Origin: Leptospirales bacterium
Lineage (GTDB): Bacteria > Spirochaetota > Leptospiria > Leptospirales > Leptonemataceae
NCBI GenBank assembly: GCA_019694655.1
Contig: JAIBBN010000006.1
Location: 62,001 to 126,000 of the forward strand
DNA length: 64,000 bases
Direction of reading: 5' to 3'
Under the pieces are notes generated by a model. The model ran no database searches. It was not told where the DNA came from and saw only the letters and a program-made list of their open reading frames with translations. This document shows, piece by piece, positions 1 through 64,000 of the stretch. How positions within the stretch are numbered: position 1 is the first letter of the stretch; every line of letters begins with the position of its first letter. The position numbers and the translations under genes were made by a program.

Positions 1-370
1 CCTCTTCGCCGGGACTCAGGTTTTCCCGCTGCAAATTCTCGACGATGGCAATTCGCCAGTAGTCGCGTTCTTCGCGCGAGATGATCCGGCACTCCGCCTC
101 CTGTCTGCCCAGCTTCTTCAAGGCGTGGTAGCGTCGTTCTCCGGCGATGATGCGAAAACCTTCTCCGTCGCGCGTCACGACCAGCGGTGAGAGCAAACCC
201 TCGCGCTTGATGCTCTCCGCCAGTTCGTCAATGTTGATCGTTCGCTGCTGGCGCGGCTGCTCGCTGGAGGGGCGCAGGCGATTGAGCTTAACCGACTGGA
301 TGACGCCATCCAGGGTCTCGCGGCGGTAAATATCAGTCAGCGCCCCAAGGCGTTTAGTCTTTGAGTTCAT
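1..370 (-). CDS. parB: Chromosome-partitioning protein ParB, N-terminal part (cut by window edge)
   Basis: ParB binds parS sites near the origin, spreads as a CTP-dependent clamp and is the partner of ParA in chromosome segregation. About 123 N-terminal residues can be read on the minus strand from the ATG at 368-370 before the window ends. They include the segment IDELAESIKREGLLSPLVV and the GERRYHALKKLG box, which matches the arginine-rich CTP-binding motif of the family, followed by VENLQRENLSPGEE, where the helix-turn-helix region begins. The start overlaps the end of parA by 17 bases, so the two are translationally coupled in parAB order. The DNA-binding and dimerisation domains lie outside the window. 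Confidence 0.93.
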   Translation of the reverse strand, partial: MNSKTKRLGALTDIYRRETLDGVIQSVKLNRLRPSSEQPRQQRTINIDELAESIKREGLLSPLVVTRDGEGFRIIAGERRYHALKKLGRQEAECRIISREERDYWRIAIVENLQRENLSPGEE

Positions 371-1112
371 GAAGCAGCTCCGCTATGAAAGAGTCGTACT
401 CCTGGGCCTGTTTGGAATCCGGCGCATAGTCAAAGATTGATTGGCGTGCGACATGACTTTCCCCCACCGCCACGCCCTCGCTGATGGCGGCGTCAAAAAC
501 CGTGAAATACTGGGAGAGTACCGGCAGGATCGTCTTGTTCAATACGGTCTTGGGTTTGAGTTGTGTGACCAGCGCGCCGGCCACCTGGAGCTCGGGGTTG
601 ATTCGCCGCTTGATGGAATTGATGGTGCCTTGCAAACCGGTCATGCCATCGACGGAGAATTTTTCAGCCTGTGCAGGAATGACCACATGCGTGGCGGCGC
701 TGAGCGCATTGATCGTAAAAATGGAAAGTGAAGGCGGGCAGTCGATAACGACCATCTCAAAGCCCTTAAGAGTCTGCAGGGCGTCGCGGACAACGTAGGG
801 CGCATCAACATTCAACGCAAAACTCTCCACCTCGGCCAGGGTAATGCGCGAGGGCGCGAGGCTGAGATTTGGGCGTCCGGTTTCGACAATGACCTCCGCC
901 AGCGGAGTCTGGCTGTTGAACACATCGTACATTGATTTTTCCAGGCTGTCAGGGGGGAGAAAAATTCCCGTACTGTTTGCCTGGGGGTCGAGGTCCATCA
1001 ACAGGGTTGGAATATTGCGACGCGCCAGTCCGAAGGCCAGGTTCAGGGCGGTCGTAGTCTTGCCTTCGCCTCCCTTCTGGTTTGCTACCGCGATTATGTA
1101 GGTCTTTTTCAT
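354..1112 (-). CDS. parA: Chromosome-partitioning ATPase ParA (Soj family)
   Basis: A 252-residue ParA/MinD-type P-loop ATPase that forms DNA-bound dimers and drives origin segregation with ParB. The protein opens directly with the deviant Walker A motif (NQKGGEGKTTT), followed by LLMDLDPQANST (Walker A'), VVIDCPPSL (Walker B) and the C-terminal ParA core; the length is normal. The Walker A box has Glu where most ParA proteins have Val (KGGVGKTT); the lysines and threonines are intact. The ATG at 1110-1112 is preferred because homology begins there; a 35-residue upstream extension is open but would run through the region holding the promoter and operators. The copy of ATTATGTCACATTC at 1122-1135 lies just upstream and could hold the -10 region. 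Confidence 0.95.
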   Translation of the reverse strand: MKKTYIIAVANQKGGEGKTTTALNLAFGLARRNIPTLLMDLDPQANSTGIFLPPDSLEKSMYDVFNSQTPLAEVIVETGRPNLSLAPSRITLAEVESFALNVDAPYVVRDALQTLKGFEMVVIDCPPSLSIFTINALSAATHVVIPAQAEKFSVDGMTGLQGTINSIKRRINPELQVAGALVTQLKPKTVLNKTILPVLSQYFTVFDAAISEGVAVGESHVARQSIFDYAPDSKQAQEYDSFIAELLHELKD

Positions 1113-1121
1113 TGGGCCCAG

Positions 1122-1135
1122 GAATGTGACATAAT
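1122..1135 (-). repeat. Isolated copy of the ATTATGTCACATTC element before parA
   Basis: On the minus strand the 14 bases ATTATGTCACATTC are identical to the downstream-most of the three elements ahead of the aminotransferase gene (50527-50540). Here the element ends 9 bases before the parA ATG and overlaps a possible -10 sequence (TATTAT). A weaker copy, TTATGTCACA, occurs on the plus strand at 46405-46414 between convergent genes. Confidence 0.45.
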
Positions 1136-1198
1136 ATAGGAAGCCATCGCTGTCAAATTCTTCTTGGGCGTAGCGGTGGATTGTTTCTTCTTGCGGAT

Positions 1199-1259
1199 GT
1201 CGGATATCCGACGTCAAGCCCTGGAAGCTCGCTGGTTCAGCAGTGGTCGGACGTCCGAC
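1199..1259. promoter_or_regulatory. Two perfect 14-bp palindromes between parA and the divergent regulator
   Basis: GTCGGATATCCGAC (1199-1212) and GTCGGACGTCCGAC (1246-1259) are both perfect palindromes of the form GTCGGA-NN-TCCGAC, with centres 47 bp apart. Each is also preceded by AT on one strand, giving ATGTCGGA with opposite orientation. They sit in the 221-bp divergent region between parA and the NtrC-like gene, where a dimeric repressor or activator could control both promoters. Which protein binds is unknown. Confidence 0.6.
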
Positions 1260-1333
1260 ATGAGTCTAGAGTTTTTTTGCTGCCGCTCCATTTTGCTGCA
1301 GCGCGATGTCGAAGATACAATGGAAATCCAGCA

Positions 1334-2623
1334 ATGTCGGCCTGGTTTGAGAAGTATATTGAGCTGGCCTCTGCCGGCGCCGCAAACCCGGGCGGCGCTC
1401 TGCGCGCCCTGGGGCACGCCGGCGCCGCCATGCTATTCCAGCGCCAGGGGAGTTCCTTTGTTGTCCTGGCCCGGTACGGGTATGGCGATGCAAGCTGGTC
1501 CTATGAATTCCTGACGAAGCAGCCGCAGGCAATAGCGCCGGCCTTCCGCGGCGGCGCCGCTACTATTCGAGTTGGCGGGCTGCGCCATCCCGGCCTGCAA
1601 CTCTGGGCGGCCATCGACCAGGTTGACTCGCCGCAATGGCTGCTGCTTGTAGAGGCGCCGCCTGAGATCGAGGATGTTGCCCTTGCCCTTCGGCCGGGCC
1701 TCGCTATGGAAATCGGGGCCCGGCATTCGCCCCGCCCGCCGCGGGAATCCGGACCCGTAGAGTTGCCGCTGTGGCTGAGCGAGCAGCTGCCGGATGCCGC
1801 TCGGCTGCCGGGTCCGCTTCTAATCTGCGCCGAGCCGGGCGCCGGCAAAGAGGAGTTCGTTCATGCGCTCATTCGGGAGCGACTCGGTCAGGCCCCCGGC
1901 GTGATCTTCTTCCATCCCGGACGGCTTTCAGAAGCGGTGCAGTTGCGGGAGCTTTTCGGGGATCCCGCCGGGGCCCGCCTGGGCGCCGATACGCCGGCGA
2001 CTCCAATTGTACAGCGCGCAGACGGCGCCATTGTCATTCAAGAGGCCGCTGACCTGGCGCCCCACAGCCAGCTTCGGATTCTCGGCCATTTTGCCAGCGC
2101 GCCGACTGAGCGCTTGTGGGTATTCGAAACCTCCCGCGACCTGGAGCAGCTTGTCCGGGCAGAGCGATTCCTGGCCGGTCTATACCAGGACCTGCGTCCC
2201 GGAATGATCCGCCTGCCAGCCATGAATGCGGTGCGGGAGCGCATCCCCGATGAGGCGCAGCGTTTGCTGTCCGGGTTTCGGCGTACCTATCGGCGAGAGA
2301 TACAGCTGGCTGACGGGGCGCTGGAAGCGTTGAAGAAGCACAGCTGGCGAGGCAACTGGCGGGAACTGAAGAACAGCCTGGAGTCAGCGTTTCTTATGTG
2401 CAGCGGCGCGACAATTGAAGCCCCCGATTTACGGCTTGGTCTGTGGTCCAGTCCGGAGGATTGGGATGACCTCAACTTGCGGCGGCGGCAGCAGGAATTG
2501 GAGCGAGCCCTGATCTTGCGAGCCTATGGCTTGCATGGCGGTAACCAGGTCCAGATGGCCCGCGCTCTTGGGATCTCGCGCGGCTCCTTGCAGTACAAGC
2601 TGGACAAGTACCGGCTGAATTGA
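1334..2623 (+). CDS. NtrC-like AAA+ regulator with degenerate sigma-54 contact motif and Fis-type HTH
   Basis: A 429-residue protein with the layout of a bacterial enhancer-binding protein: an N-terminal sensory-type region (about 1-150, no receiver domain recognised), an AAA+ domain (about 155-370) and a C-terminal Fis-type HTH (about 400-427, GNQVQMARALGISRGSLQYK). The AAA+ Walker A is present (AEPGAGKEEF, about residue 168). The sigma-54-contacting GAFTGA loop is replaced by GARLGA (about residue 214) and the Walker B region reads AIVIQEAADL instead of LFLDEIGDL. It probably binds DNA but may not activate sigma-54 polymerase. The ATG at 1334 was chosen because the upstream in-frame extension would cross the palindromic operator region. 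It is divergent from parAB and 7 bases upstream of the next gene. Confidence 0.8.
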   Translation: MSAWFEKYIELASAGAANPGGALRALGHAGAAMLFQRQGSSFVVLARYGYGDASWSYEFLTKQPQAIAPAFRGGAATIRVGGLRHPGLQLWAAIDQVDSPQWLLLVEAPPEIEDVALALRPGLAMEIGARHSPRPPRESGPVELPLWLSEQLPDAARLPGPLLICAEPGAGKEEFVHALIRERLGQAPGVIFFHPGRLSEAVQLRELFGDPAGARLGADTPATPIVQRADGAIVIQEAADLAPHSQLRILGHFASAPTERLWVFETSRDLEQLVRAERFLAGLYQDLRPGMIRLPAMNAVRERIPDEAQRLLSGFRRTYRREIQLADGALEALKKHSWRGNWRELKNSLESAFLMCSGATIEAPDLRLGLWSSPEDWDDLNLRRRQQELERALILRAYGLHGGNQVQMARALGISRGSLQYKLDKYRLN

Positions 2624-2630
2624 GGCAAAA

Positions 2631-3596
2631 ATGTTCGAGGGAAGTTCGGAGCAGGATTCAGAGCGCAGCACCCGGGGCGGCTATTTGATCAAGATCAAAC
2701 CCTCGAGGAAGAGCTGCATAGTTTACGCAGACGGAACGCCCGAGAAGGCGGGAAGCGGGGCAGGGCAGAGTATCGAACAGCCTATCCCCTTTGTGGCCTT
2801 TATCGGCCCAAATTTTCAACCAACGCTCCCGGCGGGCAAAATCGATCTGGCTGAATGCCGCCGGGGACGGCTGGCAATCCCTTACCGCATAGCTGGCCGC
2901 CCGGACCTGCGCGCACTTTCCATAACCTGCAATTCGAGATCTGACCAATTCCCGGTGCAGGTGCAACAGTATCCGACCGTCCGCCAGTTTCTGGGGCGGG
3001 AAGGGGAGGGGCATCCTTACCGCTATATTGTAGTCGATCCCGACCTGCCGCGGCTCGACCTGGTTACGCTGAAGGTCAAAAATCCTGAAGCCCGCATTCT
3101 AATTCTCAAGGCCGAAGAACGCCCCGCTCCCCAGGTGGCAGCAGAGATTGACCAGCATAAAGTTCGGGCCACGGATCTCGTAAGCAGCGGCAACGCCGCT
3201 GGCGAACTCACCGCCAATCCGGTTTTCAATGCTCGAGTCCATCTGCGCAATCTGCATCTGGCAAAGGTGCGGCAGCTCCTGATGGAATCTGTCATGAGTG
3301 TACAGGAGCTAGAATTCATCCGTACTTTCCTGGCGATCATGATTCGAAACGATCAGGGAAAAGCAGAGCTCGCAAGCGTCGGAGAGGAGCTGCGTGCGCT
3401 GGATGAGCTTTATCGACTTGCCGGATTGGTTCTGAATGCCGACGGCGACTCCCTTTCCGAGGTGCTCGATGGGCCACTGCGGGACCAGGTCCGCAGCAGC
3501 CTTCTGGACTTTGTCGCCGCCCGTCGTCGCAAAGCTACGGACAAGGAGGAAGAGTTGCAGCTATGGGAGTGGGAATATCGGCTCAAGTCTGCCTAG
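2631..3596 (+). CDS. Conserved-looking hypothetical protein, 321 residues
   Basis: I do not recognise a family. The ATG follows the regulator stop by 7 bases, with GAGG just upstream, so the two genes are probably co-transcribed and coupled. No signal peptide or membrane segment is visible. The N-terminal half reads as mixed beta/alpha sequence; residues around 215-250 (LMESVMSVQELEFIRTFLAI) and the last 70 residues are helical and charged, ending in a Lys/Glu-rich tail. The likely role is cytoplasmic and linked to the regulator, but nothing in the sequence states the function. Codon usage matches the neighbouring genes. Confidence 0.65.
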   Translation: MFEGSSEQDSERSTRGGYLIKIKPSRKSCIVYADGTPEKAGSGAGQSIEQPIPFVAFIGPNFQPTLPAGKIDLAECRRGRLAIPYRIAGRPDLRALSITCNSRSDQFPVQVQQYPTVRQFLGREGEGHPYRYIVVDPDLPRLDLVTLKVKNPEARILILKAEERPAPQVAAEIDQHKVRATDLVSSGNAAGELTANPVFNARVHLRNLHLAKVRQLLMESVMSVQELEFIRTFLAIMIRNDQGKAELASVGEELRALDELYRLAGLVLNADGDSLSEVLDGPLRDQVRSSLLDFVAARRRKATDKEEELQLWEWEYRLKSA

Positions 3597-3682
3597 CTAT
3601 ACATATGAATAGTTATTTGTGCCTCAAAAAAGGGCTAAAGAGGCTTGACTTCGATCCGATATGCCTCAAATTTAAGCAGTTC

Positions 3683-4465
3683 ATGCGCCTCCGGCTCACA
3701 ATTGCCCTTCTTGTTGGCATCTCCGCAACTGCGGGGTTGGCCGCGGCATCCTCTGAGCCGGGCAAAGCCGAAATCTATCTGGTGGGGAAAGATCTCCAAA
3801 CTCAAGCACAGCTTTCTGCAACACTGGTCAAACTACCGCTTGAGGTCCGCCAATCACAAGCCTCTGGTCAGGCTGCGGAGGCCCCCCCGGCCATCCCAGG
3901 CTTGGAACGGGCTGTTCTGAATGACAGCCATCAAGTGGCGATAGGCGCATCTTGCTCGCGCATAGCAAATACGGCCTACCCGTCGCAGTCGATCAGGGCC
4001 TGCTATCTCCAGTCGGGAAGGGCGTTTGAGGCGTCTCAAATGCTATCAGCCCCATCCCAGGGCATCGCTGTCCCCACCGAACCCGAGTACTCGGCGCTTG
4101 ACGGGGCTGGAGGGCCGTACTCCCCGCAGAAAGCGGATCAGGCGTCCCTCCTCGACCTGCAAGTAACTGCCTTCAACTATATTCCAGCTTCTGGTATTGC
4201 ATCTGGGCAGCAGCGGGCGGAGAGCTCGGCAATACGATTCGACCCAGGATCGTCGCCAGCAGGATCGGTGGCAGCCGTTGCGTTGAATGCGGCCGAGCCA
4301 CTGCTTGCCATTCCCGGCCACAGTCGCAGGACGGCAGGCCTTCCGCATCAAGCGGGCAACAACCGCAGCGCTGCCATCTGGACCAGGCCATTATGGCCGC
4401 GTCGCCACGCTTTGAGCGCAGGCTCGCCGCTGTGGCGCCGTTCGACGGTCCAAAACACCCTCTAG
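3683..4465 (+). CDS. Possible secreted orphan protein
   Basis: An open frame of 260 residues starting at the ATG at 3683 with a plausible signal peptide (basic MRLR, hydrophobic core LTIALLVGISATAGLA, cleavage near AAA-SS). The mature part is rich in Ala, Ser, Gln and Pro and has no recognisable domain. The last 50 residues become Arg/Trp-rich and look unlike the rest, so the true end could lie earlier or a frameshift could be present. An upstream in-frame ATG (3605) would bury the signal sequence. The ribosome binding site is poor. It may be a lineage-specific exported protein or a chance frame. Confidence 0.4.
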   Translation: MRLRLTIALLVGISATAGLAAASSEPGKAEIYLVGKDLQTQAQLSATLVKLPLEVRQSQASGQAAEAPPAIPGLERAVLNDSHQVAIGASCSRIANTAYPSQSIRACYLQSGRAFEASQMLSAPSQGIAVPTEPEYSALDGAGGPYSPQKADQASLLDLQVTAFNYIPASGIASGQQRAESSAIRFDPGSSPAGSVAAVALNAAEPLLAIPGHSRRTAGLPHQAGNNRSAAIWTRPLWPRRHALSAGSPLWRRSTVQNTL

Positions 4466-4549
4466 AAAGCGCTACGTTTCGTTAGCCACCGGCCGTCGGT
4501 TCGAAAATATGGTCAGACTTGAACCCGAAGGGCAGGGCGGAGATTCAGC

Positions 4550-5005
4550 ATGTCTCGAACAAAACCTGGAATCGGCAAATTACTTGGTGCGATGCGCAAG
4601 CTTGTCGCGGAAGTAAATGATCAGGAAATCTGCCGCAAACTTGAAATCCTCATGAATTCCGAAAAGGAAGACCTGCCCGCGCAGCTTGCCAAGAAGATGA
4701 TTGATGATCCTGGCAATTTCGATGCACGGCAGGCGCCTGAACCCTATACACAGTACGTGAAGCACTACCTCTATATGGTGAAACGGGAACGGCGCGATAG
4801 AGAAAATGGACGCGCACTTGAGTCAAAGGCCCGCCAGACCAAGAGCTTACGCCGAACTCCAAAGCAGCAATCAAGCAGGCGACAATCCGATCCGACCAAG
4901 GCGCCGGCTCGCAGCTCACAAACTTCAGCGGCAAAAACCAGAAAGCCTGGCTCTATCGCAGAGCAGGCGCCAGGCGACTCCCATCCGCCCGAAGAGCGGA
5001 ACTGA
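4550..5005 (+). CDS. Small basic hypothetical protein with disordered tail
   Basis: A 151-residue protein beginning MSRTKPGIGKLLGAMRKL, preceded by GGGCGGAGA at a workable distance. Residues 1-85 look folded and helical, with a conserved-looking segment (DARQAPEPYTQYVKHYLY). The remaining third is a low-complexity basic tail rich in Lys, Arg, Ser, Gln and Pro. There are no membrane segments. Small basic proteins of this type can bind nucleic acid, but no specific family is recognised. It is followed by the long hairpin-rich non-coding block. Confidence 0.5.
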   Translation: MSRTKPGIGKLLGAMRKLVAEVNDQEICRKLEILMNSEKEDLPAQLAKKMIDDPGNFDARQAPEPYTQYVKHYLYMVKRERRDRENGRALESKARQTKSLRRTPKQQSSRRQSDPTKAPARSSQTSAAKTRKPGSIAEQAPGDSHPPEERN

Positions 5006-5820
5006 GTTGAACCTTTAGCCTCCGGCTCAGAAGGCTGACCGCTCCCCACAAGGTGATCAGCCAAAACCAAAGCTCAAATACCTCGACAGAAGACCGCCCG
5101 CTGGCTGGCATTAAAGTCAGCTCAGCGTCTATCGCCTCCGCGCCTGTATGCCTATTTTCAGGCATTAACTGCAAGCGCTGAAAATCAAGTGCCCATTTTC
5201 AAGCGCATGACCCGAGCAGCTGCCGTCCCGGCGGCAAATGAGAAGCGAGTATCAAATTCTGGCAGTTGCTGCCCTTGCACCGGCAATTACCGGCAACGTC
5301 GCCGAAAAATCGGCGGAGATAATCTCGCCCATGGCGCCACCAGCCGGGCATTTATGCTGACCGCGCTGGGGATATCAAGCTGTAACATCCTGAAGAAGGG
5401 CAGGGGTCTGGGCAAGGATGCGAGTATCCCTGAAAGGCAGGAATTGCCAGCCAGGCGCACACCCCGCGCCGCTGGGAAACAAGTCGCCGCCTCTGCCCCG
5501 ATGCGCCTTCGCAGGGTCACCCGCAGCAAAAGCTTGCCGGGAACACGCAGTAAAGAGCAGGAAGCACGGCAGGCAAGGCATTTGCCAGCCCGCCGGCGCC
5601 CGCAGCCAGGCAGCCGGACACGCTGGCAAAAATCTAAATTGAGATAAAAAGCAGGCTTGTCTGACGTCCGGCGGCCTGCCGAATTGACGGGGCCGGATGA
5701 CGCAAGCCTCTCAAAGCAAGACAATCTGTCATGCGCATGTCGGACAGAATGGGCATGACAGGCCGGCATACGCCTGTCTGGCTCGCTCAGATTAAGTGAG
5801 TAAAAAAAAGCAGATAAACC
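5006..5820. other. 815-nt non-coding block dense in short hairpins
   Basis: No convincing gene is seen; the frames here lack family matches or good starts. The block is full of short inverted repeats: ATGCCT/AGGCAT (5148-5165), GCGCTGAAAAT/ATTTTCA(A)GCGC (5176-5205), TGCCG/CGGCA (5221-5236), CGCCGA-aaaa-TCGGCG (5300-5315), GGCAA/TTGCC (5572-5586), TCTGTC/GACAGA (about 5726-5749) and GACAGGC/GCCTGTC (5757-5778). Many arms share a GGCA/TGCC core, also seen as GGCAGGAATTGCC near 5437. The block may contain decayed coding sequence, extragenic palindromes, or a structured RNA. Confidence 0.5.
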
Positions 5821-6036
5821 ATGGCGGAAGTAATCAAACTACGGGTGCAATGCCACGCGTGTGGCTATTCAATCGAGGGTTCTGCCAAGTACGGGCCAGG
5901 ACACTACGTGCCGGAAGGCGTTCCGTTCGAGTTTACGGCAATTGGCAAGCAAGTATCCGAGAAGGGCCGCAGAGTGAAGGCGGAGGCTGTATGCGTATGC
6001 CCGAAGTGTAGCGTCAGAAACAAGTATATTATCTGA
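5821..6036 (+). CDS. Small zinc-ribbon-like protein
   Basis: A 71-residue protein with two CxxC knuckles, CHAC near residue 11 and CPKC near residue 60, separated by about 48 residues, the expected arrangement for a small zinc ribbon. The middle is a beta-rich segment (YVPEGVPFEFTAIGKQV) and the protein ends two residues after RNKY. No strong Shine-Dalgarno sequence is seen before the ATG, only A-rich sequence. It ends 16 bases before the MBOAT gene and could share its transcript. Zinc binding is an inference from the cysteine spacing. Confidence 0.65.
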   Translation: MAEVIKLRVQCHACGYSIEGSAKYGPGHYVPEGVPFEFTAIGKQVSEKGRRVKAEAVCVCPKCSVRNKYII

Positions 6037-6052
6037 TTAAAGTACGGCAGTT

Positions 6053-7420
6053 ATGGCCTTTACGGACCCATTCTTTATCCTTGGAATAGCGGGCGCCTTT
6101 TTTCTTTATTGGCTGCTGCAGGCGATTGCCACGGAGAGTGCGCGTAACAGAGTCCGAATTGCCAGCCTTTTGGTTGGTTCGCTGGCTCTGTTTCTGGCGA
6201 CGGGGCCAGTGAGCTGGTTGCTGCTGGTAGGTTTGAGCTCGGCGTCCTATTTTTTGGCCGATGCAATCTGGTCGAAGCGGTGGTTGATTGCGCCAATCTT
6301 TTTTGTACCCTTGATTCTGGCCAAGCTTTCGGGGGAGATCCGGTGGTGGGGGCTGGCCTACTTTGCAGCATTGCCTGGAGTCTCTTTCTATAGTTTCCAG
6401 AATTGGGCTTATATTGTGGATCGGGGGCGAGGGCAGGTCGAACGGGCAAGAAGCCTGTATGAATATCTGGCATTCATAAGCTTCTCGCCTCAACTTGTTG
6501 CTGGACCAATTGTCGTGTTCGGGCAAGTTGGGGAGCAAATTAGATCCAGGAAATGGATTAATAGTAAGCAGATTTCGGGAGCAATATGCTTACTATTAAT
6601 CGGATATGCGCAAAAGGCGCTACTTGCGGACCGTCTTGCGCAGATGGTGGATCCGTGTTTTTCATTGGTTCGGAGCTGCTCTTCGTCAATGGTATGGCTC
6701 GCTGCTCTTGCCTACGCTTTGCAGATTTACCTGGATTTCAGCGCTTATTCTATGATAGCGATAGGGCTTGGCCGACTTTTCGGGTTAAGACTTCCTGAGA
6801 ATTTTGATCATCCGTATCATGCCTCCGGTGTCAGAGAGTTCTGGAGACGGTGGCATATGACGCTGTCGACCTGGTTGCGAGATTACGTATATATCCCGCT
6901 GGGAGGAAGCAGGAACGGTCAGGTTCGGGCCTTTCTGGCCGTACTCTTAACCATGGCCCTGGGGGGCCTGTGGCATGGAGGTAGGCCTGGATTTTTGATT
7001 TGGGGCTGCGTCCACGGAATAATGATTGGTATTGAGCAGAAAATTAGGCCAGATCTTTGGAGATTTCGCTTTTTTCGAATTATATGGCGGATATTGAGCA
7101 TTTTGTTTCTGATCTTCTCCTGGCTCCCGTTTCGCATAGGGGTGCAATCCGATGGAAGTAGCACACTGGAAGCCCTTGCTCTTGCATTAAAATCTCTGGT
7201 CGTACCTGCTGCAGGAAAACTGGCCCCTGCAGCTTCTGATGTGGGAACGCTGGGTTTGATGGTTCTTCTCGTCGCGCTTGGTCCCTGGCTGGTGGACTTT
7301 TGGAAGCGTAGCTTACAAAGGCTGGTCCCAGGCCTCCTGGTTGGTCTGTCTGCTGCAGCCGCACTGTTACTGGTTTTCAGTGCCAGGGATGCGGCGCCCT
7401 TCCTCTACTTCGTATTTTGA
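6053..7420 (+). CDS. MBOAT-family membrane O-acyltransferase (AlgI/DltB-like)
   Basis: A 455-residue polytopic inner-membrane protein with about ten hydrophobic segments. Family hallmarks are SFYSFQNWAYIVD, SFSPQLVAGPIV, IYLDFSAYSMIAIGLGRLFG, the block FWRRWHMTLSTWLRDYVYIP followed by LGGSR, and GGLWHG with the putative catalytic histidine. Proteins of this type pass acetyl or other acyl groups across the membrane onto exported polysaccharide, usually with a periplasmic SGNH partner. No SGNH gene is adjacent, unlike the two MBOAT genes at 35.6-39.8 kb. By eye the gene is less GC-rich than the flanks, which with its accessory surroundings suggests horizontal transfer. The substrate is unknown. 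Confidence 0.9.
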   Translation: MAFTDPFFILGIAGAFFLYWLLQAIATESARNRVRIASLLVGSLALFLATGPVSWLLLVGLSSASYFLADAIWSKRWLIAPIFFVPLILAKLSGEIRWWGLAYFAALPGVSFYSFQNWAYIVDRGRGQVERARSLYEYLAFISFSPQLVAGPIVVFGQVGEQIRSRKWINSKQISGAICLLLIGYAQKALLADRLAQMVDPCFSLVRSCSSSMVWLAALAYALQIYLDFSAYSMIAIGLGRLFGLRLPENFDHPYHASGVREFWRRWHMTLSTWLRDYVYIPLGGSRNGQVRAFLAVLLTMALGGLWHGGRPGFLIWGCVHGIMIGIEQKIRPDLWRFRFFRIIWRILSILFLIFSWLPFRIGVQSDGSSTLEALALALKSLVVPAAGKLAPAASDVGTLGLMVLLVALGPWLVDFWKRSLQRLVPGLLVGLSAAAALLLVFSARDAAPFLYFVF

Positions 7421-7565
7421 GCTGCTTTTCTTCAATAATAAGATGGGTTGCCTGGCTAAATGCAGCAAGGGTTCAACACTCATAACTCCGGCCATCCGTA
7501 CCCGGCCTGAACGATATTGGTTTTCTATCCCAGGAAATTGCTTGCCGGCGCGGAGCTTAGATTAA

Positions 7566-7609
7566 TTCTAAATTCAGAACAATTCATTCTGCCCGTCATT
7601 GCATCGGGC
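7566..7609 (+). promoter_or_regulatory. Operator-like palindrome and hairpin upstream of rubrerythrin
   Basis: TTCTAAATTCAGAA (7566-7579) is a near-palindrome with AATT at its centre, an AT-rich island in a GC-rich genome. It is followed by a GCCCG/CGGGC hairpin (7591-7609) that ends directly before the AAGGAGAAGG ribosome binding site. The location suits peroxide- or iron-responsive control (PerR/Fur-type), but the sequence does not match a PerR box well. Confidence 0.35.
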
Positions 7610-7621
7610 AAGGAGAAGGAA

Positions 7622-8038
7622 ATGGCATCCCTGAAAGGTACCAAAACGCACGACAATCTGAAGCAGGCCTTTGCCGGCGAATCGCAGGCAAACCGCCGCT
7701 ATCTGTATTTTGCAAAACAAGCCGATATCGAAGGTCTTCCGGAAATCGCCGGATTGTTCCGCGATACAGCCGAAGGAGAAACCGGACACGCACACGGTCA
7801 TCTTGAATACCTCAAGCAAGTAGGCGATCCGGCGACCGATTTGCCAATTGGCGACACGGCTCAGAATCTCAAGGCGGCCATTGCCGGCGAGACCCACGAG
7901 TATACCGACATGTATCCCGGAATGGCAAAAACCGCCCGCGACGAGGGCTTCAAGGAAATTGCCGACTGGTTTGAAGTGCTTGCCAAGGCTGAAAAGTCGC
8001 ACGCCGGCAAGTTCGACGCAGGCCTTAAGTCGCTGTAA
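7622..8038 (+). CDS. Rubrerythrin-type diiron protein without rubredoxin domain
   Basis: A 138-residue ferritin-like four-helix protein. It carries two diiron-ligand pairs: AGESQANRRYLYF and AEGETGHAHGHL in the first half and GETHEYTDMYP and AEKSHAGKF in the second. The C-terminal rubredoxin domain of classical rubrerythrin is absent, so it is the short (erythrin/sulerythrin-like) form. The family reduces hydrogen peroxide in the cytoplasm. The ATG at 7622 follows a strong AAGGAGAAGG site. The next two genes are a GlpC-like Fe-S protein and a DUF3501 protein, a combination repeatedly found with short rubrerythrins and thought to supply electrons or assembly functions. Confidence 0.93.
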   Translation: MASLKGTKTHDNLKQAFAGESQANRRYLYFAKQADIEGLPEIAGLFRDTAEGETGHAHGHLEYLKQVGDPATDLPIGDTAQNLKAAIAGETHEYTDMYPGMAKTARDEGFKEIADWFEVLAKAEKSHAGKFDAGLKSL

Positions 8039-8105
8039 TTGAACGAAATCTGGCATCTCGCGCCGGGGATTCAGTCCCCGGCATTTTGCCTCAGGGGAGC
8101 AGCAA

Positions 8106-9473
8106 GTGAGCGCAGTGAGCTACGAAAACGTTTCCGATGCCGTCTACGATCCCAATGAGCCTGGCTACTGGGATTCGAATTCGCTGCAGCGTGAGTTGGT
8201 CCGCAATTTTGACCTCTGCAACGGCTGTCGGATGTGTTTCAAACTCTGTCCCTCGTTTCCAACACTGTTCAGCGCCATGGACGCGACAGACAACGATGCG
8301 CATCAGCTAAGCGAAGCAAAAAAAGAACAGGTCCTCGATGAATGCTTCCAATGCAAGCTCTGCTATGTGATCTGTCCATACACTGCAACCGATAAGCACC
8401 CCTACAACATTGACTATCCGGCGCTGATGGAGCGCTATCGTTTGCAGAAGGCAAAGCGCGATGGCATTGGGCTTCGCGAAAAGGCGCTGCAGAATCCGGA
8501 TTTCCTCGGTCGCGTCAATACTGGAATGATTTCCCGCGTTGCCAATGCGGCAATGAACAGCAATTTCCACCGCAGTATCATGCAGGGCATCCTGGGCATT
8601 CACAAGAGCAAAAAGATGCCGGAGTTTCATCGCACATCCTTCATGCAATGGTTTCGCAAGCGCGCCGCAGCGCGCACCCCTGCCGCCGGGGCCGGGCCGC
8701 GCGTGGCGCTCTTTGCAACCTGCTTTGTAAACTACAATAATCCGCGTGTTGGCAAGGATGCGGTAGAAGTGCTCGAGAAGAGCGGGGTGCGTGTGGAATG
8801 CCCAGAGCAAAATTGCTGCGGGATGCCGGCCCTGGACAGCGGCGATCTGAAATTTGCGCTAAAGAAAATGAAGCGCAATATCGACTCCTTGACCCCTTAC
8901 GTGGAACAGGGCTACAAGATCCTGGCGATCAATCCAACCTGCTCGCTTACACTTAAGAAGAAGTACGCTCAATTTATGCCGCCCGGAGAACTGCAGGAGA
9001 AGGCGCGCGCTCTGGGGGCCGCGACCATGGACCTTCACGAATACTTGTTTGAACTCAAGAAAAGAGAATCCTTCAATCGAGAATTCTTGAGCTTGCCGGG
9101 GAAGGTGGCCTACCACGTCCCCTGTCATTTGCGGGCTCAAAACATCGGCTTTCGTTCCCGGGATCTGATGAAGCTGATTCCCGGCGCCCAAATATCGCCT
9201 GTCACAGAATGTTGCGGACACGATGGAACCTGGGCGATGAAAGAGGAGTTCTTCGAACCCAGCCTGGAGGCCGGTCGCCGGGCATTCGAGGGGCTCAAGG
9301 CGCAGGATGCGGCGGTGGTTGCCACCGATTGCCCTCTGGCCGCCATCCAGCTGGAGCAAGGTATGGAACTCAAGATGCGGCCCCTGCATCCGGTGCAGGT
9401 GCTTGCTCGCGCCTACAAGTCGCCGGAGGAAGGCGGTTGGCCGATGCCAGCGGTCAAAGAGCAGCAGGACTGA
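8106..9473 (+). CDS. GlpC/HdrD-like Fe-S oxidoreductase of the rubrerythrin operon
   Basis: A 455-residue protein with two N-terminal 4Fe-4S motifs (CNGCRMCFKLCP near residue 38 and CFQCKLCYVICP near residue 80) and two C-terminal cysteine-rich CCG domains (EQNCCGMPALDSGD and TECCGHDGTWAM). This is the arrangement of GlpC and heterodisulfide reductase subunit D. No membrane anchor is present, so it is probably a soluble electron-transfer or disulfide-handling protein. The start is a GTG at 8106, preceded by AGGGGAGCA. It lies 67 bases after rubrerythrin and 23 before the DUF3501 gene, and probably passes electrons to the rubrerythrin. Confidence 0.9.
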   Translation: MSAVSYENVSDAVYDPNEPGYWDSNSLQRELVRNFDLCNGCRMCFKLCPSFPTLFSAMDATDNDAHQLSEAKKEQVLDECFQCKLCYVICPYTATDKHPYNIDYPALMERYRLQKAKRDGIGLREKALQNPDFLGRVNTGMISRVANAAMNSNFHRSIMQGILGIHKSKKMPEFHRTSFMQWFRKRAAARTPAAGAGPRVALFATCFVNYNNPRVGKDAVEVLEKSGVRVECPEQNCCGMPALDSGDLKFALKKMKRNIDSLTPYVEQGYKILAINPTCSLTLKKKYAQFMPPGELQEKARALGAATMDLHEYLFELKKRESFNREFLSLPGKVAYHVPCHLRAQNIGFRSRDLMKLIPGAQISPVTECCGHDGTWAMKEEFFEPSLEAGRRAFEGLKAQDAAVVATDCPLAAIQLEQGMELKMRPLHPVQVLARAYKSPEEGGWPMPAVKEQQD

Positions 9474-9496
9474 ATCGAGAAGCTGGAAGCGCCAAT

Positions 9497-10090
9497 ATGT
9501 CGGCTATAGAAGTTAGTGATCTGATTCCAAATAGCGAGTACCTGAAAGTCCGGGCCGAGTACCGTCAGCGTGTGCAGGCTATCAAGGACGCCCGGCGGGT
9601 TCTGGCAGGGCCTTATCTCAACTTTCTATTCGAAAACAAGGCTACCATGCTTTACCAGGTTCAGGAAATGATCCGCGCTGAAAATATGCAATCAGCAACG
9701 GCGATCCAGCATGAAATCGATACCTACAATGAATTGGTGCCGGGGCCCAATCAGCTCAAGGCGACGCTGTTGATCGAAATTGAAAATCCGCAGGCGCGCG
9801 CCTTCAAGTTGAAAGAACTTGTCGGGCTGGAAGGTCAGATCAGCATGCTGATTGACCGCGATTTTCAGATCCAGGCCGAATACGATCGGCGCCAGGTGGA
9901 CGAGGGCAAAATCAGTTCGGTTCAGTTTTTAACCTTCAATCTGGGCGCTGCAGCGGCCGAGGCATTGATGAGTTCCGGGGCGGTTGAGATTTTGACCACA
10001 CACCCGGCCTGCAGCTATCGAATTGGCCTTTCGGCGCCGCAGGTCGCTGCTCTCAGCGACGACTTGAAGGAGAACGCGCATCCGGCTTGA
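9497..10090 (+). CDS. DUF3501 family protein
   Basis: A 197-residue cytoplasmic protein matching DUF3501 as I know it: an N-terminal LIPNSEYLKVRAEYRQRV segment, GPYLNFLFENKATMLYQVQE, an IQHEIDTYNELVPGPNQLKA block and a C-terminal SVQFLTFNL segment. DUF3501 genes typically follow rubrerythrin and GlpC-like genes, as here; the biochemical role is not established. The ATG at 9497 is favoured because homology begins a few residues later. The TGA stop overlaps a TTG that could be an alternative start for the downstream protease. Confidence 0.9.
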   Translation: MSAIEVSDLIPNSEYLKVRAEYRQRVQAIKDARRVLAGPYLNFLFENKATMLYQVQEMIRAENMQSATAIQHEIDTYNELVPGPNQLKATLLIEIENPQARAFKLKELVGLEGQISMLIDRDFQIQAEYDRRQVDEGKISSVQFLTFNLGAAAAEALMSSGAVEILTTHPACSYRIGLSAPQVAALSDDLKENAHPA

Positions 10091-10116
10091 TCGGAGGCAA
10101 GGCAGGCAGCTTTACG

Positions 10117-11682
10117 ATGGACGGCAGCAGGCCGGGGGCTGCTGCTGTCGCGATGATTTGGAGATCGTTGCGGGTTCCGGCGTTCATCTTGTTATCGCTG
10201 CTGATTGCGCCTCGAGTGCAGGCGCTCCGGGCCGAAAGCGGAGACGACACTCGATCCTTGCAGCGCGCCATCGTAAAAGTCAGCCTCAGCTACTTTACCT
10301 ACAACTATGAGAATCCGTGGAATCCTCCGCAAGTCGGCGAGGCGAGCGGAACTGGATTCATCATTTCCGGCAATCGCATCCTGACCAACGCCCATGTTGT
10401 CAGCGGCGCCAACCAGATTATGGTTCAGCGACCGGACCAGCGGCGCGACTTTCCGGCGCGCGTCGCTTTCATTGCGCATGATTGTGACCTGGCCGCGCTG
10501 AGCGTGGACGATCCGGCCTTTTTTGAAGGCGCAGCGACTCTCGAGCTCGGAGGCATACCGGAGCTGAACAGCAGCGTTGCAGTCATGGGCTTTCCGATTG
10601 GCGGAGATCGAATCTCCGTAACGCGCGGCATTGTTTCGCGGCGGGATATGGATCGCTACAGTCATAGCGGCATCGATTTTCATATGATCCTGCAGGTCGA
10701 TGCAGCGATCAATCCTGGCAACTCCGGGGGGCCTGCCTTACAAGATGGGCGGGTGATTGGCGTAGCATTTCAGGCGCTGAGTCGCGGCGAGAATCTCGGC
10801 TATCTGATACCGACGCCAGTCATTGGCAAATTTTTGCGCGATATTGAAGACGGCCGTTATGACGGCTATGTGGAATTTGGCGTATCCGATTTCCCCACCG
10901 AGAATCCGACGCTGCGCAGGGCGATAGGCGTGGAACGTCACGCCAGCGCCCCGGACACTGGCGTTCTGGTCCAGGCAATCATGCCGGGGTCAAGCGCTGA
11001 TGGCATTCTAAAGCCGGGTGATGTGATCCTCTCTGTGAATGGCAAGCCGCTGACGCAAAGCGGCGATGTGGATATGGGCGGCGGCGATCTTGCACCCTAT
11101 GGCGAGCTTCTGGACAACCTGGAGCCTGGCGATCCAATTCAGGTTGAGATTTTGCGCGACGGACGACGGCAAAGCCTGCAGCTGCCTGCGCGTCGCACGC
11201 CGGTCATCAACTTCATGCGCAAAAAATACGACCTTCCGCCCGAGTATCTTATCGCCGGCGGACTGGTTTTTCAACCGCTTGATGAGGACTTGATGGATGC
11301 CTACGGTCAGCAGTGGTCGCGAGAGGGCCGGGTGGAGATTCTTTACCGCTTCGGCCACTTCTTGCCGGCGCAGCTCTACCGTGAACGCGACGTGGATGTG
11401 GTGTTGACGCGGCGATTGAATGACCCGGTCAATCTCTATTCTGAAGCATACGTTGGCGGCATAGTAGAGTCGGTAAATGGCAAGTCGTTTAGAAACTTCA
11501 AGGAGTTTGCAGCATTGATCGACGAAGCCGCTCGCGCCCAGGCAATCATTGTAGTCCGTTTCATTGGGCAGACAACTCCATTGGCGCTGCGCCCGGCGGA
11601 TCTGCGATCCAGTGCGCCGCGCGTCCGCGCGCGCTACGGAATACGCACGGACCGACGTCTCCATGAAGGAGCAGCTCAATGA
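10117..11682 (+). CDS. Deg-type exported serine protease with PDZ domain
   Basis: A 521-residue trypsin-like protease with an export signal (hydrophobic run PAFILLSLLIAP after a 17-residue N-region). The full catalytic triad is visible: His93 in TNAHVV, Asp124 in HDCDLA and Ser203 in NPGNSGGPAL. A PDZ domain (about 265-365; GVLVQAIMPGSSADGILKPGD) follows, then a second PDZ-like domain typical of the plant Deg9 type. It should act in the periplasm on unfolded or envelope proteins. The start is uncertain: the TTG at 10087, ATG at 10117 and ATG at 10153 are all in frame; a GGAGG lies at 10092-10096, and the signal peptide would be most canonical from 10153. It overlaps the next gene by ATGA. Confidence 0.88.
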   Translation: MDGSRPGAAAVAMIWRSLRVPAFILLSLLIAPRVQALRAESGDDTRSLQRAIVKVSLSYFTYNYENPWNPPQVGEASGTGFIISGNRILTNAHVVSGANQIMVQRPDQRRDFPARVAFIAHDCDLAALSVDDPAFFEGAATLELGGIPELNSSVAVMGFPIGGDRISVTRGIVSRRDMDRYSHSGIDFHMILQVDAAINPGNSGGPALQDGRVIGVAFQALSRGENLGYLIPTPVIGKFLRDIEDGRYDGYVEFGVSDFPTENPTLRRAIGVERHASAPDTGVLVQAIMPGSSADGILKPGDVILSVNGKPLTQSGDVDMGGGDLAPYGELLDNLEPGDPIQVEILRDGRRQSLQLPARRTPVINFMRKKYDLPPEYLIAGGLVFQPLDEDLMDAYGQQWSREGRVEILYRFGHFLPAQLYRERDVDVVLTRRLNDPVNLYSEAYVGGIVESVNGKSFRNFKEFAALIDEAARAQAIIVVRFIGQTTPLALRPADLRSSAPRVRARYGIRTDRRLHEGAAQ

Positions 11683-13196
11683 GATCGGCGCTGCGTTCGC
11701 TTCTTTTCCTGGCGGCTGCTTTTCTTGGCCTTCTGCGTTCGCCGATCGCCGAAACGCAGCGGCCGCTGGATGATGCCCGGATTCAGCACGGTCTCGTATT
11801 GCTTCGTATTACGCCGGCCTACTACAATCAGGCCGCGCCATGGATTCGCGAAGCGGCCGACAGCTATTCCGCCCTGGGTCTGGTTGCGTCGGGAGAGCGA
11901 ATTCTGGCGCTTGCCGATCAGTTGCAGGATGCCTCGTTGATTGAACTGCAACAGGTCGGTTCTTACCGGCGCAGCCTGGCGCACATCGAGCTGTCCGATT
12001 CCGAGGCCAATCTGGCTATTTTGCGCGCCGAAGATCCGCAATTCTTTCAGGGCTTGAGACCGCTGCCGCTGGGCGATGGCATGCGTCCAGGTCTGGACCT
12101 GACCGCGGTGAAGATTGATACCATGTTTCGCGTCTACCGCGAGAACAACCGTGTCAAGGAGCTCAATGCACAGACGCAGAGCGGCGTAACCGTCCTGCCG
12201 ATGGCCGCCTTCCGAACTACGGATCCTTTCTTTTCGGGGATTACAATCTGTGGCCCAACAGTTTGCGGATTGATTCGTAGCGCTGACCGCGAACGTCGAA
12301 CGGAAGCAATCCCGGGACCGGTGATTCAAGCCTTTCTGGAGCGGAGTCGGGAACTGCGAAGCTACGCCGGTTTTGCCTCTCAGGGATTTGTACTTTCCGA
12401 GCTGACCGATCCGGCGCTGCGCGAACTGCTCAAGGCTGGCGCCTCCGGCGGCGCGCTGGTAGCGCGAGTTGTTCCGGGGAGTTCGGCGGCGGGGCAGATG
12501 CTGCCCGGCGATGTCGTTTTGAGCATCGATGGCAAGCGGATCGATGAGCTGGGTTACTACGAGCAGGCCGGGCTTGGCCGACAACTGGCGCCGCTGGCGC
12601 TGGCGCTGGATGGCCGCGGCGCACTGCGCAAGCCGGGCGATTCGGTTGCCCTGGTAATCTTGCGCAATGGCGAGCGCAGAACGCTTCGTCTTCAATTGCG
12701 ACGTTATACCGGCGAGGGCGAGCGGATCCGTTCGCGAAGCGAAGATGCGCCTTCCTATCTTATTGAAAATGGCCTGGTCTTTGTGGAATTTACTGTCAGC
12801 GCAGCGCATTCTATCTTTGGCGCTGAATGGCCGACTCGCGCGGCTGAACTTGGCTTTCTGTACCGTACGCGTCGTTTCTATGAATCGGGCGCCGCGGCGG
12901 ATCGTATCATTCTGGTTTCGGCCGTCTTGCCGGATGAGGCCAGCCGCAGCTATGATCGCCTGGCCGGCGCCATTCTGCGTTCAGTCAACGGTCAGCCGGC
13001 GGCCGATCTTCGTCAGCTTAAGAAGAAATTAGACGAAATGGAGGCGGCCGGGACAGATACCGCCGTTGCTGAATTCAGCGGGGAGCGGATCATCTATCTG
13101 GACCTGAAGAATCGGCGAACGATTGGCCAGCGCATTCTTGCGCGCTATTCCATTCCCGCGGCGGACAATCTATCTGAATCAGCTCAGCGCAGATAG
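11679..13196 (+). CDS. Catalytically dead Deg-like paralogue with PDZ domain
   Basis: A 505-residue exported protein (signal MRSALRSLLFLAAAFLGLLRS) coupled to the preceding protease by an ATGA overlap. It aligns by eye with its neighbour: GLVASGERILALADQL matches GFIISGNRILTNAHVV, and ANLAILRAEDPQFF matches CDLAALSVDDPAFF. The catalytic His is therefore replaced by Asp, the catalytic Asp by Asn, and no GNSGG remains (the region reads SGITICGPTVCGL). The PDZ part is kept (GALVARVVPGSSAAGQMLPGD), as is the C-terminal PDZ-like domain. It is probably a pseudoprotease that regulates or presents substrate to the active enzyme. Its end overlaps the convergent beta-barrel gene by 13 bases. Confidence 0.82.
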   Translation: MRSALRSLLFLAAAFLGLLRSPIAETQRPLDDARIQHGLVLLRITPAYYNQAAPWIREAADSYSALGLVASGERILALADQLQDASLIELQQVGSYRRSLAHIELSDSEANLAILRAEDPQFFQGLRPLPLGDGMRPGLDLTAVKIDTMFRVYRENNRVKELNAQTQSGVTVLPMAAFRTTDPFFSGITICGPTVCGLIRSADRERRTEAIPGPVIQAFLERSRELRSYAGFASQGFVLSELTDPALRELLKAGASGGALVARVVPGSSAAGQMLPGDVVLSIDGKRIDELGYYEQAGLGRQLAPLALALDGRGALRKPGDSVALVILRNGERRTLRLQLRRYTGEGERIRSRSEDAPSYLIENGLVFVEFTVSAAHSIFGAEWPTRAAELGFLYRTRRFYESGAAADRIILVSAVLPDEASRSYDRLAGAILRSVNGQPAADLRQLKKKLDEMEAAGTDTAVAEFSGERIIYLDLKNRRTIGQRILARYSIPAADNLSESAQRR

Positions 13197-14062
13197 TAGC
13201 GCATTCCAAAATTGGCGCGCAATTCTTCGCGGATGCTTTGTTCGTCTGGCTGCAGCTGCTGCACGGGGACTTCAACCATTGCCTGGAGGCTGAGCGTGCG
13301 CGTCGCAATCTGAAGGCCCGGCGCTACAAATACGGTGCCGTATTCCGTTCCAGCAACGCGAGCATTGTCCTTTCGGTCGGCAAAGTTGTAGCGCGCATTC
13401 ACGCCAAGCAAGACGGTTAGCTGATAGTCGCGAGCCTCAGGCGAATAGTCGCCGAAACCATAGCCAAAGGCAAGGCTGGCCAGCGAGGTTTCGCCTGGAT
13501 CGTAGCCATCGCGCTCGGTCCGGAGATTGTGAGCCAGCCCCATGCGGACGTTAGCGCGTTCTCGCTGGTAGCGGACCGCTAATTCATTGTCCAGTCGGTA
13601 GCGTTCGTTGGCCAGCCAGGCGTATTCCGGCCCATTGAGTTGGCCGTTTTCATTGGCGATGTTGGCAAAGGTTCGATTGTTCCATTCAATCTGCCATCGG
13701 CCTTCATGAAACAACTGGTATCCAAGCAGCAAACCAGCGTAGTGCGGTCCTTCAGCGTTGCTGCTGCCTGCTGCTGACCGGTACTCCTGCACCGCATATT
13801 CGAAGGCGCCGCCCATATAGAGCCGGCCAAGGGAGACTTCCAGGGGCAGGATCACCGGAATGGAGTAGCTGCGCACCTCGCCGCCGGCGGCATCATTCAG
13901 GGCGCTGTAATTGAGCCCGCCGCCAAGCAGGCCGCCCACGCCCCAGGAACGGGTCGGCGAGGGGGCGGCCCAATCCTGGCTCAAACCGGGGGCCTGGGCC
14001 AGCAGCGAAGACGCGGCCAGGCCCGTCGCAACCAACAGGGCTTTCCAGTAGCTTTGCTTCAT
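13184..14062 (-). CDS. Predicted outer-membrane beta-barrel protein
   Basis: A 292-residue protein with a Sec signal peptide (KALLVATGLAASSLLAQA). The mature part is made of alternating polar/hydrophobic strands with many Gly, Tyr and Asn residues and short turns, ending FGMRYYLR; this is the look of an outer-membrane barrel of roughly ten to twelve strands. No named family is recognised. It is divergent from the channel gene across a 230-bp region and convergent with the pseudoprotease gene. A role as a porin-like or structural envelope protein is inference. Confidence 0.72.
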   Translation of the reverse strand: MKQSYWKALLVATGLAASSLLAQAPGLSQDWAAPSPTRSWGVGGLLGGGLNYSALNDAAGGEVRSYSIPVILPLEVSLGRLYMGGAFEYAVQEYRSAAGSSNAEGPHYAGLLLGYQLFHEGRWQIEWNNRTFANIANENGQLNGPEYAWLANERYRLDNELAVRYQRERANVRMGLAHNLRTERDGYDPGETSLASLAFGYGFGDYSPEARDYQLTVLLGVNARYNFADRKDNARVAGTEYGTVFVAPGLQIATRTLSLQAMVEVPVQQLQPDEQSIREELRANFGMRYYLR

Positions 14063-14292
14063 TCGCTCTTCATTGTAAAAAATCAGCGCCGTGGCAGCAG
14101 TCGAGCACTTATGAGCTGCACCGGGACTCCGCTATCGGCCGATCATATGGGAGGCCGCACAGCGACAGGGGCCGGCCCGCCGGCCTCGGTCGGCCCATGG
14201 TCCATTGTCGGCAATCTGGGACGGCGGAAGGCTTCGGCGGCAACACTTTCGGCCGCCGGAAGACGGCTTCGAGAATTGGTGAAGGGGAAGGA

Positions 14293-15894
14293 ATGATCAA
14301 GGCACATACCCTCTGGAAGCGAATCTGGGACGCTTATGTCGTCCTGGTAACGATTTACGCAGCCGTGGAAATTCCACTGCGACTGACGGTCGGCTATGAG
14401 CTTACGGCGATGTTGCTGTGGATGGACCGGCTAATGATCGCCACCTTCAGTGTTGACATTATCCTCAATTTCCAGACGCGCATCTATGTCAACGGGCAGG
14501 AGGTTGCCGATCGACGGGCAATTGCCCGCAACTACCTGAGCGGCTGGTTTATCATCGACCTGATCGCCGCCTTGCCCTTCGATCTGATCATCGCCGGCTG
14601 GCTGCCTCATCTTACTTATGCGGCCCGCACCCTGCGTCTGGTCCGTCTCTTCCGTCTGGTCCGTATTGCCCAGGTCATGCAGCGTATTACCGAGGCAAAT
14701 ATCATCAGCGTTGGCGTCCTGCGCATGCTCTTCCTGGGCTTCTGGGTGCTGCTGGTGGCCCACTGGACAGCGACGATCTGGATGGCGATTGGCGGCGGAA
14801 ACATTCCAGCCGAAGATCAAGCGGACAACGGACGCTACTACATTCGCGCCCTCTACTGGTCGATTACCACTATGGTAACCATCGGCTACGGCGATATCAC
14901 GCCGCAGTCCACCGGGCAAACCATCTTTGCCATGGCCATCGAGATCGCCGGCGCCGCGATGTATGGCTACGTCATCGGTAACGTTGCCAGCGTTATCGCC
15001 AATCTTGATGTCGCCCGCTCCCAGTACCTGGAAAAGCTGGAACGCGTCAGTACATTCATGAGCTTCCGACGCATTCCGGAAGACCTACAGGAGCGAGTGC
15101 GCCGCTACTACGCCTACCTCTGGCAGAGCCGTCGCGGCTACGATGAATCACACGTACTCCAGGATTTGCCCGGCTCTCTGCATACGCAGCTTTCGCTCTA
15201 CCTGAATAGCAGCCTGATTCAAAAGGTGCCCCTGTTCAAAGGGGCCAGTCCGGATCTGATTCAACAAATCGTTCTCAGCTTGCGGCCTGCTGTATTTACG
15301 CCTGGCGACTACGTCTTTCGCAAGGGCGAGCTTGGCGCTGACATGTTCTTTATCAGTCGCGGCGCAGTTGAGGTCGTGAGCGAGGATGGCCGCACGGTAT
15401 ATGCTACTCTGCATGAGGGCGACTTTTTTGGCGAAATCGCCCTGCTGGAAAGCTCGCCGCGAACGGCAAGCGTACGCGCCGTTGACTATTGTGATCTCTA
15501 TACGATCGATAAGGAAAGCTTTGAACGTGTGCTGCGCAACTATCCCGATTTTGCCGAAGGCGTCCAGGCATTGGCTCGTGAACGCCGCCAGATGACAGGC
15601 GATCGTCGCATCCAGGAGCGACAGGGGCGTCGCCCGGAGGGCGTGATCAATCTGCACGGATTCCGCAAGTCAAGCGGCATCGTCGAACTTACCTGGAGCC
15701 GTTCGGCGGGCGCCGCAGTCTACCAGGCTGCCCGCCAGCAACCTGGCGAGGAATCCTGGCGCATGTTGAATGGCTGCATCGAGCGACTTGATTATTACGA
15801 TGAGTCCGCGCCGGGCGAGCCTGGCCTGCGCTATCGCGTACGTGCCGTGAACCAGAATGGACCGGGAGATTGGAGCGAAGCGGTCGATGTCTGA
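14293..15894 (+). CDS. Cyclic-nucleotide-gated K+ channel with C-terminal fibronectin-III-like domain
   Basis: A 533-residue six-helix channel. S1-S3 lie within residues 10-110; S4 is arginine-rich (TLRLVRLFRLVRIAQVMQRI); S5 and S6 flank the K+ filter TMVTIGYGD at about residue 196. A C-linker and cyclic-nucleotide-binding domain (about 313-430) follow, with the phosphate-binding cassette GEIALLESSPRTASVRA. The family includes the spirochaetal channels SthK and LliK, which open on cAMP. Unusually, residues about 450-533 form a fibronectin-III-like module (GIVELTWSRSAGAAVYQ, then LRYRVRAVNQNGPGDWSE). The ATG at 14293 has an excellent AAGGGGAAGGA site. The end overlaps the next gene by 8 bases. 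Confidence 0.92.
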   Translation: MIKAHTLWKRIWDAYVVLVTIYAAVEIPLRLTVGYELTAMLLWMDRLMIATFSVDIILNFQTRIYVNGQEVADRRAIARNYLSGWFIIDLIAALPFDLIIAGWLPHLTYAARTLRLVRLFRLVRIAQVMQRITEANIISVGVLRMLFLGFWVLLVAHWTATIWMAIGGGNIPAEDQADNGRYYIRALYWSITTMVTIGYGDITPQSTGQTIFAMAIEIAGAAMYGYVIGNVASVIANLDVARSQYLEKLERVSTFMSFRRIPEDLQERVRRYYAYLWQSRRGYDESHVLQDLPGSLHTQLSLYLNSSLIQKVPLFKGASPDLIQQIVLSLRPAVFTPGDYVFRKGELGADMFFISRGAVEVVSEDGRTVYATLHEGDFFGEIALLESSPRTASVRAVDYCDLYTIDKESFERVLRNYPDFAEGVQALARERRQMTGDRRIQERQGRRPEGVINLHGFRKSSGIVELTWSRSAGAAVYQAARQQPGEESWRMLNGCIERLDYYDESAPGEPGLRYRVRAVNQNGPGDWSEAVDV

Positions 15895-17497
15895 GCGCCG
15901 CAACCGCGGATTGCGCTATGCTCTCCGCTTGCCGGCCATACGTCTGGGGCTGCTTTTTGTAGTCTGTTACTTCGCGCTGGATGCACTGGCGTTCAGATTT
16001 CTGCTCTGGCGCATTCCAGATGAAAGCGCGTGGGGCGACCAACCGCACTTCCATTTCGAGTATGCCTTGCGTCGACTGCAGGCGTCGCCGCGCGGCGACG
16101 GAGTGCGCATCCTGGTTCTGGGCTCTTCGCTGGCGCTTTATTCCGTTCAACCGTTGCAATTGCAATCGGCGTTGAACAACGAGAGGGAGCTGCAGGGCGC
16201 AGAGGTGCAGGTGCTGGCGCATCAAGGAATGACGCCAATGCATTTGAACGCGATGCTGGATCGTATTCTGGATCTGAAGCCCGACCTGGCCATCCTGCCC
16301 ACAAATTCTGTCGACTATCATCTGGAGTATCCCATCCTTCATGAGGATCTGGCCGAGCTGGATGCCGGCGGCGACCGACGCGATCAGGCTCTGGCGCGAA
16401 TGGCAGAGGATGTGCTGCAGGCTCGTGAAATCCGCGAACTGGCGCCCTTCGGTCTGGCGCGCATTTACTGCGCACCAGCAGGACTGCAGGTCTGTAGCGC
16501 CGCGTTGATGTCGACGTTGAGCGCCGGCTATCGATATCGCTTCCCTGCGCGCGAAGCGCTCTGGGCTTTGATGGAGAACCGATTTTCGGCCGGCCGAAGC
16601 TATCTGAACTATGCCGGCGCGGAGATAGGCGAGGACGGCGTTACAGAGCGCGGCTGGACCGGCCGCAGATTCAGCGCGCCGCTGGCGCAGCGTGAGATCT
16701 CCGCCGGGCTGCGGCTGGAAGCGCCTGTGGAACTTTTTCTCCACGGTTCCCCAGAACTGTCCCTCAGTCTGGTTCGGGAGGGCCGCACAATACTTGTGTG
16801 GTCAGTTTCCTTGCAGCAAGGCTGGAATACGCTGCGCCTGCCGGATGCAGCAAAGGCCGGTGATCTGCTGACGGGTCAACTTGATCGCGGCTGGCATTCG
16901 GCCCAGTGCTCCTGCGAGCTGGGACTGCGCCTGACGCGCAATGCCGGTCTGGACACTCCGCGTCTGAGGCCCGAGGAGCGCGTGGCGCGTCGCGAAGACC
17001 GTCTTTACCTGTCATTGAATGACACCGACTATCGTGCGTCGTTTGAAGAGCGACTGATGCGCTTCGATCGTGCGGGCATGCAATACTTGCATTCCTTGAA
17101 AATTGCCAAGGATGTGTGGGCGTCCCGGGACTTTGACTCTGGATTGCCAACGGCCCGCGCTTTTCAAGAGCTGCGCCAGCGCCTTTTGAGCGCCGGCGTC
17201 CGCGTTCTGATCATAAATTCTCCGGAGAATCCAATCAGTTTGAGTTGGTACCGCCCTTCGCGCTGGTATTCCGGCTGGCTGGAATTTTTACGGTGTCCGT
17301 CCGGGTCTGGCGATCGCTGTCGCTTGTTCGACGCCGCCAGCGGCATGCCGATGCAGCTCTTCTACGATCACCATCATCTGAGTTACTATGGCGCGCGTCA
17401 ATTTACCGAACAGCTGGCGGCCGTGCTCAAACGCTGGCCGATTGCAGTCGCGACAGGAGCGGTGCGGCGCGACGCTGCAGCTCGTCAATCGCCTTGA
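15887..17497 (+). CDS. Membrane-anchored SGNH-hydrolase-like protein with inserted beta domain
   Basis: A 536-residue protein with one N-terminal membrane anchor (residues about 18-36) and a periplasmic SGNH-like fold: block I RILVLGSSLALYS near residue 77 and the final D-x-x-H block FYDHHHLSYYGARQ near 493. Residues about 240-350 read as an inserted beta-sandwich, which could bind carbohydrate, as in AlgX-like acetyltransferases. It resembles the two SGNH partners of the MBOAT genes at 34-38 kb but has no adjacent MBOAT. It starts inside the channel gene (ATG at 15887) and its end overlaps mqnD on the other strand by 71 bases. A role in polysaccharide O-acylation is inferred. Confidence 0.75.
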   Translation: MSERRNRGLRYALRLPAIRLGLLFVVCYFALDALAFRFLLWRIPDESAWGDQPHFHFEYALRRLQASPRGDGVRILVLGSSLALYSVQPLQLQSALNNERELQGAEVQVLAHQGMTPMHLNAMLDRILDLKPDLAILPTNSVDYHLEYPILHEDLAELDAGGDRRDQALARMAEDVLQAREIRELAPFGLARIYCAPAGLQVCSAALMSTLSAGYRYRFPAREALWALMENRFSAGRSYLNYAGAEIGEDGVTERGWTGRRFSAPLAQREISAGLRLEAPVELFLHGSPELSLSLVREGRTILVWSVSLQQGWNTLRLPDAAKAGDLLTGQLDRGWHSAQCSCELGLRLTRNAGLDTPRLRPEERVARREDRLYLSLNDTDYRASFEERLMRFDRAGMQYLHSLKIAKDVWASRDFDSGLPTARAFQELRQRLLSAGVRVLIINSPENPISLSWYRPSRWYSGWLEFLRCPSGSGDRCRLFDAASGMPMQLFYDHHHLSYYGARQFTEQLAAVLKRWPIAVATGAVRRDAAARQSP

Positions 17498-18275
17498 ATC
17501 CGGCTGCTCCCGGTTCAAGACTGAAATCATTTACATACAAATCGATATGTGCGCGAATGACCCGGTCGGAGAGTTCCTGAGAATGCTGCCGGATGAAGGG
17601 CATCAACTCCGGCGGCTGACGGCGCGCTTGTTCAATGCTCTGTCGGATGGATTGCTCAATCTCCAGTCGCAGCCACTCCGGCGCATCCTTACGCAGTCCG
17701 ATGCAACCCAGGGGGATTGGCGATTGTGCGCTGGCTTCCCACCACTGGCCCAGATCCACGACTGCAACCAGGCCGCGTTGCTGGTAGGTGAAGCGTTCTT
17801 CGTGGATGATTACTCCGTACTCCGCCTGCGCTGATTGTAGAGCCGGGATGATGCGATCGTAACGCATCTCTTGAATCTGCAACGAATCCAGGGATGCGCC
17901 TCGCTCCATTAGATAGAGGTGAGTCAGCAGATTGGCGGTAGTCCAGCGACCCGGCGCCAGCGCCGAGAACAGGCGCGAAGCGTCCTGCTGCGCTTCGCGA
18001 GCCAGCTGTTCATTGGCTGCAACCAGCAGCGGACCGCAGCCGAAACCCATGGCGCCTCCAGGCGCCAGTCGATCGTATTGAGCGCTGGCCTGAAACGACG
18101 CAAAGAATGACATCTTGCTCAAAATATGCGGCGCTTCGCCGATAGCTCGCCGATTGAGTTCTTCTACGTCTGCAAATTGCAAATCTACTCTGTCGCTGGA
18201 GAGCCCGCGTCGGGCGAGATCAAAAAAGATAAAGGTATCGTTGGGGCAGGGGGATATGGCAATCTCAACGCTCAT
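17427..18275 (-). CDS. mqnD: 1,4-dihydroxy-6-naphthoate synthase, futalosine pathway
   Basis: A 282-residue periplasmic-binding-protein-like enzyme without signal peptide. The N-terminal SPCPNDTFIF motif is the MqnD hallmark, followed by SKMSFFASFQ and the mid-protein VIIHEERFTYQQRGLVAVVDLG with the catalytic His in HEERFTY. MqnD converts cyclic dehypoxanthinyl futalosine to 1,4-dihydroxy-6-naphthoate in menaquinone synthesis, consistent with the menG gene at 30 kb. It overlaps the start-proximal glycerate kinase gene by 11 bases, so it is translated from the same minus-strand message. Confidence 0.92.
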   Translation of the reverse strand: MSVEIAISPCPNDTFIFFDLARRGLSSDRVDLQFADVEELNRRAIGEAPHILSKMSFFASFQASAQYDRLAPGGAMGFGCGPLLVAANEQLAREAQQDASRLFSALAPGRWTTANLLTHLYLMERGASLDSLQIQEMRYDRIIPALQSAQAEYGVIIHEERFTYQQRGLVAVVDLGQWWEASAQSPIPLGCIGLRKDAPEWLRLEIEQSIRQSIEQARRQPPELMPFIRQHSQELSDRVIRAHIDLYVNDFSLEPGAAGFKAIDELQRRAAPLLSRLQSASV

Positions 18276-19476
18276 CGTTCTTCAGCTGATCTGAGGGCGG
18301 CCCCTCCGCAAGAACTTTCAGCGCGGCTTCGCGCGCCGTGCGCTGCAGGCGTTGGGCCGCCTTTCGACGCCACTCATCGTCGACGCCTGGGCCGCAGCAA
18401 GAAACGGTATCGAAGATACGCAAAGGCAGCTGCGCTTGTTGGGCGGCGGACTGCAATGACTCGCGGTCAGGCGCCTGCCCGGCAATCAGCATTACTGCGG
18501 CCTTAGAACCCAGCTGACGCAGACGCTGGGCCGCCCCGCCGGGAACTTTGCCGTCCAGCGATGCAAGATCAACGCGCCCTTCGCCGCTTACCATCCAGTG
18601 CGGCCGAAATGCTGCGACACAGCGGTCAAAGCCAGAGCGTTCCAGAAAGAAGTCAATGCCGGAAGCGAAGCGAAATTGCCTGGGCCACGCAGTCAAAGGA
18701 AAGCAGAGACCGCCTGCAGCGCCGGCGCCGGGCAAGGCGCCGGAGGCGGGCGTGATGCTGGACAGTAGGTTCTCGAAGCGAGCCAACCAGGCTTCGATCG
18801 CTTGCAGCTCTGCGGCTGTTGCCCCCTTTTGCTTCCCAAAGCGCAGAGCCGCGCCGCGATCGCCCAGCAGCGGCGAGCGTACATCGCTGAGCGCAATGAT
18901 CTGCGCGCCAGGGGCCGACGGCAGTTGAATATCCCTCAACCGCTCCAGCTGAGGCAGTTCGCTGAGAGGTTGATGGCGATCATCAAACAATTGAAAGCCA
19001 AGCGCGCGAGCCATCCCCAGACCGCCGTCGCTGGTCAGGCTGCCGCCAAGCATCAGATAGCAGAGCGACATTCCTGAAGCGATACGATCCTTGAGCCATA
19101 GACCGACGCCGAAGCTGCTGCGGCGCGCCAGCGGCGGCAGCCGTCGTCCAGAATCTGCTCCAAGAAGCAAAGCTGTCTCAAGAAATGCACATGGCGGTTC
19201 GCTGCTCTCCAGCCATCGAATTGTGTGCCTGCCGCCATCTGGACCTGGATAAGCGGCGCTTCTTTCGCTGAGCTCGGGGTCGAGAGTGTGCAGGACTTCG
19301 TGGCTTCCTTCGCCGCCGTCGGCCAGCGGCAGCAACATGGTTTCCAGCTGCAGTCCGTATTCAGCCGCGGCCTCGGCGATTCCGCTGCGGATCGTCGTCG
19401 CGGCCTCGGAGGCGTTGAGCGTCCCTTTGAATTTGTCCGGCGCAATCAGTACGCGCAATACGCCGCGTTGCAACAA
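18265..19476 (-). CDS. Glycerate 2-kinase family protein (GlxK type)
   Basis: A 403-residue cytoplasmic kinase of the GlxK/GarK family, phosphorylating glycerate with ATP. Hallmarks are IAPDKFKGTLNASEAA at the N-terminus, LPLADGGEGS near residue 50, LMLGGSLTSDGGLGMARALG near residue 140 and SGEGRVDLASLDGK near residue 295. The length is slightly above the usual 380 residues because of a C-terminal extension. The start is a TTG at 19474-19476, supported by GGAG six bases upstream within the end of the preceding gene. It is part of a tightly packed minus-strand operon with mqnD downstream. Confidence 0.9.
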   Translation of the reverse strand: MLQRGVLRVLIAPDKFKGTLNASEAATTIRSGIAEAAAEYGLQLETMLLPLADGGEGSHEVLHTLDPELSERSAAYPGPDGGRHTIRWLESSEPPCAFLETALLLGADSGRRLPPLARRSSFGVGLWLKDRIASGMSLCYLMLGGSLTSDGGLGMARALGFQLFDDRHQPLSELPQLERLRDIQLPSAPGAQIIALSDVRSPLLGDRGAALRFGKQKGATAAELQAIEAWLARFENLLSSITPASGALPGAGAAGGLCFPLTAWPRQFRFASGIDFFLERSGFDRCVAAFRPHWMVSGEGRVDLASLDGKVPGGAAQRLRQLGSKAAVMLIAGQAPDRESLQSAAQQAQLPLRIFDTVSCCGPGVDDEWRRKAAQRLQRTAREAALKVLAEGPPSDQLKNDER

Positions 19477-19479
19477 GGA

Positions 19480-19944
19480 TCACTCCAGGGCATGCTTGCC
19501 GGCCGGCAGCAACCAGGCTGCAAGGCCCAGCAGCGCAAAAAAAGCGCAGGCCAGGATTGAGAATCGAGTAAGGAAATTCTTTCCTTCGTTCTCTTCTGTT
19601 TCGTCGCCAAACAAGCGTGCATAGACAACGCCGCCGTCGTCGCGGTAAAAGCGAGCTTCGGCATTTTTCCCTTCCGTGTTGCGATGAAAGAATTGAGACG
19701 AAACGCGCTCTACGCCAATGACAGAGACGCCGTCGTAGATCCCGTGATAGCTGAAATAATAGCGCTGGCCGAGAAAATCTTCCCTGGTTTGCGCCCGGCT
19801 CAAGGTTACAAAGCCGCTAACTGCATGGGCCTCTTCCCTGTGGCGTAAATTGGCCAGCATCGAATCGCGCACGGTTGAAGCGACAAACTGGCTGCCAAAG
19901 GCGACGCTGCACAGTAGCGCGCCGAGGCGGACGGCGGCAATCAT
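19480..19944 (-). CDS. Small two-TM membrane protein
   Basis: A 154-residue protein with a hydrophobic N-terminal segment (MIAAVRLGALLCSVAFGSQFV), a soluble beta-rich domain of about 95 residues (YYFSYHGIYDGVSVIGVERV) and a C-terminal transmembrane helix (ILACAFFALLGLAAWLLP). The layout resembles DUF3592-like proteins, but I cannot confirm that. The ATG at 19942-19944 overlaps the stop of the MBL-fold gene (ATGA), and its own stop lies in the ribosome binding site of the glycerate kinase gene, so all three are translationally coupled. Confidence 0.7.
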   Translation of the reverse strand: MIAAVRLGALLCSVAFGSQFVASTVRDSMLANLRHREEAHAVSGFVTLSRAQTREDFLGQRYYFSYHGIYDGVSVIGVERVSSQFFHRNTEGKNAEARFYRDDGGVVYARLFGDETEENEGKNFLTRFSILACAFFALLGLAAWLLPAGKHALE

Positions 19945-20906
19945 GCCTCGCCTACGCGCAACTGCAGTCCTTCGCGAGCCATCAGAATGCGCGGGCGATC
20001 CACTCCGAGGGCGGCCTTGTGTTCCTGAGCGCTGCAATAGTTCTCAAACAGACGCTGGTCGCTGTAGGAGGGTTCGTGGTGGGTGAGAATCAGATTCTTG
20101 ACTCGCCACTTGACGGCGCAGTTGATCGCCATCGTCAAACTGGTATGGCCCCAATCAAACTTCGTAAAATGATCATCGAGAGTGTACTGCGCGTCCATCA
20201 CCAGTAGATCAGCGCCGCTGAAAAAGGCATGCCGGTCATCCATGGTTTCCAGGTCCTGACCGGTGAATTCGGCATCTGTAGCAAAGATGAAGGTCCGGCC
20301 ATTGCGCCGAAAACGATAGGCGAAGCTGCCGCCGGGATGCTTGAGCGGGCAAAAGTCAACAGTCATTCCGCCAGGCGCCTCAACCGGCGCTCCATCGTTC
20401 ATCACGTAGAAGTACTTGCGCGCTGCTGTTTGCTCAAAGGGAGCGGGGAAGAACATATCGATCTGCTGGCGAATCAATCGACTCTCCAGGTTCTCGATGG
20501 GCGAGTAGAAGTGAATGGTATTCCCGGGGATATAGATCGGCTTGAAGAAGGGCAGGCCCTGGATATGATCCCAATGCGTATGGGTCAGGAAGATGTGGAT
20601 TTCTCCCTCGCCACGGCCGCAGGGCCCCTGCATCAGCTGGTCGCCCAGGGCGCGAATGCCGGTGCCACAATCGAGAATACAAATGGCTTCGGAGCCAGGC
20701 AATTGCACAGAGGCGCAGGTGGTGTCGCCGCCGTACGTTTGACCGAGATGCGGCGGCAGCTTGCGCAAAAAGTCGCCTATCTCAGCTTCGTCGCGAAGTC
20801 CGCTGCGCACTGCCTGCAGCAGAACGCCTTGCAACTTTTCGCGATACTCGCTGTTTCGCAGGGGAGTCGCGATCGATCCCCGGACTCCCCATAGCGTTAC
20901 CAGCAT
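19941..20906 (-). CDS. MBL-fold metal-dependent hydrolase
   Basis: A 321-residue metallo-beta-lactamase-fold protein. The metal-binding motif THTHWDHIQGLPFF, an upstream ILDCGTGIRALG strand, KHPGGSFAYRF, the ATDAEF metal ligand and LTHHEPSYSD near the end give the order expected for RNase Z / phosphodiesterase-like members. It opens directly with MLVTLWGVRGSIATP, typical of a widespread group of uncharacterised MBL-fold hydrolases found in spirochaetes and proteobacteria. The substrate is unknown; phosphodiesterase activity is possible. It heads the minus-strand operon that runs through mqnD, and tRNA-Pro lies just upstream. Confidence 0.85.
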   Translation of the reverse strand: MLVTLWGVRGSIATPLRNSEYREKLQGVLLQAVRSGLRDEAEIGDFLRKLPPHLGQTYGGDTTCASVQLPGSEAICILDCGTGIRALGDQLMQGPCGRGEGEIHIFLTHTHWDHIQGLPFFKPIYIPGNTIHFYSPIENLESRLIRQQIDMFFPAPFEQTAARKYFYVMNDGAPVEAPGGMTVDFCPLKHPGGSFAYRFRRNGRTFIFATDAEFTGQDLETMDDRHAFFSGADLLVMDAQYTLDDHFTKFDWGHTSLTMAINCAVKWRVKNLILTHHEPSYSDQRLFENYCSAQEHKAALGVDRPRILMAREGLQLRVGEA

Positions 20907-20934
20907 CAGCCTGTCTCTTTCGCCAGGAAAACTG

Positions 20935-21006
20935 TCGGGATGAGTGGATTTGAACCACCGACCCCCGCGTCCCGAACACGGTGCGCTACCCCTGCGCTAC
21001 ATCCCG
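20935..21006 (-). tRNA. tRNA-Pro (anticodon CGG)
   Basis: Read on the minus strand, a 72-nt cloverleaf forms: acceptor stem CGGGATG/CATCCCG with discriminator A, D-arm GCGC-AGGGGTA-GCGC, anticodon stem CCGTG/CGCGG with loop TTCGGGA, and T-arm GGTGG-TTCAAAT-CCACT. The anticodon CGG reads the proline codon CCG. The C1-G72 pair is the usual prokaryotic tRNA-Pro identity feature. The 3' CCA is not encoded and must be added by nucleotidyltransferase. Confidence 0.95.
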
Positions 21007-21096
21007 AACACCTGCGCTGCGGCTGGCGCTGCAACGCGTGCTGGGCATCCTCCGTACCGGTTTCGGTCTGGCAAGGCAATTCCGGGTCCTGGTCCC

Positions 21097-21168
21097 GGAG
21101 CCCCGCTAATCCTCAGCCAAAGCGGTCCATCCTGTCTGCGATTTTTCACTGGACCCTGGCGGGGCTCC
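21097..21168 (+). promoter_or_regulatory. Nested inverted repeats in the leader of the 126-residue gene
   Basis: A perfect 10-bp stem GGAGCCCCGC (21097-21106) / GCGGGGCTCC (21159-21168) encloses a second stem GGTCCA (21124-21129) / TGGACC (21150-21155). The structure ends 18 bases before the ATG of the downstream gene and is followed by AAAAAAATT, so it is not an intrinsic terminator on this strand. It could be a structured leader or cis-regulatory RNA. Confidence 0.4.
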
Positions 21169-21186
21169 AAAAAAATTGGTCAGGCA

Positions 21187-21567
21187 ATGGAGTCGAATGT
21201 GCAAGATGCCCTGGTTTCGCCGGCAAGCCTCGAGGAGGTCGAAAGGCGCTTTGAGGGCCTTTCCGACATCACGGACACGGTGGCGCAGGTCAATCAACCC
21301 TACGAGAGCGATCTGGACCGGGCTTTTGAATCGATGGAAAGCTTCATCGGCGAGGCAAGGGGCTGGGAGCTGTCGGCCATGGATGCCGCCGGGCTGCGCT
21401 GTTACCTTAGCCACATGTCTTTCCACCGCGAAATTGTGGCCGAAATCATCGCCGAGGCGCGGCGCGTTTTGCTGGATGATCGTCGCCACTACGTGAAGCG
21501 CCTGGTAAATTACCACCGGGACTTCTCGCGCTGGCTTAGCGGCATTGAAAAACGCTACGCTGCCTGA
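21187..21567 (+). CDS. Small helical hypothetical protein
   Basis: A 126-residue acidic, mostly helical protein (MESNVQDALVSPASLEEVER...). It has no signal peptide, membrane segment or cysteine motif, only a single Cys in GLRCYLSHMSFHRE. The segment EIIAEARRVLLDDRRHYVKR has heptad-like spacing and may form a helical bundle. No family is recognised. The ATG at 21187 is preferred because an earlier in-frame extension would run through the tRNA gene; the ribosome binding site is weak and sits next to the nested hairpins upstream. Confidence 0.6.
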   Translation: MESNVQDALVSPASLEEVERRFEGLSDITDTVAQVNQPYESDLDRAFESMESFIGEARGWELSAMDAAGLRCYLSHMSFHREIVAEIIAEARRVLLDDRRHYVKRLVNYHRDFSRWLSGIEKRYAA

Positions 21568-21695
21568 GAGCGTCGGACAATTTCCAGCTCAGGGAAGCCC
21601 GCCAGGCGGATGGAAAATGTTGAAAATTCCGCCGCTTTGGGCCGTCGTACCCAGGACGGGGCAAAGTTGCCCCGTCCAATAAAGAGGCATCTATT

Positions 21696-22586
21696 ATGAA
21701 ACAAGCAGCATGGGCAATCGCAGCTGTGGCAGTCGCTTTTGCACTGACCGCCTGCGGACAGAAAAACGAGCAATCCGCCGGCCAGAGCGGCGCGGTCAAG
21801 ACGCTGGTCAGTAACATGGCCGGTCAGGTACAGATCGAGCGGGGCGGCCAGATTACTGCAGCCAGCATCGGTCAGGAACTGACACAAAGCGACATCATCA
21901 TCACGGGCGTCGACTCCTCTGCTGACCTGGCGATCCAGGGCTTTGGGGTGGTGAAGGTTGGCGCCAGCACTCGCCTGGCAATTCAGAAGCTGAGCCAGGA
22001 CGCCAGCGCGGCACAGGCCGAGCTGAAGCTGGAGCGCGGCAATGTTGCTTCCTTCATCAATCGTCAGAATGGCCGCGACAGCTATGCAGTGCATACGCCG
22101 ACGGCTATTGCCGGCGTTCGCGGGACAGCCTTTCTGGTATCTGTAGACGGTTCGGCGGCGCGGCCCCAGGTCAAGGTCGCAGTGCTGGACGGGCAGGTTG
22201 CCGTTCAATTGCCGGGTCAGGAAGAAGTGGTTATCGAGAAAAACTCGCAAATCGCCATCGACGGATTTCAGCGCATGACCCGCGAGATGGTACGACCGCT
22301 TTCGCGAGACTCGCTCGATGCCATCAAGAAGCTCGCTGTATTTCAGCGCAGCAATGTAATGGAATTTAACGCTCTGCTTGATGAGGCGCGTCAGGCGACG
22401 CCGGAAATTGTCGCCATGGATGTTGGCGCTTCAGCGGAGCAATCTGTGAGCTCGCGGGAGAGCCGCGATGGCGGTCTTGACGCCGTTGGCGCTGCTCGCC
22501 AGGCTGATCTGTCGCGAACGCTGCGTCGCGATACGCAGGGCGATCCGATCCAGCTCCAGCCAAATCAAGGCTACGCACAGCAGTAA
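21696..22586 (+). CDS. FecR-domain lipoprotein
   Basis: A 296-residue exported lipoprotein: signal AIAAVAVAFALTAC with the acylated Cys at residue 20. A FecR domain occupies about residues 35-180, with LVSNMAGQVQIERGG, the SSADLAIQGFGVVKVGASTRL strand pair, the core VHTPTAIAGVRGTAFLVSVDG, and VAVLDGQVAVQLPGQEE. The last 100 residues are helical and disordered. In spirochaetes, FecR-domain lipoproteins are common envelope proteins not tied to iron uptake. The ATG has AAAGAGG nine bases upstream. A strong terminator follows at 22616-22646. It is the first gene of a run of five envelope genes. Confidence 0.88.
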   Translation: MKQAAWAIAAVAVAFALTACGQKNEQSAGQSGAVKTLVSNMAGQVQIERGGQITAASIGQELTQSDIIITGVDSSADLAIQGFGVVKVGASTRLAIQKLSQDASAAQAELKLERGNVASFINRQNGRDSYAVHTPTAIAGVRGTAFLVSVDGSAARPQVKVAVLDGQVAVQLPGQEEVVIEKNSQIAIDGFQRMTREMVRPLSRDSLDAIKKLAVFQRSNVMEFNALLDEARQATPEIVAMDVGASAEQSVSSRESRDGGLDAVGAARQADLSRTLRRDTQGDPIQLQPNQGYAQQ

Positions 22587-22615
22587 GAATTTAAGAGCGA
22601 TCTTCGGACTGCTCG

Positions 22616-22646
22616 GAAGGCGGGGTCATCCCCGCCTTCTTTTTTT
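22616..22646 (+). terminator. Rho-independent terminator after the FecR lipoprotein gene
   Basis: A perfect 10-bp stem GAAGGCGGGG / CCCCGCCTTC with a TCAT tetraloop is followed by seven T residues. It is the clearest intrinsic terminator in the window and separates the FecR gene from the next envelope gene, which must have its own promoter or receive read-through. Confidence 0.92.
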
Positions 22647-22746
22647 GCAGCTCGACTCATGATTTGATGGACCTGGCGTCGCTGGACAGTCTCCACTGAC
22701 TGTGCGTCGTCACACACGCGAAATGCTTGTCGGAGGGATCTTAACG

Positions 22747-24417
22747 ATGGTGTTCAAGCCGCTGCAGAGCGTTGCAAAATGGGCCGGAGCATTGTGCATT
22801 GGCGTGCTGTTGGCTTGCCGTAGCGTTGGCCCCATTCAAGACCTCAGCGCCGCGCTGGAAGAGTTGCCTGCTCTTCGCTTCACTGCGATCAGCGGCGGCA
22901 GCGAGCAGTCCGCAGGCGCCGTAGATTTTCGTCTGCGTGAGGCGCCTCGTGAAATTACGCAGCTGAGCCTGCTTCCCCTCCGTGATTCTGTGGATGGCGA
23001 TCTATCTGAAGGAGCTCGAACCATATTGATGCTGCGCCTGGAGCGCGCCTTAAGAAACAGCGCAAAAGCGCGGTTTACTATGCTGCCGCCGGGCGCGGCG
23101 CCCGATAGCGAGGAGACGCGCGCACAACTGCGGCAGGAAGAAAGCGACGCCCTGCTGGTTCCGCGCGTGGAGTTGGCCGAAGGCGCCCGACGCGGCGAAC
23201 TTGTGGTCGCCTTTCTGGACGCCTTCAACGGCCAGCAACTGAGCGAACTGCGCGTCGCATTTGAACTGGAGCCTCCTGCCAGCGACGCCAATCGCGTGGA
23301 TCTTGCTGGCAGCGCCTCAGGGTATCGCATCCTGGAAATGCAAAGCAGCGGCGGGATCAAGGTCGGCGCGATCGATGCCGCCGCATTGAATAGCTGCATC
23401 TCTGCCACGGTAAGTGGTACGCTCACGGCGCTGTCCACCAGCGGCGACACTGAAGTGATCCTGCTGCGCGGCAACGAACGCAAATCCCTGGGCTCGGCGC
23501 CGGTTCGCGCCTATGCCTTGCGCGAGGGAAAGGTGCGCCTGTTGATGCGTCGTAACGGGCAGCCGGAACAGAGTTTTGCACTGCAAATACGGGCCGGTCA
23601 GGGATCGCTGGCGGCGGCTACCTGGCCGGATGAAGGCGGCGCCACGGATCTGGCAATCCTCTCCTCGCCGGCCAACTTACGCATTGCCGTGGACGGTCAA
23701 TTGCGCGGCCAAACGCCGCTCTACCTGACGGACATCCAACCAGGCTCGTACCGCCTGGAGCTTTCGCAGTCGCGGGAGCAAGGGTCTGCCATAGTGCAAG
23801 CCGAGGGCGCGGTGCAGGCTGGCGTCGGCGGCGCCGCTCGCGCTTTCTTCATATATCTTAGCGAAACCTTTCAGTCCCCTCTGGCCAACGGAGATCTCTG
23901 GAGTCTGGCGGCCCAGGAGGGCGCGGTCAGTCTACAGACTGGCGAGGGCCTGGGCTTTCGCGGCGAAGGCGCCAGCGGAGGGGCCTGGCTGGGTCTGGCT
24001 ACCCAGTCCGCAATTCTGGAAGATAAATTTGATGCCGAAATCGATCTGCTGGAAAGCGAGGGCGGAGTATTGCTCGCCGGGCTGTACAATCCACGCGGCG
24101 CCTCGCTGATGCTTCAAATGCGCGGCGCTTCCTTCACCCTGCAACGTTTTGCGCTCGGTCGGCCGGAGGGCGCGGCCCTGGCCTTTGCACCTTTGAGGCA
24201 GCGTGAAGACCATTTGCATCGGCTGCGTTTTCAATTCGATAAGAACGCTCAACTGATCCAGGTATTCCTGGACGGCGACGAAATTTACAGCGGACCCTGG
24301 AGCGCCGGCGAAGCGCGCCTTGCCTTGCTCAGTCGCGGGGGAAGCGCGGATGGTCGGCGCCTGGTCAAACGCCTGCGCATTCGGACCGGCGCCGGCTTGA
24401 ATCAGGATCGAGAATGA
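22747..24417 (+). CDS. Large lipoprotein with PEGA domain and C-terminal lectin-like domain
   Basis: A 556-residue lipoprotein (signal ends GVLLAC, Cys at residue 24). Residues about 70-175 (ITQLSLLPLRDSVDGDLSEG and after) resemble the start of CsgG-like or curli-assembly lipoproteins, though loosely. A PEGA-type beta domain lies near 300-375 (ILSSPANLRIAVDGQLRGQT, then LTDIQPGSYRLELS). The final 170 residues look like a concanavalin/LamG-type sandwich (VFLDGDEIYSGPW). The ATG at 22747 has GGAGG 12 bases upstream. It overlaps the TPR gene by ATGA, so the two are made together and probably work together at the envelope. Confidence 0.75.
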   Translation: MVFKPLQSVAKWAGALCIGVLLACRSVGPIQDLSAALEELPALRFTAISGGSEQSAGAVDFRLREAPREITQLSLLPLRDSVDGDLSEGARTILMLRLERALRNSAKARFTMLPPGAAPDSEETRAQLRQEESDALLVPRVELAEGARRGELVVAFLDAFNGQQLSELRVAFELEPPASDANRVDLAGSASGYRILEMQSSGGIKVGAIDAAALNSCISATVSGTLTALSTSGDTEVILLRGNERKSLGSAPVRAYALREGKVRLLMRRNGQPEQSFALQIRAGQGSLAAATWPDEGGATDLAILSSPANLRIAVDGQLRGQTPLYLTDIQPGSYRLELSQSREQGSAIVQAEGAVQAGVGGAARAFFIYLSETFQSPLANGDLWSLAAQEGAVSLQTGEGLGFRGEGASGGAWLGLATQSAILEDKFDAEIDLLESEGGVLLAGLYNPRGASLMLQMRGASFTLQRFALGRPEGAALAFAPLRQREDHLHRLRFQFDKNAQLIQVFLDGDEIYSGPWSAGEARLALLSRGGSADGRRLVKRLRIRTGAGLNQDRE

Positions 24418-27400
24418 TGAGAGGCGAACAGGTGTATTCCGCAAATTCTCAACGTTTCCTTCAATTGCTGCTGGCGATTGCCTTTGCCGGCGGCGCCAGC
24501 GCTTGCGCCATTCTGCAGCCAGTTCCCGAACGGGTCTCCAGCGCACGGGAGAGCCAAACGACGGTGCAAATTCAGGACCCGGTGCGCTACCGGCAAGCCC
24601 TCGATCTTGTGAATCAGGGCAATCGTAGCTTTGTACGTCAGGATTTTGGCGCGGCCTTGCAATTTGCAGAGCAGTCGCTGGCGAAACACGAAAACTATCA
24701 GGCTTATTACCTGCGCGGGATAGCTTATCAGCGTCTGGGCAAGTTGGACGAATCTCTGGCGGCGCTTCGCGAAGCGGAACGATTGGCCGGCGGAGATGAG
24801 CAAGTGCTGCTGACCCTGGCAACGGTGCTGATTGCGCGCGGCGAAACGGAGCAGGCGCAACAGCGCTACCTGCGCTTGATGGAGCTTTATCCGCAAGAGC
24901 CCCTTTATCCTTATCGCGCTGGCGTCACCTACAAAAATATGCGTCAGTACGAGAGGGCCTACGAGTTCCTGCTGAAGGCGGATCAGCCAAACTTTCAGTT
25001 CAGAGATCAACTGTATCTGCAGCTGGGCGACGTCTGTCTGGAGTTGAAGCGTTACGACGAATCCCGTCAGTTCTTTCAGAAGGCGGCTCAGGCCAATCCG
25101 CAACTGGCCGATGCCGCGCGCGGCGGACAGGCCACGCAAACGGCGCAACTGCTGGAGCAGGGCAACCGCGCCCTTGCGGCTCGAAACTATGAAGAGGCCC
25201 TCAGCAGCTACCGCGCCGCACGCGAACAGGCCCCGGACCAGGCGGCGCCCTATTTGCTGAGCGGAACTGCGTTGCTGGCTCTGGAGCGACCACAGGAAGC
25301 AACCGCCGATCTTTTGAAGGCGCTGGAATTGAATCCGCGCGATGCGAAGACCTACTCTTTGCTTGGCGCCGCGTATCAGAAGCAGCGTCGCTACAGGGAG
25401 GCGCTGGAGACTCTGGAGCGCGGCATTCAGGTGGCGCCGGACAGCGCAGATCTCTTCAACAAGATTGGTCTGGTCCGCCGCGATCGCGAAGAAACGCGCG
25501 CCGCGATTGACTCCTTCAATCGCGCCCTGCAGGTGCAGTCGGACTATCAGCCGGCGCGGATCAATCTAGCTTTCACATTGCTGGACGACCATCGTTACTC
25601 CGATGCGCGCCGCGAGTTCGAGGCGGCGCTGCGTCAGGACCCAAACAATGAAGAGCTCAAGCGCGGGCTTGGCCTGATTGATGTATATACCATTCTCGAT
25701 CGCGGCAATCGACATTTCCAGGACAATCGTCTGCCTGAGGCGCTGAATGAATACCGGCGCGCGCGGCAACTGCGCGCCGACCTGCCCATCGTACACAATG
25801 CCATCGGCCAGGCTGAGTTGGCGCGCCGTGATGGGCGCGCCGCCGAAAGCAGCTACCGTGAATCGCTTAAGCTGGATGCCAACGGCGTGGCGGCCTTGCA
25901 AGGGCTGGCGCGCGCCCTGGCTCTGCAGCGGCGCACCCGGGAGTCAAACGAAATCATCGCTCGACTTGGCGCACTGACCCGAAACGACGCCGGCGCCGCG
26001 CTGGCCATTGGTCGCATTCGCGAGGACCAGAATGATCTGGCCGGCGCCGAACGTCACTACCAGGAATTCCTGCGGCGCAATCCGGACGCAATCCCCGTGC
26101 AGCGTCGTCTTGGATTGGTCTACTACCGTCAGGCGCTTGCCGCCAACGATCGTGAGCAGTATCCAGCAGCCTTGCGGTTGTTCGAAAAAGCGCAGGCGGC
26201 CAATCCGGAGATCCCGCAGCTGCCCGCAGCGCTGGCTACTGTACGTGAAAATATCCGTTATGCTGCCCTGCTGCCGCGCCTGAAGAGCGCCGAGGCCCTG
26301 TTCAATCGCGGGGAATTCGAGCGCGCCCTGCCAATCTACCAGGAGGTATATCGCGATCTGAAACGGCCGCTAATTGCTGTAAAGATTTCGCAGTGCTATA
26401 TCGCCATGGGACAGGAGCAGCGCGCCTTCCAATCGCTGGAGCAGGCCGAAGCCGAAAATGGCGCCGGAAATGTCGCTGTGGAAATTTCCGAAGCGATCTA
26501 CAACTTCGCTTTGCGCCGCGATGAGATGGATCGGGCGGAGCGAGGCTTCGGAGAGATCGTTGAGCGTCATCCAGATGCCTACTACTCGTGGTATAAATTG
26601 GGAGTGATCCATCTTCATCGGCGGCAATTCAGCGATGCCATCGCCGACTTCGACCGGTCGATAACTTTCAAGCCCGATTTCGCGCCGGCCTACATTGCAC
26701 GAGGCGTCGCTCGCTACGAGGGCGGCGATCATGATCGTGCCAGACAGGAATTCGAAGAGGCGATTCAACGCGATTCGGAAGCAGTGCTGGCTTCGTTCAA
26801 CCTCGGCGTCTACTTCTACAATGCGAGCATGATCGATCGTGCTGAGAAAATCTTCCGCGATCTGGTGCAGGATTTCCCGGAGTTTCCTGACGCGCGCTAC
26901 CAGCTGTCTTTTATTCTATTTCAGCGCGGCGAATTGCCGGGCGCTGAAAGTGAATTGCGCGCCGCGCTGGAACGCAAGGATGACGATCGATATCGCTGGG
27001 CTCTGGCGCAGGTGCTGGACAAACGCTTTCAGCAGAGCCGTAATCCCGGCGATGGCGAGGCTGCACGCAGCGCCTACGAAGACGTTATCCGCCGCTTCCC
27101 CGGCTCGCGCTTTGCTGGCGAAGCCAGGCAACGCATCATGACCTTGCGGCCAGGCGAGCGCATTGTCCAGGCCTATGCAGCCGATGCCAGCGGTCGAATC
27201 GTAGGCCTGCTGCGCGGCGCGCTGATAGTCTGGCGCGACCGGCAGATCCTTGCTCTTGATGCAGCCTCGCGGCGACAGCTCTGGGTGCTGCGGCTTGATG
27301 AAAAACCGCGCGCAGTGGGCGCCGACCAGACCCTGGTTGTACTTGGCGTCGGACAAATCGCGCTCTACGATTTGAGCGATGGCAGCCTGTTGAATAGCTT

Positions 27401-28082
27401 CGCAACGCCGCGCGAGTCGGAACAGCTTTACGCCAGCGGCAACCGTATTGCTGTGCTGGCGTCCCCGGCCCGCAGGACGGCGCCCAGCGCTCTGAAGGTC
27501 TACGATAGCCGCGGCGAGCTGCTTGGCGCCGGCCTTCTACCCGCCGGCGCACGACTGGCCGCCGTTTCGGGTCATATATTGCGTGTTGAGCGCAAGGGAG
27601 CGCGCGCTGTGGTCGCCCGCTTGAAATTTGTAAGCGGCCTGATTCAGGATGATGCGATTGTGGAGGCTCCCTTTGAACGGCTGCGTGCGGCGCCGTTGGT
27701 CAGCTCACAGGGCGAGATGCTGGTGCTGTCCAATGCCGGAGAACAGTCGATCGCAATCAATGTCAGGGAAATGGCAATGACGGCCACAATTGCTCTGCCA
27801 GTCGGAGTCGAGCAGGCCCGACTGCAACGGGGCGAACCTGCGCGCTGGATCGTAGTTCAAGGGCAAGACATTCGTGTGCACGGCGATGGCGGGCGAGAGC
27901 TGCGACGGGTGCGCTTGCCGACGCCTCCCGCCTCTGCTGCGGCGGTCGAACTGCAGGGCGCTGAGTCGGTCATTTACGTTGGACGCGACGGAGCGCTCCG
28001 AAGCATTGGCTCCAATGGACAGGAAGAGTGGAAGACGGCCTTGCCTGAAGAGCGCGCCGCCGCCTACACCCTGTACTACTGA
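24414..28082 (+). CDS. Giant TPR lipoprotein with C-terminal beta-propeller
   Basis: A 1,222-residue exported protein. The signal sequence ends GGASAC (possible acylated Cys at residue 31; the lipobox is loose but acceptable for spirochaetes). Residues about 50-905 consist of tandem tetratricopeptide repeats, with typical units such as ALQFAEQSLAKHENYQAYYL and ATADLLKALELNPRDAKTY. From about residue 915 the sequence changes to beta-rich repeats (GALIVWRDRQILALDAASRR, IALYDLSDGSLLNSF) that look like a PQQ/WD-type beta-propeller. This layout suggests a scaffold holding an envelope complex together. It is coupled to the upstream PEGA lipoprotein (ATGA) and followed closely by the HAMP-only protein. 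Confidence 0.85.
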   Translation: MMRGEQVYSANSQRFLQLLLAIAFAGGASACAILQPVPERVSSARESQTTVQIQDPVRYRQALDLVNQGNRSFVRQDFGAALQFAEQSLAKHENYQAYYLRGIAYQRLGKLDESLAALREAERLAGGDEQVLLTLATVLIARGETEQAQQRYLRLMELYPQEPLYPYRAGVTYKNMRQYERAYEFLLKADQPNFQFRDQLYLQLGDVCLELKRYDESRQFFQKAAQANPQLADAARGGQATQTAQLLEQGNRALAARNYEEALSSYRAAREQAPDQAAPYLLSGTALLALERPQEATADLLKALELNPRDAKTYSLLGAAYQKQRRYREALETLERGIQVAPDSADLFNKIGLVRRDREETRAAIDSFNRALQVQSDYQPARINLAFTLLDDHRYSDARREFEAALRQDPNNEELKRGLGLIDVYTILDRGNRHFQDNRLPEALNEYRRARQLRADLPIVHNAIGQAELARRDGRAAESSYRESLKLDANGVAALQGLARALALQRRTRESNEIIARLGALTRNDAGAALAIGRIREDQNDLAGAERHYQEFLRRNPDAIPVQRRLGLVYYRQALAANDREQYPAALRLFEKAQAANPEIPQLPAALATVRENIRYAALLPRLKSAEALFNRGEFERALPIYQEVYRDLKRPLIAVKISQCYIAMGQEQRAFQSLEQAEAENGAGNVAVEISEAIYNFALRRDEMDRAERGFGEIVERHPDAYYSWYKLGVIHLHRRQFSDAIADFDRSITFKPDFAPAYIARGVARYEGGDHDRARQEFEEAIQRDSEAVLASFNLGVYFYNASMIDRAEKIFRDLVQDFPEFPDARYQLSFILFQRGELPGAESELRAALERKDDDRYRWALAQVLDKRFQQSRNPGDGEAARSAYEDVIRRFPGSRFAGEARQRIMTLRPGERIVQAYAADASGRIVGLLRGALIVWRDRQILALDAASRRQLWVLRLDEKPRAVGADQTLVVLGVGQIALYDLSDGSLLNSFATPRESEQLYASGNRIAVLASPARRTAPSALKVYDSRGELLGAGLLPAGARLAAVSGHILRVERKGARAVVARLKFVSGLIQDDAIVEAPFERLRAAPLVSSQGEMLVLSNAGEQSIAINVREMAMTATIALPVGVEQARLQRGEPARWIVVQGQDIRVHGDGGRELRRVRLPTPPASAAAVELQGAESVIYVGRDGALRSIGSNGQEEWKTALPEERAAAYTLYY

Positions 28083-28123
28083 GGCCGGCCCGGGAAGTAC
28101 GGGCCGCCTGCGGAGGGCAAGCC

Positions 28124-28642
28124 TTGGATCATAATGCTCCGATCGCCGCACGCTGGCGCTACTACGTAGATCGCCCCTTCCAGAATCATATGCTACTGCG
28201 CTTTGCGCTGGTAGTTGCGATGGTGGTTGCCATTGCCCTGCTCGGACTCTGGCTGGTGCATGAAAACTCAGCAGTCCTTCTGCCGGAAGGGGAGGGCGCC
28301 CTCTTTGCTCTGAATGAAGAAGCGGCGGCTGATGGCAGCCCGCAGATGTGCGTGCTGCCTGGCGGCGAGGAACTGCCGGCCATTCGTCCCGGTCGCAGTT
28401 ACAACGCATTTCAACTCTACTGGCGACCGATGGCTGCTGTCAGCGTGGCAACGTTGATTGCCGTGCTGGCTTTTGCTTTCTTCTATTCGCACAGCGTCGC
28501 CGGCCCCATGATCAGCATCAAAAGATCGCTGCGCCGTATCATCGATAGCGGGGAAGCGGAACCCATTCGGATACGCAAGGGCGACAAGTTTCAAGAGCTT
28601 GTTGAATTGCTGAATGAGCTGATCGAAAAGCGGGTCAAATAG
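28124..28642 (+). CDS. Two-TM HAMP-only membrane protein
   Basis: A 172-residue inner-membrane protein: cytoplasmic N-terminus, TM1 (about residues 24-46), a periplasmic loop of about 55 residues with one Cys (MCVLPGG), TM2 (about 102-124) and a HAMP-type helix pair (SVAGPMISIKRSLRRIIDSG, then FQELVELLNELIEK). It stops right after the HAMP helices, with no kinase, methyl-accepting or cyclase output domain. The start is a TTG at 28124, set by CGGAGGG seven bases upstream; a later ATG is out of frame. The gene lies 41 bases after the TPR gene and one base before the HEAT-like lipoprotein gene. Confidence 0.8.
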   Translation: MDHNAPIAARWRYYVDRPFQNHMLLRFALVVAMVVAIALLGLWLVHENSAVLLPEGEGALFALNEEAAADGSPQMCVLPGGEELPAIRPGRSYNAFQLYWRPMAAVSVATLIAVLAFAFFYSHSVAGPMISIKRSLRRIIDSGEAEPIRIRKGDKFQELVELLNELIEKRVK

Positions 28643-28643
28643 G

Positions 28644-29180
28644 ATGATGCAATTTGCATCGCGATCGATCGCTCTATTCTTGCTGGCTGCTGTTCTGTTT
28701 GCGGTTGCTTGCCGAAAACAATCCGCGCAACTCCCGGCCGAGGAGATGCAGCGTCGCATGGAGCTGATTGACCAATGGCAAAGCAGTCTGAAATCTGGCG
28801 ATGCCTCAGCTGGTCGAGCGGCCGCTTTGCTTGGCGGTTGCCTGCGCGATCTCCAGGCGCCGCAGCTTCAGCGCCTGGCATGTGTTCAAGGTCTGGGAAA
28901 TGCGGAATCGCTGTCGCCTGACTCGCCGCTGCGCCGTGCGGCAGCCGCCGAACTCAATCAGTCGATTATACTCGAGCTATCCCTTCGTCGTGATGAGCGC
29001 AACGCCTACGTAGCGCGCGCCGTCGCTCAGAATCTGGGACGCCTGGCGGATCGGCGCAGCTTCGCGCCGCTCTTGCGTTTGATGCGCTCGTCTTACCCGA
29101 CGATGGTCCGGCGCGCTGCGCAGCGAGCGATCAATGAAATTGACTGGCAGCCGCCTCAAGTTTCGCCGGCAAATCCGTGA
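28644..29180 (+). CDS. Small HEAT-repeat-like lipoprotein
   Basis: A 178-residue lipoprotein with signal RSIALFLLAAVLFAVAC (Cys at residue 23). The mature part is helical; residues about 115-165 read like HEAT/armadillo repeats (YVARAVAQNLGRLADRRSFA, then LLRLMRSSYPTMVRRAAQRA). It closes the envelope cluster and begins one base after the HAMP gene. Its end overlaps the convergent NAD kinase gene by 25 bases. HEAT-repeat lipoproteins usually act as adaptors; the partner here is probably another member of the cluster. Confidence 0.75.
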   Translation: MMQFASRSIALFLLAAVLFAVACRKQSAQLPAEEMQRRMELIDQWQSSLKSGDASAGRAAALLGGCLRDLQAPQLQRLACVQGLGNAESLSPDSPLRRAAAAELNQSIILELSLRRDERNAYVARAVAQNLGRLADRRSFAPLLRLMRSSYPTMVRRAAQRAINEIDWQPPQVSPANP

Positions 29181-30061
29181 ATGACGCGCAAGTTTCGTTC
29201 GCTCACTCGAAAACGAGCAATTGCTCCAGGCGGAAAATCAAAGGTGCGGTCTGGTTCGGCATCGACCGTAATTTCGCCGTCCATCTCTGATACGACCAGC
29301 AGCGTTTCGCCGGCGGCAATCGTCGCATCCTGGTAGCGTCGCGGACGCTTCGAGTTTTCGCCCGCCTCGCGCGCTAGCGCTCGAAAGTAAGGCGCATCCT
29401 TGGGGAAGACGGAATCCTGTTTTCCGGGCCGACAGTTCCGGTACCATCCAGTGGAGCCTGCGCCGGTGGCCAGAAGCAGACCGGAACATTTCTGTTCTTC
29501 GAGTTCGTCCCCTTCGCGCGCAATCCAGTAACGACTGATGTAGTCGTGGAAGCGGCTGCGTGCGCTGATTTCCGAGGTGCAGGGTCCGGCCTGGATGCGT
29601 CGGCCTTCCGGGTACTCAATCTCGCATTCAATGCGCGTCCAGTATTCGCAAAGCAAATCCTGGGGGCTACGGTAACGGCTCGCACACTCCATCAGTCGTT
29701 CTGGCGTGAAGTACAACAATGCTCCGGTGGAGGAGGAGGGATCGCTGTTGCAGCCGAGAATCGGCTTGCCTCCGGCAAACTGGGAAACGTAGACAAAGTG
29801 ATTGTCGCCGCCAAAGGCTGCCAGGAAGTCGATGCTATCCTCCGAAAGATAGGGCAGCGCCTCGCGATACTGGAAACGAGCCTGCGGCATTGCTTGCCGG
29901 AGCGCCGCCAGATTTTGCAGCTGCCGCAGATGAGCGCCGTAGATGCGATCAAAGCCGCGATTCTGTCGTTCGTAAATGCTTCGCGCTGTTTGCTCCGAGC
30001 CGTAGCGGAGCAGATCTCGCTCCCACTTGGTGCGCTTGATTACAACCAGAACTCGTTCCAT
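29156..30061 (-). CDS. ATP-NAD kinase family protein
   Basis: A 301-residue protein of the NAD kinase superfamily, which makes NADP from NAD. Visible motifs are FLAAFGGDNHFVYVSQF (the GGDG motif altered to GGDN), the NAD-binding GCNSDPSSSTGALL, LLLATGAGSTGWYRN and a C-terminal VVSEMDGEITVDAE strand. The order resembles the NADK2-like branch more than the classical bacterial NadK. The Gly-to-Asn change in the phosphate-binding loop deserves note but the catalytic Asp is retained. The gene abuts menG with no intergenic base, so they form an operon. Confidence 0.82.
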   Translation of the reverse strand: MERVLVVIKRTKWERDLLRYGSEQTARSIYERQNRGFDRIYGAHLRQLQNLAALRQAMPQARFQYREALPYLSEDSIDFLAAFGGDNHFVYVSQFAGGKPILGCNSDPSSSTGALLYFTPERLMECASRYRSPQDLLCEYWTRIECEIEYPEGRRIQAGPCTSEISARSRFHDYISRYWIAREGDELEEQKCSGLLLATGAGSTGWYRNCRPGKQDSVFPKDAPYFRALAREAGENSKRPRRYQDATIAAGETLLVVSEMDGEITVDAEPDRTFDFPPGAIARFRVSERNLRVIHGFAGET

Positions 30062-30832
30062 TCAAGACGGTCCAGGCACAGTGGCGCCATGAATCACTGC
30101 CGCGCCAAAAAGCTGATTCCAGAAACGAACCTCAACGAAACCCACGCGTTGCAGTAACTCGCTGAGCTGGCTCTGGCTGAGGTAGACCTGCGCCGATGCC
30201 GGCAGGTATTCGTACATTTCGGTGCGTTTGCCTTCCAGCAGGTGGCCAACGCGCGGCACAATTTTCTCAAAGTAGAAGCCGTGTAGGAAGCCGATTGGGC
30301 CGCGCGGCGTCTTGCCCACATCGAGAATAATCAGACGTCCGCCGGGTCGCAATACGCGTCGGCATTCGCGCAGGCAGCGCTCCCGCTCCAGTATGTTGCG
30401 CAATCCAAAGCCGATGGTGACAGCGTCAAAAGTTCCGTCGGCAAAGCGCGATAGATCGCTGGCGTCGCCTTGCTGCACAAGGACCGGCGCTGCGGCTGGC
30501 GGAAGACTGGCAAGGCGCGCTTCGAGGACGGCGAGCATTCCTGCGCTGAAATCGAGCGCACTTACCTGTCCGCGCCGTCCCAGCTGGCGGGCCAGTAGCA
30601 GGCTGAGGTCCCCGCTGCCGGCGCACAAGTCCAGCGCACGCATGCCGGGCTGCAGGCGGCATAGAGCGACAGTACGCCGCTTCCAGAGGCGATGGAGGCC
30701 AAAGGTAGTCAGGTCATTGAAGCGGTCATAGCTTCGGGCGATGGCGTCGAAATTTCGACGAACGTATTCGGCGCGCTCCGCAAGATCGGGGAGTTCATAG
30801 GAGCGTTGCGAGGAGGAGGGTAGGCCTTGCAT
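30062..30832 (-). CDS. menG: Demethylmenaquinone methyltransferase (UbiE/MenG)
   Basis: A 256-residue class I SAM-dependent methyltransferase. UbiE-family features are the N-terminal VRRNFDAIARSYDRFNDLTT, motif I ALDLCAGSGDLSLLLA, DASDLSRFADGTFDAVTIGF, GLRNILERERCLRECRRVLR and PGGRLIILDVGK. It carries out the last C-methylation in menaquinone synthesis. Given mqnD in this window and no sign of ubiquinone genes, the menaquinone role is the likely one. It is divergent from the large unknown gene at 30960 across 127 bases. Confidence 0.93.
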   Translation of the reverse strand: MQGLPSSSQRSYELPDLAERAEYVRRNFDAIARSYDRFNDLTTFGLHRLWKRRTVALCRLQPGMRALDLCAGSGDLSLLLARQLGRRGQVSALDFSAGMLAVLEARLASLPPAAAPVLVQQGDASDLSRFADGTFDAVTIGFGLRNILERERCLRECRRVLRPGGRLIILDVGKTPRGPIGFLHGFYFEKIVPRVGHLLEGKRTEMYEYLPASAQVYLSQSQLSELLQRVGFVEVRFWNQLFGAAVIHGATVPGPS

Positions 30833-30959
30833 TAGAACTGCTTGTCAGGCCGGGGGAATCATTGAAGCTGTCCCGGCCGGCTTTGCTCTTCTTCTTGCAC
30901 CCGCCCGGCGCGGTAGGCGCAGAATCGGGGCATCTGTCCCTGGCACGACATCCCGGACA

Positions 30960-32915
30960 ATGGCGGCCGACAACCAAAATGCTGCGCTCGATCTGGAAGG
31001 CGCCATACGCGTGATGTCCGCCCGTCCGGCGGAGGAGCAGGTTCAGGCTCTCGAATCGCGCGGCGACTTCAAGTTCAGGGGTATTATCAAGGTCTTTGAC
31101 CTGATTCGTGACTGGAGCAACTCCTTCACACAGCGCGGAATTCTGCCTTCCTTCGATCAGCTGGCCAGAGACACGGAGCTGCCGGAGGAGAAGATTCGCC
31201 TCTACCTGCTGGAGCTGCTGGGTCGCGGCTCCTCCAGCGATCGTTACATAGTCTATTTCCCCGCGTTGCAATTTATCGCCGGCGCTGGAGCGCGGATCAC
31301 TTCGATGACCGTCTTCTGTCGGCCGGCCGCGTCTGATGGCGAAACCGCGCGTCGCTATCTGACCATGTACAACAACAAGAACCTGCAGGCGCTGGAAAAG
31401 TGGATTGGCGCACGTACGGCGCAAGACCCGGCTCGAATTCGAGAACAGATGACCAAGGCCATTCAGGCTGGCAAGGTGCGCGAGACCCAGGCGCGCGGCG
31501 AAATTGTAAGACTGTTCTATACTGATTTCGATGATAACCCGGAGCGCAGAAAGGTCGCCTATATGCTCTACGCGCGACCGGTCATTCAAAAGTTGATCGA
31601 GGAGCGAAAGCTTCTCTATTTGCAGACGGAACTGCCGGGAGGACGCAAGATCAATGGCGTTTACTTTCACAACGCACGCGATCTTGAGGAGCGATTCAAG
31701 GCGCTGGCAGAATACTATACGAAACGCATCGATCGGGCGGAGAGCAGCGAGGCGCCGGAACCGGATGCCGTGATGCAACGCCTGCGCGCTTTTAGCGCAC
31801 AGTATGCGAGTCTCGCGGAAGCCGACCAGCAGGTGTATGATGATCTTTTTTTAATTACTCCTGCGATTACGCGAAGTCGCAAAGAGCACAGCGAGCAGGT
31901 GCGACGACAGACCCTCGAACAGGCGCTGGACCAGCTGGCCAAGATCCCGCGTGTCGCCGATGCCACCGCCTTTCGCAACGTCGATTCAGAGACTATGGCT
32001 CAGTTGCGCAATGTCAATGGCGTGCTGTATGCCGAGTATCCCTATCGCGGTCGTATAACTGATTTTTTCTTACACAAGAATATGATCAACGAGGCGGTGA
32101 AGACGGCGCGCGATGCTTTTGACCAGCGTAACGATGATGCGCAGGTCTTTATTCTTTCGGCAATGGGCCTGGAGCGCTTTTTGGATAAGGACCAGTACAA
32201 GGCTTTCCTTGATCTGGAACAGCGAGTGCTTTTCGAGCAGCTGCCGTTGATTGTCCGGCTCTGGCGCATGCTCACCGGTCGTGGAAAGCTGGCGCAAAGA
32301 GAAATAGTCCAGACCAAGCAGAAGGCGGCGGCCGAGCAGCAGCGCGAACTGCTGCGATTGCGAGAGGAAGAAGCGCGGCAAACGCGCAAGAAACTGATCA
32401 GCGAGAGAATGAGCGGCGAGGAAGGCAGTCAGGCTGCAAAATCTTCGGCTACGGAGCGCGGCGACAGCGAAGCCGGCGGCCGCGGCGTTGAAGCTCCGGA
32501 GCCGCAAAGTGAAGAAGAGAAGTATGAGCAGGTACAGGAAGAGCAACGGGCGCGCGATATCCTGAAAAAGATCGTCGATACGCTGGACGCGGCCTGGGAT
32601 CAGAAGCTGCTGCCAAATCGGGAATACGTACTGCAATATGTCAAAGAACTGGATGAGGACAGTCTGATTCTATTCTTGAAAAAGTACGGTCGCAAAGAGG
32701 TGCTCTCCTTCCGGATTCGCAATGATAAGCCGGAGTATGTTTGGCCGATTTTGATCTCGCGCCGCTATCTGCGCCGTTCTGGCAAGAAACTGCTGGCTCG
32801 CGTGCAGGAGGAAGCGGACGCTCAGCGCAAGGCGTCGATGCCCAATCAGGAAAAATTTGACGTGGCCAGTTCGATTGAAGATTTTCTGGGACGCGTTTTG
32901 CCGAAATTAAACTGA
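30960..32915 (+). CDS. Large cytoplasmic protein of unknown function (related to the 667-residue protein at 42.3 kb)
   Basis: A 651-residue soluble protein with no signal peptide. The N-terminal region includes a winged-helix-like segment (ILPSFDQLARDTELPEEKIR, then LYLLELLGRG). Near residue 427 it has LPLIVRLWRMLTGRGKLAQR, then a charged coiled coil rich in Gln/Glu/Arg (about 440-480), a low-complexity linker, and a C-terminal domain from about 534 (ILKKIVDTLDAAWDQKLLPN, then LILFLKKYGRKEV). The same layout appears in the protein at 42348-44351, so the two are probably distant paralogues. No catalytic motif is recognised. The gene ends 24 bases before pyruvate kinase. Confidence 0.75.
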   Translation: MAADNQNAALDLEGAIRVMSARPAEEQVQALESRGDFKFRGIIKVFDLIRDWSNSFTQRGILPSFDQLARDTELPEEKIRLYLLELLGRGSSSDRYIVYFPALQFIAGAGARITSMTVFCRPAASDGETARRYLTMYNNKNLQALEKWIGARTAQDPARIREQMTKAIQAGKVRETQARGEIVRLFYTDFDDNPERRKVAYMLYARPVIQKLIEERKLLYLQTELPGGRKINGVYFHNARDLEERFKALAEYYTKRIDRAESSEAPEPDAVMQRLRAFSAQYASLAEADQQVYDDLFLITPAITRSRKEHSEQVRRQTLEQALDQLAKIPRVADATAFRNVDSETMAQLRNVNGVLYAEYPYRGRITDFFLHKNMINEAVKTARDAFDQRNDDAQVFILSAMGLERFLDKDQYKAFLDLEQRVLFEQLPLIVRLWRMLTGRGKLAQREIVQTKQKAAAEQQRELLRLREEEARQTRKKLISERMSGEEGSQAAKSSATERGDSEAGGRGVEAPEPQSEEEKYEQVQEEQRARDILKKIVDTLDAAWDQKLLPNREYVLQYVKELDEDSLILFLKKYGRKEVLSFRIRNDKPEYVWPILISRRYLRRSGKKLLARVQEEADAQRKASMPNQEKFDVASSIEDFLGRVLPKLN

Positions 32916-32939
32916 GGGTCCGGTCGAGCCGGGCATCCT

Positions 32940-34382
32940 ATGGAACAAGCCCCCGATATCTCCACCTTGCGCCGGGATTTTCGACGCACCAAGATCATAG
33001 CTACAATTGGCCCCGCTACGGCGGCCTCCGAACGTCTGAGCCGCATGGCCAGCGCCGGTATGAACATTGCCCGCCTGAACATGTCCCATGGAACACATGA
33101 GACGCATCTGCCGGTGATCAAACGCATCAAGAATCTCAACAAGAAGCTGAACCATCCGATTTCCATACTCCTTGATCTCCAGGGCCCGGAGATTCGCACT
33201 GGAGAGCTCAAGGAGAGCCTGAATCTAAAGGTCGGCGAGATCGTATCCATCACCGTTACGCCAGATGAGGACCCCGAAGAAAAATCGGTGCATGTAAACT
33301 ATCAAGATCTGGTGACTGACCTCAAGCCCGGTCATAAGGTTACCGTCGACAACGGCTTGATCAACCTGCAAGTGCTTGAGGTCAACGAGCGACGATTGCG
33401 CTGCCGGGTGCTGGAAGGCGGAACCCTTGGTTCGCGCAAGCATATCAATTTGCCGGGCGTCCGCGTCAATTTGCCTTCCATCACAGAAAAGGATCGCCGA
33501 GACATATTGTTTGGCGTCGCAAACGAAGTCGATTTTGTTGCGCTCTCTTTTGCTCGCTCCGCCGAGGATGTTCTTCAAGCGCGCGGCATAGTTGAAGGCG
33601 CTCATGGCAACGCGCGGATCATTGCCAAGATTGAAAATCAGGAGGGGCTCGACAATTTCGACAGCATACTGGATGTCGCCGATGGCATTATGATTGCCCG
33701 CGGCGACCTGGGCGTCGAGGTGCCGCTGGAAGAGCTGGCCGTCATACAGCGCCGAATGGTACGCGCCTGCGCCATTGCCGGCAAGCCGGTGATCGTCGCC
33801 ACCCACTTGCTGGAGTCCATGATTGAGAATCCGCTGCCTACGCGAGCCGAAGTGACGGATGTCTCCAATGCCGTCTATGAACAGGCCGACGCCTTGATGC
33901 TTTCCGGCGAAACAGCAGTTGGCCGTTATCCAGAAAAGTGCATTCAGATCATGGATACGATCATCCGCCGTATCGAAAAGGAACCGGGCATGGCCTTTTT
34001 CCAGGAGCGTTCGCCGGCAAACCTGCGCGAGGAGCTGGCCCGCAGCGCTGCGAGACTGGCCGATTCACTGAATGCCGCTGCGATTGTAGTAGTGACCCGT
34101 CGCGGCTTGCTGGGGCAGCTGGTTGCCAGCTATCGTCCGCAAAAATCAATTATTTACGCATTTACAAACATGTCCAGCACGCGCCGCAAGCTATGGCTGT
34201 TGCGGTCGGTGGTGCCCTTTGTTCTGGAATTCTCGCGCACGCCGGAGAAGACCATTCGACAGGCCTTTGAAAAGTTGCGCGGTCGAAATCGCGTTGTTGC
34301 CGGCGATCGAATCGTAGTAATCTCTGATTTTGAAGCGGGCCAGGAGCGAATCACAGGCATTCAGGTGCGCACCTTCGAATAG
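32940..34382 (+). CDS. pyk: Pyruvate kinase
   Basis: A 480-residue glycolytic enzyme converting phosphoenolpyruvate and ADP to pyruvate and ATP. All family blocks are present: TKIIATIGPA, NIARLNMSHGTHE, LLDLQGPEIRTGE, DFVALSFARSAEDV, the active-site IIAKIENQEGLDNFDSIL, GIMIARGDLGVEVP, VIVATHLLESMIENPLPTRA and DALMLSGETAVGRYP. The B domain and the C-terminal allosteric domain are complete. The gene probably shares a transcript with the large unknown gene upstream. It is convergent with the SGNH gene, 30 bases away. Confidence 0.97.
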   Translation: MEQAPDISTLRRDFRRTKIIATIGPATAASERLSRMASAGMNIARLNMSHGTHETHLPVIKRIKNLNKKLNHPISILLDLQGPEIRTGELKESLNLKVGEIVSITVTPDEDPEEKSVHVNYQDLVTDLKPGHKVTVDNGLINLQVLEVNERRLRCRVLEGGTLGSRKHINLPGVRVNLPSITEKDRRDILFGVANEVDFVALSFARSAEDVLQARGIVEGAHGNARIIAKIENQEGLDNFDSILDVADGIMIARGDLGVEVPLEELAVIQRRMVRACAIAGKPVIVATHLLESMIENPLPTRAEVTDVSNAVYEQADALMLSGETAVGRYPEKCIQIMDTIIRRIEKEPGMAFFQERSPANLREELARSAARLADSLNAAAIVVVTRRGLLGQLVASYRPQKSIIYAFTNMSSTRRKLWLLRSVVPFVLEFSRTPEKTIRQAFEKLRGRNRVVAGDRIVVISDFEAGQERITGIQVRTFE

Positions 34383-34412
34383 GCATTCCCGTTGCGGCCG
34401 ATCGCAAACTCC

Positions 34413-35561
34413 TCACGGGGCCTGGGCGGACAGCACCAGATCGGTTAGCTGCGGGAAACAGGCGCCGCTCAAATGGTGAGAATCAATAAAGTCCCGGCAA
34501 CGGAGCCGCTGATCGTCATTGGGATCAACAAAGCGAATATCTGCGCCGGGCTGCTCTGATTGCAGCCGCCGCAACAGCGCGCGCAGCGGAATCTCCACGC
34601 GCTGCGGCATCTTCTGCTGCAGCATATGCTTCTGAAAAGCGGCGGCGGATACTGGCCAGTAAACTATGACGCGCGTCTGGCGGGATAACAGCTCGCGGAT
34701 GATATGCTTGAGAAAAATGATTTGCGTCCCTGAAATTCGGTAATTGCTGAACAGACGCTTGGCGCGATCCTCTGCGTCATTCTGCATTTCTCTTTCGTCC
34801 AATCGACGACTCAGCGGATTGGGTATCCCGCCAAGTTTCAGCTCATTGGCCAGCTGGACAAACTCTCGAAATCTCAGGCGCGAGTCGCGAGCCGGCATCA
34901 GCTGCGGAATCATCCCACCCGGCGGCAACGCCCAGATCTGTTTGTTGTTCTCAAGAAGCGTCGAGGGAACCAGCGGATAGCGATACAGGGCAAAGGCGCG
35001 CAACAGAAAGTAATCTTCGGCTTCCGGATAGGAAAAGCCGCGGCCTTCGATCATCCAGATGTCGGATGGATCGCGGCGGAAGAGATCGGTGTGACCGACC
35101 ACGAAATTCGCATCCAGACTGTACTTCAGCGTGTACTCCATGGAGTCTCCGCCGAGGATCAACGGGTCGGCCTCTATAATAGCGAAGGCCGGCCGAATCC
35201 CGGCGGCCAGGATCTTCTGCAGCCAGTAATAGTGGAAGGCGGGCGAAGCAAAAGGAGCGCTAAAATTGTAGGCAGCGACGCCGCCGCTACGGCGCGCAAT
35301 GTATTCATGATCAAACTCGGCAGCCCGCGAGCTGCCAAAAATCAAGGCCAGTCGGGAGCGATCCGCCGGCGAGCGACGATTGTACTCCGCGCGCAGCTGT
35401 TCGAAAAGCGGGCCGCGCGATTCGTAGAATATCGGCTCGATTTTCTGAAAGTGCATCGTGTGATGCAGGACCGATGGCAGCATAAAGACTTTGTCGAGGG
35501 CGAAGAGCAGCGCGAAGCCCAGCAGTGGGAACCAGAGAAAGCGTTTTGTCTTCCAATTCAT
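34413..35561 (-). CDS. DUF1574-like SGNH protein, partner of MBOAT (second pair)
   Basis: A 382-residue protein with one N-terminal membrane anchor (FLWFPLLGFALLFALDKVF) and a periplasmic SGNH-like domain. Block I is ALIFGSSRAAEFD (about residue 73) and the C-terminal block is RDFIDSHHLSGACFP, supplying Asp and His. The pattern matches the DUF1574 family common in leptospires. The ATG at 35561 is decided by GAGGAGG seven bases upstream; that site contains the stop of the MBOAT gene, so the two are coupled. A role in transferring acyl groups delivered by the MBOAT to a surface glycan is inferred from AlgI/AlgJ-type systems. Confidence 0.82.
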   Translation of the reverse strand: MNWKTKRFLWFPLLGFALLFALDKVFMLPSVLHHTMHFQKIEPIFYESRGPLFEQLRAEYNRRSPADRSRLALIFGSSRAAEFDHEYIARRSGGVAAYNFSAPFASPAFHYYWLQKILAAGIRPAFAIIEADPLILGGDSMEYTLKYSLDANFVVGHTDLFRRDPSDIWMIEGRGFSYPEAEDYFLLRAFALYRYPLVPSTLLENNKQIWALPPGGMIPQLMPARDSRLRFREFVQLANELKLGGIPNPLSRRLDEREMQNDAEDRAKRLFSNYRISGTQIIFLKHIIRELLSRQTRVIVYWPVSAAAFQKHMLQQKMPQRVEIPLRALLRRLQSEQPGADIRFVDPNDDQRLRCRDFIDSHHLSGACFPQLTDLVLSAQAP

Positions 35562-35572
35562 AGCACGCCTCC

Positions 35573-37063
35573 TCAAAACTGAAAGTAGATGTAGTCATGC
35601 GAACCGGGCGCAAAGCGACCGAGCAAGACAATTGCCAGGAATCCAAGCGCCAGCAAGCCAGCATACTGCCAGCGCGGCGACCAATCAGGGGCGCGCCGCC
35701 GCAATTGCAGGGCGTTAAAGAAAAAACCAACGGCGCTCAGGCCGACAATGGCGGCGAGCGCCGGCATGGTCTTGCCCTCGGCCAGGCTGGTCATCTGCCA
35801 CATGAAGCGATGAGCGACGCCTACCGAAGCCGAATTGAAATACACCGCGCCGTAGACAAAGATCGCAAACACAAAAACCGCGCGAACTGTCTTGAAGAGG
35901 CCGGCGGCAGGCTGGGACCAGAAGCCGCTCCGATTTGTGCGTGGAGCGTCATCCGCCTGCAGCATATCCGCCGATGTCTTACGGCTTGCGAGGCGCGAAC
36001 CCAGCCAGCGCTCGATGCTCAAACCGACGCCGTGCATGAAACCCCAGAGAATGTAGGTGTAATTCGCTCCATGCCAGGCGCCGACCAACGTGAAGGTCAG
36101 AATCAGATTGAAATACTCGCGTACGACGCCCCGCCGGTTGCCGCCCAACGAGATGTAGATGTAGTCTCGCATCCACATGGTCAGCGTCATGTGCCAGCCT
36201 TGCCATAGCTCGCGCAGGCTGCTGCGCAGAAAGGGCGCATGAAAGTTCTCCGGAAACTCATAGCCCAGCATCAGTCCCAGTCCGCGGGCCATGTCGGTGT
36301 AGCCGGAAAAATCGCAGAATACGCGCACCGAGAAGCCGGCGGCGGCAATCCAGCAAGAAAGGCCGCTGTAGTCTTCCGGCGCCTGGAAGACGGCCTGGAT
36401 CGGTCCGACCATATTGTCGGCAACGACAACTTTTTTGATCAATCCCTGTAATACCAGGTAGATACCGCGCCTGATCTTTTCCGATTCGGCCTGTGGTCGG
36501 TCGATGAATGGATAAAAATCCTGGTAGCGCAAGATGGGTCCGGCGACCAACTGCGGGAAAAACATAATGAACGTAAAGAATTTGAGCGCAGTTACTTTTT
36601 CTTCAACACGGCCGCGATTGACGTCGATCAAAAATGCAATCAGCTGAAAGGTGTAGAAGCTGATTGCCAGCGGCAGCGTGATTTCGGCAAAGCCGGCGGT
36701 GTTTTCCAGCCAGCGGTTGAATGCCCCGACGCTGATCTGTCCGCCAGGAAAAATATGATGCAGACTGACAATCCCCAGATAGAAATACTTGAATACGAGA
36801 AGGTTGGCCAGGTTAGCAAGGATTGCCAATGCGGCCAGCAGGTTGCGTCGCGACGGCAGCTCTACATTTTGCATGCCGCGAATAGCGGCAAAGCTGATTG
36901 AGACCATCGCCAGAAAGTGCAGCGCAAAGGGAATGGACCAGACGGCGTAAAATCCAATAGATGTGACCAGCAAGGAGATGGTCCGCGCGCGTCCGCTAAG
37001 ACTCCAGTGCAGCAGATATACCAGACAGAAAAAAAGCAGAAAGCCAAGAGTAGTAAAGAGCAT
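35573..37063 (-). CDS. MBOAT O-acyltransferase (second pair)
   Basis: A 496-residue polytopic membrane protein of the AlgI/DltB family: SFYTFQLIAFLIDVNRG, FFPQLVAGPILRYQDF, FCDFSGYTDMARGLGLMLGY, LWQGWHMTLTMWMRDYIYIS with LGGNR, and GAWHGANYTYILWG carrying the putative catalytic His. A 40-residue hydrophilic insert near residue 365 (RKTSADMLQADDAPRTNRSG) is probably cytoplasmic. It starts 8 bases after the first SGNH gene and is followed directly by the DUF1574-like gene. It should move acyl groups to the periplasm for its SGNH partner. Confidence 0.92.
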   Translation of the reverse strand: MLFTTLGFLLFFCLVYLLHWSLSGRARTISLLVTSIGFYAVWSIPFALHFLAMVSISFAAIRGMQNVELPSRRNLLAALAILANLANLLVFKYFYLGIVSLHHIFPGGQISVGAFNRWLENTAGFAEITLPLAISFYTFQLIAFLIDVNRGRVEEKVTALKFFTFIMFFPQLVAGPILRYQDFYPFIDRPQAESEKIRRGIYLVLQGLIKKVVVADNMVGPIQAVFQAPEDYSGLSCWIAAAGFSVRVFCDFSGYTDMARGLGLMLGYEFPENFHAPFLRSSLRELWQGWHMTLTMWMRDYIYISLGGNRRGVVREYFNLILTFTLVGAWHGANYTYILWGFMHGVGLSIERWLGSRLASRKTSADMLQADDAPRTNRSGFWSQPAAGLFKTVRAVFVFAIFVYGAVYFNSASVGVAHRFMWQMTSLAEGKTMPALAAIVGLSAVGFFFNALQLRRRAPDWSPRWQYAGLLALGFLAIVLLGRFAPGSHDYIYFQF

Positions 37064-37071
37064 AGCGCGCG

Positions 37072-38226
37072 CTACCTGCCAGCCAGAATTTGTGGCGCCA
37101 GGCGACGCAGCTCGGCGGCGACGCTGGTCGTCCAGACCTGTGCGCCGCGAGCATTTAGGTGCAGCAGATCATAATAGTAGGCGGCATTCTGCGGCCCATC
37201 CAGGGCATGGCGCAAGTCGACCAGTGCGTAGCGCCGACCCTCTTCGATGCGCGTGGTCTCGCGTCGCCAGAGCGCCATTCGGTCGTCGCCGTTCAGATGG
37301 CTGACCAGATTGGAGTAGGGCGGCAGCAGCGTGATCACCATGCGTCCATCGGCGTGGATTTCATCGTAGAAGCGCTGCAGGCGCCGGAAGAACAGGGCAT
37401 TCCATTGCGGAGCGCCGCTTTCCGGCAGGCTCTGCTCGTAGGCCGCGATCTGGCAGGTTTGCAGCGCAGAATTGGCATGGTGACGGTCGGTCTTGCCGGC
37501 AGCAATCAGTTCGGCCTGCATTTGCGGAATATGTTCCAGGCATTCCTGAAGCGAGCGCGCCTCGAAAATGGATAGATCAAACTGGTATTCATTTACATAG
37601 GGAAAGTCTGCGCGTCGATGTCGCTCGAAGCGGCTGAGCGACTTGATGCGCGTCAGCGGCGCCAGGGCCAGATCGCGCATGTCCGACTGGTAGCTCAAAA
37701 GACCGATGTAGTAGAAGGCAAAGTCCCAGGCGCCAAGTTCGAACTCCTGCTCTTGCAGGAGCTGCAGAGTCTCGCGACGAGAGAATTGGGCCAGCATACC
37801 GCGATTGGCCACATCCACGGTGTAGCGGGCCTTCCAGGCAAGCGCCGTTTCACCGGAGTGCACCACAGCCTTCAGCTCCGGGAATTGGTCATGCAATTCG
37901 CGATACAGACGCTGTTGCGTTTCCAGCATGCAGCCCTGGCAGGCTACGCTCTGCACCCTCAGTCCGCTGCCGGCCAGCTGCTCATTGAGCTGCGGCAGAA
38001 GAATGCCCTGGTAGGCGACGGAGGTCCCAATGATCAGCACATTGGGCCGCAGCGGCGATTCACGGACGGTCCGGATGATGTGGCGGATGCTTGCGGCATA
38101 AGAGTTGGGTTCGAGGATGCGGGCGTAGATACCGCTTTGCATCAGGGCTTCCAGGCCCAGAAGCATCAGTAGCGGCGTCAGAAATCGCCAGTCGCGCAGA
38201 AATTTTCCCAGCTCGCCCATGCCCAT
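37072..38226 (-). CDS. SGNH-like acyltransferase partner (first pair)
   Basis: A 384-residue protein with an N-terminal anchor (FLTPLLMLLGLEALMQSGIY) and an SGNH-like periplasmic domain: block I VLIIGTSVAYQGILLPQLNE (about residue 66), a central CQGCMLETQQRLY segment, and the C-terminal YYYDLLHLNARGAQVW, which supplies the Asp/His pair. Two in-frame ATGs six bases apart (38226 and 38220) are possible starts. It begins three bases after the upstream MBOAT stop. Sequence similarity to the other SGNH gene of the cluster is low, so the two pairs may modify different sites. Confidence 0.8.
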   Translation of the reverse strand: MGMGELGKFLRDWRFLTPLLMLLGLEALMQSGIYARILEPNSYAASIRHIIRTVRESPLRPNVLIIGTSVAYQGILLPQLNEQLAGSGLRVQSVACQGCMLETQQRLYRELHDQFPELKAVVHSGETALAWKARYTVDVANRGMLAQFSRRETLQLLQEQEFELGAWDFAFYYIGLLSYQSDMRDLALAPLTRIKSLSRFERHRRADFPYVNEYQFDLSIFEARSLQECLEHIPQMQAELIAAGKTDRHHANSALQTCQIAAYEQSLPESGAPQWNALFFRRLQRFYDEIHADGRMVITLLPPYSNLVSHLNGDDRMALWRRETTRIEEGRRYALVDLRHALDGPQNAAYYYDLLHLNARGAQVWTTSVAAELRRLAPQILAGR

Positions 38227-38229
38227 GCC

Positions 38230-39771
38230 TCAGAACTGGAAGTAGATGAAATTTGGCGATTCTGGCGGCGCAAAGACTATGGTTGCCAGTATCATCGCAC
38301 AGAGCGTCAGGATCAGTTTCCCGCGGTTGCCTTCCTTCCAGAAATACTCCAGCTGCAATCGATCAAATACATATTCGTAAATGTAAAGGAATCCCAGCAG
38401 CTGCAGATAGCGCGTGTAGATGCCTGTCGGCCACGCCCAGTTGGCCGGCCCAGAGAGAGCCAGCGACCACGCGCCGCTCTCGCCGCCCAGATTTGCTAGA
38501 GATTTCAGGAGCTCAGGGAGGTGATAGATGCTGAAGCCGCGGCCAATGAAGATCATTGCATCGGTCAGAGTTGGCGCGCGAAACAGTACAAAGGCGAACC
38601 ACAGGGTAAACATCAGGAACACTCGCGCGGCGATGCTGTAGGACAGGCCGCCGTGCTGGTGCAGCCATTCGCGCAGTCGCGTGCGCGACCACTGGCGGTG
38701 AATCAGCAGGCTCAGGCCCTGCGAAATGCCCCAGGCAATGTAGTGATAAGCGGCCCCGTGCCACGCCCCGGTCAAGAACCAGGCGATCATGATGTTGGCA
38801 TTCTGTCGAGCCGGGCTGACTCGCGAGCCTCCCAGCGGGATGTAAAGATAATCCCGAATCCAGGTGGTCAGAGAGAGGTGCCAGCGTTGCCAGTGTTCGC
38901 GAATGTTGCGCGCCGCCATCGGATAGAGAAAGTTGATTTCAAATTCGTATCCGAAAAGTCGCGCCACCCCGCGGGCGATATCGGTGTAGCCGGCAAAGTC
39001 AAAATAGATCTGCCAGCCAAAGCCAAAGCCGACAATCCAGAGATCCAGAACGCTCAGGCTCTGGTAGCGAGCAAAGCCCTCGTTGACCATCAAGCCCAAA
39101 TTGTCTGCCAGCACCAGCTTGCGGAAGAAGCCGACCACAATGCGCGTAAGGCCGACGATCATGTCCTCGTGGCCTACGCTGCGCTTTCGATCCAGATCGT
39201 GAAAAAAGGTCGTTGCACGAACGATTGGTCCAGCTACCAACTGCGGAAAAAAAGCTACGTAAAGCGCAAAGTCAACGAAGCTGCGCCGAGCCTGCAATTG
39301 CTGCCGGTAGACATCAATTGTATAGGACATCGATTGGAATGTGTAGAAGGAAATTCCGATTGGCAGCAGCACATTGATTGTCGGCCAGGAAAGCAACGTC
39401 CCGCCGTAGGGCGACAGATCGTTGAGTACTTCGATGCCAAAATTGGTGTACTTGAAGTATCCAAGTAAGCTCAAGTTGAGGATCATGGATGCAACGATCC
39501 ACAATCGCGGACTGACGCGCGCTAAGGCGCGTTCCCAGGAACGGCGCCCGCCGCCCTTTTGAATGTCGTAGCCGGCCTGAATCCCCAGCGCCAGAACGTA
39601 GTCCACTGCCGTGGAGAGCAAAATCAGAAACAGGTAGGTCGGTTCGAAAGCGCCGTAGAAATAGTAGGAGGCCAGCAGCAGAAAGATCTTTTGAGCGCGG
39701 TTCTTCAGCAAGTGGCCAAGCAAGATGCTGACGATGAAGAAACCCGCAAAGTGCAGCGAGGTAAAACTCAT
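38230..39771 (-). CDS. MBOAT O-acyltransferase (first pair)
   Basis: A 513-residue AlgI-like membrane acyltransferase. Motifs are SFYTFQSMSYTIDVYR, FFPQLVAGPIVRATTFFHD, YFDFAGYTDIARGVARLFGY, HWQRWHLSLTTWIRDYLYIP with LGGSR, and GAWHGAAYHYIAWG with the putative catalytic His. The ATG at 39769-39771 starts the first membrane segment; an upstream extension is open but hydrophilic and unlike the family. It heads a four-gene minus-strand operon MBOAT-SGNH-MBOAT-SGNH with spacings of 3, 8 and 11 bases. Confidence 0.92.
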   Translation of the reverse strand: MSFTSLHFAGFFIVSILLGHLLKNRAQKIFLLLASYYFYGAFEPTYLFLILLSTAVDYVLALGIQAGYDIQKGGGRRSWERALARVSPRLWIVASMILNLSLLGYFKYTNFGIEVLNDLSPYGGTLLSWPTINVLLPIGISFYTFQSMSYTIDVYRQQLQARRSFVDFALYVAFFPQLVAGPIVRATTFFHDLDRKRSVGHEDMIVGLTRIVVGFFRKLVLADNLGLMVNEGFARYQSLSVLDLWIVGFGFGWQIYFDFAGYTDIARGVARLFGYEFEINFLYPMAARNIREHWQRWHLSLTTWIRDYLYIPLGGSRVSPARQNANIMIAWFLTGAWHGAAYHYIAWGISQGLSLLIHRQWSRTRLREWLHQHGGLSYSIAARVFLMFTLWFAFVLFRAPTLTDAMIFIGRGFSIYHLPELLKSLANLGGESGAWSLALSGPANWAWPTGIYTRYLQLLGFLYIYEYVFDRLQLEYFWKEGNRGKLILTLCAMILATIVFAPPESPNFIYFQF

Positions 39772-39955
39772 TGGCGTTGAGTCGCTTGCGCGCCGGGGCC
39801 TGAAGCACTGCCGACCGGTCTGCCAGTTTGGCCTTCCGTCTGTCTCGGTCAAGCAACCCTTCGTTCGCTGACAGTCGTTTGATCCCTGGCGCGGTCCAGC
39901 GGATGCGAGCCCATTTGGGAATTGACAGCCTGCCTGGAACGCTCAACCTGACGGC

Positions 39956-40273
39956 ATGAGAACCCGAATTCTGATTCTCTCTGGCTGCCTGGTTGCAGGA
40001 CTTGTCGCCTCTGCCTGTTCCAAAGAGGATAAACCCGATCCGGCGCAGTTTACAGCTATCTGCGAAGAAGTAGTGCGTTGTGATGCACAAGTACGGCAAA
40101 TCCCTGATCCGGCTAAAGCCTGCGGTCAGCTGCTTGCCAGCGTGCAGGAAAAGTATCCGCAAAAACTGCCTGAACTGGAATCTTGCCTGAAGGCGCAGTC
40201 CTGCGAGAAGAAGAACATCGCCGAGTGCTTTGCCAATGTAGTGCAGGGCATCGGGGGCGTGCCGACTCCCTGA
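39956..40273 (+). CDS. Small six-cysteine lipoprotein
   Basis: A 105-residue lipoprotein: signal RILILSGCLVAGLVASAC, acylated Cys at residue 21. The mature domain has six cysteines (36, 42, 56, 77, 83, 91), an even number suited to three disulfides, in a helical context (ICEEVVRCDAQ, SCLKAQSCEKKNIAECF). Leptospires have several families of such short Cys-rich lipoproteins; I cannot name this one with certainty. It is divergent from the MBOAT operon and ends at a hairpin terminator. Confidence 0.85.
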   Translation: MRTRILILSGCLVAGLVASACSKEDKPDPAQFTAICEEVVRCDAQVRQIPDPAKACGQLLASVQEKYPQKLPELESCLKAQSCEKKNIAECFANVVQGIGGVPTP

Positions 40274-40290
40274 TCGGCGTCCTTGCCCCA

Positions 40291-40319
40291 CCCGGCAGGC
40301 GTTGCCTGCCGGGCTTTCC
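40291..40319 (+). terminator. Hairpin terminator after the Cys-rich lipoprotein gene
   Basis: CCCGGCAGGC (40291-40300) and GCCTGCCGGG (40304-40313) form a perfect 10-bp stem with a GTT loop, followed by CTTTCCT. The T-tract is short, but the position between two convergent genes fits a terminator for the lipoprotein gene. Confidence 0.7.
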
Positions 40320-40324
40320 TGAAT

Positions 40325-41476
40325 CTACGGACTCGTTGCCCTCTCAAGTTCCTCATCGAGAATTGTGGCCAGAGTCTTTGCACGCTGCAGCCAGGACCAA
40401 TCTGCCAGGTCAATCGGAGCGGATCGTACGCCGCGCCCTTCTGATTCTTTGAGTATAGCTATCATCTTTTGCGCCCATTGGGCCGGGTCGGTTGCAGCGG
40501 CGAAGCTCTGCGTTGGCGCGATTTCGCGAAAGATAGGAATATCAGAGAGTAGCGCGGGACATCCCTGGGCCAGGGCTTCAATCACCGGCAGCCCAAATCC
40601 TTCGTGCAGGCTGGGCTGAAGCAGGGCCAGCGCGTGCCTGTAACACCAGCGCAGTTCGGCGTCGCTGGCGTTGCCCAGATAAAAGACGTCCTCCTTTTCC
40701 AGAGCGCCCGATTCAAGCTGCTGTTGCAGGGCATGTTCGCCCCAGCCTCGCCGCCCGACGATCAATAAGGGAACGGTTCGTTCCCCGTGCGCACGCAACT
40801 GCCGATGTGCGGCGAGAATTGTGCTCTGATTCTTGCGCGGTTCAATAGTCCCGACGCAGAGAAAAAAGGATTCGCTGGAGAGCGAGCGGGGAAGTTGCAG
40901 CGGCGGCCGGATATCAAGGCCGGGTTCGCAACCGGGGTAGACTACGGAGAGCTTGCTGGCATCGAGCCTCGGAAAAAAGTGGATGATGTCCTGGCGCGTC
41001 GTCTCCGACAGACAGAGCACGCGGTCCGCGGCGCGCAGCGACGGTCCATCCAGCAGACGGTGCTGCCAGCGATTCCAGGCAACCATCGTGTCCGGGGCCC
41101 GGAAGGCGTTGAGGTCGTGAAAATTCACGACGATCGGCGCGGTAATGCGGCGCCGGGCAAGCAGCGGCAGCAGGCTCAAGCTACCCCAGTAGAGATCGGC
41201 CGTGGAGCGCTGTAGCAGCGTCGGCAGCCGGCATTGCAGCCAGAGCGGGCCGCTCTTCGTCATCAGGCCTTGATCGATCTCTAGCTCTACGTTGGAACGC
41301 GAAAAGAGGTCGGCGTGCAAGGCGTGCAGGCCGCGATGCGCAATCAGTTGCCAGCGGTAGTCGGGCCGCAGTTCGCAAAGCGCCAGCAACATACGGTGCA
41401 AATAGACGGCATTGCCGTTTCCGGGGAAAGCCAGCGGTCGAGCATCGACCGCAATTGTGAAAGATCTGGACGTCAT
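40325..41476 (-). CDS. Glycosyltransferase, GT4 family
   Basis: A 383-residue GT-B fold glycosyltransferase. The N-terminal domain begins FTIAVDARPLAF and contains GNGNAVYLHRML; the C-terminal nucleotide-sugar domain has LCVGTIEPRKNQSTILAAHR, LLIVGRRGWGE and the EX7E-type motif HEGFGLPVIEALAQGCP. The donor and acceptor are unknown; a mannosyl- or rhamnosyltransferase for surface glycan is plausible. The ATG at 41474-41476 is preferred, with GGCAGG eight bases upstream. It is divergent from the LOG-family gene across about 30 bases. Confidence 0.88.
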   Translation of the reverse strand: MTSRSFTIAVDARPLAFPGNGNAVYLHRMLLALCELRPDYRWQLIAHRGLHALHADLFSRSNVELEIDQGLMTKSGPLWLQCRLPTLLQRSTADLYWGSLSLLPLLARRRITAPIVVNFHDLNAFRAPDTMVAWNRWQHRLLDGPSLRAADRVLCLSETTRQDIIHFFPRLDASKLSVVYPGCEPGLDIRPPLQLPRSLSSESFFLCVGTIEPRKNQSTILAAHRQLRAHGERTVPLLIVGRRGWGEHALQQQLESGALEKEDVFYLGNASDAELRWCYRHALALLQPSLHEGFGLPVIEALAQGCPALLSDIPIFREIAPTQSFAAATDPAQWAQKMIAILKESEGRGVRSAPIDLADWSWLQRAKTLATILDEELERATSP

Positions 41477-41505
41477 CCAGGCGCCTGCCAGGTTCAGCAC
41501 CCTTG

Positions 41506-42351
41506 ATGCCGGAGCGTCTGCTGGCGTCGATTGAGAACTCTATGCCGGATTCCGATTCTACTGTTCCCGAAGGCCGTCGCCGGACGCCGCGCCCCATCGA
41601 AAATGACGATTTTCTGCAGGGTCCGGCGGCCCGTCCGCTGCGCATTCTGGGCGAATACATCTATCCCGATCGCGTCCTGCGCGAAGAGGGCGTGACCGAT
41701 ACCGTCGTTTTCTTTGGCTCAGCGCGGGTGGCGCCGCCGCCTGAATTGCGTCAGGATCAGGATCTTTCCGGACGCGATTACAGCGACGCGCCGCCAGAGC
41801 GGATCAACCGCTACTATATGGATGCGCGCGAACTGGCGCGGCGGATTACCAGCTGGTCGATGGAGCGCGCAGAGGCCCAGGGGCGTCGGATCCTGGTGGT
41901 AACCGGCGGCGGGCCTGGAATCATGGAGGCTGCCAATCGCGGCGCCGGCGAGGCCGGCGGTCATAGCGTCGGCCTGAATATCGAGCTGCCCCATGAGCAG
42001 AATGCCAACCCCTATATCACTCCGGCGTTGAGCATCAGCTTTCAGTACTTCTTCATGCGCAAGTACTGGTTCCTCTATTATGCGCGCGCTTTGATTGTAT
42101 TCCCTGGCGGCTTCGGCACGCTGGATGAGCTTTTTGAAACGCTCACGCTGCAGCAGACGCGCACTATACGCAACCAGATCCCGGTAATCCTTTTTGGCCG
42201 CGATTTCTGGCGGCGTCTGATTGATTTCGAATTTCTGGCGGAGTCAGGCTTGATTTCAGCTCAGGATTTGTGCTTATTTCAGATAGTCGATACGGTCGAT
42301 GAAGCAATGACGCTTATGAACCGGATACTGGCAGAGCTGATCGAGCAATGA
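41506..42351 (+). CDS. LOG-family (TIGR00730-type) nucleoside 5'-monophosphate phosphoribohydrolase
   Basis: A 281-residue Rossmann-like protein with the two LOG hallmarks: VVTGGGPGIMEAANRGA and FPGGFGTLDELFETLTLQQT. Members release bases from nucleoside monophosphates, including cytokinin precursors. The N-terminus (about 65 residues, Pro/Arg-rich, then YIYPDRVLREEGVTDTVVFF) is longer than in minimal LOG proteins. ATGs at 41506 and 41542 are both possible starts. It overlaps the large unknown gene downstream by ATGA, so the two are coupled. Confidence 0.88.
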   Translation: MPERLLASIENSMPDSDSTVPEGRRRTPRPIENDDFLQGPAARPLRILGEYIYPDRVLREEGVTDTVVFFGSARVAPPPELRQDQDLSGRDYSDAPPERINRYYMDARELARRITSWSMERAEAQGRRILVVTGGGPGIMEAANRGAGEAGGHSVGLNIELPHEQNANPYITPALSISFQYFFMRKYWFLYYARALIVFPGGFGTLDELFETLTLQQTRTIRNQIPVILFGRDFWRRLIDFEFLAESGLISAQDLCLFQIVDTVDEAMTLMNRILAELIEQ

Positions 42352-44351
42352 ATCCGCGGGCGCGCTATCCTTTCCTTGATTTGTTGAAGGAGAGCGAAGC
42401 CATAGCCCGCGGCGCCAACCTCAGCGAGAAGATTCCGCATACTGTATTCAAAACGATTCAGAGCCTGTCGACGACGATCGGCGCCAAGCGCAACGCCCTG
42501 TTTACCGCCGCCACTCCGGTGCCGGAGGTGATCAACCTGACGCGTAAGGATCTGCTGCATGTCATCGGTCGCCTGGCATCCGATCGTGTTGTTACCCAGA
42601 TCTTCCGACTGGATTTTGCTCCGGGCGAAGGCCTGCAGCTGGTCTGCTGCTACATCGCGCAGCCAGTCGACGAAAAGGATACTATCTACCATCTGTTTTC
42701 GGAGACCGCGGCGCTTTCGGCGCGCGCTGTAGGCATGATGCTGGATGCCATTCCGTCGGCGACGGCGCAAAGCGTGCGACGCGACCTGGAGAATGACCTG
42801 CGCCTGGAAAAGCAGCCGCAGCCTGGCGACCTGCCGGCAACGATCGTCGATCCCTTTGTCGGAGTGCATGCCAGCAAGTTTGATTTGCTGCCGGCTCCGG
42901 AGCTGATCCAGCGATCCGTGGAAGATATCCGCGACCTTTTGTTGCGCAATAATGCCGCCCTGGAACTGCTCAACTACGGTTTGATGCCGCAGCGCGAAAC
43001 AGAAACTCTGCTGCGTTTTGAAACGGCCGCTGAGTTTTTGCTGGAGAAGCTGGCGCCGCGCTACCGCGGGCTGGGCGGTTTGAAGTCGCAGCTGGAAGAT
43101 ATTCGACTGGAGGAGAGCGCCCGTAACCTGGATGAATTTGCTCCTCCCACCGCCCAATTCAGTATCCAGAGGGCGCAGGCGATCAAGCAGGCGGCGCAGT
43201 CCGACGCCGGTACGCGCGGCGGACGCTTTGCCGGTCAGCTGGCGGCGGAGTTGATTGCGGCGCTTGGACCGGCCTGCGAAATCGCCTATCAGGCGCGTCA
43301 CAAGGCGGAAATCGAAAAGAAAATTGCCGAGATTCGAGATCGACTGACGCGCGGCGGCGCCGACTGGCGCAATCGTATCTTGTTTCTGAATGAAGAAGCG
43401 CGCGATCGGATGCCAGCGGAGGTCTTTCGCGCCATCAGCCAGGATGCGGCGCTCTTGTATTCAGTATGGCAGCGACGCAATGAGGGCTTGCATTGCTTTG
43501 CGGCGCGCAACTCCGACGCCTTTCGGCAGCTGGCGCGCGGAATGGGATCGCTCAGCTATGATGAATGCTGGCAGGCCCTGGCGATGCGATCGCTGCTCGA
43601 TGTATACGAGAAACAGTTCCCGGATTTGTTCGAGGATCCCGAATTCCTGCGTGAATACGGGCGCATGCTGCGCAACGCCTATGTCCACTACATGCCCTGG
43701 TACTACCGTCTGCTGCTGCAATTTGGCATCACGTGGTTCCAGGATCGATCCTTCCAGCTGGCCAAGCGCGCCATCGCCGCAGAGCAGCAGTCGCTCAGCG
43801 CGCAAAACGAGGCCCGTGCAGCATCGCGTCGCGAACAGCGCGAGCAAGAATTGAAAGACAAGCGATTGAAGATCGCGCATTCCTCCCAGGCCAACCGCAT
43901 CGCCGAGGCGCTGGACCAGTCCTATATCGAACAGAATCTGATTCCCAGCGTTGGCGAGATTCGCCGTTTGCTGGGCGAACCAGATGATGCCGCCTTTCGC
44001 GAATTTCTGGCCCGCGAGGGCTTTCAGTTGCTTGCGCCGGCGCGCGACCAGCCGGCGGAAGAGGCGATTCTACTCTATCCCTTAAACCACGAGTGGCGCG
44101 TGCGCGCCGCCCGCTTGCGTCGCACTGTGGACCGCCTGTTGCAGGCCGAGAGCAGCACTGCGCCAGAGATGCTGGCGCGCGCCCGGCGTCTGCTCAAGCG
44201 CCTCAACCGGCCGGAGGGTGCGACGACAGAAGCTGCCGGCGACGCAGGGCAGGGCGATCCTTACCAGCGCTTCAGCGATGAATTGGACCGTTTTGAAAAG
44301 CGTTCCAGCCAGCATGCCGAGGAGGCGCAGCCTGCGCAAAAGGAGACCTGA
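42348..44351 (+). CDS. Large cytoplasmic protein of unknown function (related to the 651-residue protein at 31 kb)
   Basis: A 667-residue soluble protein with no recognised family. N-terminal helical regions are followed near residue 451 by WYYRLLLQFGITWFQDRSFQ, a charged coiled coil (about 465-510, rich in Gln/Glu/Arg/Lys), and a C-terminal domain from about 517 (IAEALDQSYIEQNLIPSVGE, then AAFREFLAREGFQLL) ending in a disordered tail. The order aromatic-hydrophobic segment, coil, ALD-type helical domain parallels the protein at 30960-32915. It is coupled to the LOG-family gene (ATGA). Confidence 0.75.
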   Translation: MNPRARYPFLDLLKESEAIARGANLSEKIPHTVFKTIQSLSTTIGAKRNALFTAATPVPEVINLTRKDLLHVIGRLASDRVVTQIFRLDFAPGEGLQLVCCYIAQPVDEKDTIYHLFSETAALSARAVGMMLDAIPSATAQSVRRDLENDLRLEKQPQPGDLPATIVDPFVGVHASKFDLLPAPELIQRSVEDIRDLLLRNNAALELLNYGLMPQRETETLLRFETAAEFLLEKLAPRYRGLGGLKSQLEDIRLEESARNLDEFAPPTAQFSIQRAQAIKQAAQSDAGTRGGRFAGQLAAELIAALGPACEIAYQARHKAEIEKKIAEIRDRLTRGGADWRNRILFLNEEARDRMPAEVFRAISQDAALLYSVWQRRNEGLHCFAARNSDAFRQLARGMGSLSYDECWQALAMRSLLDVYEKQFPDLFEDPEFLREYGRMLRNAYVHYMPWYYRLLLQFGITWFQDRSFQLAKRAIAAEQQSLSAQNEARAASRREQREQELKDKRLKIAHSSQANRIAEALDQSYIEQNLIPSVGEIRRLLGEPDDAAFREFLAREGFQLLAPARDQPAEEAILLYPLNHEWRVRAARLRRTVDRLLQAESSTAPEMLARARRLLKRLNRPEGATTEAAGDAGQGDPYQRFSDELDRFEKRSSQHAEEAQPAQKET

Positions 44352-44484
44352 ATCATCTCCAGCATCCTGCATTGCTGCGCTCCCGGAAAACCCGCTTGTC
44401 GCATGGATTCCGGGGGTCTATCCGGTCATATGATCGAGACCCGCCGCGCAATGGAGCGGGTTGCGGGCAAAGGAGTCGCGCCGG

Positions 44485-45456
44485 ATGTCGGATAGTAGTT
44501 TAAGCAATCTGGAAACGCACATCGACCAGTTGCGACGCGAGATACGCGATCTGCAATCCGAGCTGGAGGCCGTTCGTCTCTCGCCTTTCATCCAATCAAG
44601 CATTGCCAGCATGTGCTATCAGGTGGTCATCAATCGCGAGGAAGTGGTGCAGAAAGAACTGCACAATCGCATTGATGAAAAGCTTGGGACGATGTTCGAA
44701 ATCAAGAATCAGGCCAAACGTTTCGCGCATCTGCTGGGAGTCGACGAGGACAACGTTCGCCTGATGGTAACGGAAGCGCTGCAGAATCTGATCGAGCATG
44801 GCTACGGTCGCTTTGCCGAGGTTCGCTTTGAAATCAAGAACGACCTGCTGAACCCCTATCTGATTTGCACCTTCAAGCATGAGATGCCGGCAGGCGAGCG
44901 CTATACGATGACCGACATCAATCGCAATGCGCTGAAAGCTGATATTACTTCGGAGTATTTCGATTTCGAAAGCTCGCGCGGACGCGGCGAGTTTATTATG
45001 AAACAGCTGACGGATGAGCGACGGATCATCAACGGCATTGAGATGAATCGCGAGGGTCGCAAGTCGCACTACTTCAAGCGCATCCTGATCAACTACAAGG
45101 ACCCCAACGGTCCCAAGGAGCGCATCAACTTTGCCGAAATCAAAGATGAGATCGACCGATTGGACTATGAGGATGTCATCTGCTGCTTTCACGTAGATTT
45201 TCAGCAAGAGCGCCCCAATCTGGTAACCATCGCCTGCGTCCGGCACAATCTGCCCAAAGTCGCCGAGCTTTTGCGCCAGAGCGGGTATGAAATGATCGAG
45301 CAGGAACCCTATTTTCGCACGGTCTTTGCCAGCTTTCGCGTGCCGGAGACGGCGGATCGCGAACAATTGATCCAGCTATTTGCCCAGGTGAAGCAGATTG
45401 TCTATCAGGAACGCGACGCACGCAATCCGGAGACGGCAGATTTTCAATCGCTTTGA
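44485..45456 (+). CDS. RsbW-like ATP-binding (anti-sigma-type) kinase with coiled-coil N-terminus
   Basis: A 323-residue GHKL-type protein. Residues 5-40 form a coiled coil (NLETHIDQLRREIRDLQSEL). The N-box is RLMVTEALQNLIEHGYGRF (about residue 95) and the G-box is SSRGRGEFIMKQLTDE (about residue 170). The C-terminal 130 residues form an extra domain of unknown role (DYEDVICCFHVDFQQERPNL). The family phosphorylates STAS anti-sigma antagonists in partner-switching; leptospires carry many copies. The ATG at 44485 has AAAGGAG nine bases upstream; a TTG at 44461 is an alternative. UbiA follows 10 bases later. Confidence 0.82.
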   Translation: MSDSSLSNLETHIDQLRREIRDLQSELEAVRLSPFIQSSIASMCYQVVINREEVVQKELHNRIDEKLGTMFEIKNQAKRFAHLLGVDEDNVRLMVTEALQNLIEHGYGRFAEVRFEIKNDLLNPYLICTFKHEMPAGERYTMTDINRNALKADITSEYFDFESSRGRGEFIMKQLTDERRIINGIEMNREGRKSHYFKRILINYKDPNGPKERINFAEIKDEIDRLDYEDVICCFHVDFQQERPNLVTIACVRHNLPKVAELLRQSGYEMIEQEPYFRTVFASFRVPETADREQLIQLFAQVKQIVYQERDARNPETADFQSL

Positions 45457-45466
45457 GGCCGGCAGG

Positions 45467-46342
45467 ATGTCAAAGATCAAGTCAATTCTCTTGATGATGC
45501 GACCCCATCAGTGGGTCAAGAGCAGCTTCGTTTTTACCGGTTTGATCTTTGGTCATCGCTGGCACGAAGCCCATACCATTGTGCTTACTGTAGCGGCGGC
45601 CGGCGCCTTTTCCCTGGCCTCCAGCGGCATGTACGTCATCAATGATCTGCGCGACGCCGCTCACGATCGAGAACATCCGGTCAAACGAAAGCGCCCGATT
45701 GCGTCCGGCGCTGTGGGCCCGGCGCCAGCCGGCGCAATTTCGGCCATCTTGCTGCTGGCGGCGGCGGGCATTGCCGTATGGATCGGCTGGCAGGCGGCAT
45801 TGCTGCTGGCCCTCTACGTTGCGATGAACCTGGGCTATTCCTATGGCCTGAAGCACGTTGTGATTCTCGATGTCTTTGTGATATCGCTGGGTTTTATGCT
45901 GCGCATCCTGATGGGTACGATTGGCATCGGCATTGAGCCCTCGCACTGGCTGCTATTTTGCGGCCTGGCCATGACGCTGTTTCTGGGCTTCTGCAAGCGC
46001 CGCGCTGAGTTGCTGCAGGCGGCGAATGCGGGCGGTAAGACGCGTCGCGTTCTGGAGCACTACAGTTCGCAGTTGCTGGATCTGATGATAGCCGTCACTT
46101 CGGCCTGCGCCATTCTCAGCTACAGCCTGTACACAATTGATGATCGTACGATTGTGATCCATCGCACCGCGCAGCTGATCTATACTGCGCCGCTGGTCAT
46201 CTACGCTATCTTTCGCTACCTGTATCTGATGTACCGCCAGGGCGGCGGCGAAGATACGGCGCGCGATATCTTTCGCGATCTGCACATCCTGGGCGCCATT
46301 GCGCTGTGGGGCGCACTGGTGCTCTATCTGACCTGGTTTTGA
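45467..46342 (+). CDS. UbiA-superfamily prenyltransferase, polyprenyl-phosphate phosphoribosyltransferase-like
   Basis: A 291-residue polytopic membrane protein. The first Asp-rich motif NDLRDAAHDREHPVKRKRPI closely matches decaprenyl-phosphate 5-phosphoribosyltransferase (the first step towards polyprenyl-arabinose), which is distinct from quinone-forming UbiA or MenA. The N-terminal MRPHQWVKSSFVF and the second motif region (YTIDDRTIVIHRTAQLIYTA) also fit this subgroup. It is co-transcribed with the RsbW-like kinase. A role in making a pentose donor for surface glycan is inferred; the window has no DprE1/DprE2 genes. Confidence 0.85.
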   Translation: MSKIKSILLMMRPHQWVKSSFVFTGLIFGHRWHEAHTIVLTVAAAGAFSLASSGMYVINDLRDAAHDREHPVKRKRPIASGAVGPAPAGAISAILLLAAAGIAVWIGWQAALLLALYVAMNLGYSYGLKHVVILDVFVISLGFMLRILMGTIGIGIEPSHWLLFCGLAMTLFLGFCKRRAELLQAANAGGKTRRVLEHYSSQLLDLMIAVTSACAILSYSLYTIDDRTIVIHRTAQLIYTAPLVIYAIFRYLYLMYRQGGGEDTARDIFRDLHILGAIALWGALVLYLTWF

Positions 46343-46459
46343 GCCAGGCCCGCCTGAGCGCGCGAGGCAAATCGGCGCAGCAAGGCTACTTCCGATAATA
46401 TATGTTATGTCACAAATGGGCGGCGCCAGCAATCTACGGATCGCCGCATAGCTAACAGC

Positions 46460-47374
46460 TCAGCGCGGCAGCGTCTGCAGTATCTTCAGGTACTCGGCCG
46501 CCATGCCGCGCACCACTTCGCCGGCCGGCGCAACCTGATCGATTTGAGCCACGCCGTGGCCGGCCGACCAGATGTCGCGCCAGCGCTTGTATTCATCGCC
46601 GTCGCCGGCCAGGGCCGCCGGCGCTCCCTGTTTGGGATCCATCCGTTCCACGCTCTTTTTCAGCCAGTTGGCGGGAATGCCGCTGATGGTCTCCGTATAA
46701 ACAATCTCCTCCGGCGCTGAATCGATCAGCATCTGCTTGTAGCCGTCCTGCGCCTTCGATTCAGGCGTAGCAATCAGCCGCGTGCCCACGTAGACGGCTG
46801 AGGCGCCCAGCGCCAGCGCTGCAGCCATCTGCTGGCCGGTGCTGATGGCGCCGGCGGCGATCACCGGCAGTCCGGTCTCCTTGATCAGATAAGGAATCAA
46901 ACTGAAGGGCGTAATGGCCCCGGCATGGCCGCCGGCCCCCTGGGCTACGGCAATCAGAGCGTCGGCGCCCGCCTTCTGAACAATACGAGCATGCTTCAAG
47001 GTCGTAACATCGTAAAAGACTTTTGCGCCTGCCGCTTTGGCCTCGTTCACGGCGCTGCGCGCGGCGCCGAGGCTAAAAATAAGCAGGTCGACTTTCTTCT
47101 CCAGGCAGACCTTTAGCTGCTCCGGCCAGTTTGGATTGTGCGGCTTATGCAGTATGATATTTACGCCGATCGGACGCGAGGTGCGACTGCGAATCTCATC
47201 CAGGCCGCGACGCAAATCATCGACATTGCGGTAATTCAATGCCGGAAAGCAGCCGATGCCGCCGGCCTCGCTGACGGCAACTACCAGATCCGGATAGGAG
47301 ACCAGAAACATTGGCGCGCCGATAATCGGCAGGTCGATGCCCAGCATTCTGGTTATGCTTGTTTCTATTTTCAC
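46460..47374 (-). CDS. Nitronate monooxygenase-family flavoprotein
   Basis: A 304-residue TIM-barrel FMN enzyme of the 2-nitropropane dioxygenase/NMO family: ITRMLGIDLPIIGAPMFLVS at the N-terminus, EAGGIGCFPALNY, VAQGAGGHAGAITPFSLIPY and the FMN-phosphate binding IAAGAISTGQQMAAALALGA. The start is taken as GTG at 47372-47374 because homology begins there; ATG at 47347 is the next option. A 131-base gap separates it from the Smr gene upstream. It detoxifies alkyl nitronates in characterised relatives. Confidence 0.9.
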   Translation of the reverse strand: MKIETSITRMLGIDLPIIGAPMFLVSYPDLVVAVSEAGGIGCFPALNYRNVDDLRRGLDEIRSRTSRPIGVNIILHKPHNPNWPEQLKVCLEKKVDLLIFSLGAARSAVNEAKAAGAKVFYDVTTLKHARIVQKAGADALIAVAQGAGGHAGAITPFSLIPYLIKETGLPVIAAGAISTGQQMAAALALGASAVYVGTRLIATPESKAQDGYKQMLIDSAPEEIVYTETISGIPANWLKKSVERMDPKQGAPAALAGDGDEYKRWRDIWSAGHGVAQIDQVAPAGEVVRGMAAEYLKILQTLPR

Positions 47375-47505
47375 CGGATCGTTCCTGCGGCCGCCAGGCG
47401 GCAGCCGACTTACAATTTGGTCCAGCGCAACATGGGACAGCGCCGGGGCAAGCACTCGCCGCTCAGTCGACAGACCTTTGTTTGCGTCGCCAGGCTTGAG
47501 GAAAA

Positions 47506-47799
47506 TCAGCGGCTGCGCAGGTATTGACGCAGAGCGCCGCGTTCGGGCGGAAATAGATCGACCAGGCTCACGCCGGGATTGTAGAATTGCGCATCGCGCT
47601 GGTGCAGACGGGCAAAGCCGCACTCGCCAACCACCTGCTCTACAAGCGCCTTGATGTGTCCCTCGCCTACGCCGTGAATGACGCTGACCTGTTCTTCGCC
47701 GGCCAGAAAGGCTTGATTCAATTCGCTCTCCAGCAGCAGTCGCGCCTGCTCAACGCTCATCTTGCGAAGTCGGATTTCTCGCCGCGCGCTGCGTTTCAT
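47506..47799 (-). CDS. Smr-domain protein
   Basis: A 97-residue stand-alone Smr (small MutS-related) domain: EIRLRKMSVEQARLLLESEL, then the glycine-rich VSVIHGVGEGHIKALVEQVV. Smr domains act as nucleases on branched or single-stranded nucleic acid, with recent work pointing to mRNA cleavage at collided ribosomes for some. The basic N-terminus is short. It overlaps the end of the symporter gene by ATGA. Confidence 0.85.
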   Translation of the reverse strand: MKRSARREIRLRKMSVEQARLLLESELNQAFLAGEEQVSVIHGVGEGHIKALVEQVVGECGFARLHQRDAQFYNPGVSLVDLFPPERGALRQYLRSR

Positions 47800-49094
47800 G
47801 GCGCTGGCGGCTGCAGCATCTGCTGACTGTGATCGCGGTAGAGTTCAAGATCCAGGGCGCCAACACTGCGAGCGACGATGCAGGCAGTCATTGCATCGCC
47901 GCAGATATTGACGGCCGTGCGCGTCATATCGAGGAGACGATCGACGCCAATGATCAGGGCCACGCCCTCGACGGGCAGACCGACCTCCGCCAGCACCATG
48001 GTCAGCGTAATCAAACCAACGCCCGGCACGCCGGCCGTGCCAATCGAGGCAAGCACTGCCATGGCCACAACTGTAGCCAGTTGCGCCACGCTCAGATCAA
48101 TTCCGTATACCTGAGCAATAAATACGGTAGCCACGCCCTGCATGATCGCCGTGCCATCCATATTGATCGTAGCGCCCAGCGGCAATACAAAGCTGGCCAC
48201 GCTGTTGGAGACGCCGAGGCGTTTCTCGGTGACGCTCATGTTGAGCGGCAGCGTAGCATTGCTGGAAGAGATGCTGAAGGCAAAGAGCATTACCGGCCGC
48301 ATCTTGCGAAAAAAGTCCAGCGGATTCAAGCGCGCCAGCAGCGCCAGGGCGAAGCTGTAGGTCAGGGATGCATGGAGCAGCAGCGCCGCCAGCACCGTGA
48401 AAAAATAAGCGGCCAGCGGGCCCAGGGCCGCTGCGCCGCGATCGGCAAAGACCGGCAGCAGCAGGCAGAAAACGCCAAAGGGCGCCAGCTGCACCAGCAT
48501 CGAAACCAATTCCAGCAACACATCATTCAAGGCCAGCAGACCGCGCTGAATGGCCTGCCCCTTTTCGCCGCTCTTGGCAATGGCGCCGCCCAAAAGCAGC
48601 GCAAAGACAATGATCTGCAGCATATTGCCGTCGGCCATTGCTCGAACCGGATTGTCCGGGAAGATGTTGATCAAAACTTCCTTAAACGAAGGCGGCGTCG
48701 GCGCTGGCGCGGCAACTGGCGGCCTCAGATTGTGCCCGGAACCTGGCGCCACAGCCTCGGCCACAAGAATGGCGATGATGATAGCGATGGCCGTCGTCGC
48801 CGTGAATAGAATCAGCGTCCGCAGTCCAAGCCGTCCAACGCTGCGCAGATCGCCCAGCGAGGCGGCGCCGCTGGCCAGACTGACCAGCACCAGCGGAACG
48901 ACCAGCAGCTTGAGGCTGGCGATGAAGATCTTGCCGCCTATTTGCAGGAGGCCCTCAAAAAACCAGGTCTTCAGCCACGCAATGGCATCCGGCCCCAGCC
49001 AGCCGCCGGCCTGCAAGGCCTGGTAGGCGGAACCCAGCGCCGCGGAGAGCAAGAGCGCCGCAACAATCTGACCGGTGAGTCCCAGACGCCTCAT
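47796..49094 (-). CDS. Dicarboxylate/amino acid:cation symporter (DAACS, GltP-like)
   Basis: A 432-residue secondary transporter. The family markers are the serine-rich FSISSSNATLPLNM (hairpin 1), PLGATINMDGTAIMQG (NMDGT motif that binds Na+), GTAGVPGVGLITL and the substrate-binding DRLLDMTRTAVNICGD. Eight transmembrane helices and two re-entrant loops are expected. It imports glutamate, aspartate or C4-dicarboxylates with Na+ or H+. The Asp-Met-x-Arg-Thr sequence of TM8 favours an acidic amino acid substrate. The gene lies 5 bases after the aminotransferase gene, which makes functional pairing likely. Confidence 0.94.
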   Translation of the reverse strand: MRRLGLTGQIVAALLLSAALGSAYQALQAGGWLGPDAIAWLKTWFFEGLLQIGGKIFIASLKLLVVPLVLVSLASGAASLGDLRSVGRLGLRTLILFTATTAIAIIIAILVAEAVAPGSGHNLRPPVAAPAPTPPSFKEVLINIFPDNPVRAMADGNMLQIIVFALLLGGAIAKSGEKGQAIQRGLLALNDVLLELVSMLVQLAPFGVFCLLLPVFADRGAAALGPLAAYFFTVLAALLLHASLTYSFALALLARLNPLDFFRKMRPVMLFAFSISSSNATLPLNMSVTEKRLGVSNSVASFVLPLGATINMDGTAIMQGVATVFIAQVYGIDLSVAQLATVVAMAVLASIGTAGVPGVGLITLTMVLAEVGLPVEGVALIIGVDRLLDMTRTAVNICGDAMTACIVARSVGALDLELYRDHSQQMLQPPAP

Positions 49095-49099
49095 CAGCG

Positions 49100-50464
49100 T
49101 CAGGATTGCAGGAATTCCTGAATGGCGTCAACGATCGAATTGTAAATTTGATCGAAGCGCTGATCATCCCGTTCCAGCAGGGTGCAGCGGAATCCCATCA
49201 AACTGGTAACAAAGGAGCTGAGCGGGACGACGCAGATATTGCGCGAACCCAGCAACTGATAGACAAAGCGGCGATCGGGCGCCGCATCGGCGGGCGTCAC
49301 GCTATCGATGTAGCGACGCATGCTTTCGTCGGCAATTTTCAAATGCATCTTTGAGTGCAGCTCGGCGCTGAAGACCACGCTCAAATAAAAAGCGCCATCC
49401 GGGGGATTGACTACCACGCCAGGGCAGCGGGCAAAGATTTCCGCTGCGCGTTTTGAACGCCTCTGGAAGAAGGCGTTGCGTTCTTCCTGCCAGGCCGGAT
49501 AGCGAGCGTCGCCCAGGATCTGTGGGATCACCGTCTGCGGCAGGGTCGTTGAACAGACCTCCAGCATCTTTGCATCTAGAATCGACTTTATATACTTCTT
49601 AAATATTGGATGCGCTTCTTGATTGTAGACTTGCATCCAGCCGCACCGCGATCCTGGCCACGGAATTTCCTTGGAGATCCCCTTCAGCGAAATGGCTGGA
49701 ACATCGCCAATCACCTGAGCCAGCGGCGCGTATTGCTGCTGACGGTTGAAGACCATGTTCATGTAAATCTCGTCGGCAACGATGAACAGACGATACTGGC
49801 GGGCGATTTCCACCATTTCGGCTACGACATCGCGCGGAAATACGGCGCCGGTCGGATTATCCGGATTGATGATCATAATGCCGGCTATGCTTTCATTGTA
49901 CTTTACTTTGTTGCGCAGCTCATCCAGATCGGGCATCCAGCCGCGCTGGGGGTCCAGGTTGTAAGTGATTGGCGGATAGCCGGCATGGCTTGCCTCCGCC
50001 GAGGAATGCGTGGGATAAGCAGGCGAAGGACCGATGACGCGCGCCTCGCGACGCAACATGTAGTAAACCTTGTTCACCGCGTCGCCAAGGCCGTTGAAAA
50101 ACAGAATATCCTCGGGGCTGATCTGAGCGCCGCCAAGGGCGTTGGAACGGGCGGCCAGAAATTCGCGCGTCTCGGCCATGCCGCGCGTCGGGCTGTAGGA
50201 ATAGGTGGCGTTGCTCTGCACGGCGGCGGCGACGATGTCCTTGATCCACTGCGGCAGTTGTTCGCCCTTCTGTACGGGATCGCCAATGTTTTCCCAGAAG
50301 ATCTGCCGCCCGCTGATTTGCTGGACTCTGCCAGCTACCTCAACGATTTGCCGGATCTCGTAGTTGAGCTCGCCGGCGCCAATGTGGACTATGTTCATGC
50401 GCATGTCGGCGGCCGCGGCGCGCGGCGCTGCGCTGGCTGCAGATGAAGGCTGGCGATCGTCCAT
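49100..50464 (-). CDS. Class I/II PLP-dependent aminotransferase
   Basis: A 454-residue fold-type I aminotransferase. Motifs: NATYSYSPTRGMAETREFLA, ILFFNGLGDAVNKVYYML, the MIINPDNPTGAVFP block, LFIVADEIYMNMVF (PLP-pairing Asp and Tyr), and ISLKGISKEIPWPGSRCGWM with the Schiff-base Lys in GISKE and the substrate-binding Arg in GSRCGW. Alanine, aspartate or aromatic substrates are all possible. The ATG at 50464 has GGAAAGAACC directly upstream; a GTG four codons earlier and an ATG at 50398 are alternatives. Three tandem repeats lie upstream. Confidence 0.88.
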   Translation of the reverse strand: MDDRQPSSAASAAPRAAAADMRMNIVHIGAGELNYEIRQIVEVAGRVQQISGRQIFWENIGDPVQKGEQLPQWIKDIVAAAVQSNATYSYSPTRGMAETREFLAARSNALGGAQISPEDILFFNGLGDAVNKVYYMLRREARVIGPSPAYPTHSSAEASHAGYPPITYNLDPQRGWMPDLDELRNKVKYNESIAGIMIINPDNPTGAVFPRDVVAEMVEIARQYRLFIVADEIYMNMVFNRQQQYAPLAQVIGDVPAISLKGISKEIPWPGSRCGWMQVYNQEAHPIFKKYIKSILDAKMLEVCSTTLPQTVIPQILGDARYPAWQEERNAFFQRRSKRAAEIFARCPGVVVNPPDGAFYLSVVFSAELHSKMHLKIADESMRRYIDSVTPADAAPDRRFVYQLLGSRNICVVPLSSFVTSLMGFRCTLLERDDQRFDQIYNSIVDAIQEFLQS

Positions 50465-50527
50465 GGTTCTTTCCACGGATGAACGGCAGGCCTGGCGGGC
50501 AAGTGAAACCCGACAACAGCGCAGGAG

Positions 50528-50613
50528 AATGTGACATAATCCAGCGAGGCCCGGCAGGGACTAATGCGACATAATCCTGCAGCCGAGCGCTCGGTCGCAA
50601 TGCGACATAATCC
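50528..50613 (-). repeat. Three 15-bp direct repeats spaced 35-36 bp upstream of the aminotransferase gene
   Basis: On the minus strand the unit GGATTATGTCGCATT occurs at 50599-50613, 50563-50577 and, with A for G (GGATTATGTCACATT), at 50528-50542. The start-to-start distances are 36 and 35 bp, about three and a half helical turns. The spacer sequences share CCGGCA- and GCCGGG-like patches but differ otherwise. The array lies 64 bases before the aminotransferase start and next to the PilZ gene end. It may be an operator array or duplicated promoter segment. Confidence 0.6.
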
Positions 50614-50644
50614 AGATGGAGTCCGGCAGTCGCCCGGCCTCCGC

Positions 50645-51019
50645 TCAGGTCCGCTCTTCTTTGTGCTCCTGATCGAGCGCCGCTGCAATCAGCTCCACTG
50701 GAATGTCGTACGATCCCTGGAAGCGAATGCCGGCGCTGGCCAGGCGCGGGTCGAGCTGCCAGGGCTCAAGATGCTGCAACACGCCCTCAAAATGCAGGAG
50801 CGGCAGTCCGCGCGCACTGACCGATCCGCGCAGACTGCGACCGATAACCGGCGCTGCCGCCTGCGCCGGAATCAGCACCCCCAGCCCGCCCTCTGAAATA
50901 TTGAGCGCGCGTCCCTCGAGTACAAGATCATCCAGCTCCAGGCGAACCAGATAGCGACGAAACAGTTCTCCGCTGCGTCGCTGCACTCTGCGTCGCTCTG
51001 CATCATTCTCTTCAATCAT
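50645..51019 (-). CDS. PilZ-domain protein, putative c-di-GMP receptor
   Basis: A 124-residue single-domain PilZ protein. The RxxxR motif lies in ERRRVQRRSGELF and the (D/N)xSxxG motif is NISEGGLGVLIP, separated by a typical beta segment (YLVRLELDDLVLEGRAL). Both c-di-GMP binding motifs appear intact. The ATG at 51017-51019 has GGAAAG upstream and sits just before homology starts; a longer frame upstream is low-complexity and unlikely. The target is unknown. Confidence 0.85.
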   Translation of the reverse strand: MIEENDAERRRVQRRSGELFRRYLVRLELDDLVLEGRALNISEGGLGVLIPAQAAAPVIGRSLRGSVSARGLPLLHFEGVLQHLEPWQLDPRLASAGIRFQGSYDIPVELIAAALDQEHKEERT

Positions 51020-51475
51020 AAGAGCTTTCCGATCGCGCCGCAGATCAGCCGCAGGCCGCGATACAACTAAATTCAAGCATTGGGAAGGCGCCTTTGCGAC
51101 AGAAAGATGAAGATTTCGCATTCGCCTGCAGCTACGGAGCATTTTTGCGCCTTCGCAGCAAAAAAGTCCTTGTTTCTCTCGTCGAAAATCGGAGTTTGCA
51201 ATCAGGGTCCGCGTGCGGCAAGTCCGCACATCCTACAAACGAGTGCGATGGATGTTGCACTCAACAGTATCTGGCTTCGTCCAGTATCCCTGAGCGGTCC
51301 CGCCGTATGAGACACGGCGCCGTCAGGACTACACAGTCCGCACGGCAGCGCTGAACAGAAATCAACGGGAAACCCTGCAGATTTTCCGTTTGAACAATTC
51401 GACCGCATTTTGTGCGGCCGCCGCTGGCATTTTGCCGGAAATTTTGAGCGCAAATGCGCCCGCCCGAGGTATGTG
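51020..51475. other. 456-bp intergenic region ahead of the betaine operon, with hairpins
   Basis: No gene is seen between the divergent PilZ gene and the betaine operon. Short stems are GTGCGG/CCGCAC (51213-51229), CCGCA/TGCGG with a TTTTG loop (51403-51417), GGCA/TGCC just after and GCGC/GCGC near 51450. The last three fall within 75 bases of the GSMT start codon and may form a structured leader. Confidence 0.4.
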
Positions 51476-52324
51476 ATGACAGTATCAACTCAGGACTACG
51501 GCCCCGACCCGCAGGCGATTCGAGAAACGGATCGCTACCGCCAGGAATACATTCGCAGCTTTGTCGCCAAGTGGGACGAGTTGATTGACTGGAAGCAGCG
51601 GGCGCGAAGCGAGGGCAACTTCTTCATTGATGTGCTGCGCAAACGCGGCGCCAGCAAGATTCTTGATGTCGCCACTGGCACAGGCTTTCACTCGGTGCGA
51701 TTGTGGGAGGCGGGCTTTGAGGTTACCAGCGCCGATGGCAGCGCCGAAATGCTGGCGCGCGCCTTTGAAAATGGCGTTCGTCGCGGCCTGGTGTTGCGTA
51801 CGGTGCAGGCCGACTGGCGCTGGTTGAACCGGGATGTCCACGGCAAGTACGATGCCGTGATTTGCCTCGGCAATTCCTTCACACACCTTTTCTCTGAGCG
51901 CGATCGACGCAAAACCCTTGCGGAATTTTACGCAGCGCTGCGACACGATGGCGTCCTGATCATTGATCAACGCAACTACGACGGCATTCTTGATCATGGC
52001 TTCACTTCGAAGCATATCTACTATTACTGTGGCGAGAATGTGCGCGCTGAACCGGAGTATGTGGACGACGGACTGGCTCGTTTCCGCTATTCCTTCCCGG
52101 ATGGCGCCACCTTTCACCTGAACATGTTCCCCCTGCGACGCACTTACCTGACGCGACTGCTGGGCGAAGTTGGCTTTCAAAAAGTAACAACCTACGCTGA
52201 CTTTCAAGAATCGCGGCGGCAGACCGACCCCGACTTTTTCATTCATGTTGCTGAGAAATTCTACGAACCGGATGGCGAGGAACCAATCGACCAGACGCTG
52301 CGCAACAAAGGAGAAGTGCAGTGA
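51476..52324 (+). CDS. Glycine/sarcosine N-methyltransferase (GSMT)
   Basis: A 282-residue SAM-dependent methyltransferase that converts glycine to sarcosine and dimethylglycine. It is nearly collinear with the halophile GSMT enzymes: YGPDPQAIRETDRYRQEYI, FVAKWDELIDWKQRARSEG, motif I ILDVATGTGFHSVRLWEAGF, VQADWRWLNRDVHGKYDAVI and LGNSFTHLFSERDRRKTLAE are characteristic. The ATG at 51476 has GAGGT five bases upstream. The gene overlaps the next by four bases (GTGA), so both methyltransferases are made together; the third gene is a Na+/solute symporter. Together they make and probably retain or import glycine betaine. Confidence 0.95.
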   Translation: MTVSTQDYGPDPQAIRETDRYRQEYIRSFVAKWDELIDWKQRARSEGNFFIDVLRKRGASKILDVATGTGFHSVRLWEAGFEVTSADGSAEMLARAFENGVRRGLVLRTVQADWRWLNRDVHGKYDAVICLGNSFTHLFSERDRRKTLAEFYAALRHDGVLIIDQRNYDGILDHGFTSKHIYYYCGENVRAEPEYVDDGLARFRYSFPDGATFHLNMFPLRRTYLTRLLGEVGFQKVTTYADFQESRRQTDPDFFIHVAEKFYEPDGEEPIDQTLRNKGEVQ

Positions 52325-53157
52325 GCGCGGCGGAGTATTCGGCGGCCGTCGAAACAGCCAGGCGCTACTACAATAGCGCCGATGCCGACGCCTTCTATGC
52401 CGCCGTGTGGGGCGGCGAGGATATTCACATTGGGCTCTATTCTTCGGCGCGAGAGAGCATAGCAGCGGCCAGTCGGCGAACCGTGGAACGCCTGATCCAG
52501 CTCAGCCAGCCAGGGCCCTCGGACCGCGTTCTGGATCTGGGCGCCGGCTACGGCGGCGCAGCGCGCTTTCTGGCGCAACACTGCGGCTGCCGCGTCGATT
52601 GCGTCAATCTCAGCGAAGTCCAAAATGCGCGCAACCGGCAGCTCAATACCGCGCTGGGTTTGGAGCGGCAGATCGAGGTCATCGACGCCAGCTTTGAAGA
52701 CCTGCCGCTGCCAGCCGGACGCTACAGCGTCGTCTGGTCGCAGGATGCACTGTTGCACAGCGGTCAGCGCGAACGCGCCATTGCCGAGGCGGCGCGCGTC
52801 CTGGCCTCAGGCGGCCGTTTCATTTTCACCGATCCGATGCAAAGCGATCGATGTGATCCTGCCGCACTGGCAGCGGTTCTGGAGCGCATTCATCTGAAGA
52901 GCATGGGATCCCCGGCGCGCTATTGTGAGCTGGGTCAACAGTTGGGGTTCACAAACTTTCGTTTTGAAGAACATGCCGGCCAGCTGGTCAACCACTACAG
53001 TGCGGTGCTGGGCGAACTGAACAAACGCTTCGCGGAGTTGCGCGCAAGTTGCGATTTGGGCTACCTGCAAAACATGCGTTCCGGTCTGCAGCGCTGGATC
53101 GAGGCCGGCCGCAGCGGCAATTTGACCTGGGGCGTAATCCAGATGGATCGCCGCTGA
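52321..53157 (+). CDS. Sarcosine/dimethylglycine N-methyltransferase (SDMT)
   Basis: A 278-residue SAM-dependent methyltransferase that completes betaine synthesis from sarcosine and dimethylglycine. Features: ARRYYNSADADAFYAAVWGG and DIHIGLY at the N-terminus, RVLDLGAGYGGAARFLAQHC (motif I), CVNLSEVQNARNRQLN, SVVWSQDALLHSG and GGRFIFTDPMQSDRCDP. This set matches dimethylglycine methyltransferases rather than other UbiE-like enzymes. The start is a GTG within the stop codon overlap of GSMT, with AAGGAG nine bases before it. It is followed after 7 bases by the symporter gene. Confidence 0.94.
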   Translation: MSAAEYSAAVETARRYYNSADADAFYAAVWGGEDIHIGLYSSARESIAAASRRTVERLIQLSQPGPSDRVLDLGAGYGGAARFLAQHCGCRVDCVNLSEVQNARNRQLNTALGLERQIEVIDASFEDLPLPAGRYSVVWSQDALLHSGQRERAIAEAARVLASGGRFIFTDPMQSDRCDPAALAAVLERIHLKSMGSPARYCELGQQLGFTNFRFEEHAGQLVNHYSAVLGELNKRFAELRASCDLGYLQNMRSGLQRWIEAGRSGNLTWGVIQMDRR

Positions 53158-53164
53158 GCGCGCC

Positions 53165-54586
53165 ATGGTCATTGGCAGTTTCCTTTTTTTTCTTTCGATC
53201 TTTCTGGCAATTGGACTGTGGTCGGCGCGCTACAGCCGTAGCACGCCGGAAGACTATCTGCTGGCTGGCCGCTCTGTGCCGGCCTGGCTAACGGCGCTTT
53301 CGGCGGTCGCTACCAACAACAGCGGATTCATGTTCATCGGCCTGATCGGTCTAACCTACAAGGCGGGCATCAGTTCGATCTGGATCATGGTTGGCTGGAT
53401 TGCCGGGGACTATTGCGCGTGGCGCTTTGTGCACCGTCCTTTTCGTGTGCACAGCGCTGCGCTCGGCAGCCGCTCCATACCGGAGTTCCTGGCCAGCGAT
53501 CGATCTGGAAAGAGATCGCGAGGGCTTTCGCTGCTGGCGGCGGCGCTGGTAATCGTTTTCCTCGGAGTCTATGCCGCCGCCCAGCTCAAGGCCGGCGCCA
53601 AAGCGCTTCATGTACTTTTTGGCTGGGACTACTACTGGGGCGCGACAATTGGAGTCGTCATCATCGCCGCCTATTGCCTGGCCGGCGGACTGCGCGCCTC
53701 GATCTGGACCGATGCGGCGCAATCGATGGTGATGATCCTGAGCATGACTTTGTTGCTGGCCGCCGCATTGTGGCAAAGCGGCGGGGTTGCAGAACTATTG
53801 ACGAATCTTAAACATCAGGATCCACAACTGTTGAACTGGCGGCCGCTGGGATTGAGTTTTGGATTTGGCGCTTACTTGCTCAGCTGGTTGTTTGCAGGCT
53901 TTGGAGTTCTCGGCCAGCCGCACATCATGGTACGCCCGATGTCGATTGAGTCGCCGGATAAGATTGCGTCGGCGCGGCGCATCTACTTTCTTTGGTACAT
54001 CGCTTTCACCGTCGCTTGCGTTTGTGTTGGATTGGCCTGCCGCGCTCTCTTGCCTGCCGAAGGCTTTGACGCCGAATTGGCCCTGCCCCGCCTGACTTCG
54101 CAGTTGCTGCCGTCCGTACTGACTGGCCTGACGCTGGCCGGCGTCTTTGCGGCCACAATGTCGACGGCCGACTCACAGGTACTTTCCTGTTCTGCGGCAA
54201 TCACCCATGATCTGTTCCCGCGAACTGCGGATAACTACTGGGCCAGCAAAGCCGCGACTCTGAGCGTCTCTCTTTTGATTTATCTGGCGGCAGTCAGCGG
54301 TTCGCAGAGCGTATTTGAACTGGTTGTCGACGCCTGGGCGGCGCTGGCTGCGGCGCTGGCGCCCCTGCTGCTTTTGCGCGCCCTGCGTCGACCGCTGGGG
54401 GCCAGCGTGGCGATCACCATGGCGCTCAGCGGTCTTGCCGCGGCGACTGCCTGGCGTTTTGCTGATCCAGGCTGGCGGAGTTCGCTGTACGCCGCACTGC
54501 CGGGAATGAGCGCTGGTTTTCTGGTCTACCTGGCGTCGCGCTTGTTTGCACGAAACGGCGTTATGGGCGGCGACAGCACAGGCTAG
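53165..54586 (+). CDS. Sodium:solute symporter (SSS family, PutP-like)
   Basis: A 473-residue transporter with about thirteen membrane segments. SSS features: EDYLLAGRSVPAWLTALSAV, NNSGFMFIGLIGLTYKAGI, GGLRASIWTDAAQSMVMIL, ATMSTADSQVLSCSAAITHD (Na+ site region) and SVFELVVDAWAALAAALAPL, closest to the proline symporter PutP. The position directly after GSMT and SDMT suggests uptake of a compatible solute such as proline or betaine, or of a betaine precursor. Its last four bases overlap the convergent beta-barrel gene. Confidence 0.9.
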   Translation: MVIGSFLFFLSIFLAIGLWSARYSRSTPEDYLLAGRSVPAWLTALSAVATNNSGFMFIGLIGLTYKAGISSIWIMVGWIAGDYCAWRFVHRPFRVHSAALGSRSIPEFLASDRSGKRSRGLSLLAAALVIVFLGVYAAAQLKAGAKALHVLFGWDYYWGATIGVVIIAAYCLAGGLRASIWTDAAQSMVMILSMTLLLAAALWQSGGVAELLTNLKHQDPQLLNWRPLGLSFGFGAYLLSWLFAGFGVLGQPHIMVRPMSIESPDKIASARRIYFLWYIAFTVACVCVGLACRALLPAEGFDAELALPRLTSQLLPSVLTGLTLAGVFAATMSTADSQVLSCSAAITHDLFPRTADNYWASKAATLSVSLLIYLAAVSGSQSVFELVVDAWAALAAALAPLLLLRALRRPLGASVAITMALSGLAAATAWRFADPGWRSSLYAALPGMSAGFLVYLASRLFARNGVMGGDSTG

Positions 54587-55449
54587 AACATGAGTCCGGC
54601 GCCAAGACCGATACGCGCAATCTGTAGATTGCCGCGTCGTGGATTCACCAGCGTTTCGGTGCGATCGAAGAAATTCGAGGGCCCGGTTCGCGCCTGATAG
54701 TAGTTGTAGCCGCCTTCCAGATTGATGAAGTACTGAGCGGCCAGCCGGAAGCGAAACCCCAGAGCCAGGCCCAGGTGCGCCTCCTGAACATAGGGTCCTT
54801 TGCCAACGTAGCCAAGCCAGCCGCGCCCGCCGCCAAAGATCAAACGCGCGTAGGGACTCATTCTGGCCAGACCGTTGGCCCGCCAGATCAGAAAGCCCTC
54901 CAGCTGCAGTACGCTGGCCAGCGGGATGCGGCCGGCGCTGCGTTTCGTTACCTGATAGGCCAGCGGCGGACGCAGGTTGCTGGCGTCGATTGGCAGCTCC
55001 GGCGAATAGAGATAGGTATCCGGAATATCGACGCGGCCATTGATGTCCAGGAAGGAGAAGCTTGCCCCCCAGGCCAGATCCTGCAGCGGATCGTGCTCGT
55101 ATTGCAACGAAACAAAATTGGACCAGAGGGCGATCTCTGGTATCCGATAGAATGGCCCGGCCGATCTGACGCCCGGAGTGATCACGGGATTGTAGAGTAT
55201 GCCCGTATTGATCAGGTCTTCCAGAAATTGCAGCCCGGTCTGGGAAGACCCAATGATGCTGCCGGTTGCGCTTAAGCCGGCGGCGTAGTTTACAGATAGC
55301 GCATGAAAGGGCGGTCCGGGGACATCCGCCTGGTCGCCGTGTAAATAGACATCGGGATCAATGGCGCTTGCTTCGGCCAGCAGCGGGCTTGCAAAGAGCG
55401 CAAAACATACAAGCAGAAGGGCATCCAGGCTTCGGGGTCCGCGTAGCAT
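54583..55449 (-). CDS. Predicted outer-membrane beta-barrel protein
   Basis: A 288-residue protein with signal peptide SLDALLLVCFALFASPLLAEA. The mature chain alternates aromatic and polar residues in probable strands (YARLIFGGGRGWLGYVGKG, HLGLALGFRFRLAAQYFINL, GYNYYQAR) and ends in IARIGLGAGLMF, with the C-terminal Phe typical of BAM-dependent barrels. No named family is recognised. It is convergent with the symporter gene (4-base overlap), and its product could serve the same osmotic or transport function, but that is speculative. Confidence 0.72.
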   Translation of the reverse strand: MLRGPRSLDALLLVCFALFASPLLAEASAIDPDVYLHGDQADVPGPPFHALSVNYAAGLSATGSIIGSSQTGLQFLEDLINTGILYNPVITPGVRSAGPFYRIPEIALWSNFVSLQYEHDPLQDLAWGASFSFLDINGRVDIPDTYLYSPELPIDASNLRPPLAYQVTKRSAGRIPLASVLQLEGFLIWRANGLARMSPYARLIFGGGRGWLGYVGKGPYVQEAHLGLALGFRFRLAAQYFINLEGGYNYYQARTGPSNFFDRTETLVNPRRGNLQIARIGLGAGLMF

Positions 55450-55506
55450 AGGACGTGTTCCCCGCGCCAGCGCGGCGGCGCCAGTGTTTCCTGACAGTGG
55501 TCCGCG

Positions 55507-55881
55507 CTATTGTTCGATGGCCGAAGCGATCAGCTGGTAAGGAAAATGTGCGCCATTGTCCAGAGCGATGGAAATTAACGTGAATTCCATTTCTGTCTCA
55601 GCGTTCTCTATCTTGCGCACGGCGCCAATGAAAGGATAAGCGCCGTGCAGACCGGGCCCCCAGATCAAACCATCGACGCGCGAACCAGGCACCAGCGGCG
55701 GATCGCGCTCAAGGATTGCCAGGTCCAGAGCCTGCGGTCCAATCTCGACTGGCTGCGCGCGAAGCGCAGCGCGCCCGTGGCGCAATTCGATGCGATAGGT
55801 GCGCAGATCCTCGCCTACCAGTGTTTTGCGATCTGAATCGCCGTGCTGGATATCCTGGCCTTCGTCTTTTCGGTCTGCCAT
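55507..55881 (-). CDS. Small hypothetical cytoplasmic protein
   Basis: A 124-residue protein with an acidic N-terminus and a beta-rich core (TYRIELRHGRAALRAQPVEI, RVDGLIWGPGLHGAYPFIGA). There is no signal peptide. The fold might be PilZ- or SH3-like, but the RxxxR and NxSxxG motifs of PilZ are absent. No family is recognised. A 14-base palindrome AGAGGAGATCCTCT (55899-55912) lies 17 bases upstream of the start and may be an operator. Confidence 0.55.
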   Translation of the reverse strand: MADRKDEGQDIQHGDSDRKTLVGEDLRTYRIELRHGRAALRAQPVEIGPQALDLAILERDPPLVPGSRVDGLIWGPGLHGAYPFIGAVRKIENAETEMEFTLISIALDNGAHFPYQLIASAIEQ

Positions 55882-56136
55882 GCTACGCTCGTGGTTTCAG
55901 AGGAGATCCTCTACTGATACATTTACAAGGGTATGGCATTGCGGCAATCCTAAAATGGGGGAATGGCGGCAGGAAGTGATGGCGGCGGGATTTTGTTGCG
56001 GCCACTGCGTAAACAGCAAGCATTCCCGGCTGCGCCTGCCTTGCTGCCCTGCGTGAAACTGTCACCACTTTGCAATCTGACAGATCAATTTGCTTTGAGC
56101 TGAAGACTGGGCACAAGGCCCGACGCCGGTCGCCGC

Positions 56137-57915
56137 TCAGACCTTTTCGGCGCGCGGCGAGGTCCGACGATCGTAGTTTGCGGCTCGCTGCAATGCGCCG
56201 CTCAAGTCATCAAAATACTCAACGTGGAATCGCTCCGCAAGCCTGGCGCGCTCCAGCAAGCGCTTTGGCTGCTCCTGTACGCCACAGAGCAGCGATAGCG
56301 TGTGCGTCGCCTTCAGATCCTGAAGGGCGCTTTCCAGGGCCACCAGGCCGGTGGCGTCCATGGCATGAACCTCGGACATCAAGAGGATTACGGCCCGCGC
56401 CTTGGCGGCGGATGTTGCCAGGGCGCCGATCGCCTTCTGAGCGGCGCCAAAGAACAGCGGCCCACTGATTTCATAGACGATAACGCCAGGCGGCAGGCTC
56501 GCGCCCTCCAGCATTGGGTGGTCTTCGCCGCCGAGGCGCGCCTGCGTTACCTCGGCCATGCGGCGCATGAAGAGAAAGGCGGCCATGACCATGCCGACGG
56601 CGACGCCGGCGGTCATGTCGACCAGCACCGTCAGGGTAAAGCAGACGCCCAGCACCACGGCATCGCTGCGCGGCGCCACGCGTATGGTGTGCACAAAGTG
56701 TCGGGCTTCGGACATATTCCAGGCTACAACCACCAGCAAGGCGGCCAGCGAACTCATCGGCAGGTAGCCAAGCAGCGGCGCGAGGGCCAGTACCGCGGCA
56801 AGCATCGCCAGGGCGTGAATTGCGGCGGCCAGCGGCGAGCGCGCCCCGTAGCGTATGTTCGTGGCGGTGCGGGCGATGGCGCCCGTGGCCGGAATGCCTC
56901 CAAAAAAAGGCGCGGCCAGGTTGCCAATGCCAACAGCAATCAGTTCAGAATCGGGATCATGTCGGGTGCGCGCCAGACCATCGGCGACGACTGCTGAAAG
57001 CAGCGATTCAATGGCGCCCAGCATGGCGATGGCAAAGGCGCCAGGCGCCAGCTCGCGCAACAGGGCAAAACTGACGGGGAGCGACTGTCCCTGACTGGAG
57101 GGCCATTGCCAGGGCAGCCGAAATTCTGGCGGCAGTTGAGGGATGCCATGGAGCAGTCCCGATGGCGTCTCGGTTATGAAGCGCGACGCGATGGTATCGA
57201 CCTGAAAGCCTGGAAACCAGATGGGCAGGATGGCCGCCAGCGAAGCGGCCAGCGGCAAGGCGACAAGCGGCGCCGGTATGCGCCGCGTGAGTTTTGGAAA
57301 AATAAGTAGTACGAACAATGTAAATCCGCCAATCAATGCCGCCGAGGGCTGAAAGGTGCCAATGGCCGATGCCAGGGCGGCCACGCGGTCGACGTAGTGA
57401 TCCGGGGCGCTTTGCAATTGCAGACCCAGCAAATCCTTCACCTGCAGGGTGGCAATGACCAGGGCGATGCCGGAGGTGAAGCCGGTGGTCACCGGGTGCG
57501 GCACATATTCAATCAGGCGGCCCAAACGCGCCAGGCCCAGGCCCAGCAGAATTGTACCGGCCATTAATCCGGAGATCAAGAGGCCGGACAGTCCGTATTT
57601 GGACGCAATCGGCGCCAGGATGACGACAAAGGCGGCGGTTGGACCGCTGACCTGGATGCGCGATCCACCCAGCACCGCCGTCAGGAAGCCGGCGACGATT
57701 GCTGTGTAGATTCCGTGCTGTGGCGCCACGCCCACGGCAATGGCCAGCGCCATGGACAGCGGCAGGGCTACCGCGCCAACCACCAGGCCGGCAAGCAGGT
57801 CGCTGAGAAAATCGCGTCGACCGTAGCCTTCGCGCAGGGCGGCGCGCAGCGCGGCCGCTGGCAGATGATGAATTGCAAAGCGGTCGGTTGGACTCTGGTA
57901 GCGGGTGCGCGGCAT
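56137..57915 (-). CDS. SulP-family anion transporter with STAS domain
   Basis: A 592-residue transporter. The membrane part holds the SulP pattern: LSDLLAGLVVGAVALPLSMA, HGIYTAIVAGFLTAVLGGSR, QVSGPTAAFVVILAPIASKY, GIGNLAAPFFGGIPATGAIA and RTATNIRYGARSPLAAAIHA. A cytoplasmic STAS domain occupies the last 130 residues (VIVYEISGPLFFGAAQKAIG, then AVILLMSEVHAMDATGLVAL). Substrates in the family include sulfate, bicarbonate and dicarboxylates; the sequence does not decide between them. The ATG at 57913-57915 is used; a TTG 12 codons earlier is possible and neither has a clear ribosome binding site. Confidence 0.92.
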   Translation of the reverse strand: MPRTRYQSPTDRFAIHHLPAAALRAALREGYGRRDFLSDLLAGLVVGAVALPLSMALAIAVGVAPQHGIYTAIVAGFLTAVLGGSRIQVSGPTAAFVVILAPIASKYGLSGLLISGLMAGTILLGLGLARLGRLIEYVPHPVTTGFTSGIALVIATLQVKDLLGLQLQSAPDHYVDRVAALASAIGTFQPSAALIGGFTLFVLLIFPKLTRRIPAPLVALPLAASLAAILPIWFPGFQVDTIASRFITETPSGLLHGIPQLPPEFRLPWQWPSSQGQSLPVSFALLRELAPGAFAIAMLGAIESLLSAVVADGLARTRHDPDSELIAVGIGNLAAPFFGGIPATGAIARTATNIRYGARSPLAAAIHALAMLAAVLALAPLLGYLPMSSLAALLVVVAWNMSEARHFVHTIRVAPRSDAVVLGVCFTLTVLVDMTAGVAVGMVMAAFLFMRRMAEVTQARLGGEDHPMLEGASLPPGVIVYEISGPLFFGAAQKAIGALATSAAKARAVILLMSEVHAMDATGLVALESALQDLKATHTLSLLCGVQEQPKRLLERARLAERFHVEYFDDLSGALQRAANYDRRTSPRAEKV

Positions 57916-57990
57916 CAGGCCAGGGTCGGAGCAGGGCCCATCGGCAGTCAAGAAGCTCAGAACTCTTCAGCCGGCGCCAGCGAAAGTCGC

Positions 57991-58010
57991 CGCCCCCCTT
58001 GCGGGGGGCG
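57991..58010 (-). terminator. GC-rich hairpin after the bpt gene
   Basis: CGCCCCCC (57991-57998) and GGGGGGCG (58003-58010) form a perfect 8-bp stem with a TTGC (GCAA on the minus strand) loop, about 95 bases downstream of bpt and 75 before the SulP start. The T-tract after it is poor (ACTTTC), so termination efficiency is uncertain. Confidence 0.5.
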
Positions 58011-58105
58011 ACGGAGTCAGAGTTTATCAATCACTCAAGCTATGTATCGGCCGACGGCGATGCTCCTTAATGCGCCGGAATCAATTTTTTACGGCCGCTC
58101 ATCGG

Positions 58106-58960
58106 CTAAAGTTTGGGACCGACGCCGCCGCCATCGCGCAAGGCGCGCTGGCCTGATCGCCAGTCGCGCGCGCCAATCTCACGCATCTCGTTGGGGCCAA
58201 AGCGAGCCTTGTAGTTCATTGTCGCGCAGCCGTGAACGTAGTAGCCAGGATAATAGTATCGAAGCCCACGCTTCCGCGCCAGCTCCAGTTCACAGAGCAT
58301 CGAAAAAACGCCAGGGCTCAGCTCGGCGCAATCTGGATCAAAGTAGAAGTACACCGAGGAAAGTGCATCGCCTACCAGATCGACAATTCCCACGCCAGCC
58401 AGCTGGCGATCGCGCCACAATCGCAATTCACGAGTGCCCTCGCCCAGAAAGCTATCCACAAAGAATTCCTGGTACTGAGTGTCGCTCAGGGAATTCTCGT
58501 TTGTGGCTGCGTGCTGGAAGGCGAGGTAGCGCGAGTAAAGTTCGATTCGTTGTGCATCGACGATCGGCTCCGCCAGTTCGTAACGGAGCGAAGCGGAGGC
58601 CCGCCGCCAGACGCGCCGCTGGCTGCGCGTCGGTTGAAAGGAAGCCAGGGGCAAACGCAGAATGCGACACTCGCGGCAGCCGCCGCAATCGGGTCGATAG
58701 ATGTGCTGTCCGTGCCGACGGTAGCCGCGGTCCAGGAGCAGGCGGTAGAGTTTGCCTACTTCCCTGCCGTCCAGCAGCATCAGCGCTTGCTGGCGATCTG
58801 GCAGATAGGAGCAGGGGCCGCGCACATGGCCCAGGTAGAGCTGATCTTCGAGCACATCGGCGCAGAGCTCCAGCACATCGACGTTGCGCATGGTCAGTCC
58901 AGAGATCAGGCGCCGCTCTCGCCATGGCAAGCGCGCTTTGGCGGGCGGCGCGTCAAACAT
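58106..58960 (-). CDS. bpt: Aspartate/glutamate leucyl-tRNA-protein transferase (Bpt)
   Basis: A 284-residue GNAT-like aminoacyl-tRNA-protein transferase of the N-degron pathway, which adds an N-terminal Leu to proteins starting with Asp or Glu so that ClpS/ClpAP can degrade them. Conserved blocks are GPCSYLPDRQQALMLL, LLLDRGYRRHGQHIYRPDCG with CGGCRECRILRLP, FQPTRSQRRVWRR and a C-terminal SSVYFYFDPDCAELSPG and YYYPGYYVHGCATMNYKARF. The start is taken as the ATG at 58958-58960 because the longer frame would overlap the divergent serC gene. Confidence 0.92.
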   Translation of the reverse strand: MFDAPPAKARLPWRERRLISGLTMRNVDVLELCADVLEDQLYLGHVRGPCSYLPDRQQALMLLDGREVGKLYRLLLDRGYRRHGQHIYRPDCGGCRECRILRLPLASFQPTRSQRRVWRRASASLRYELAEPIVDAQRIELYSRYLAFQHAATNENSLSDTQYQEFFVDSFLGEGTRELRLWRDRQLAGVGIVDLVGDALSSVYFYFDPDCAELSPGVFSMLCELELARKRGLRYYYPGYYVHGCATMNYKARFGPNEMREIGARDWRSGQRALRDGGGVGPKL

Positions 58961-59009
58961 GGCAGCTGATTGGTTTTGACCTCGGGATGACAGCCAAAAA
59001 CCTGGCGCC

Positions 59010-60092
59010 ATGAGTCGTGCAATCAACTTCTCCGCCGGTCCGGCTACCCTGCCCCTCGAAGTCCTGCAAGAGGTGCAAAGCGAGCTGCTCGACTACAAAG
59101 GCAGCGGCATGTCGATCATCGAGATGTCGCATCGTGGCAAGGTATTCGACGCCGTTTACAAGGAAAGTATCGAACGATTTCGTCGTGTGGCTGCCATTCC
59201 GGAGCGCTTCGACGTACTCTATATCCAGGGCGGCGCCTCGCTGCAGTTTGCAATGATCCCGATGAACCTTTCCGGGAAAGGGCGCAGCGCCGCCTACGTA
59301 AATACCGGCGTATGGTCGGAAAAAGCCATTGAACAGGCAAAGATCCAGGGATTGGAGCTATGTCTGGCGGCCAGCTCGGAAGACCGGAATCACAACTATA
59401 TTCCAGCGAAACTGGAGCTGCGTCCCGGTCTGGATTATTTGCATCTAACAAGTAACAATACAATCTACGGCACACAGTGGGCGCAATTCCCCGATGCCGG
59501 CGACTGCCGCCTGGCGATTGACATGTCATCGGATTTTCTCTCGCGGCCCATCGACTGGCGCCACATTGGACTGGCCTATGCTGGCTTGCAGAAGAATGCC
59601 GGACCCTCCGGGCTTACCGTCGTGGTCATTGACCGCGAGTACTACGGACGCGAGGCGGAGCATACGCCGACCATGCTGCGCTACAGCACCTACGCCAAAA
59701 ACGACAGCATGTACAATACGCCTCCCACCTTTCAGATCTACGTTTTCGGGCTGATCCTGAAATGGATCGAATCAATGGGCGGATTGACCGGCGTGGAGCG
59801 GCACAACCAGGCCAAGGCGGCGCCAATCTACCAGGTCATCGATGAGTTCCCGGAATTCTACGCCGGTCATGCGGTGCGCGAGGCGCGCTCGCTGATGAAC
59901 ATTACCTGGAATTTCCCCAACAAAGAACTGGAAGCGGAGTTCTTGAAGGGCGCCGAGGCGCTGCACATGGATGGCCTGAAGGGTCATCGTCTGGTTGGCG
60001 GATTGCGCGCCTCGATCTACAATGCCATGCCGCTGGAGGGCTGTCAGGCCCTGGCCAATTTCATGCGCGAGTTTGCACGCCAGAAAGGCTGA
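59010..60092 (+). CDS. serC: Phosphoserine aminotransferase
   Basis: A 360-residue fold-type I PLP enzyme converting 3-phosphohydroxypyruvate to O-phosphoserine (serine synthesis, and possibly the pyridoxine route). Motifs: INFSAGPATLPLEVLQEVQS, GSGMSIIEMSHRGKVFDAVY, LYIQGGASLQFAMIPMNL, YLHLTSNNTIYGTQW, DMSSDFLSRPIDWRHIGLAY with AGLQKNAGPSG holding the Schiff-base Lys, and the C-terminal GLKGHRLVGGLRASIYNAMP. The length is standard. It is first in an operon with a 67-residue protein gene and a GATase gene. Confidence 0.97.
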   Translation: MSRAINFSAGPATLPLEVLQEVQSELLDYKGSGMSIIEMSHRGKVFDAVYKESIERFRRVAAIPERFDVLYIQGGASLQFAMIPMNLSGKGRSAAYVNTGVWSEKAIEQAKIQGLELCLAASSEDRNHNYIPAKLELRPGLDYLHLTSNNTIYGTQWAQFPDAGDCRLAIDMSSDFLSRPIDWRHIGLAYAGLQKNAGPSGLTVVVIDREYYGREAEHTPTMLRYSTYAKNDSMYNTPPTFQIYVFGLILKWIESMGGLTGVERHNQAKAAPIYQVIDEFPEFYAGHAVREARSLMNITWNFPNKELEAEFLKGAEALHMDGLKGHRLVGGLRASIYNAMPLEGCQALANFMREFARQKG

Positions 60093-60098
60093 TTGGCC

Positions 60099-60302
60099 AT
60101 GTGGATCCGGCTGGGCGACAACGAACTTCTCAATCTGGATCATGTAATCTCGATTAAGAAAGGCGGCCAGTCGACGCTGGAGATGCGCTATGCCAATCCT
60201 GACGCCAATCGGACGGTGCGCTTTCGCACCGATCAAGAGCGCGATCTGGTTTTCGAACGCGTGATCAAGAATATGGTAACGCTTGGCCTGGCGATGGAAT
60301 GA
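60099..60302 (+). CDS. Small hypothetical protein between serC and GATase
   Basis: A 67-residue protein beginning MWIRLGDNELLNLDHVISIK. It reads as a short beta-rich domain followed by a helix (RTDQERDLVFERVIKNMVT). It lies six bases after serC and overlaps the next gene by ATGA, so it is translated in the operon. The layout resembles small PH-like or DUF-type proteins with an LDHVISI strand, but no family is confirmed. A TTG two codons upstream is an alternative start. Confidence 0.7.
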   Translation: MWIRLGDNELLNLDHVISIKKGGQSTLEMRYANPDANRTVRFRTDQERDLVFERVIKNMVTLGLAME

Positions 60303-60994
60303 GGCTGCGCATCTTCCAGCACGTTCCCTTTGAGAGCGCGGCGATGATTGGCGATTGGGCGGAGGCCCGCGGCGTTGAAGTGCTTGTGACTCGCCTGTTT
60401 GCCGGCGAGCGACCGCCAGGCCACGCCGATGCCGACCTGCTGGCGGTGATGGGCGGACCGATGGGCGTCTATGATGAAGGACGGCATCCGTGGCTGATCA
60501 TGGAGAAGATGGCCCTGCAGCAGTGGCTGGACGCAAAACGGGGCATCCTTGGCGTTTGCCTGGGAGCGCAGCTACTGGCCGAAGCGCTTGGCGCCCGCGT
60601 TGAGAAAAATCGAGAGGCGGAGATTGGCTGGCGGCCTGTAATCTTCAGCGATAGAGCGCGCCAGCATCCGGCCTTTGGTCATTTTCCCTATAACCCGATG
60701 GTCTTGCACTGGCACGGCGATGTCTTTTCGCTGCCCCCCGGGGCCTTGCACCTTGCTTCCACCGATCTGACTCCAAACCAGGCATTCTTGCAGGGCCGCG
60801 CCCTTGGCCTGCAATTCCATCTGGAAATGGACCAGGATGCAGTGGAGCGCATCATCGCCGCCTGTGCTGAGGATTTGCGCCCTGGGCCTTTTGTGCAGAG
60901 CGTGCAGCAATTGCAGAGCGGCGTCCAGGCCTATGCCGAGAGCTGTCGGACGCTGCTCTACCCTGTGCTCGACTGGCTGGCCGCCGGCGCCTGA
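60299..60994 (+). CDS. Class I glutamine amidotransferase-like protein
   Basis: A 231-residue stand-alone GATase1 domain. The catalytic triad is visible: Cys in ILGVCLGAQLLAEALGA, and His/Glu in GLQFHLEMDQD. The N-terminus MRLRIFQHVPFESAAMIGDW and MGGPMGVYDEGRHPWL match the GuaA/HisH-like group often annotated as GMP synthase-type amidotransferase or gamma-glutamyl hydrolase. The natural partner or substrate is unknown. It is the third gene of the serC operon. Confidence 0.9.
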   Translation: MRLRIFQHVPFESAAMIGDWAEARGVEVLVTRLFAGERPPGHADADLLAVMGGPMGVYDEGRHPWLIMEKMALQQWLDAKRGILGVCLGAQLLAEALGARVEKNREAEIGWRPVIFSDRARQHPAFGHFPYNPMVLHWHGDVFSLPPGALHLASTDLTPNQAFLQGRALGLQFHLEMDQDAVERIIAACAEDLRPGPFVQSVQQLQSGVQAYAESCRTLLYPVLDWLAAGA

Positions 60995-61100
60995 ATTTTT
61001 TTTGCAGCGGCAGCCACGGGCCAATAAATGTAACGCCAACTGATACAAATATTGGCTCTTTCTTCGATGATGTCGTGGCCTTGAACCACGGAGGAGATAG

Positions 61101-62195
61101 ATGGTGAGTGCTGAACTATTTGGACCTTATCGACTGGGTCCGATCGAATTGAAAAATCGGGTGGTGATGGCGCCGATGACGCGCAGCCGTTCTGCGGGCA
61201 ATATCCCGGGCGAAATTGTGGCGCGCTATTATGCCCAGCGCGCCAGCGCCGGCTTGATCATTACCGAGGGAACAGCGCCCTCGCCCGATGCTCTGGGTTA
61301 TGCGCGCATCCCTGGCGCATATTCCGAAGAGCAGAAGCAAGGCTGGCGCGGCGTGGCCGAGGCCGTTCATGCCGCCGGCGGGCGCATCTTTGTGCAACTG
61401 ATGCATACCGGCCGCGTGGGACACCCGCTGAATTTGCCGGCCGGCGCTGTGGTGCGCGGACCGACGGCAAAGCCGCTTTCTGGAGAGATCTATACGGACG
61501 CCTCTGGCATGCAGCCCTACGCCGTGCCGCAGGCGATGAGCCAGGCGGATATCGATCGCGCCGTGCAGGAATTCGCCCGCGCCGCGGCCGTCGCTGTGGA
61601 GGCTGGCATCGATGGCATTGAGCTGCATGGCGCCAACGGCTATCTGCTGGATCAATTCTTGAACGCCAATATCAATGATCGCGACGATGCCTATGGCCGC
61701 GATGCTGGCGCTCGCAATCGACTGACGCTTGAGGTTGCTCGCGCTGTGGCCGGCGCTATCGGCGCAGATCGAACAGGCATCCGGCTGTCGCCCTATGGGG
61801 TCTTCAACGATAGCGGGGCCTTTGCCGGAATAGATGCGCAGTACGAAGCGTTGAGCAAGGAACTATCGGCGCTTGGCCTGGTCTACATTCATCTGGTCGA
61901 CCACAGTGCAATGGGGGCGCCAAAGCCGCCGCAAAGCCTGGTGCAATCGATTCGACAGAACTTCAAGGGTACGCTGATTCTCAGCGGCGGCTATGATCGC
62001 AAACGCGCCGAAGAAGACCTGCAGGGCGGACGCGGCGACTTGATTGCCTTTGGACGACCCTGGCTGGCAAATCCTGATTTGCTGGAACGATTGAAGACCG
62101 GCGCCGCCTGGAATGAGCCGGATGCTGCCACTTTTTACACGCCAGGCGAAAAGGGATATCTGGACTATCCGGTGCTGAGCGCCGCCGCGCGCTGA
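61101..62195 (+). CDS. Old yellow enzyme family alkene reductase (NemA-like)
   Basis: A 364-residue FMN-dependent NAD(P)H:flavin oxidoreductase. Features: LFGPYRLGPIELKNRVVMAP with MTRSRS, LIITEGTAPSPDALGYARIP, IFVQLMHTGRVGHPLNLPAG, the active-site GIELHGANGYLLDQFLNANI (His-x-x-Asn proton donor) and FGRPWLANPDLLERLK near the end. It reduces activated alkenes, nitroesters or quinones. The ATG at 61101 has a strong GGAGGAG site. A strong hairpin follows the gene. Confidence 0.95.
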   Translation: MVSAELFGPYRLGPIELKNRVVMAPMTRSRSAGNIPGEIVARYYAQRASAGLIITEGTAPSPDALGYARIPGAYSEEQKQGWRGVAEAVHAAGGRIFVQLMHTGRVGHPLNLPAGAVVRGPTAKPLSGEIYTDASGMQPYAVPQAMSQADIDRAVQEFARAAAVAVEAGIDGIELHGANGYLLDQFLNANINDRDDAYGRDAGARNRLTLEVARAVAGAIGADRTGIRLSPYGVFNDSGAFAGIDAQYEALSKELSALGLVYIHLVDHSAMGAPKPPQSLVQSIRQNFKGTLILSGGYDRKRAEEDLQGGRGDLIAFGRPWLANPDLLERLKTGAAWNEPDAATFYTPGEKGYLDYPVLSAAAR

Positions 62196-62209
62196 AGGCC
62201 GCCAGGTTC

Positions 62210-62311
62210 GGGCAGGCCGCGGAGCATTGTTGTTGCTGCGGCCTGCCCATTGGCGGCGGGCAGAGATGCCGGGACTATGCGGCGTCCGCTGGCGGCAACG
62301 TCCGCCAGCGG
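62210..62311 (+). terminator. Two strong hairpins between the OYE and hydrolase genes
   Basis: The first stem, GGGCAGGCCGC (62210-62220) / GCGGCCTGCCC (62238-62248), is 11 bp and perfect; the second, CCGCTGGCGG (62286-62295) / CCGCCAGCGG (62302-62311), is 10 bp with a 6-base loop. Neither is followed directly by a T-run. They probably end the OYE transcript or stabilise its 3' end, and the second could sit in the leader of the hydrolase gene. Confidence 0.55.
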
Positions 62312-62350
62312 CGCCTTGACCTGCGCTGGCATTTTTGCTAGTCTGTAGCA

Positions 62351-63217
62351 ATGGTCGTGTACGGTCGTAGCGGACTATTGCTGGCGCCCTTGCTGTTTGC
62401 TTTGCATTGCAGCGGCTTTTCCTATTTTGACAGGCCGCAATCCCCGGGTCTATTTGTGCAGCGCGATGTGGTTTACGCGGCCTCCGCTGCCGGCGAGCTT
62501 CGCGCCGATCTCTATCTGCCAGCGGCTGATGGACCGCGCCCGGCGCTGATTGCCCTGCACAGCGGCAGCTGGCGTCGCGGCAGCAAGGAACGCATGTCTG
62601 CAGTCAGCTTCGCCCTCGCCGCTCATGGCTATGTAGTACTGAATATCAACTATCGATTCGCCCCGCAGTGGCCCTTTCCTGCCCAGCTGGAGGACGCGCG
62701 GGCTGCCGCGGCTTACCTGCGTACGCATGCTACTGAACTGCAGGTCGATTCGCAGCGCATTGGAGCGCTGGGTTATTCAGCCGGCGGGCACATTGCGCTG
62801 ATGCTGGCCTATTCCGACGCCGGCGCCGCCGCGCGGATCCAGGCCGTGGCTGCCGCCGGCGCCCCCAGCAACTTGAATGAACTCTATGACCTGCCCGTGC
62901 TGCAAGGGCTGGTTGGCGCTGCGGATATTGCCAGTTCCCAGCGCGCCGAGCTGTACCGTCAGGCATCGCCGCTGCGCCATGTCAGTCGCGACGATCCGCC
63001 CACGCTATTGATTCATGGCCGCTACGACCGGATTGTTCCAGTCGAACAGAGCCGCCAACTCCAGCAGGCCCTGATTCGCGAGCAGGTCTTCGTGGAGCGC
63101 CGCGAACTGCCGCAGGGCCACATGCGTACGACCCTCGGCTACAACGAAACCGAAGTCCAGCTACTGTTGGCCTTTTTTGACCGCCACTTACGACGCGCGG
63201 GAAGCGCGGCTCGCTAG
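62351..63217 (+). CDS. Alpha/beta-hydrolase (esterase, BD-FAE-like), probable lipoprotein or exported
   Basis: A 288-residue esterase-type hydrolase with a hydrophobic N-terminus (LLLAPLLFALHC) that may be a spirochaetal lipobox with Cys at residue 20. The catalytic elements are visible: oxyanion loop ALIALHSGSWRRGSKERM, nucleophile Ser in IGALGYSAGGHIALM, Asp in LIHGRYDRIVPVEQSRQ and His in LPQGHMRTTLGYN. This is the BD-FAE / carboxylesterase arrangement. The substrate is unknown; an acyl-glycan or lipid ester is possible. It is convergent with the phosphatase gene at the right edge. Confidence 0.87.
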   Translation: MVVYGRSGLLLAPLLFALHCSGFSYFDRPQSPGLFVQRDVVYAASAAGELRADLYLPAADGPRPALIALHSGSWRRGSKERMSAVSFALAAHGYVVLNINYRFAPQWPFPAQLEDARAAAAYLRTHATELQVDSQRIGALGYSAGGHIALMLAYSDAGAAARIQAVAAAGAPSNLNELYDLPVLQGLVGAADIASSQRAELYRQASPLRHVSRDDPPTLLIHGRYDRIVPVEQSRQLQQALIREQVFVERRELPQGHMRTTLGYNETEVQLLLAFFDRHLRRAGSAAR

Positions 63218-63258
63218 AGGGCCGGCAACTCCGCGCGCGTCGTCTTATGCAATATCGG

Positions 63259-64000
63259 TCAAGATGGTTCGGCCTGCTGGTCGTCGTTTACGGCTGCAAG
63301 CGCGGCCTCTGACTCCAGGCTGCGTGCGCGATCATCTACGCCTTTGCTGCGGTACAGCGCGGCCAGGCGTCGCAGATTGGCGGCGTTCTCCGGATGTCGA
63401 ATGCGCATTCGCTCGCCGCAGTCGATCGCTTCGTCGATAGCGCCAGCCGCTTCGAAAATCTGAACGCCCAGCTCCAGGAAGCGCGAATCAGCGGGACGCA
63501 TAATCAGATAGCGGCGTGCAAAACTGGCGGCCTGACCATGGTCCTGCAAGCGGTGCAGTACGCGCGCCATGCCGCGCAATACCAGGGCTTCGTCGGCCTA
63601 TTGCTCCAGAGCGCCTTCCAGGATGCGCCGGCTCTCGCCAAAATTCTTGGACTGCCAGGCCTCGCGCGCCCTGCGCAGCGCCGCGCGCATTGCTGGGTTC
63701 TGTTCTTTGGGAAGCTCGCCCCTGCGGTACTGGACGCGCAGCAAGCTGAGATCGTCGGTCAGTTCGCCGCTGGCCTTGATCAACTCTATGATGCCGTCCA
63801 GATCGCCGCCAGCTTGTTCGACGTGGCGGAGAAAAAGCGTTTCATCCTCATTCATACGCCGTTCGGCGTTCGCTGTGTTCGTGGCGACATCGTCGCGTCC
63901 GTCTGAACCAAGGATCAATATGTCTCCTGCAATTAATTCGTGCACGGCAATGCGCAGCCGACTGCCAGCGACGCTATAGCCCAGTTTGCGTAGCGGAGTG
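63259..64000 (-). pseudogene. SpoIIE/PP2C-type phosphatase with TPR tail, interrupted by in-frame TAG (cut by window edge)
   Basis: The minus-strand frame enters from the right edge with the end of a PP2C-like SpoIIE phosphatase domain (RLRIAVHELIAGDILILGSD with GRDDV, then ELTDDLSLLRVQYRRGEL). It continues into a TPR-like segment (RAREAWQSKNFGESRRILEG) and meets a TAG at 63598-63600. In the same frame, the sequence goes on without break into more TPR (ADEALVLRGMARVLHRLQDH, AIDCGERMRIRHPENAANLR) and ends at 63259. The TAG follows a CAA codon and probably replaced a sense codon such as CAG. Alternatives are a genuinely shortened protein plus a second start (TTG 63579), stop-codon read-through, or a sequencing error. 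Confidence 0.75.

Follow-up and report, generated by a model that had tools for sequence, protein, structure and literature searches.

The window analysed here is the whole 64,000-nucleotide stretch of the Leptospirales contig, and it holds two overlapping genes, which we call A and B and whose features are collected in Table 1. The coordinates of both genes and their ATGA overlap proved to be as given in the original prediction, with a possible alternative start of A at a TTG at 10087.

Table 1. Coordinates of genes A and B and of their features in the window.
Feature	Position	Strand	Remark
Gene A, Deg2/Deg9-type serine protease, predicted active, 521 residues (Trypsin_2, PDZ, PDZ_3)	10117..11682	+	ATG start
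Codon of A catalytic H93	10393..10395	+	
Codon of A catalytic D124	10486..10488	+	
Codon of A catalytic S203 (GNSGG)	10723..10725	+	
A PDZ_3 domain, residues 369-513	11221..11655	+	Pfam match
AAGGAG within the 3' end of A, likely ribosome-binding site of B	11666..11671	+	7 bases before the B ATG
ATGA, A stop overlapping B start	11679..11682	+	
Gene B, pseudoprotease paralogue of A	11679..13196	+	
B degenerate protease domain, about residues 32-226	11772..12356	+	Predicted fold; triad columns D80, N111, F185
B PDZ region, about residues 230-343	12366..12707	+	Domain match, model
B PDZ_3 domain, residues 355-495	12741..13163	+	Pfam match

Pfam matches place a Trypsin_2 domain ahead of PDZ and PDZ_3 in A, which is the Deg2/Deg9-type order, and the closest solved structures to A in the PDB are those of plant Deg9, Deg2 and a chimera of both (E 8e-71 to 3e-74). 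With this domain order and the His-Asp-Ser triad both present, A is a Deg/HtrA protease of the Deg2/Deg9 type, predicted from its sequence to be active. B aligns with A end to end, as had been claimed (BLASTP, 29% identity over 526 columns, E 2e-32); a Pfam scan matched PDZ and PDZ_3 in it and found no trypsin-family match. The PDZ region is thus kept in B, and the N-termini of both proteins look like signal peptides when judged by eye, in agreement with the original prediction on both points.

In the window copy, the columns occupied by H93, D124 and S203 in A hold D80, N111 and F185 in B, which bears out the earlier description of B as a paralogue that has lost all three triad residues. No gaps interrupt the alignment at the His and Asp columns, so that these two replacements are unambiguous; the Ser column may be off by one residue, S186 being adjacent, and the GNSGG motif is gone there. 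The same division holds across the collected homologues: the full triad is present in 126 of 127 A copies (the remaining one being a contig-edge fragment) and in all 16 stand-alone relatives. B orthologues with an intact triad, which would have spoken against the original prediction, were looked for among 127 B copies, of which none has the full triad or even two of its residues, and none has all three after allowing 3 residues of slack per site. These 127 sequences form 116 clusters at 90% identity, and so include few near-copies. Asn occupies the Asp site in 107 of them, and a G.SGG pattern occurs in only two, that of the window copy being a GASGG in the PDZ region (near residue 253). No conserved His or Cys column was found among the B sequences, which makes a new catalytic site in B unlikely.

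Loss of the triad is accompanied by retention of the predicted fold. An AlphaFold2 model of B built from 27 B orthologues has a mean pLDDT of 91.5 and a pTM of 0.85, and its top Foldseek matches are Deg9 (E 2e-36), the Deg2/Deg9 chimera and Deg2. In VIA-align comparisons the model superposes on Deg9 with Z 34.4 (rmsd 2.7 over 452 residues), and on DegQ and DegP with Z of about 22. A B protein lacking the chymotrypsin-like fold, the other outcome that would have counted against the original proposal, did not appear, as the match of the model to Deg9 and Deg2 extends along the entire chain. By this prediction B is an entire Deg subunit that lacks an active site; with the Deg fold present in the model and the triad absent from the sequence, it is a non-peptidase homologue rather than a protease.

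We assessed how widely the pair is kept after removing an 86-aa A fragment of one genome (G003), 14 duplicate Leptospirales loci and rows below 100 bits. Genes with PDZ_3 were found in 29 of 30 genomes of the window's order, the exception being a genome of 0.9 Mb, and in all 19 genomes of the order that pass completeness and contamination limits. A adjoins B in 29 Leptospirales loci, and with starts picked by rule the two overlap in 18 of these 29, by 4 nt in 13. The suggestion that related genomes be checked for the pair is answered clearly, in that A comes first and on the same strand in all 122 linked pairs, drawn from Spirochaetota, Verrucomicrobiota and Desulfobacterota-type genomes; this count excludes L118 and L151 (genes on separate contigs), L127 (contig end) and the contig-split pairs of G314 and G160. 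Among the best 80 matches to A in named species genomes (Leptospirales, Verrucomicrobiota and Desulfobacterota-type), a triad-less B-like frame lies directly 3' in 78, of which one, L127, is a fragment truncated where its contig stops, and in the remaining two (L118 and L151) B lies on another contig of the same genome. Matches in this contig scan were ranked by their resemblance to Leptospirales A, which biases it toward paired A proteins; draws by the PDZ_3 family provide a less biased control, and stand-alone relatives do occur in them. A contig scan that used only B as its query returned no relative; the peptide patterns were probably too specific.

In the Verrucomicrobiota draw (the phylum of G061), PDZ_3 matches were present in 38 of 115 genomes, as two matches in 25, a single match in 11, and fragments or weak matches in 2. 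The two matches stand in tandem in 24 of the 25 genomes, the other pair (G160) being split by contig ends, and all 22 pairs whose sequences were read combine an active A with an inactive B; all 11 singles are stand-alone copies with a triad. Matches were rarer in the draw from the Desulfatitalea phylum (that of G064; 6 of 118 genomes), where the three genomes that were sequence-read contain two pairs and one stand-alone copy. The Spirochaetota draw gave matches in 30 of 150 genomes, and outside the window's order the pair is found in 10, with that of G314 on separate contigs and that of G410 broken by contig ends. No PDZ_3 match was found in 14 control genomes. Co-inheritance across at least three bacterial phyla suggests that B is kept as a functional partner and is not a duplicate in decay.

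In three genomes (G069, G070 and G314) A and B lie on different contigs and both are retained; as the overlap is also not universal, translational coupling of the two is not essential and equal synthesis is not required. Only one genome was found with B and no A (G028), and there B lies near a contig end with A out of view. Conversely, the stand-alone active copies without B in 11 of 38 PDZ_3-positive Verrucomicrobiota genomes imply, if their sequences are a guide to activity, that a Deg9-type protease would not need B in every case. Both kinds can coexist, as a stand-alone Deg9-type protease and an A/B pair occur together in two genomes (L214 of G071; L185/L186 of G329). In G003 (L037:4465-6109), A is apparently broken near its 3' end into frames of 463 and 86 aa beside an intact B, possibly through an assembly error.

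To place these proteins relative to one another, 152 of them, from 14 Leptospirales genomes and a chosen subset of others, were put into a quick IQ-TREE analysis with SH-aLRT support only; it includes the products of a second tandem pair, C and D, described below. A branch with SH-aLRT 100 separates all B and D proteins from the A, C and stand-alone proteins; within the latter set the stand-alone proteins form their own group (support 99, with one long-branch row apart) and the paired A proteins together with one C form another (support 83 only). The histories of A and B mirror each other: patristic distances over 63 pairs correlate with r = 0.924, where the best of 1000 permutations reached 0.145, and the two trees have 42 of 60 bipartitions in common, where the best of 200 shuffles gave 2. 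From this split and the mirrored trees, B most likely arose once, before the pair spread, and A and B would since have been inherited or transferred together. One could instead suppose that B works independently, as a chaperone or scaffold, and lies near A only as a relic of tandem duplication, given that tandem duplicates are adjacent from the start, that the stand-alone active relatives suggest A-type proteases can work without B, and that the genes are apart in three genomes. We consider this improbable, as order and linkage have held over several phyla while every other neighbour changes, the mirrored trees and the retention of both genes where they are unlinked tie the two together, and B without A was not found except in G028.

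Overall, B changes at about 1.6 times the rate of A, and this excess is unevenly distributed along the protein. Mean identity in the protease domain is 0.26 among B proteins versus 0.53 among A proteins, compared with 0.31 (B) versus 0.36 (A) in PDZ1 and 0.29 (B) versus 0.31 (A) in PDZ2; as judged from these alignments, the rate excess sits in the protease domain and the PDZ domains are almost equally kept as those of A. Estimates of dN/dS for B are 0.04-0.14 in seven of eight close pairs, the eighth not being computable, and 0.03-0.08 for A; these values indicate purifying selection on B, albeit with dS near saturation. The faster rate and the lost triad are what one would expect of a duplicate in decay, a pseudogene in the making, and the serine beside the Ser column in the window copy might hint at a non-standard catalytic activity. 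Either alternative is very improbable: reading frames are intact in all loci used and dN/dS is low, the B copies of several phyla trace back to a common ancestor that had by then lost the whole triad, and a substitute His or Cys column is missing. Decay, specifically, is refuted by the conservation of B.

B is therefore most likely a conserved non-catalytic partner of A. The reading that we prefer, with a probability of roughly 0.6, is that A and B belong, as its two subunits, to a single Deg/HtrA protease system of the envelope, most likely a mixed oligomer; the contact between them, their location and the direction of regulation are what we infer. A would be the catalytic subunit, and B would derive from an ancient duplication of an A-type Deg protein in which catalysis was lost and the Deg fold and both PDZ domains were kept. 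B may then join A in a mixed oligomer, filling positions of a ring or cage through physical contact, where its PDZ domains could bind substrate or signal peptides and it would thereby set the assembly and activity of A. A single functional unit is favoured by the constant gene order, the retention of both genes when unlinked, the mirrored trees, the intact predicted fold and the conserved PDZ domains.

Co-inheritance of A and B would, however, also be expected if B served the pathway of A without touching it. The main rival accordingly takes B as an adaptor, activator or inhibitor that acts on A through substrates or PDZ ligands and forms no stable mixed oligomer. It draws on the same genetic evidence of a common pathway (linkage and mirrored trees) and on the PDZ domains being the part of B whose conservation matches A, and it has a precedent in the MamE/MamO system, where MamO is needed although no interaction was detected, according to the available part of that report (PMC4794232). 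On our analysis this is the strongest competitor, yet still unlikely, as a mere adaptor would have no need of the full Deg fold, including the protease domain, that B is predicted to keep, and PDZ-only forms number zero among the 127 B proteins.

We also compared the pair with described systems, in each case as far as the accessible text of the source goes. Daroz et al. (2020, PMC7709667) describe two Leptospira operons, LIC20143/LIC20144 and LIC11112/LIC11111, each encoding an active serine protease and a triad-less protein. They note an ATGA overlap for LIC11112/LIC11111, suggest a heterodimer and cite proteome detection; the second proteins are called PDZ-only, and LIC11112/LIC11111 is regarded as a complete HtrA made of two proteins (PMC7709667). 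The triad of LIC20143 (H93, D124, S203; PMC7709667) is at the same positions as that of A in the window, and LIC20143/LIC20144 is a tandem pair beside an adenine phosphoribosyltransferase gene; we recognised an adenine phosphoribosyltransferase neighbour by eye in 4 of the 29 Leptospirales loci. In contrast to what we report, the portion of that paper available mentions neither a degenerate protease domain nor pairs outside Leptospira (PMC7709667).

Active and inactive relatives are also paired elsewhere. MamE and MamO are an active HtrA and an inactive relative in one gene cluster, with MamO required for MamE-dependent proteolysis and no physical interaction detected; inactive MamE copies occur in magnetotactic bacteria too, and the authors infer selection for active/inactive pairing (Hershey et al. 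2016, PMC4794232, as far as the available text goes). As described there, MamO differs from B in having a TauE-like transporter domain and metal binding, whereas B has no TauE-like domain in Pfam, and the MamE/MamO system is confined to magnetosome islands, is not of the PDZ_3 Deg2/Deg9 type and has separate origins. Membership of A/B in it was rejected: the five scanned neighbours are MBOAT, Fe-S/CCG, DUF3501, an ion channel and one unmatched protein, with no magnetosome island among them, and A scores 87 bits with the NCBIfam MamE model against a cut-off of 800. Plant DEG7 likewise joins an active Deg protease domain, a degenerate one and four PDZ domains in one chain, the degenerate domain being said, in the part of the source accessible, to act in trimerisation (PMC3473262); this resembles A/B in composition, but membership was ruled out because DEG7 is a fused single chain and A and B are two reading frames. 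Plant Deg9 (5il9) and Deg2 (4fln), the best solved structures for both A and B, share their domain order, and their structure records describe single active proteases with no inactive gene partner. Within these sources, then, the Leptospira operon and the active/inactive pairing in MamE/MamO and DEG7 are already known, and no description of the cross-phylum pair was found in the open-licence literature. The original prediction's view of the arrangement as unusual therefore stands only in part: active/inactive pairing and the Leptospira heterodimer hypothesis (PMC7709667) are in print, and the spread of one such pair across phyla is what had no prior account that we found.

The genome of the window contains a second tandem pair on the minus strand, C (L005:8818-10290) and D (L005:7317-8828), at about 379.3-382.3 kb of G000:C2. 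The two genes overlap by 11 nt, both encode PDZ_3, and the triad is absent from both. The tree puts C with A and D with B, on long branches whose exact places are unsure, and the second pair of another genome (G024), whose first gene is active by its triad residues, groups with the C and D of G022; on these placements C/D is probably a duplicate of the whole A/B operon. H, D and S are kept in only one of eight C proteins (that of G022). Both second-operon relatives, L072:3014-5775 (G022) and L058 (G024), still have H, D and S in the first gene, the serine motif of the former being GFSGSP, so the window's family probably lost catalysis at a later stage. A model of C, built from nine sequences only, has a mean pLDDT of 83 and matches Deg2 and Deg9 with Z 32. 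The gene at L005:11246-12241 looks GspN-like by eye and has no Pfam match.

HtrA/Deg proteases are usually pictured as self-activating homo-oligomers, and hetero-oligomeric control is known for some FtsH and Clp proteases. Taken further, our results could describe an ancient two-subunit Deg protease, active plus pseudoprotease, present in at least three phyla as a functional unit that survives gene separation, in which the dead subunit would either receive substrate for a mixed cage or act as its allosteric switch, and whose operon was duplicated in Leptospirales, the second operon of the window's family having lost catalysis in both genes to leave an all-pseudoprotease Deg pair. We put the chances of this wider proposal at about even. 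If it is true, an inactive subunit that is widespread and co-inherited would bring hetero-oligomeric control to the bacterial envelope, and the two Leptospira operons, now read as protease plus PDZ-only protein, would have to be reinterpreted. With just two genes, A/B is also a tractable system in which to ask why pseudoproteases persist.

Across 29 Leptospirales and 63 other loci, no gene family was seen to flank the pair in Leptospirales as well as in other phyla, and neighbours were rejected as pathway evidence, recurrent ones being lineage-specific. In the window, Fe-S/CCG protein and DUF3501 genes lie directly upstream of A (region 7517-10090), together with a gene named by eye as rubrerythrin-like (7517-8038), and A starts 26 nt after the DUF3501 stop; the Fe-S gene is upstream in 11 of the 29 Leptospirales loci and in none of the 63 others. 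The most frequent Leptospirales neighbour, present in 18 of 29 loci, is the apparently exported protein encoded on the minus strand at 13184-14062 of the window, convergent with B and with no Pfam match.

Follow-up and report, generated by a model that had tools for sequence, protein, structure and literature searches.

Gene content of the locus

The window, a 64,000-nt stretch of contig JAIBBN010000006.1 from a Leptospirales bacterium, belongs to a genome of 3.9 Mb in 33 contigs, which was compared with a set of 48 genomes of the same class. Three families recur below: f1, the window's own family (the window genome and 21 others); f2, a sister family in the same order; and f6, a further family in the same class. 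The locus carries the following features.

21187..21567, plus strand: U118, a conserved 126-aa protein without a signal peptide (profile A6), the upstream neighbour in f1
21696..22586, plus strand: FecR-domain lipoprotein, LipL45/Lsa33-like (PF04773)
22615..22640, plus strand: intrinsic terminator 3' of FecR (stem and T-run)
22747..24417, plus strand: PEGA lipoprotein, a distant relative of the LIC10124 family (PF08308, NF047815); a GTG-extended open reading frame starts at 22702
24414..28082, plus strand: 1222-aa TPR lipoprotein with a predicted all-beta C-terminal region (TPR_2, six stretches)
28124..28642, plus strand: 172-aa HAMP protein with a TTG start (hydropathy and hhalign)
28644..29180, plus strand: HEAT-repeat periplasmic protein (HEAT_2)

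All five open reading frames of the original prediction (FecR, PEGA, TPR, HAMP and HEAT) are present where it had placed them, and its FecR, PEGA and TPR domain calls are borne out by the Pfam matches. Its count of five genes overlooked the conserved sixth frame upstream, U118. The tight coupling that it described holds for PEGA with TPR and for HAMP with HEAT, but not for FecR, which closes with a strong terminator of its own. Likewise, three of its four lipoproteins (FecR, PEGA and TPR) are lipoproteins family-wide, whereas a lipobox in HEAT occurs in the window genome only.

Profile A6 finds U118 in 27 of the 48 class genomes, with an order-wide distribution. The gene adjoins the cluster in f1 and lies beside MBOAT-like genes in f2 (L109, L110 and L119; MBOAT recognised by eye). 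The protein carries a FHREIVADIIAEAR motif, has no Pfam relative and gave chance-level matches only in the PDB. We regard U118 as a loosely attached part of the cluster. A longer, 207-aa reading of this frame (20944-21567) was rejected: its N-terminus is an artefact of the minus-strand tRNA-Pro (cgg) at 20934-21006 that extends U118, and it recurs as a spurious start in relatives.

Two further flanking genes were noted. An MBL-fold hydrolase gene (19941-20906, minus strand) is divergently oriented to the cluster in the majority of f1 genomes; since it turns up again close to TPR in L047 and next to STAS-HAMP-HEAT in L059, its product is a possible partner. Downstream, a 651-aa protein (30960-32915) that matches no Pfam or NCBIfam model is conserved in both f1 and f2 as a neighbour of pyruvate kinase.

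The PEGA and TPR lipoproteins

The PEGA protein matches PF08308 at E 3e-7. Its translation likely starts at ATG 22747, which is preceded by GGAGGG and yields a 24-residue lipoprotein signal; the GTG at 22702 would give an implausibly long one. Residues 39-561 align with positions 1-511 of the 516 in NF047815, the LIC10124 family lipoprotein profile (E 1e-34). The score of 120 bits, compared with 354-399 bits for the f2 PEGA proteins, does not reach the equivalog cut-off of 650, and by these profile scores the window protein is a distant relative of the LIC10124 family, not an equivalog. The lipobox cysteine (C39) is unvarying in the alignment of 19 relatives. A PDB search found no solved relative, and the single-sequence structure model was unusable (pLDDT 33).

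The start of the TPR gene overlaps the PEGA stop by 4 nt, and in most f1 loci the two genes either overlap or leave a gap of no more than 11 nt. The TPR protein matches TPR_2 at E 4e-54, and its lipobox cysteine (C31) is unvarying in 18 relatives. The original prediction had also placed a propeller in this protein, a claim that survives with weak support: the C-terminus has a weak PQQ_2 match (E 5e-4), and a low-confidence single-sequence model of it is all-beta (pLDDT 50), with leading Foldseek matches in the PDB that are largely beta-propellers, BamB among them, at TM scores of about 0.3-0.45. We treat the C-terminal region as a likely beta-propeller.

Several named TPR proteins were considered as identities for this protein and rejected. 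Its matches to PrsT, MamA, PilW, FlcA, LapB and others are generic, and none of them reaches the curated cut-off listed for it; for FlcA the score was 90.6 bits, short of the cut-off of 300. A scan of genome contigs with the TPR protein returned, in other phyla, generic TPR proteins only.

The FecR gene is a peripheral partner

The FecR protein matches PF04773 at E 1.5e-14. It also resembles the Lsa33 profile NF047849 (E 1e-18, 67 bits) and the LipL45 profile NF033165 (E 2e-14, 54 bits), in neither case reaching the curated cut-off (420 and 350, respectively). A lipobox cysteine is found in most of the aligned relatives.

The terminator behind the gene consists of an 11-pair stem with 8 GC pairs, followed by a T-run, and the 40-nt stretch around it has a folding energy of -22.8 kcal/mol. 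A comparable hairpin with a T-run lies 3' of FecR in L035. Given this strong terminator and the like structure in L035, FecR probably has its own transcript, separate from that of PEGA onward. In L037, a 520-codon frame on the opposite strand separates FecR from PEGA. The two genes adjoin in six f1 genomes (G000, G001, G007, G008, G009 and G021) and in two f2 genomes (G023 and G024); in the g5, g10, g11 and g12 genomes, the best full-length FecR relative lies at another location. We take FecR to be a looser, peripheral partner of the four genes that follow it.

A GC-rich inverted repeat without a T-run (GGACGGGGCAA/TTGCCCCGTCC, 21650-21682) lies shortly 5' of FecR and may be a 5' leader structure or the terminator of the upstream gene.

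The HAMP protein and its HEAT neighbour

Hydropathy places two transmembrane (TM) segments in the HAMP protein, at about residues 27-45 and 103-121; the periplasmic loop between them is about 55 residues long. The chain stops directly after the C-terminal HAMP domain and has no output domain. The window copy gave no match to the Pfam HAMP model (PF00672), and the best family member, at 24.7 bits, fell just under the gathering cut-off of 25. Profile-profile comparison with hhalign against 18 HAMP domains from the same genome gave a probability of 91.5% (E 8.6e-7) over columns 104-167, which span TM2 and HAMP, against 0.6% for an unrelated control family, and so confirms the HAMP assignment. Positions GP, DxF and N are unvarying in the alignment, and an N-terminal RWRYYID..FQ motif is conserved. 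Against the PDB, the family found only a weak match to an MCP HAMP domain.

Among the loci examined, no constant effector gene lies beside HAMP. Members of a second HAMP subfamily in f2 are preceded by ECF sigma factor and FecR genes, with all three on one strand (L060:8981-11229 and L061:8025-10241), an arrangement that could represent a sigma/anti-sigma system with the HAMP protein acting in trans. A FecR-HAMP pair occurs in another family (L103), and in L059 a protein resembling STAS anti-sigma antagonists is encoded directly 5' of HAMP. These ECF sigma/FecR and STAS neighbourhoods are the sole hint that may tie this HAMP family to signalling. Another TPR-HAMP pairing was seen in g5, where a small, more distant HAMP-like protein comes after a membrane-anchored TPR protein (L063:5349-9144 and L064:8637-12451).

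The window HEAT protein, which is shorter than its relatives and divergent, matches HEAT_2 at E 1e-5; the same domain is found in 18 of 19 relatives, at best with E 5e-14. Its lipobox (AVAC) is confined to the window copy, and the other aligned HEAT proteins have plain Sec signals (...AFAQES, ...LAAQE). By its signal peptides, HEAT is a family of secreted proteins and not of lipoproteins.

HAMP and HEAT are separated by 1 nt in the window, and their spacing stays between -8 and +12 nt throughout the 18 readable f1 loci. For the HEAT-linked HAMP subfamily, every one of the 29 class loci that could be read has the two genes side by side (18 f1, two f2 and nine f6 genomes); in G029 the HAMP gene lies at a contig end, where a HEAT neighbour is unreadable. 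Outside the class, HEAT stands beside HAMP in four of the 20 HAMP loci examined (L099, L100, L104 and L105), three of them in convergent orientation. On this genomic evidence, HAMP-HEAT is an old spirochaete pair spread across several families.

Four genes are conserved together in the family of the window

The order PEGA-TPR-HAMP-HEAT is identical in all 18 readable f1 loci, the window included; one of these loci begins inside PEGA, and in two the HEAT gene is cut by the contig end. The encoded proteins have diverged widely, with pairwise identities across the f1 loci of 12-98% and mean values of 23% for PEGA and 33% for TPR. Profile searches found no full orthologue of any of the four in G002, G003 and G010. 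Two of these three genomes are less than 90% complete and G003 is 91% complete. In G010, the corresponding locus (L117) is contiguous: U651-UbiE-NADK abut U118 and Lp185, NADK adjoins U118, and the whole block is absent. In the fragmentary G020, the TPR gene is complete and a contig opens with the terminal part of PEGA.

The search for conserved co-occurrence thus returned PEGA, TPR, HAMP and HEAT as genes that are present or absent together in f1 and keep a constant order. Gene order alone is the weaker evidence, because much of the flanking DNA is also syntenic in f1. Evolutionary rates of PEGA and TPR correlate strongly (r = 0.98), but the neighbouring MBL gene correlates nearly as well (0.89-0.91), and we have set this measure aside. 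Constant order, concordant presence and absence, and the absence of the block in G010 together argue that the four genes are a genuine unit, and we consider it very probable that they act as one functional unit in f1. The conserved, undescribed envelope unit of the original prediction therefore stands for these four genes and is weaker for FecR, with its own terminator and its relatives elsewhere in several groups.

Two modules are joined in the four-gene unit

Outside f1, the genes fall into two sets. In f2, FecR, PEGA and TPR occur together in L040 and L047, and PEGA with TPR in L043, L045 and L049; HAMP-HEAT is found at separate loci (L057 and L059). Profile searches of f6 found HAMP-HEAT and no PEGA or TPR orthologues, and this HAMP and HEAT are missing from G025, G027 and G028, which do have PEGA-TPR. 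The lipoprotein module can apparently work alone, given the separate f2 loci and these three genomes. Scattering of the genes in related genomes, named in the original prediction as a refuting result, was thus seen in part: f2 splits FecR-PEGA-TPR from HAMP-HEAT, whereas f1 keeps four genes together. The comparison of gene neighbourhoods indicates that the four-gene unit is built from two older modules, joined in one locus in f1.

Possible function of the unit

We tentatively favour a trans-envelope assembly of the PEGA, TPR, HAMP and HEAT proteins in which a HAMP dimer relays state across the inner membrane, and would put its chances slightly below even. The core of this assembly would be the pair of the small inner-membrane HAMP protein and the secreted HEAT protein, the latter most likely binding the periplasmic side of the former. 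In Leptospirales, the PEGA and TPR(-propeller) lipoproteins occur as a second module, joined to HAMP-HEAT in f1; they would act as a periplasmic protein-binding scaffold that is probably anchored in the outer membrane. HEAT would connect this scaffold to the HAMP dimer, whose conformation would change with the state of the envelope, be it load, substrate or lipoprotein occupancy, and a separate cytoplasmic protein would read the change. In the reverse option, a cytoplasmic state would be sent outward via HAMP and set the scaffold. The physical complex, the outer-membrane placement, the signal with its direction and the cytoplasmic partner are what we infer for this assembly. The passage of conformational changes through the inner membrane, proposed in the original prediction, fits the anatomy of the HAMP protein (two TM segments, then HAMP, with no output domain).

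The main rival is that the f1 locus merely houses two independent pairs: PEGA-TPR, plus FecR, would be an outer-membrane scaffold or assembly factor, and HAMP-HEAT an unrelated inner-membrane pair. We think this possible, if on the doubtful side. It would explain the separate f2 loci (L040/L047 against L057/L059), the occurrence of each pair without the other in f6 and in G025, G027 and G028, and the TPR-HAMP gap, which at 38-212 nt is the widest among the four genes. The concordant presence and absence of all four genes in f1 and the block absence in G010 speak against it, as does the finding that HAMP relatives outside the cluster repeatedly neighbour FecR, TPR-type or STAS genes.

A wider version of the trans-envelope assembly would be an envelope-surveillance system, in which a multi-family HAMP-HEAT relay is coupled to a Leptospirales outer-membrane scaffold (PEGA, TPR-propeller and FecR) and a signal travels between outer envelope and cytoplasm, in the inward direction, by a HAMP protein acting in trans. 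We hold this to be rather unlikely.

It is improbable that the unit is a purely structural tether, with HAMP serving as a dimeric four-helix membrane anchor through which no signal passes. Such a role would suit a protein with no output domain and no constant effector gene, whose periplasmic partners all have binding or repeat folds. Still, the unvarying GP, DxF and N resemble those of signal-relaying HAMP domains, and relatives of the protein lie beside ECF sigma/FecR and STAS genes.

A BAM- or Lol-like system for the maturation of lipoproteins or outer-membrane proteins is quite improbable: the TPR and propeller folds recall BamD and BamB, and BamB is among the leading fold matches, but the propeller model is of low confidence, the cluster has no BamA-like or permease gene, and some relatives lack the cluster. 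A role as a periplasmic-flagella accessory, for example a collar or sheath factor, would agree with the presence of HAMP-HEAT in several spirochaete families and with the sub-threshold FlcA match (90.6 vs 300 bits), yet it is most improbable, as flagellin is present in 48 of 48 class genomes, including those without the cluster, no neighbour of the cluster or of its relatives was recognised as a flagellar gene in the loci read, and the TPR matches are generic.

LipL45-type FecR and the LIC10123-10125 proteins have been detected in Leptospira, and their placement in one unit with HAMP and HEAT would give several orphan families a testable function. For the HAMP-HEAT pair, which several spirochaete families have kept, it also becomes of interest how HAMP can work in trans when it lacks an output domain.

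Comparison with known systems

Af1503 is an example of a HAMP-only membrane protein, and LapD of a HAMP relay. The window HAMP protein shares with them TM helices followed by HAMP, and possibly an inside-out or outside-in relay; it differs in its short periplasmic loop, in its RWRYYID..FQ motif and in that its gene is tightly linked to that of a secreted HEAT protein. With BamB and BamD, the window has in common lipoproteins of propeller or TPR fold. Here, however, both folds would reside in one 1222-aa protein, which has no BamA-type partner and no family match above cut-off.

Like LipL45 and Lsa33, the window FecR protein is a FecR-domain lipoprotein of a kind that is multi-copy in these genomes, serovar Lai having 11 LipL45 paralogues (PMC2780356). 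Its scores are below the curated cut-offs, and it represents a distinct paralogue within the set.

The closest counterpart is LIC10123-LIC10124-LIC10125 of Leptospira interrogans, which encode a FecR protein (PMC9694704), an uncharacterised protein (PMC8847714) that founds NF047815, and a 135-kDa TPR protein (PMC5979558). The locus tag of LipL45 differs between papers, being LIC11643 in one (PMC5553009) and LIC10123 in another (PMC5979558). A literature search found no function reported for LIC10124 or LIC10125, and nothing on the function of the FecR-PEGA-TPR module, on the HAMP-HEAT pair or on this combination of domains. The window and L040/L047 share the order FecR-PEGA-TPR and, as far as names and consecutive locus tags alone tell, LIC10123-LIC10125 is the same three-gene module. 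In contrast to the window, HAMP-HEAT is not adjacent to this module in the Leptospirales sister family examined. The original prediction's statement that no known system has this set holds, within this literature search, for the whole set; it does not hold for the three-gene part, which corresponds to LIC10123-10125, with LIC10124 a named NCBI family. By these comparisons, the parts of the unit belong to known fold families, and one half of it has a named counterpart in Leptospira.
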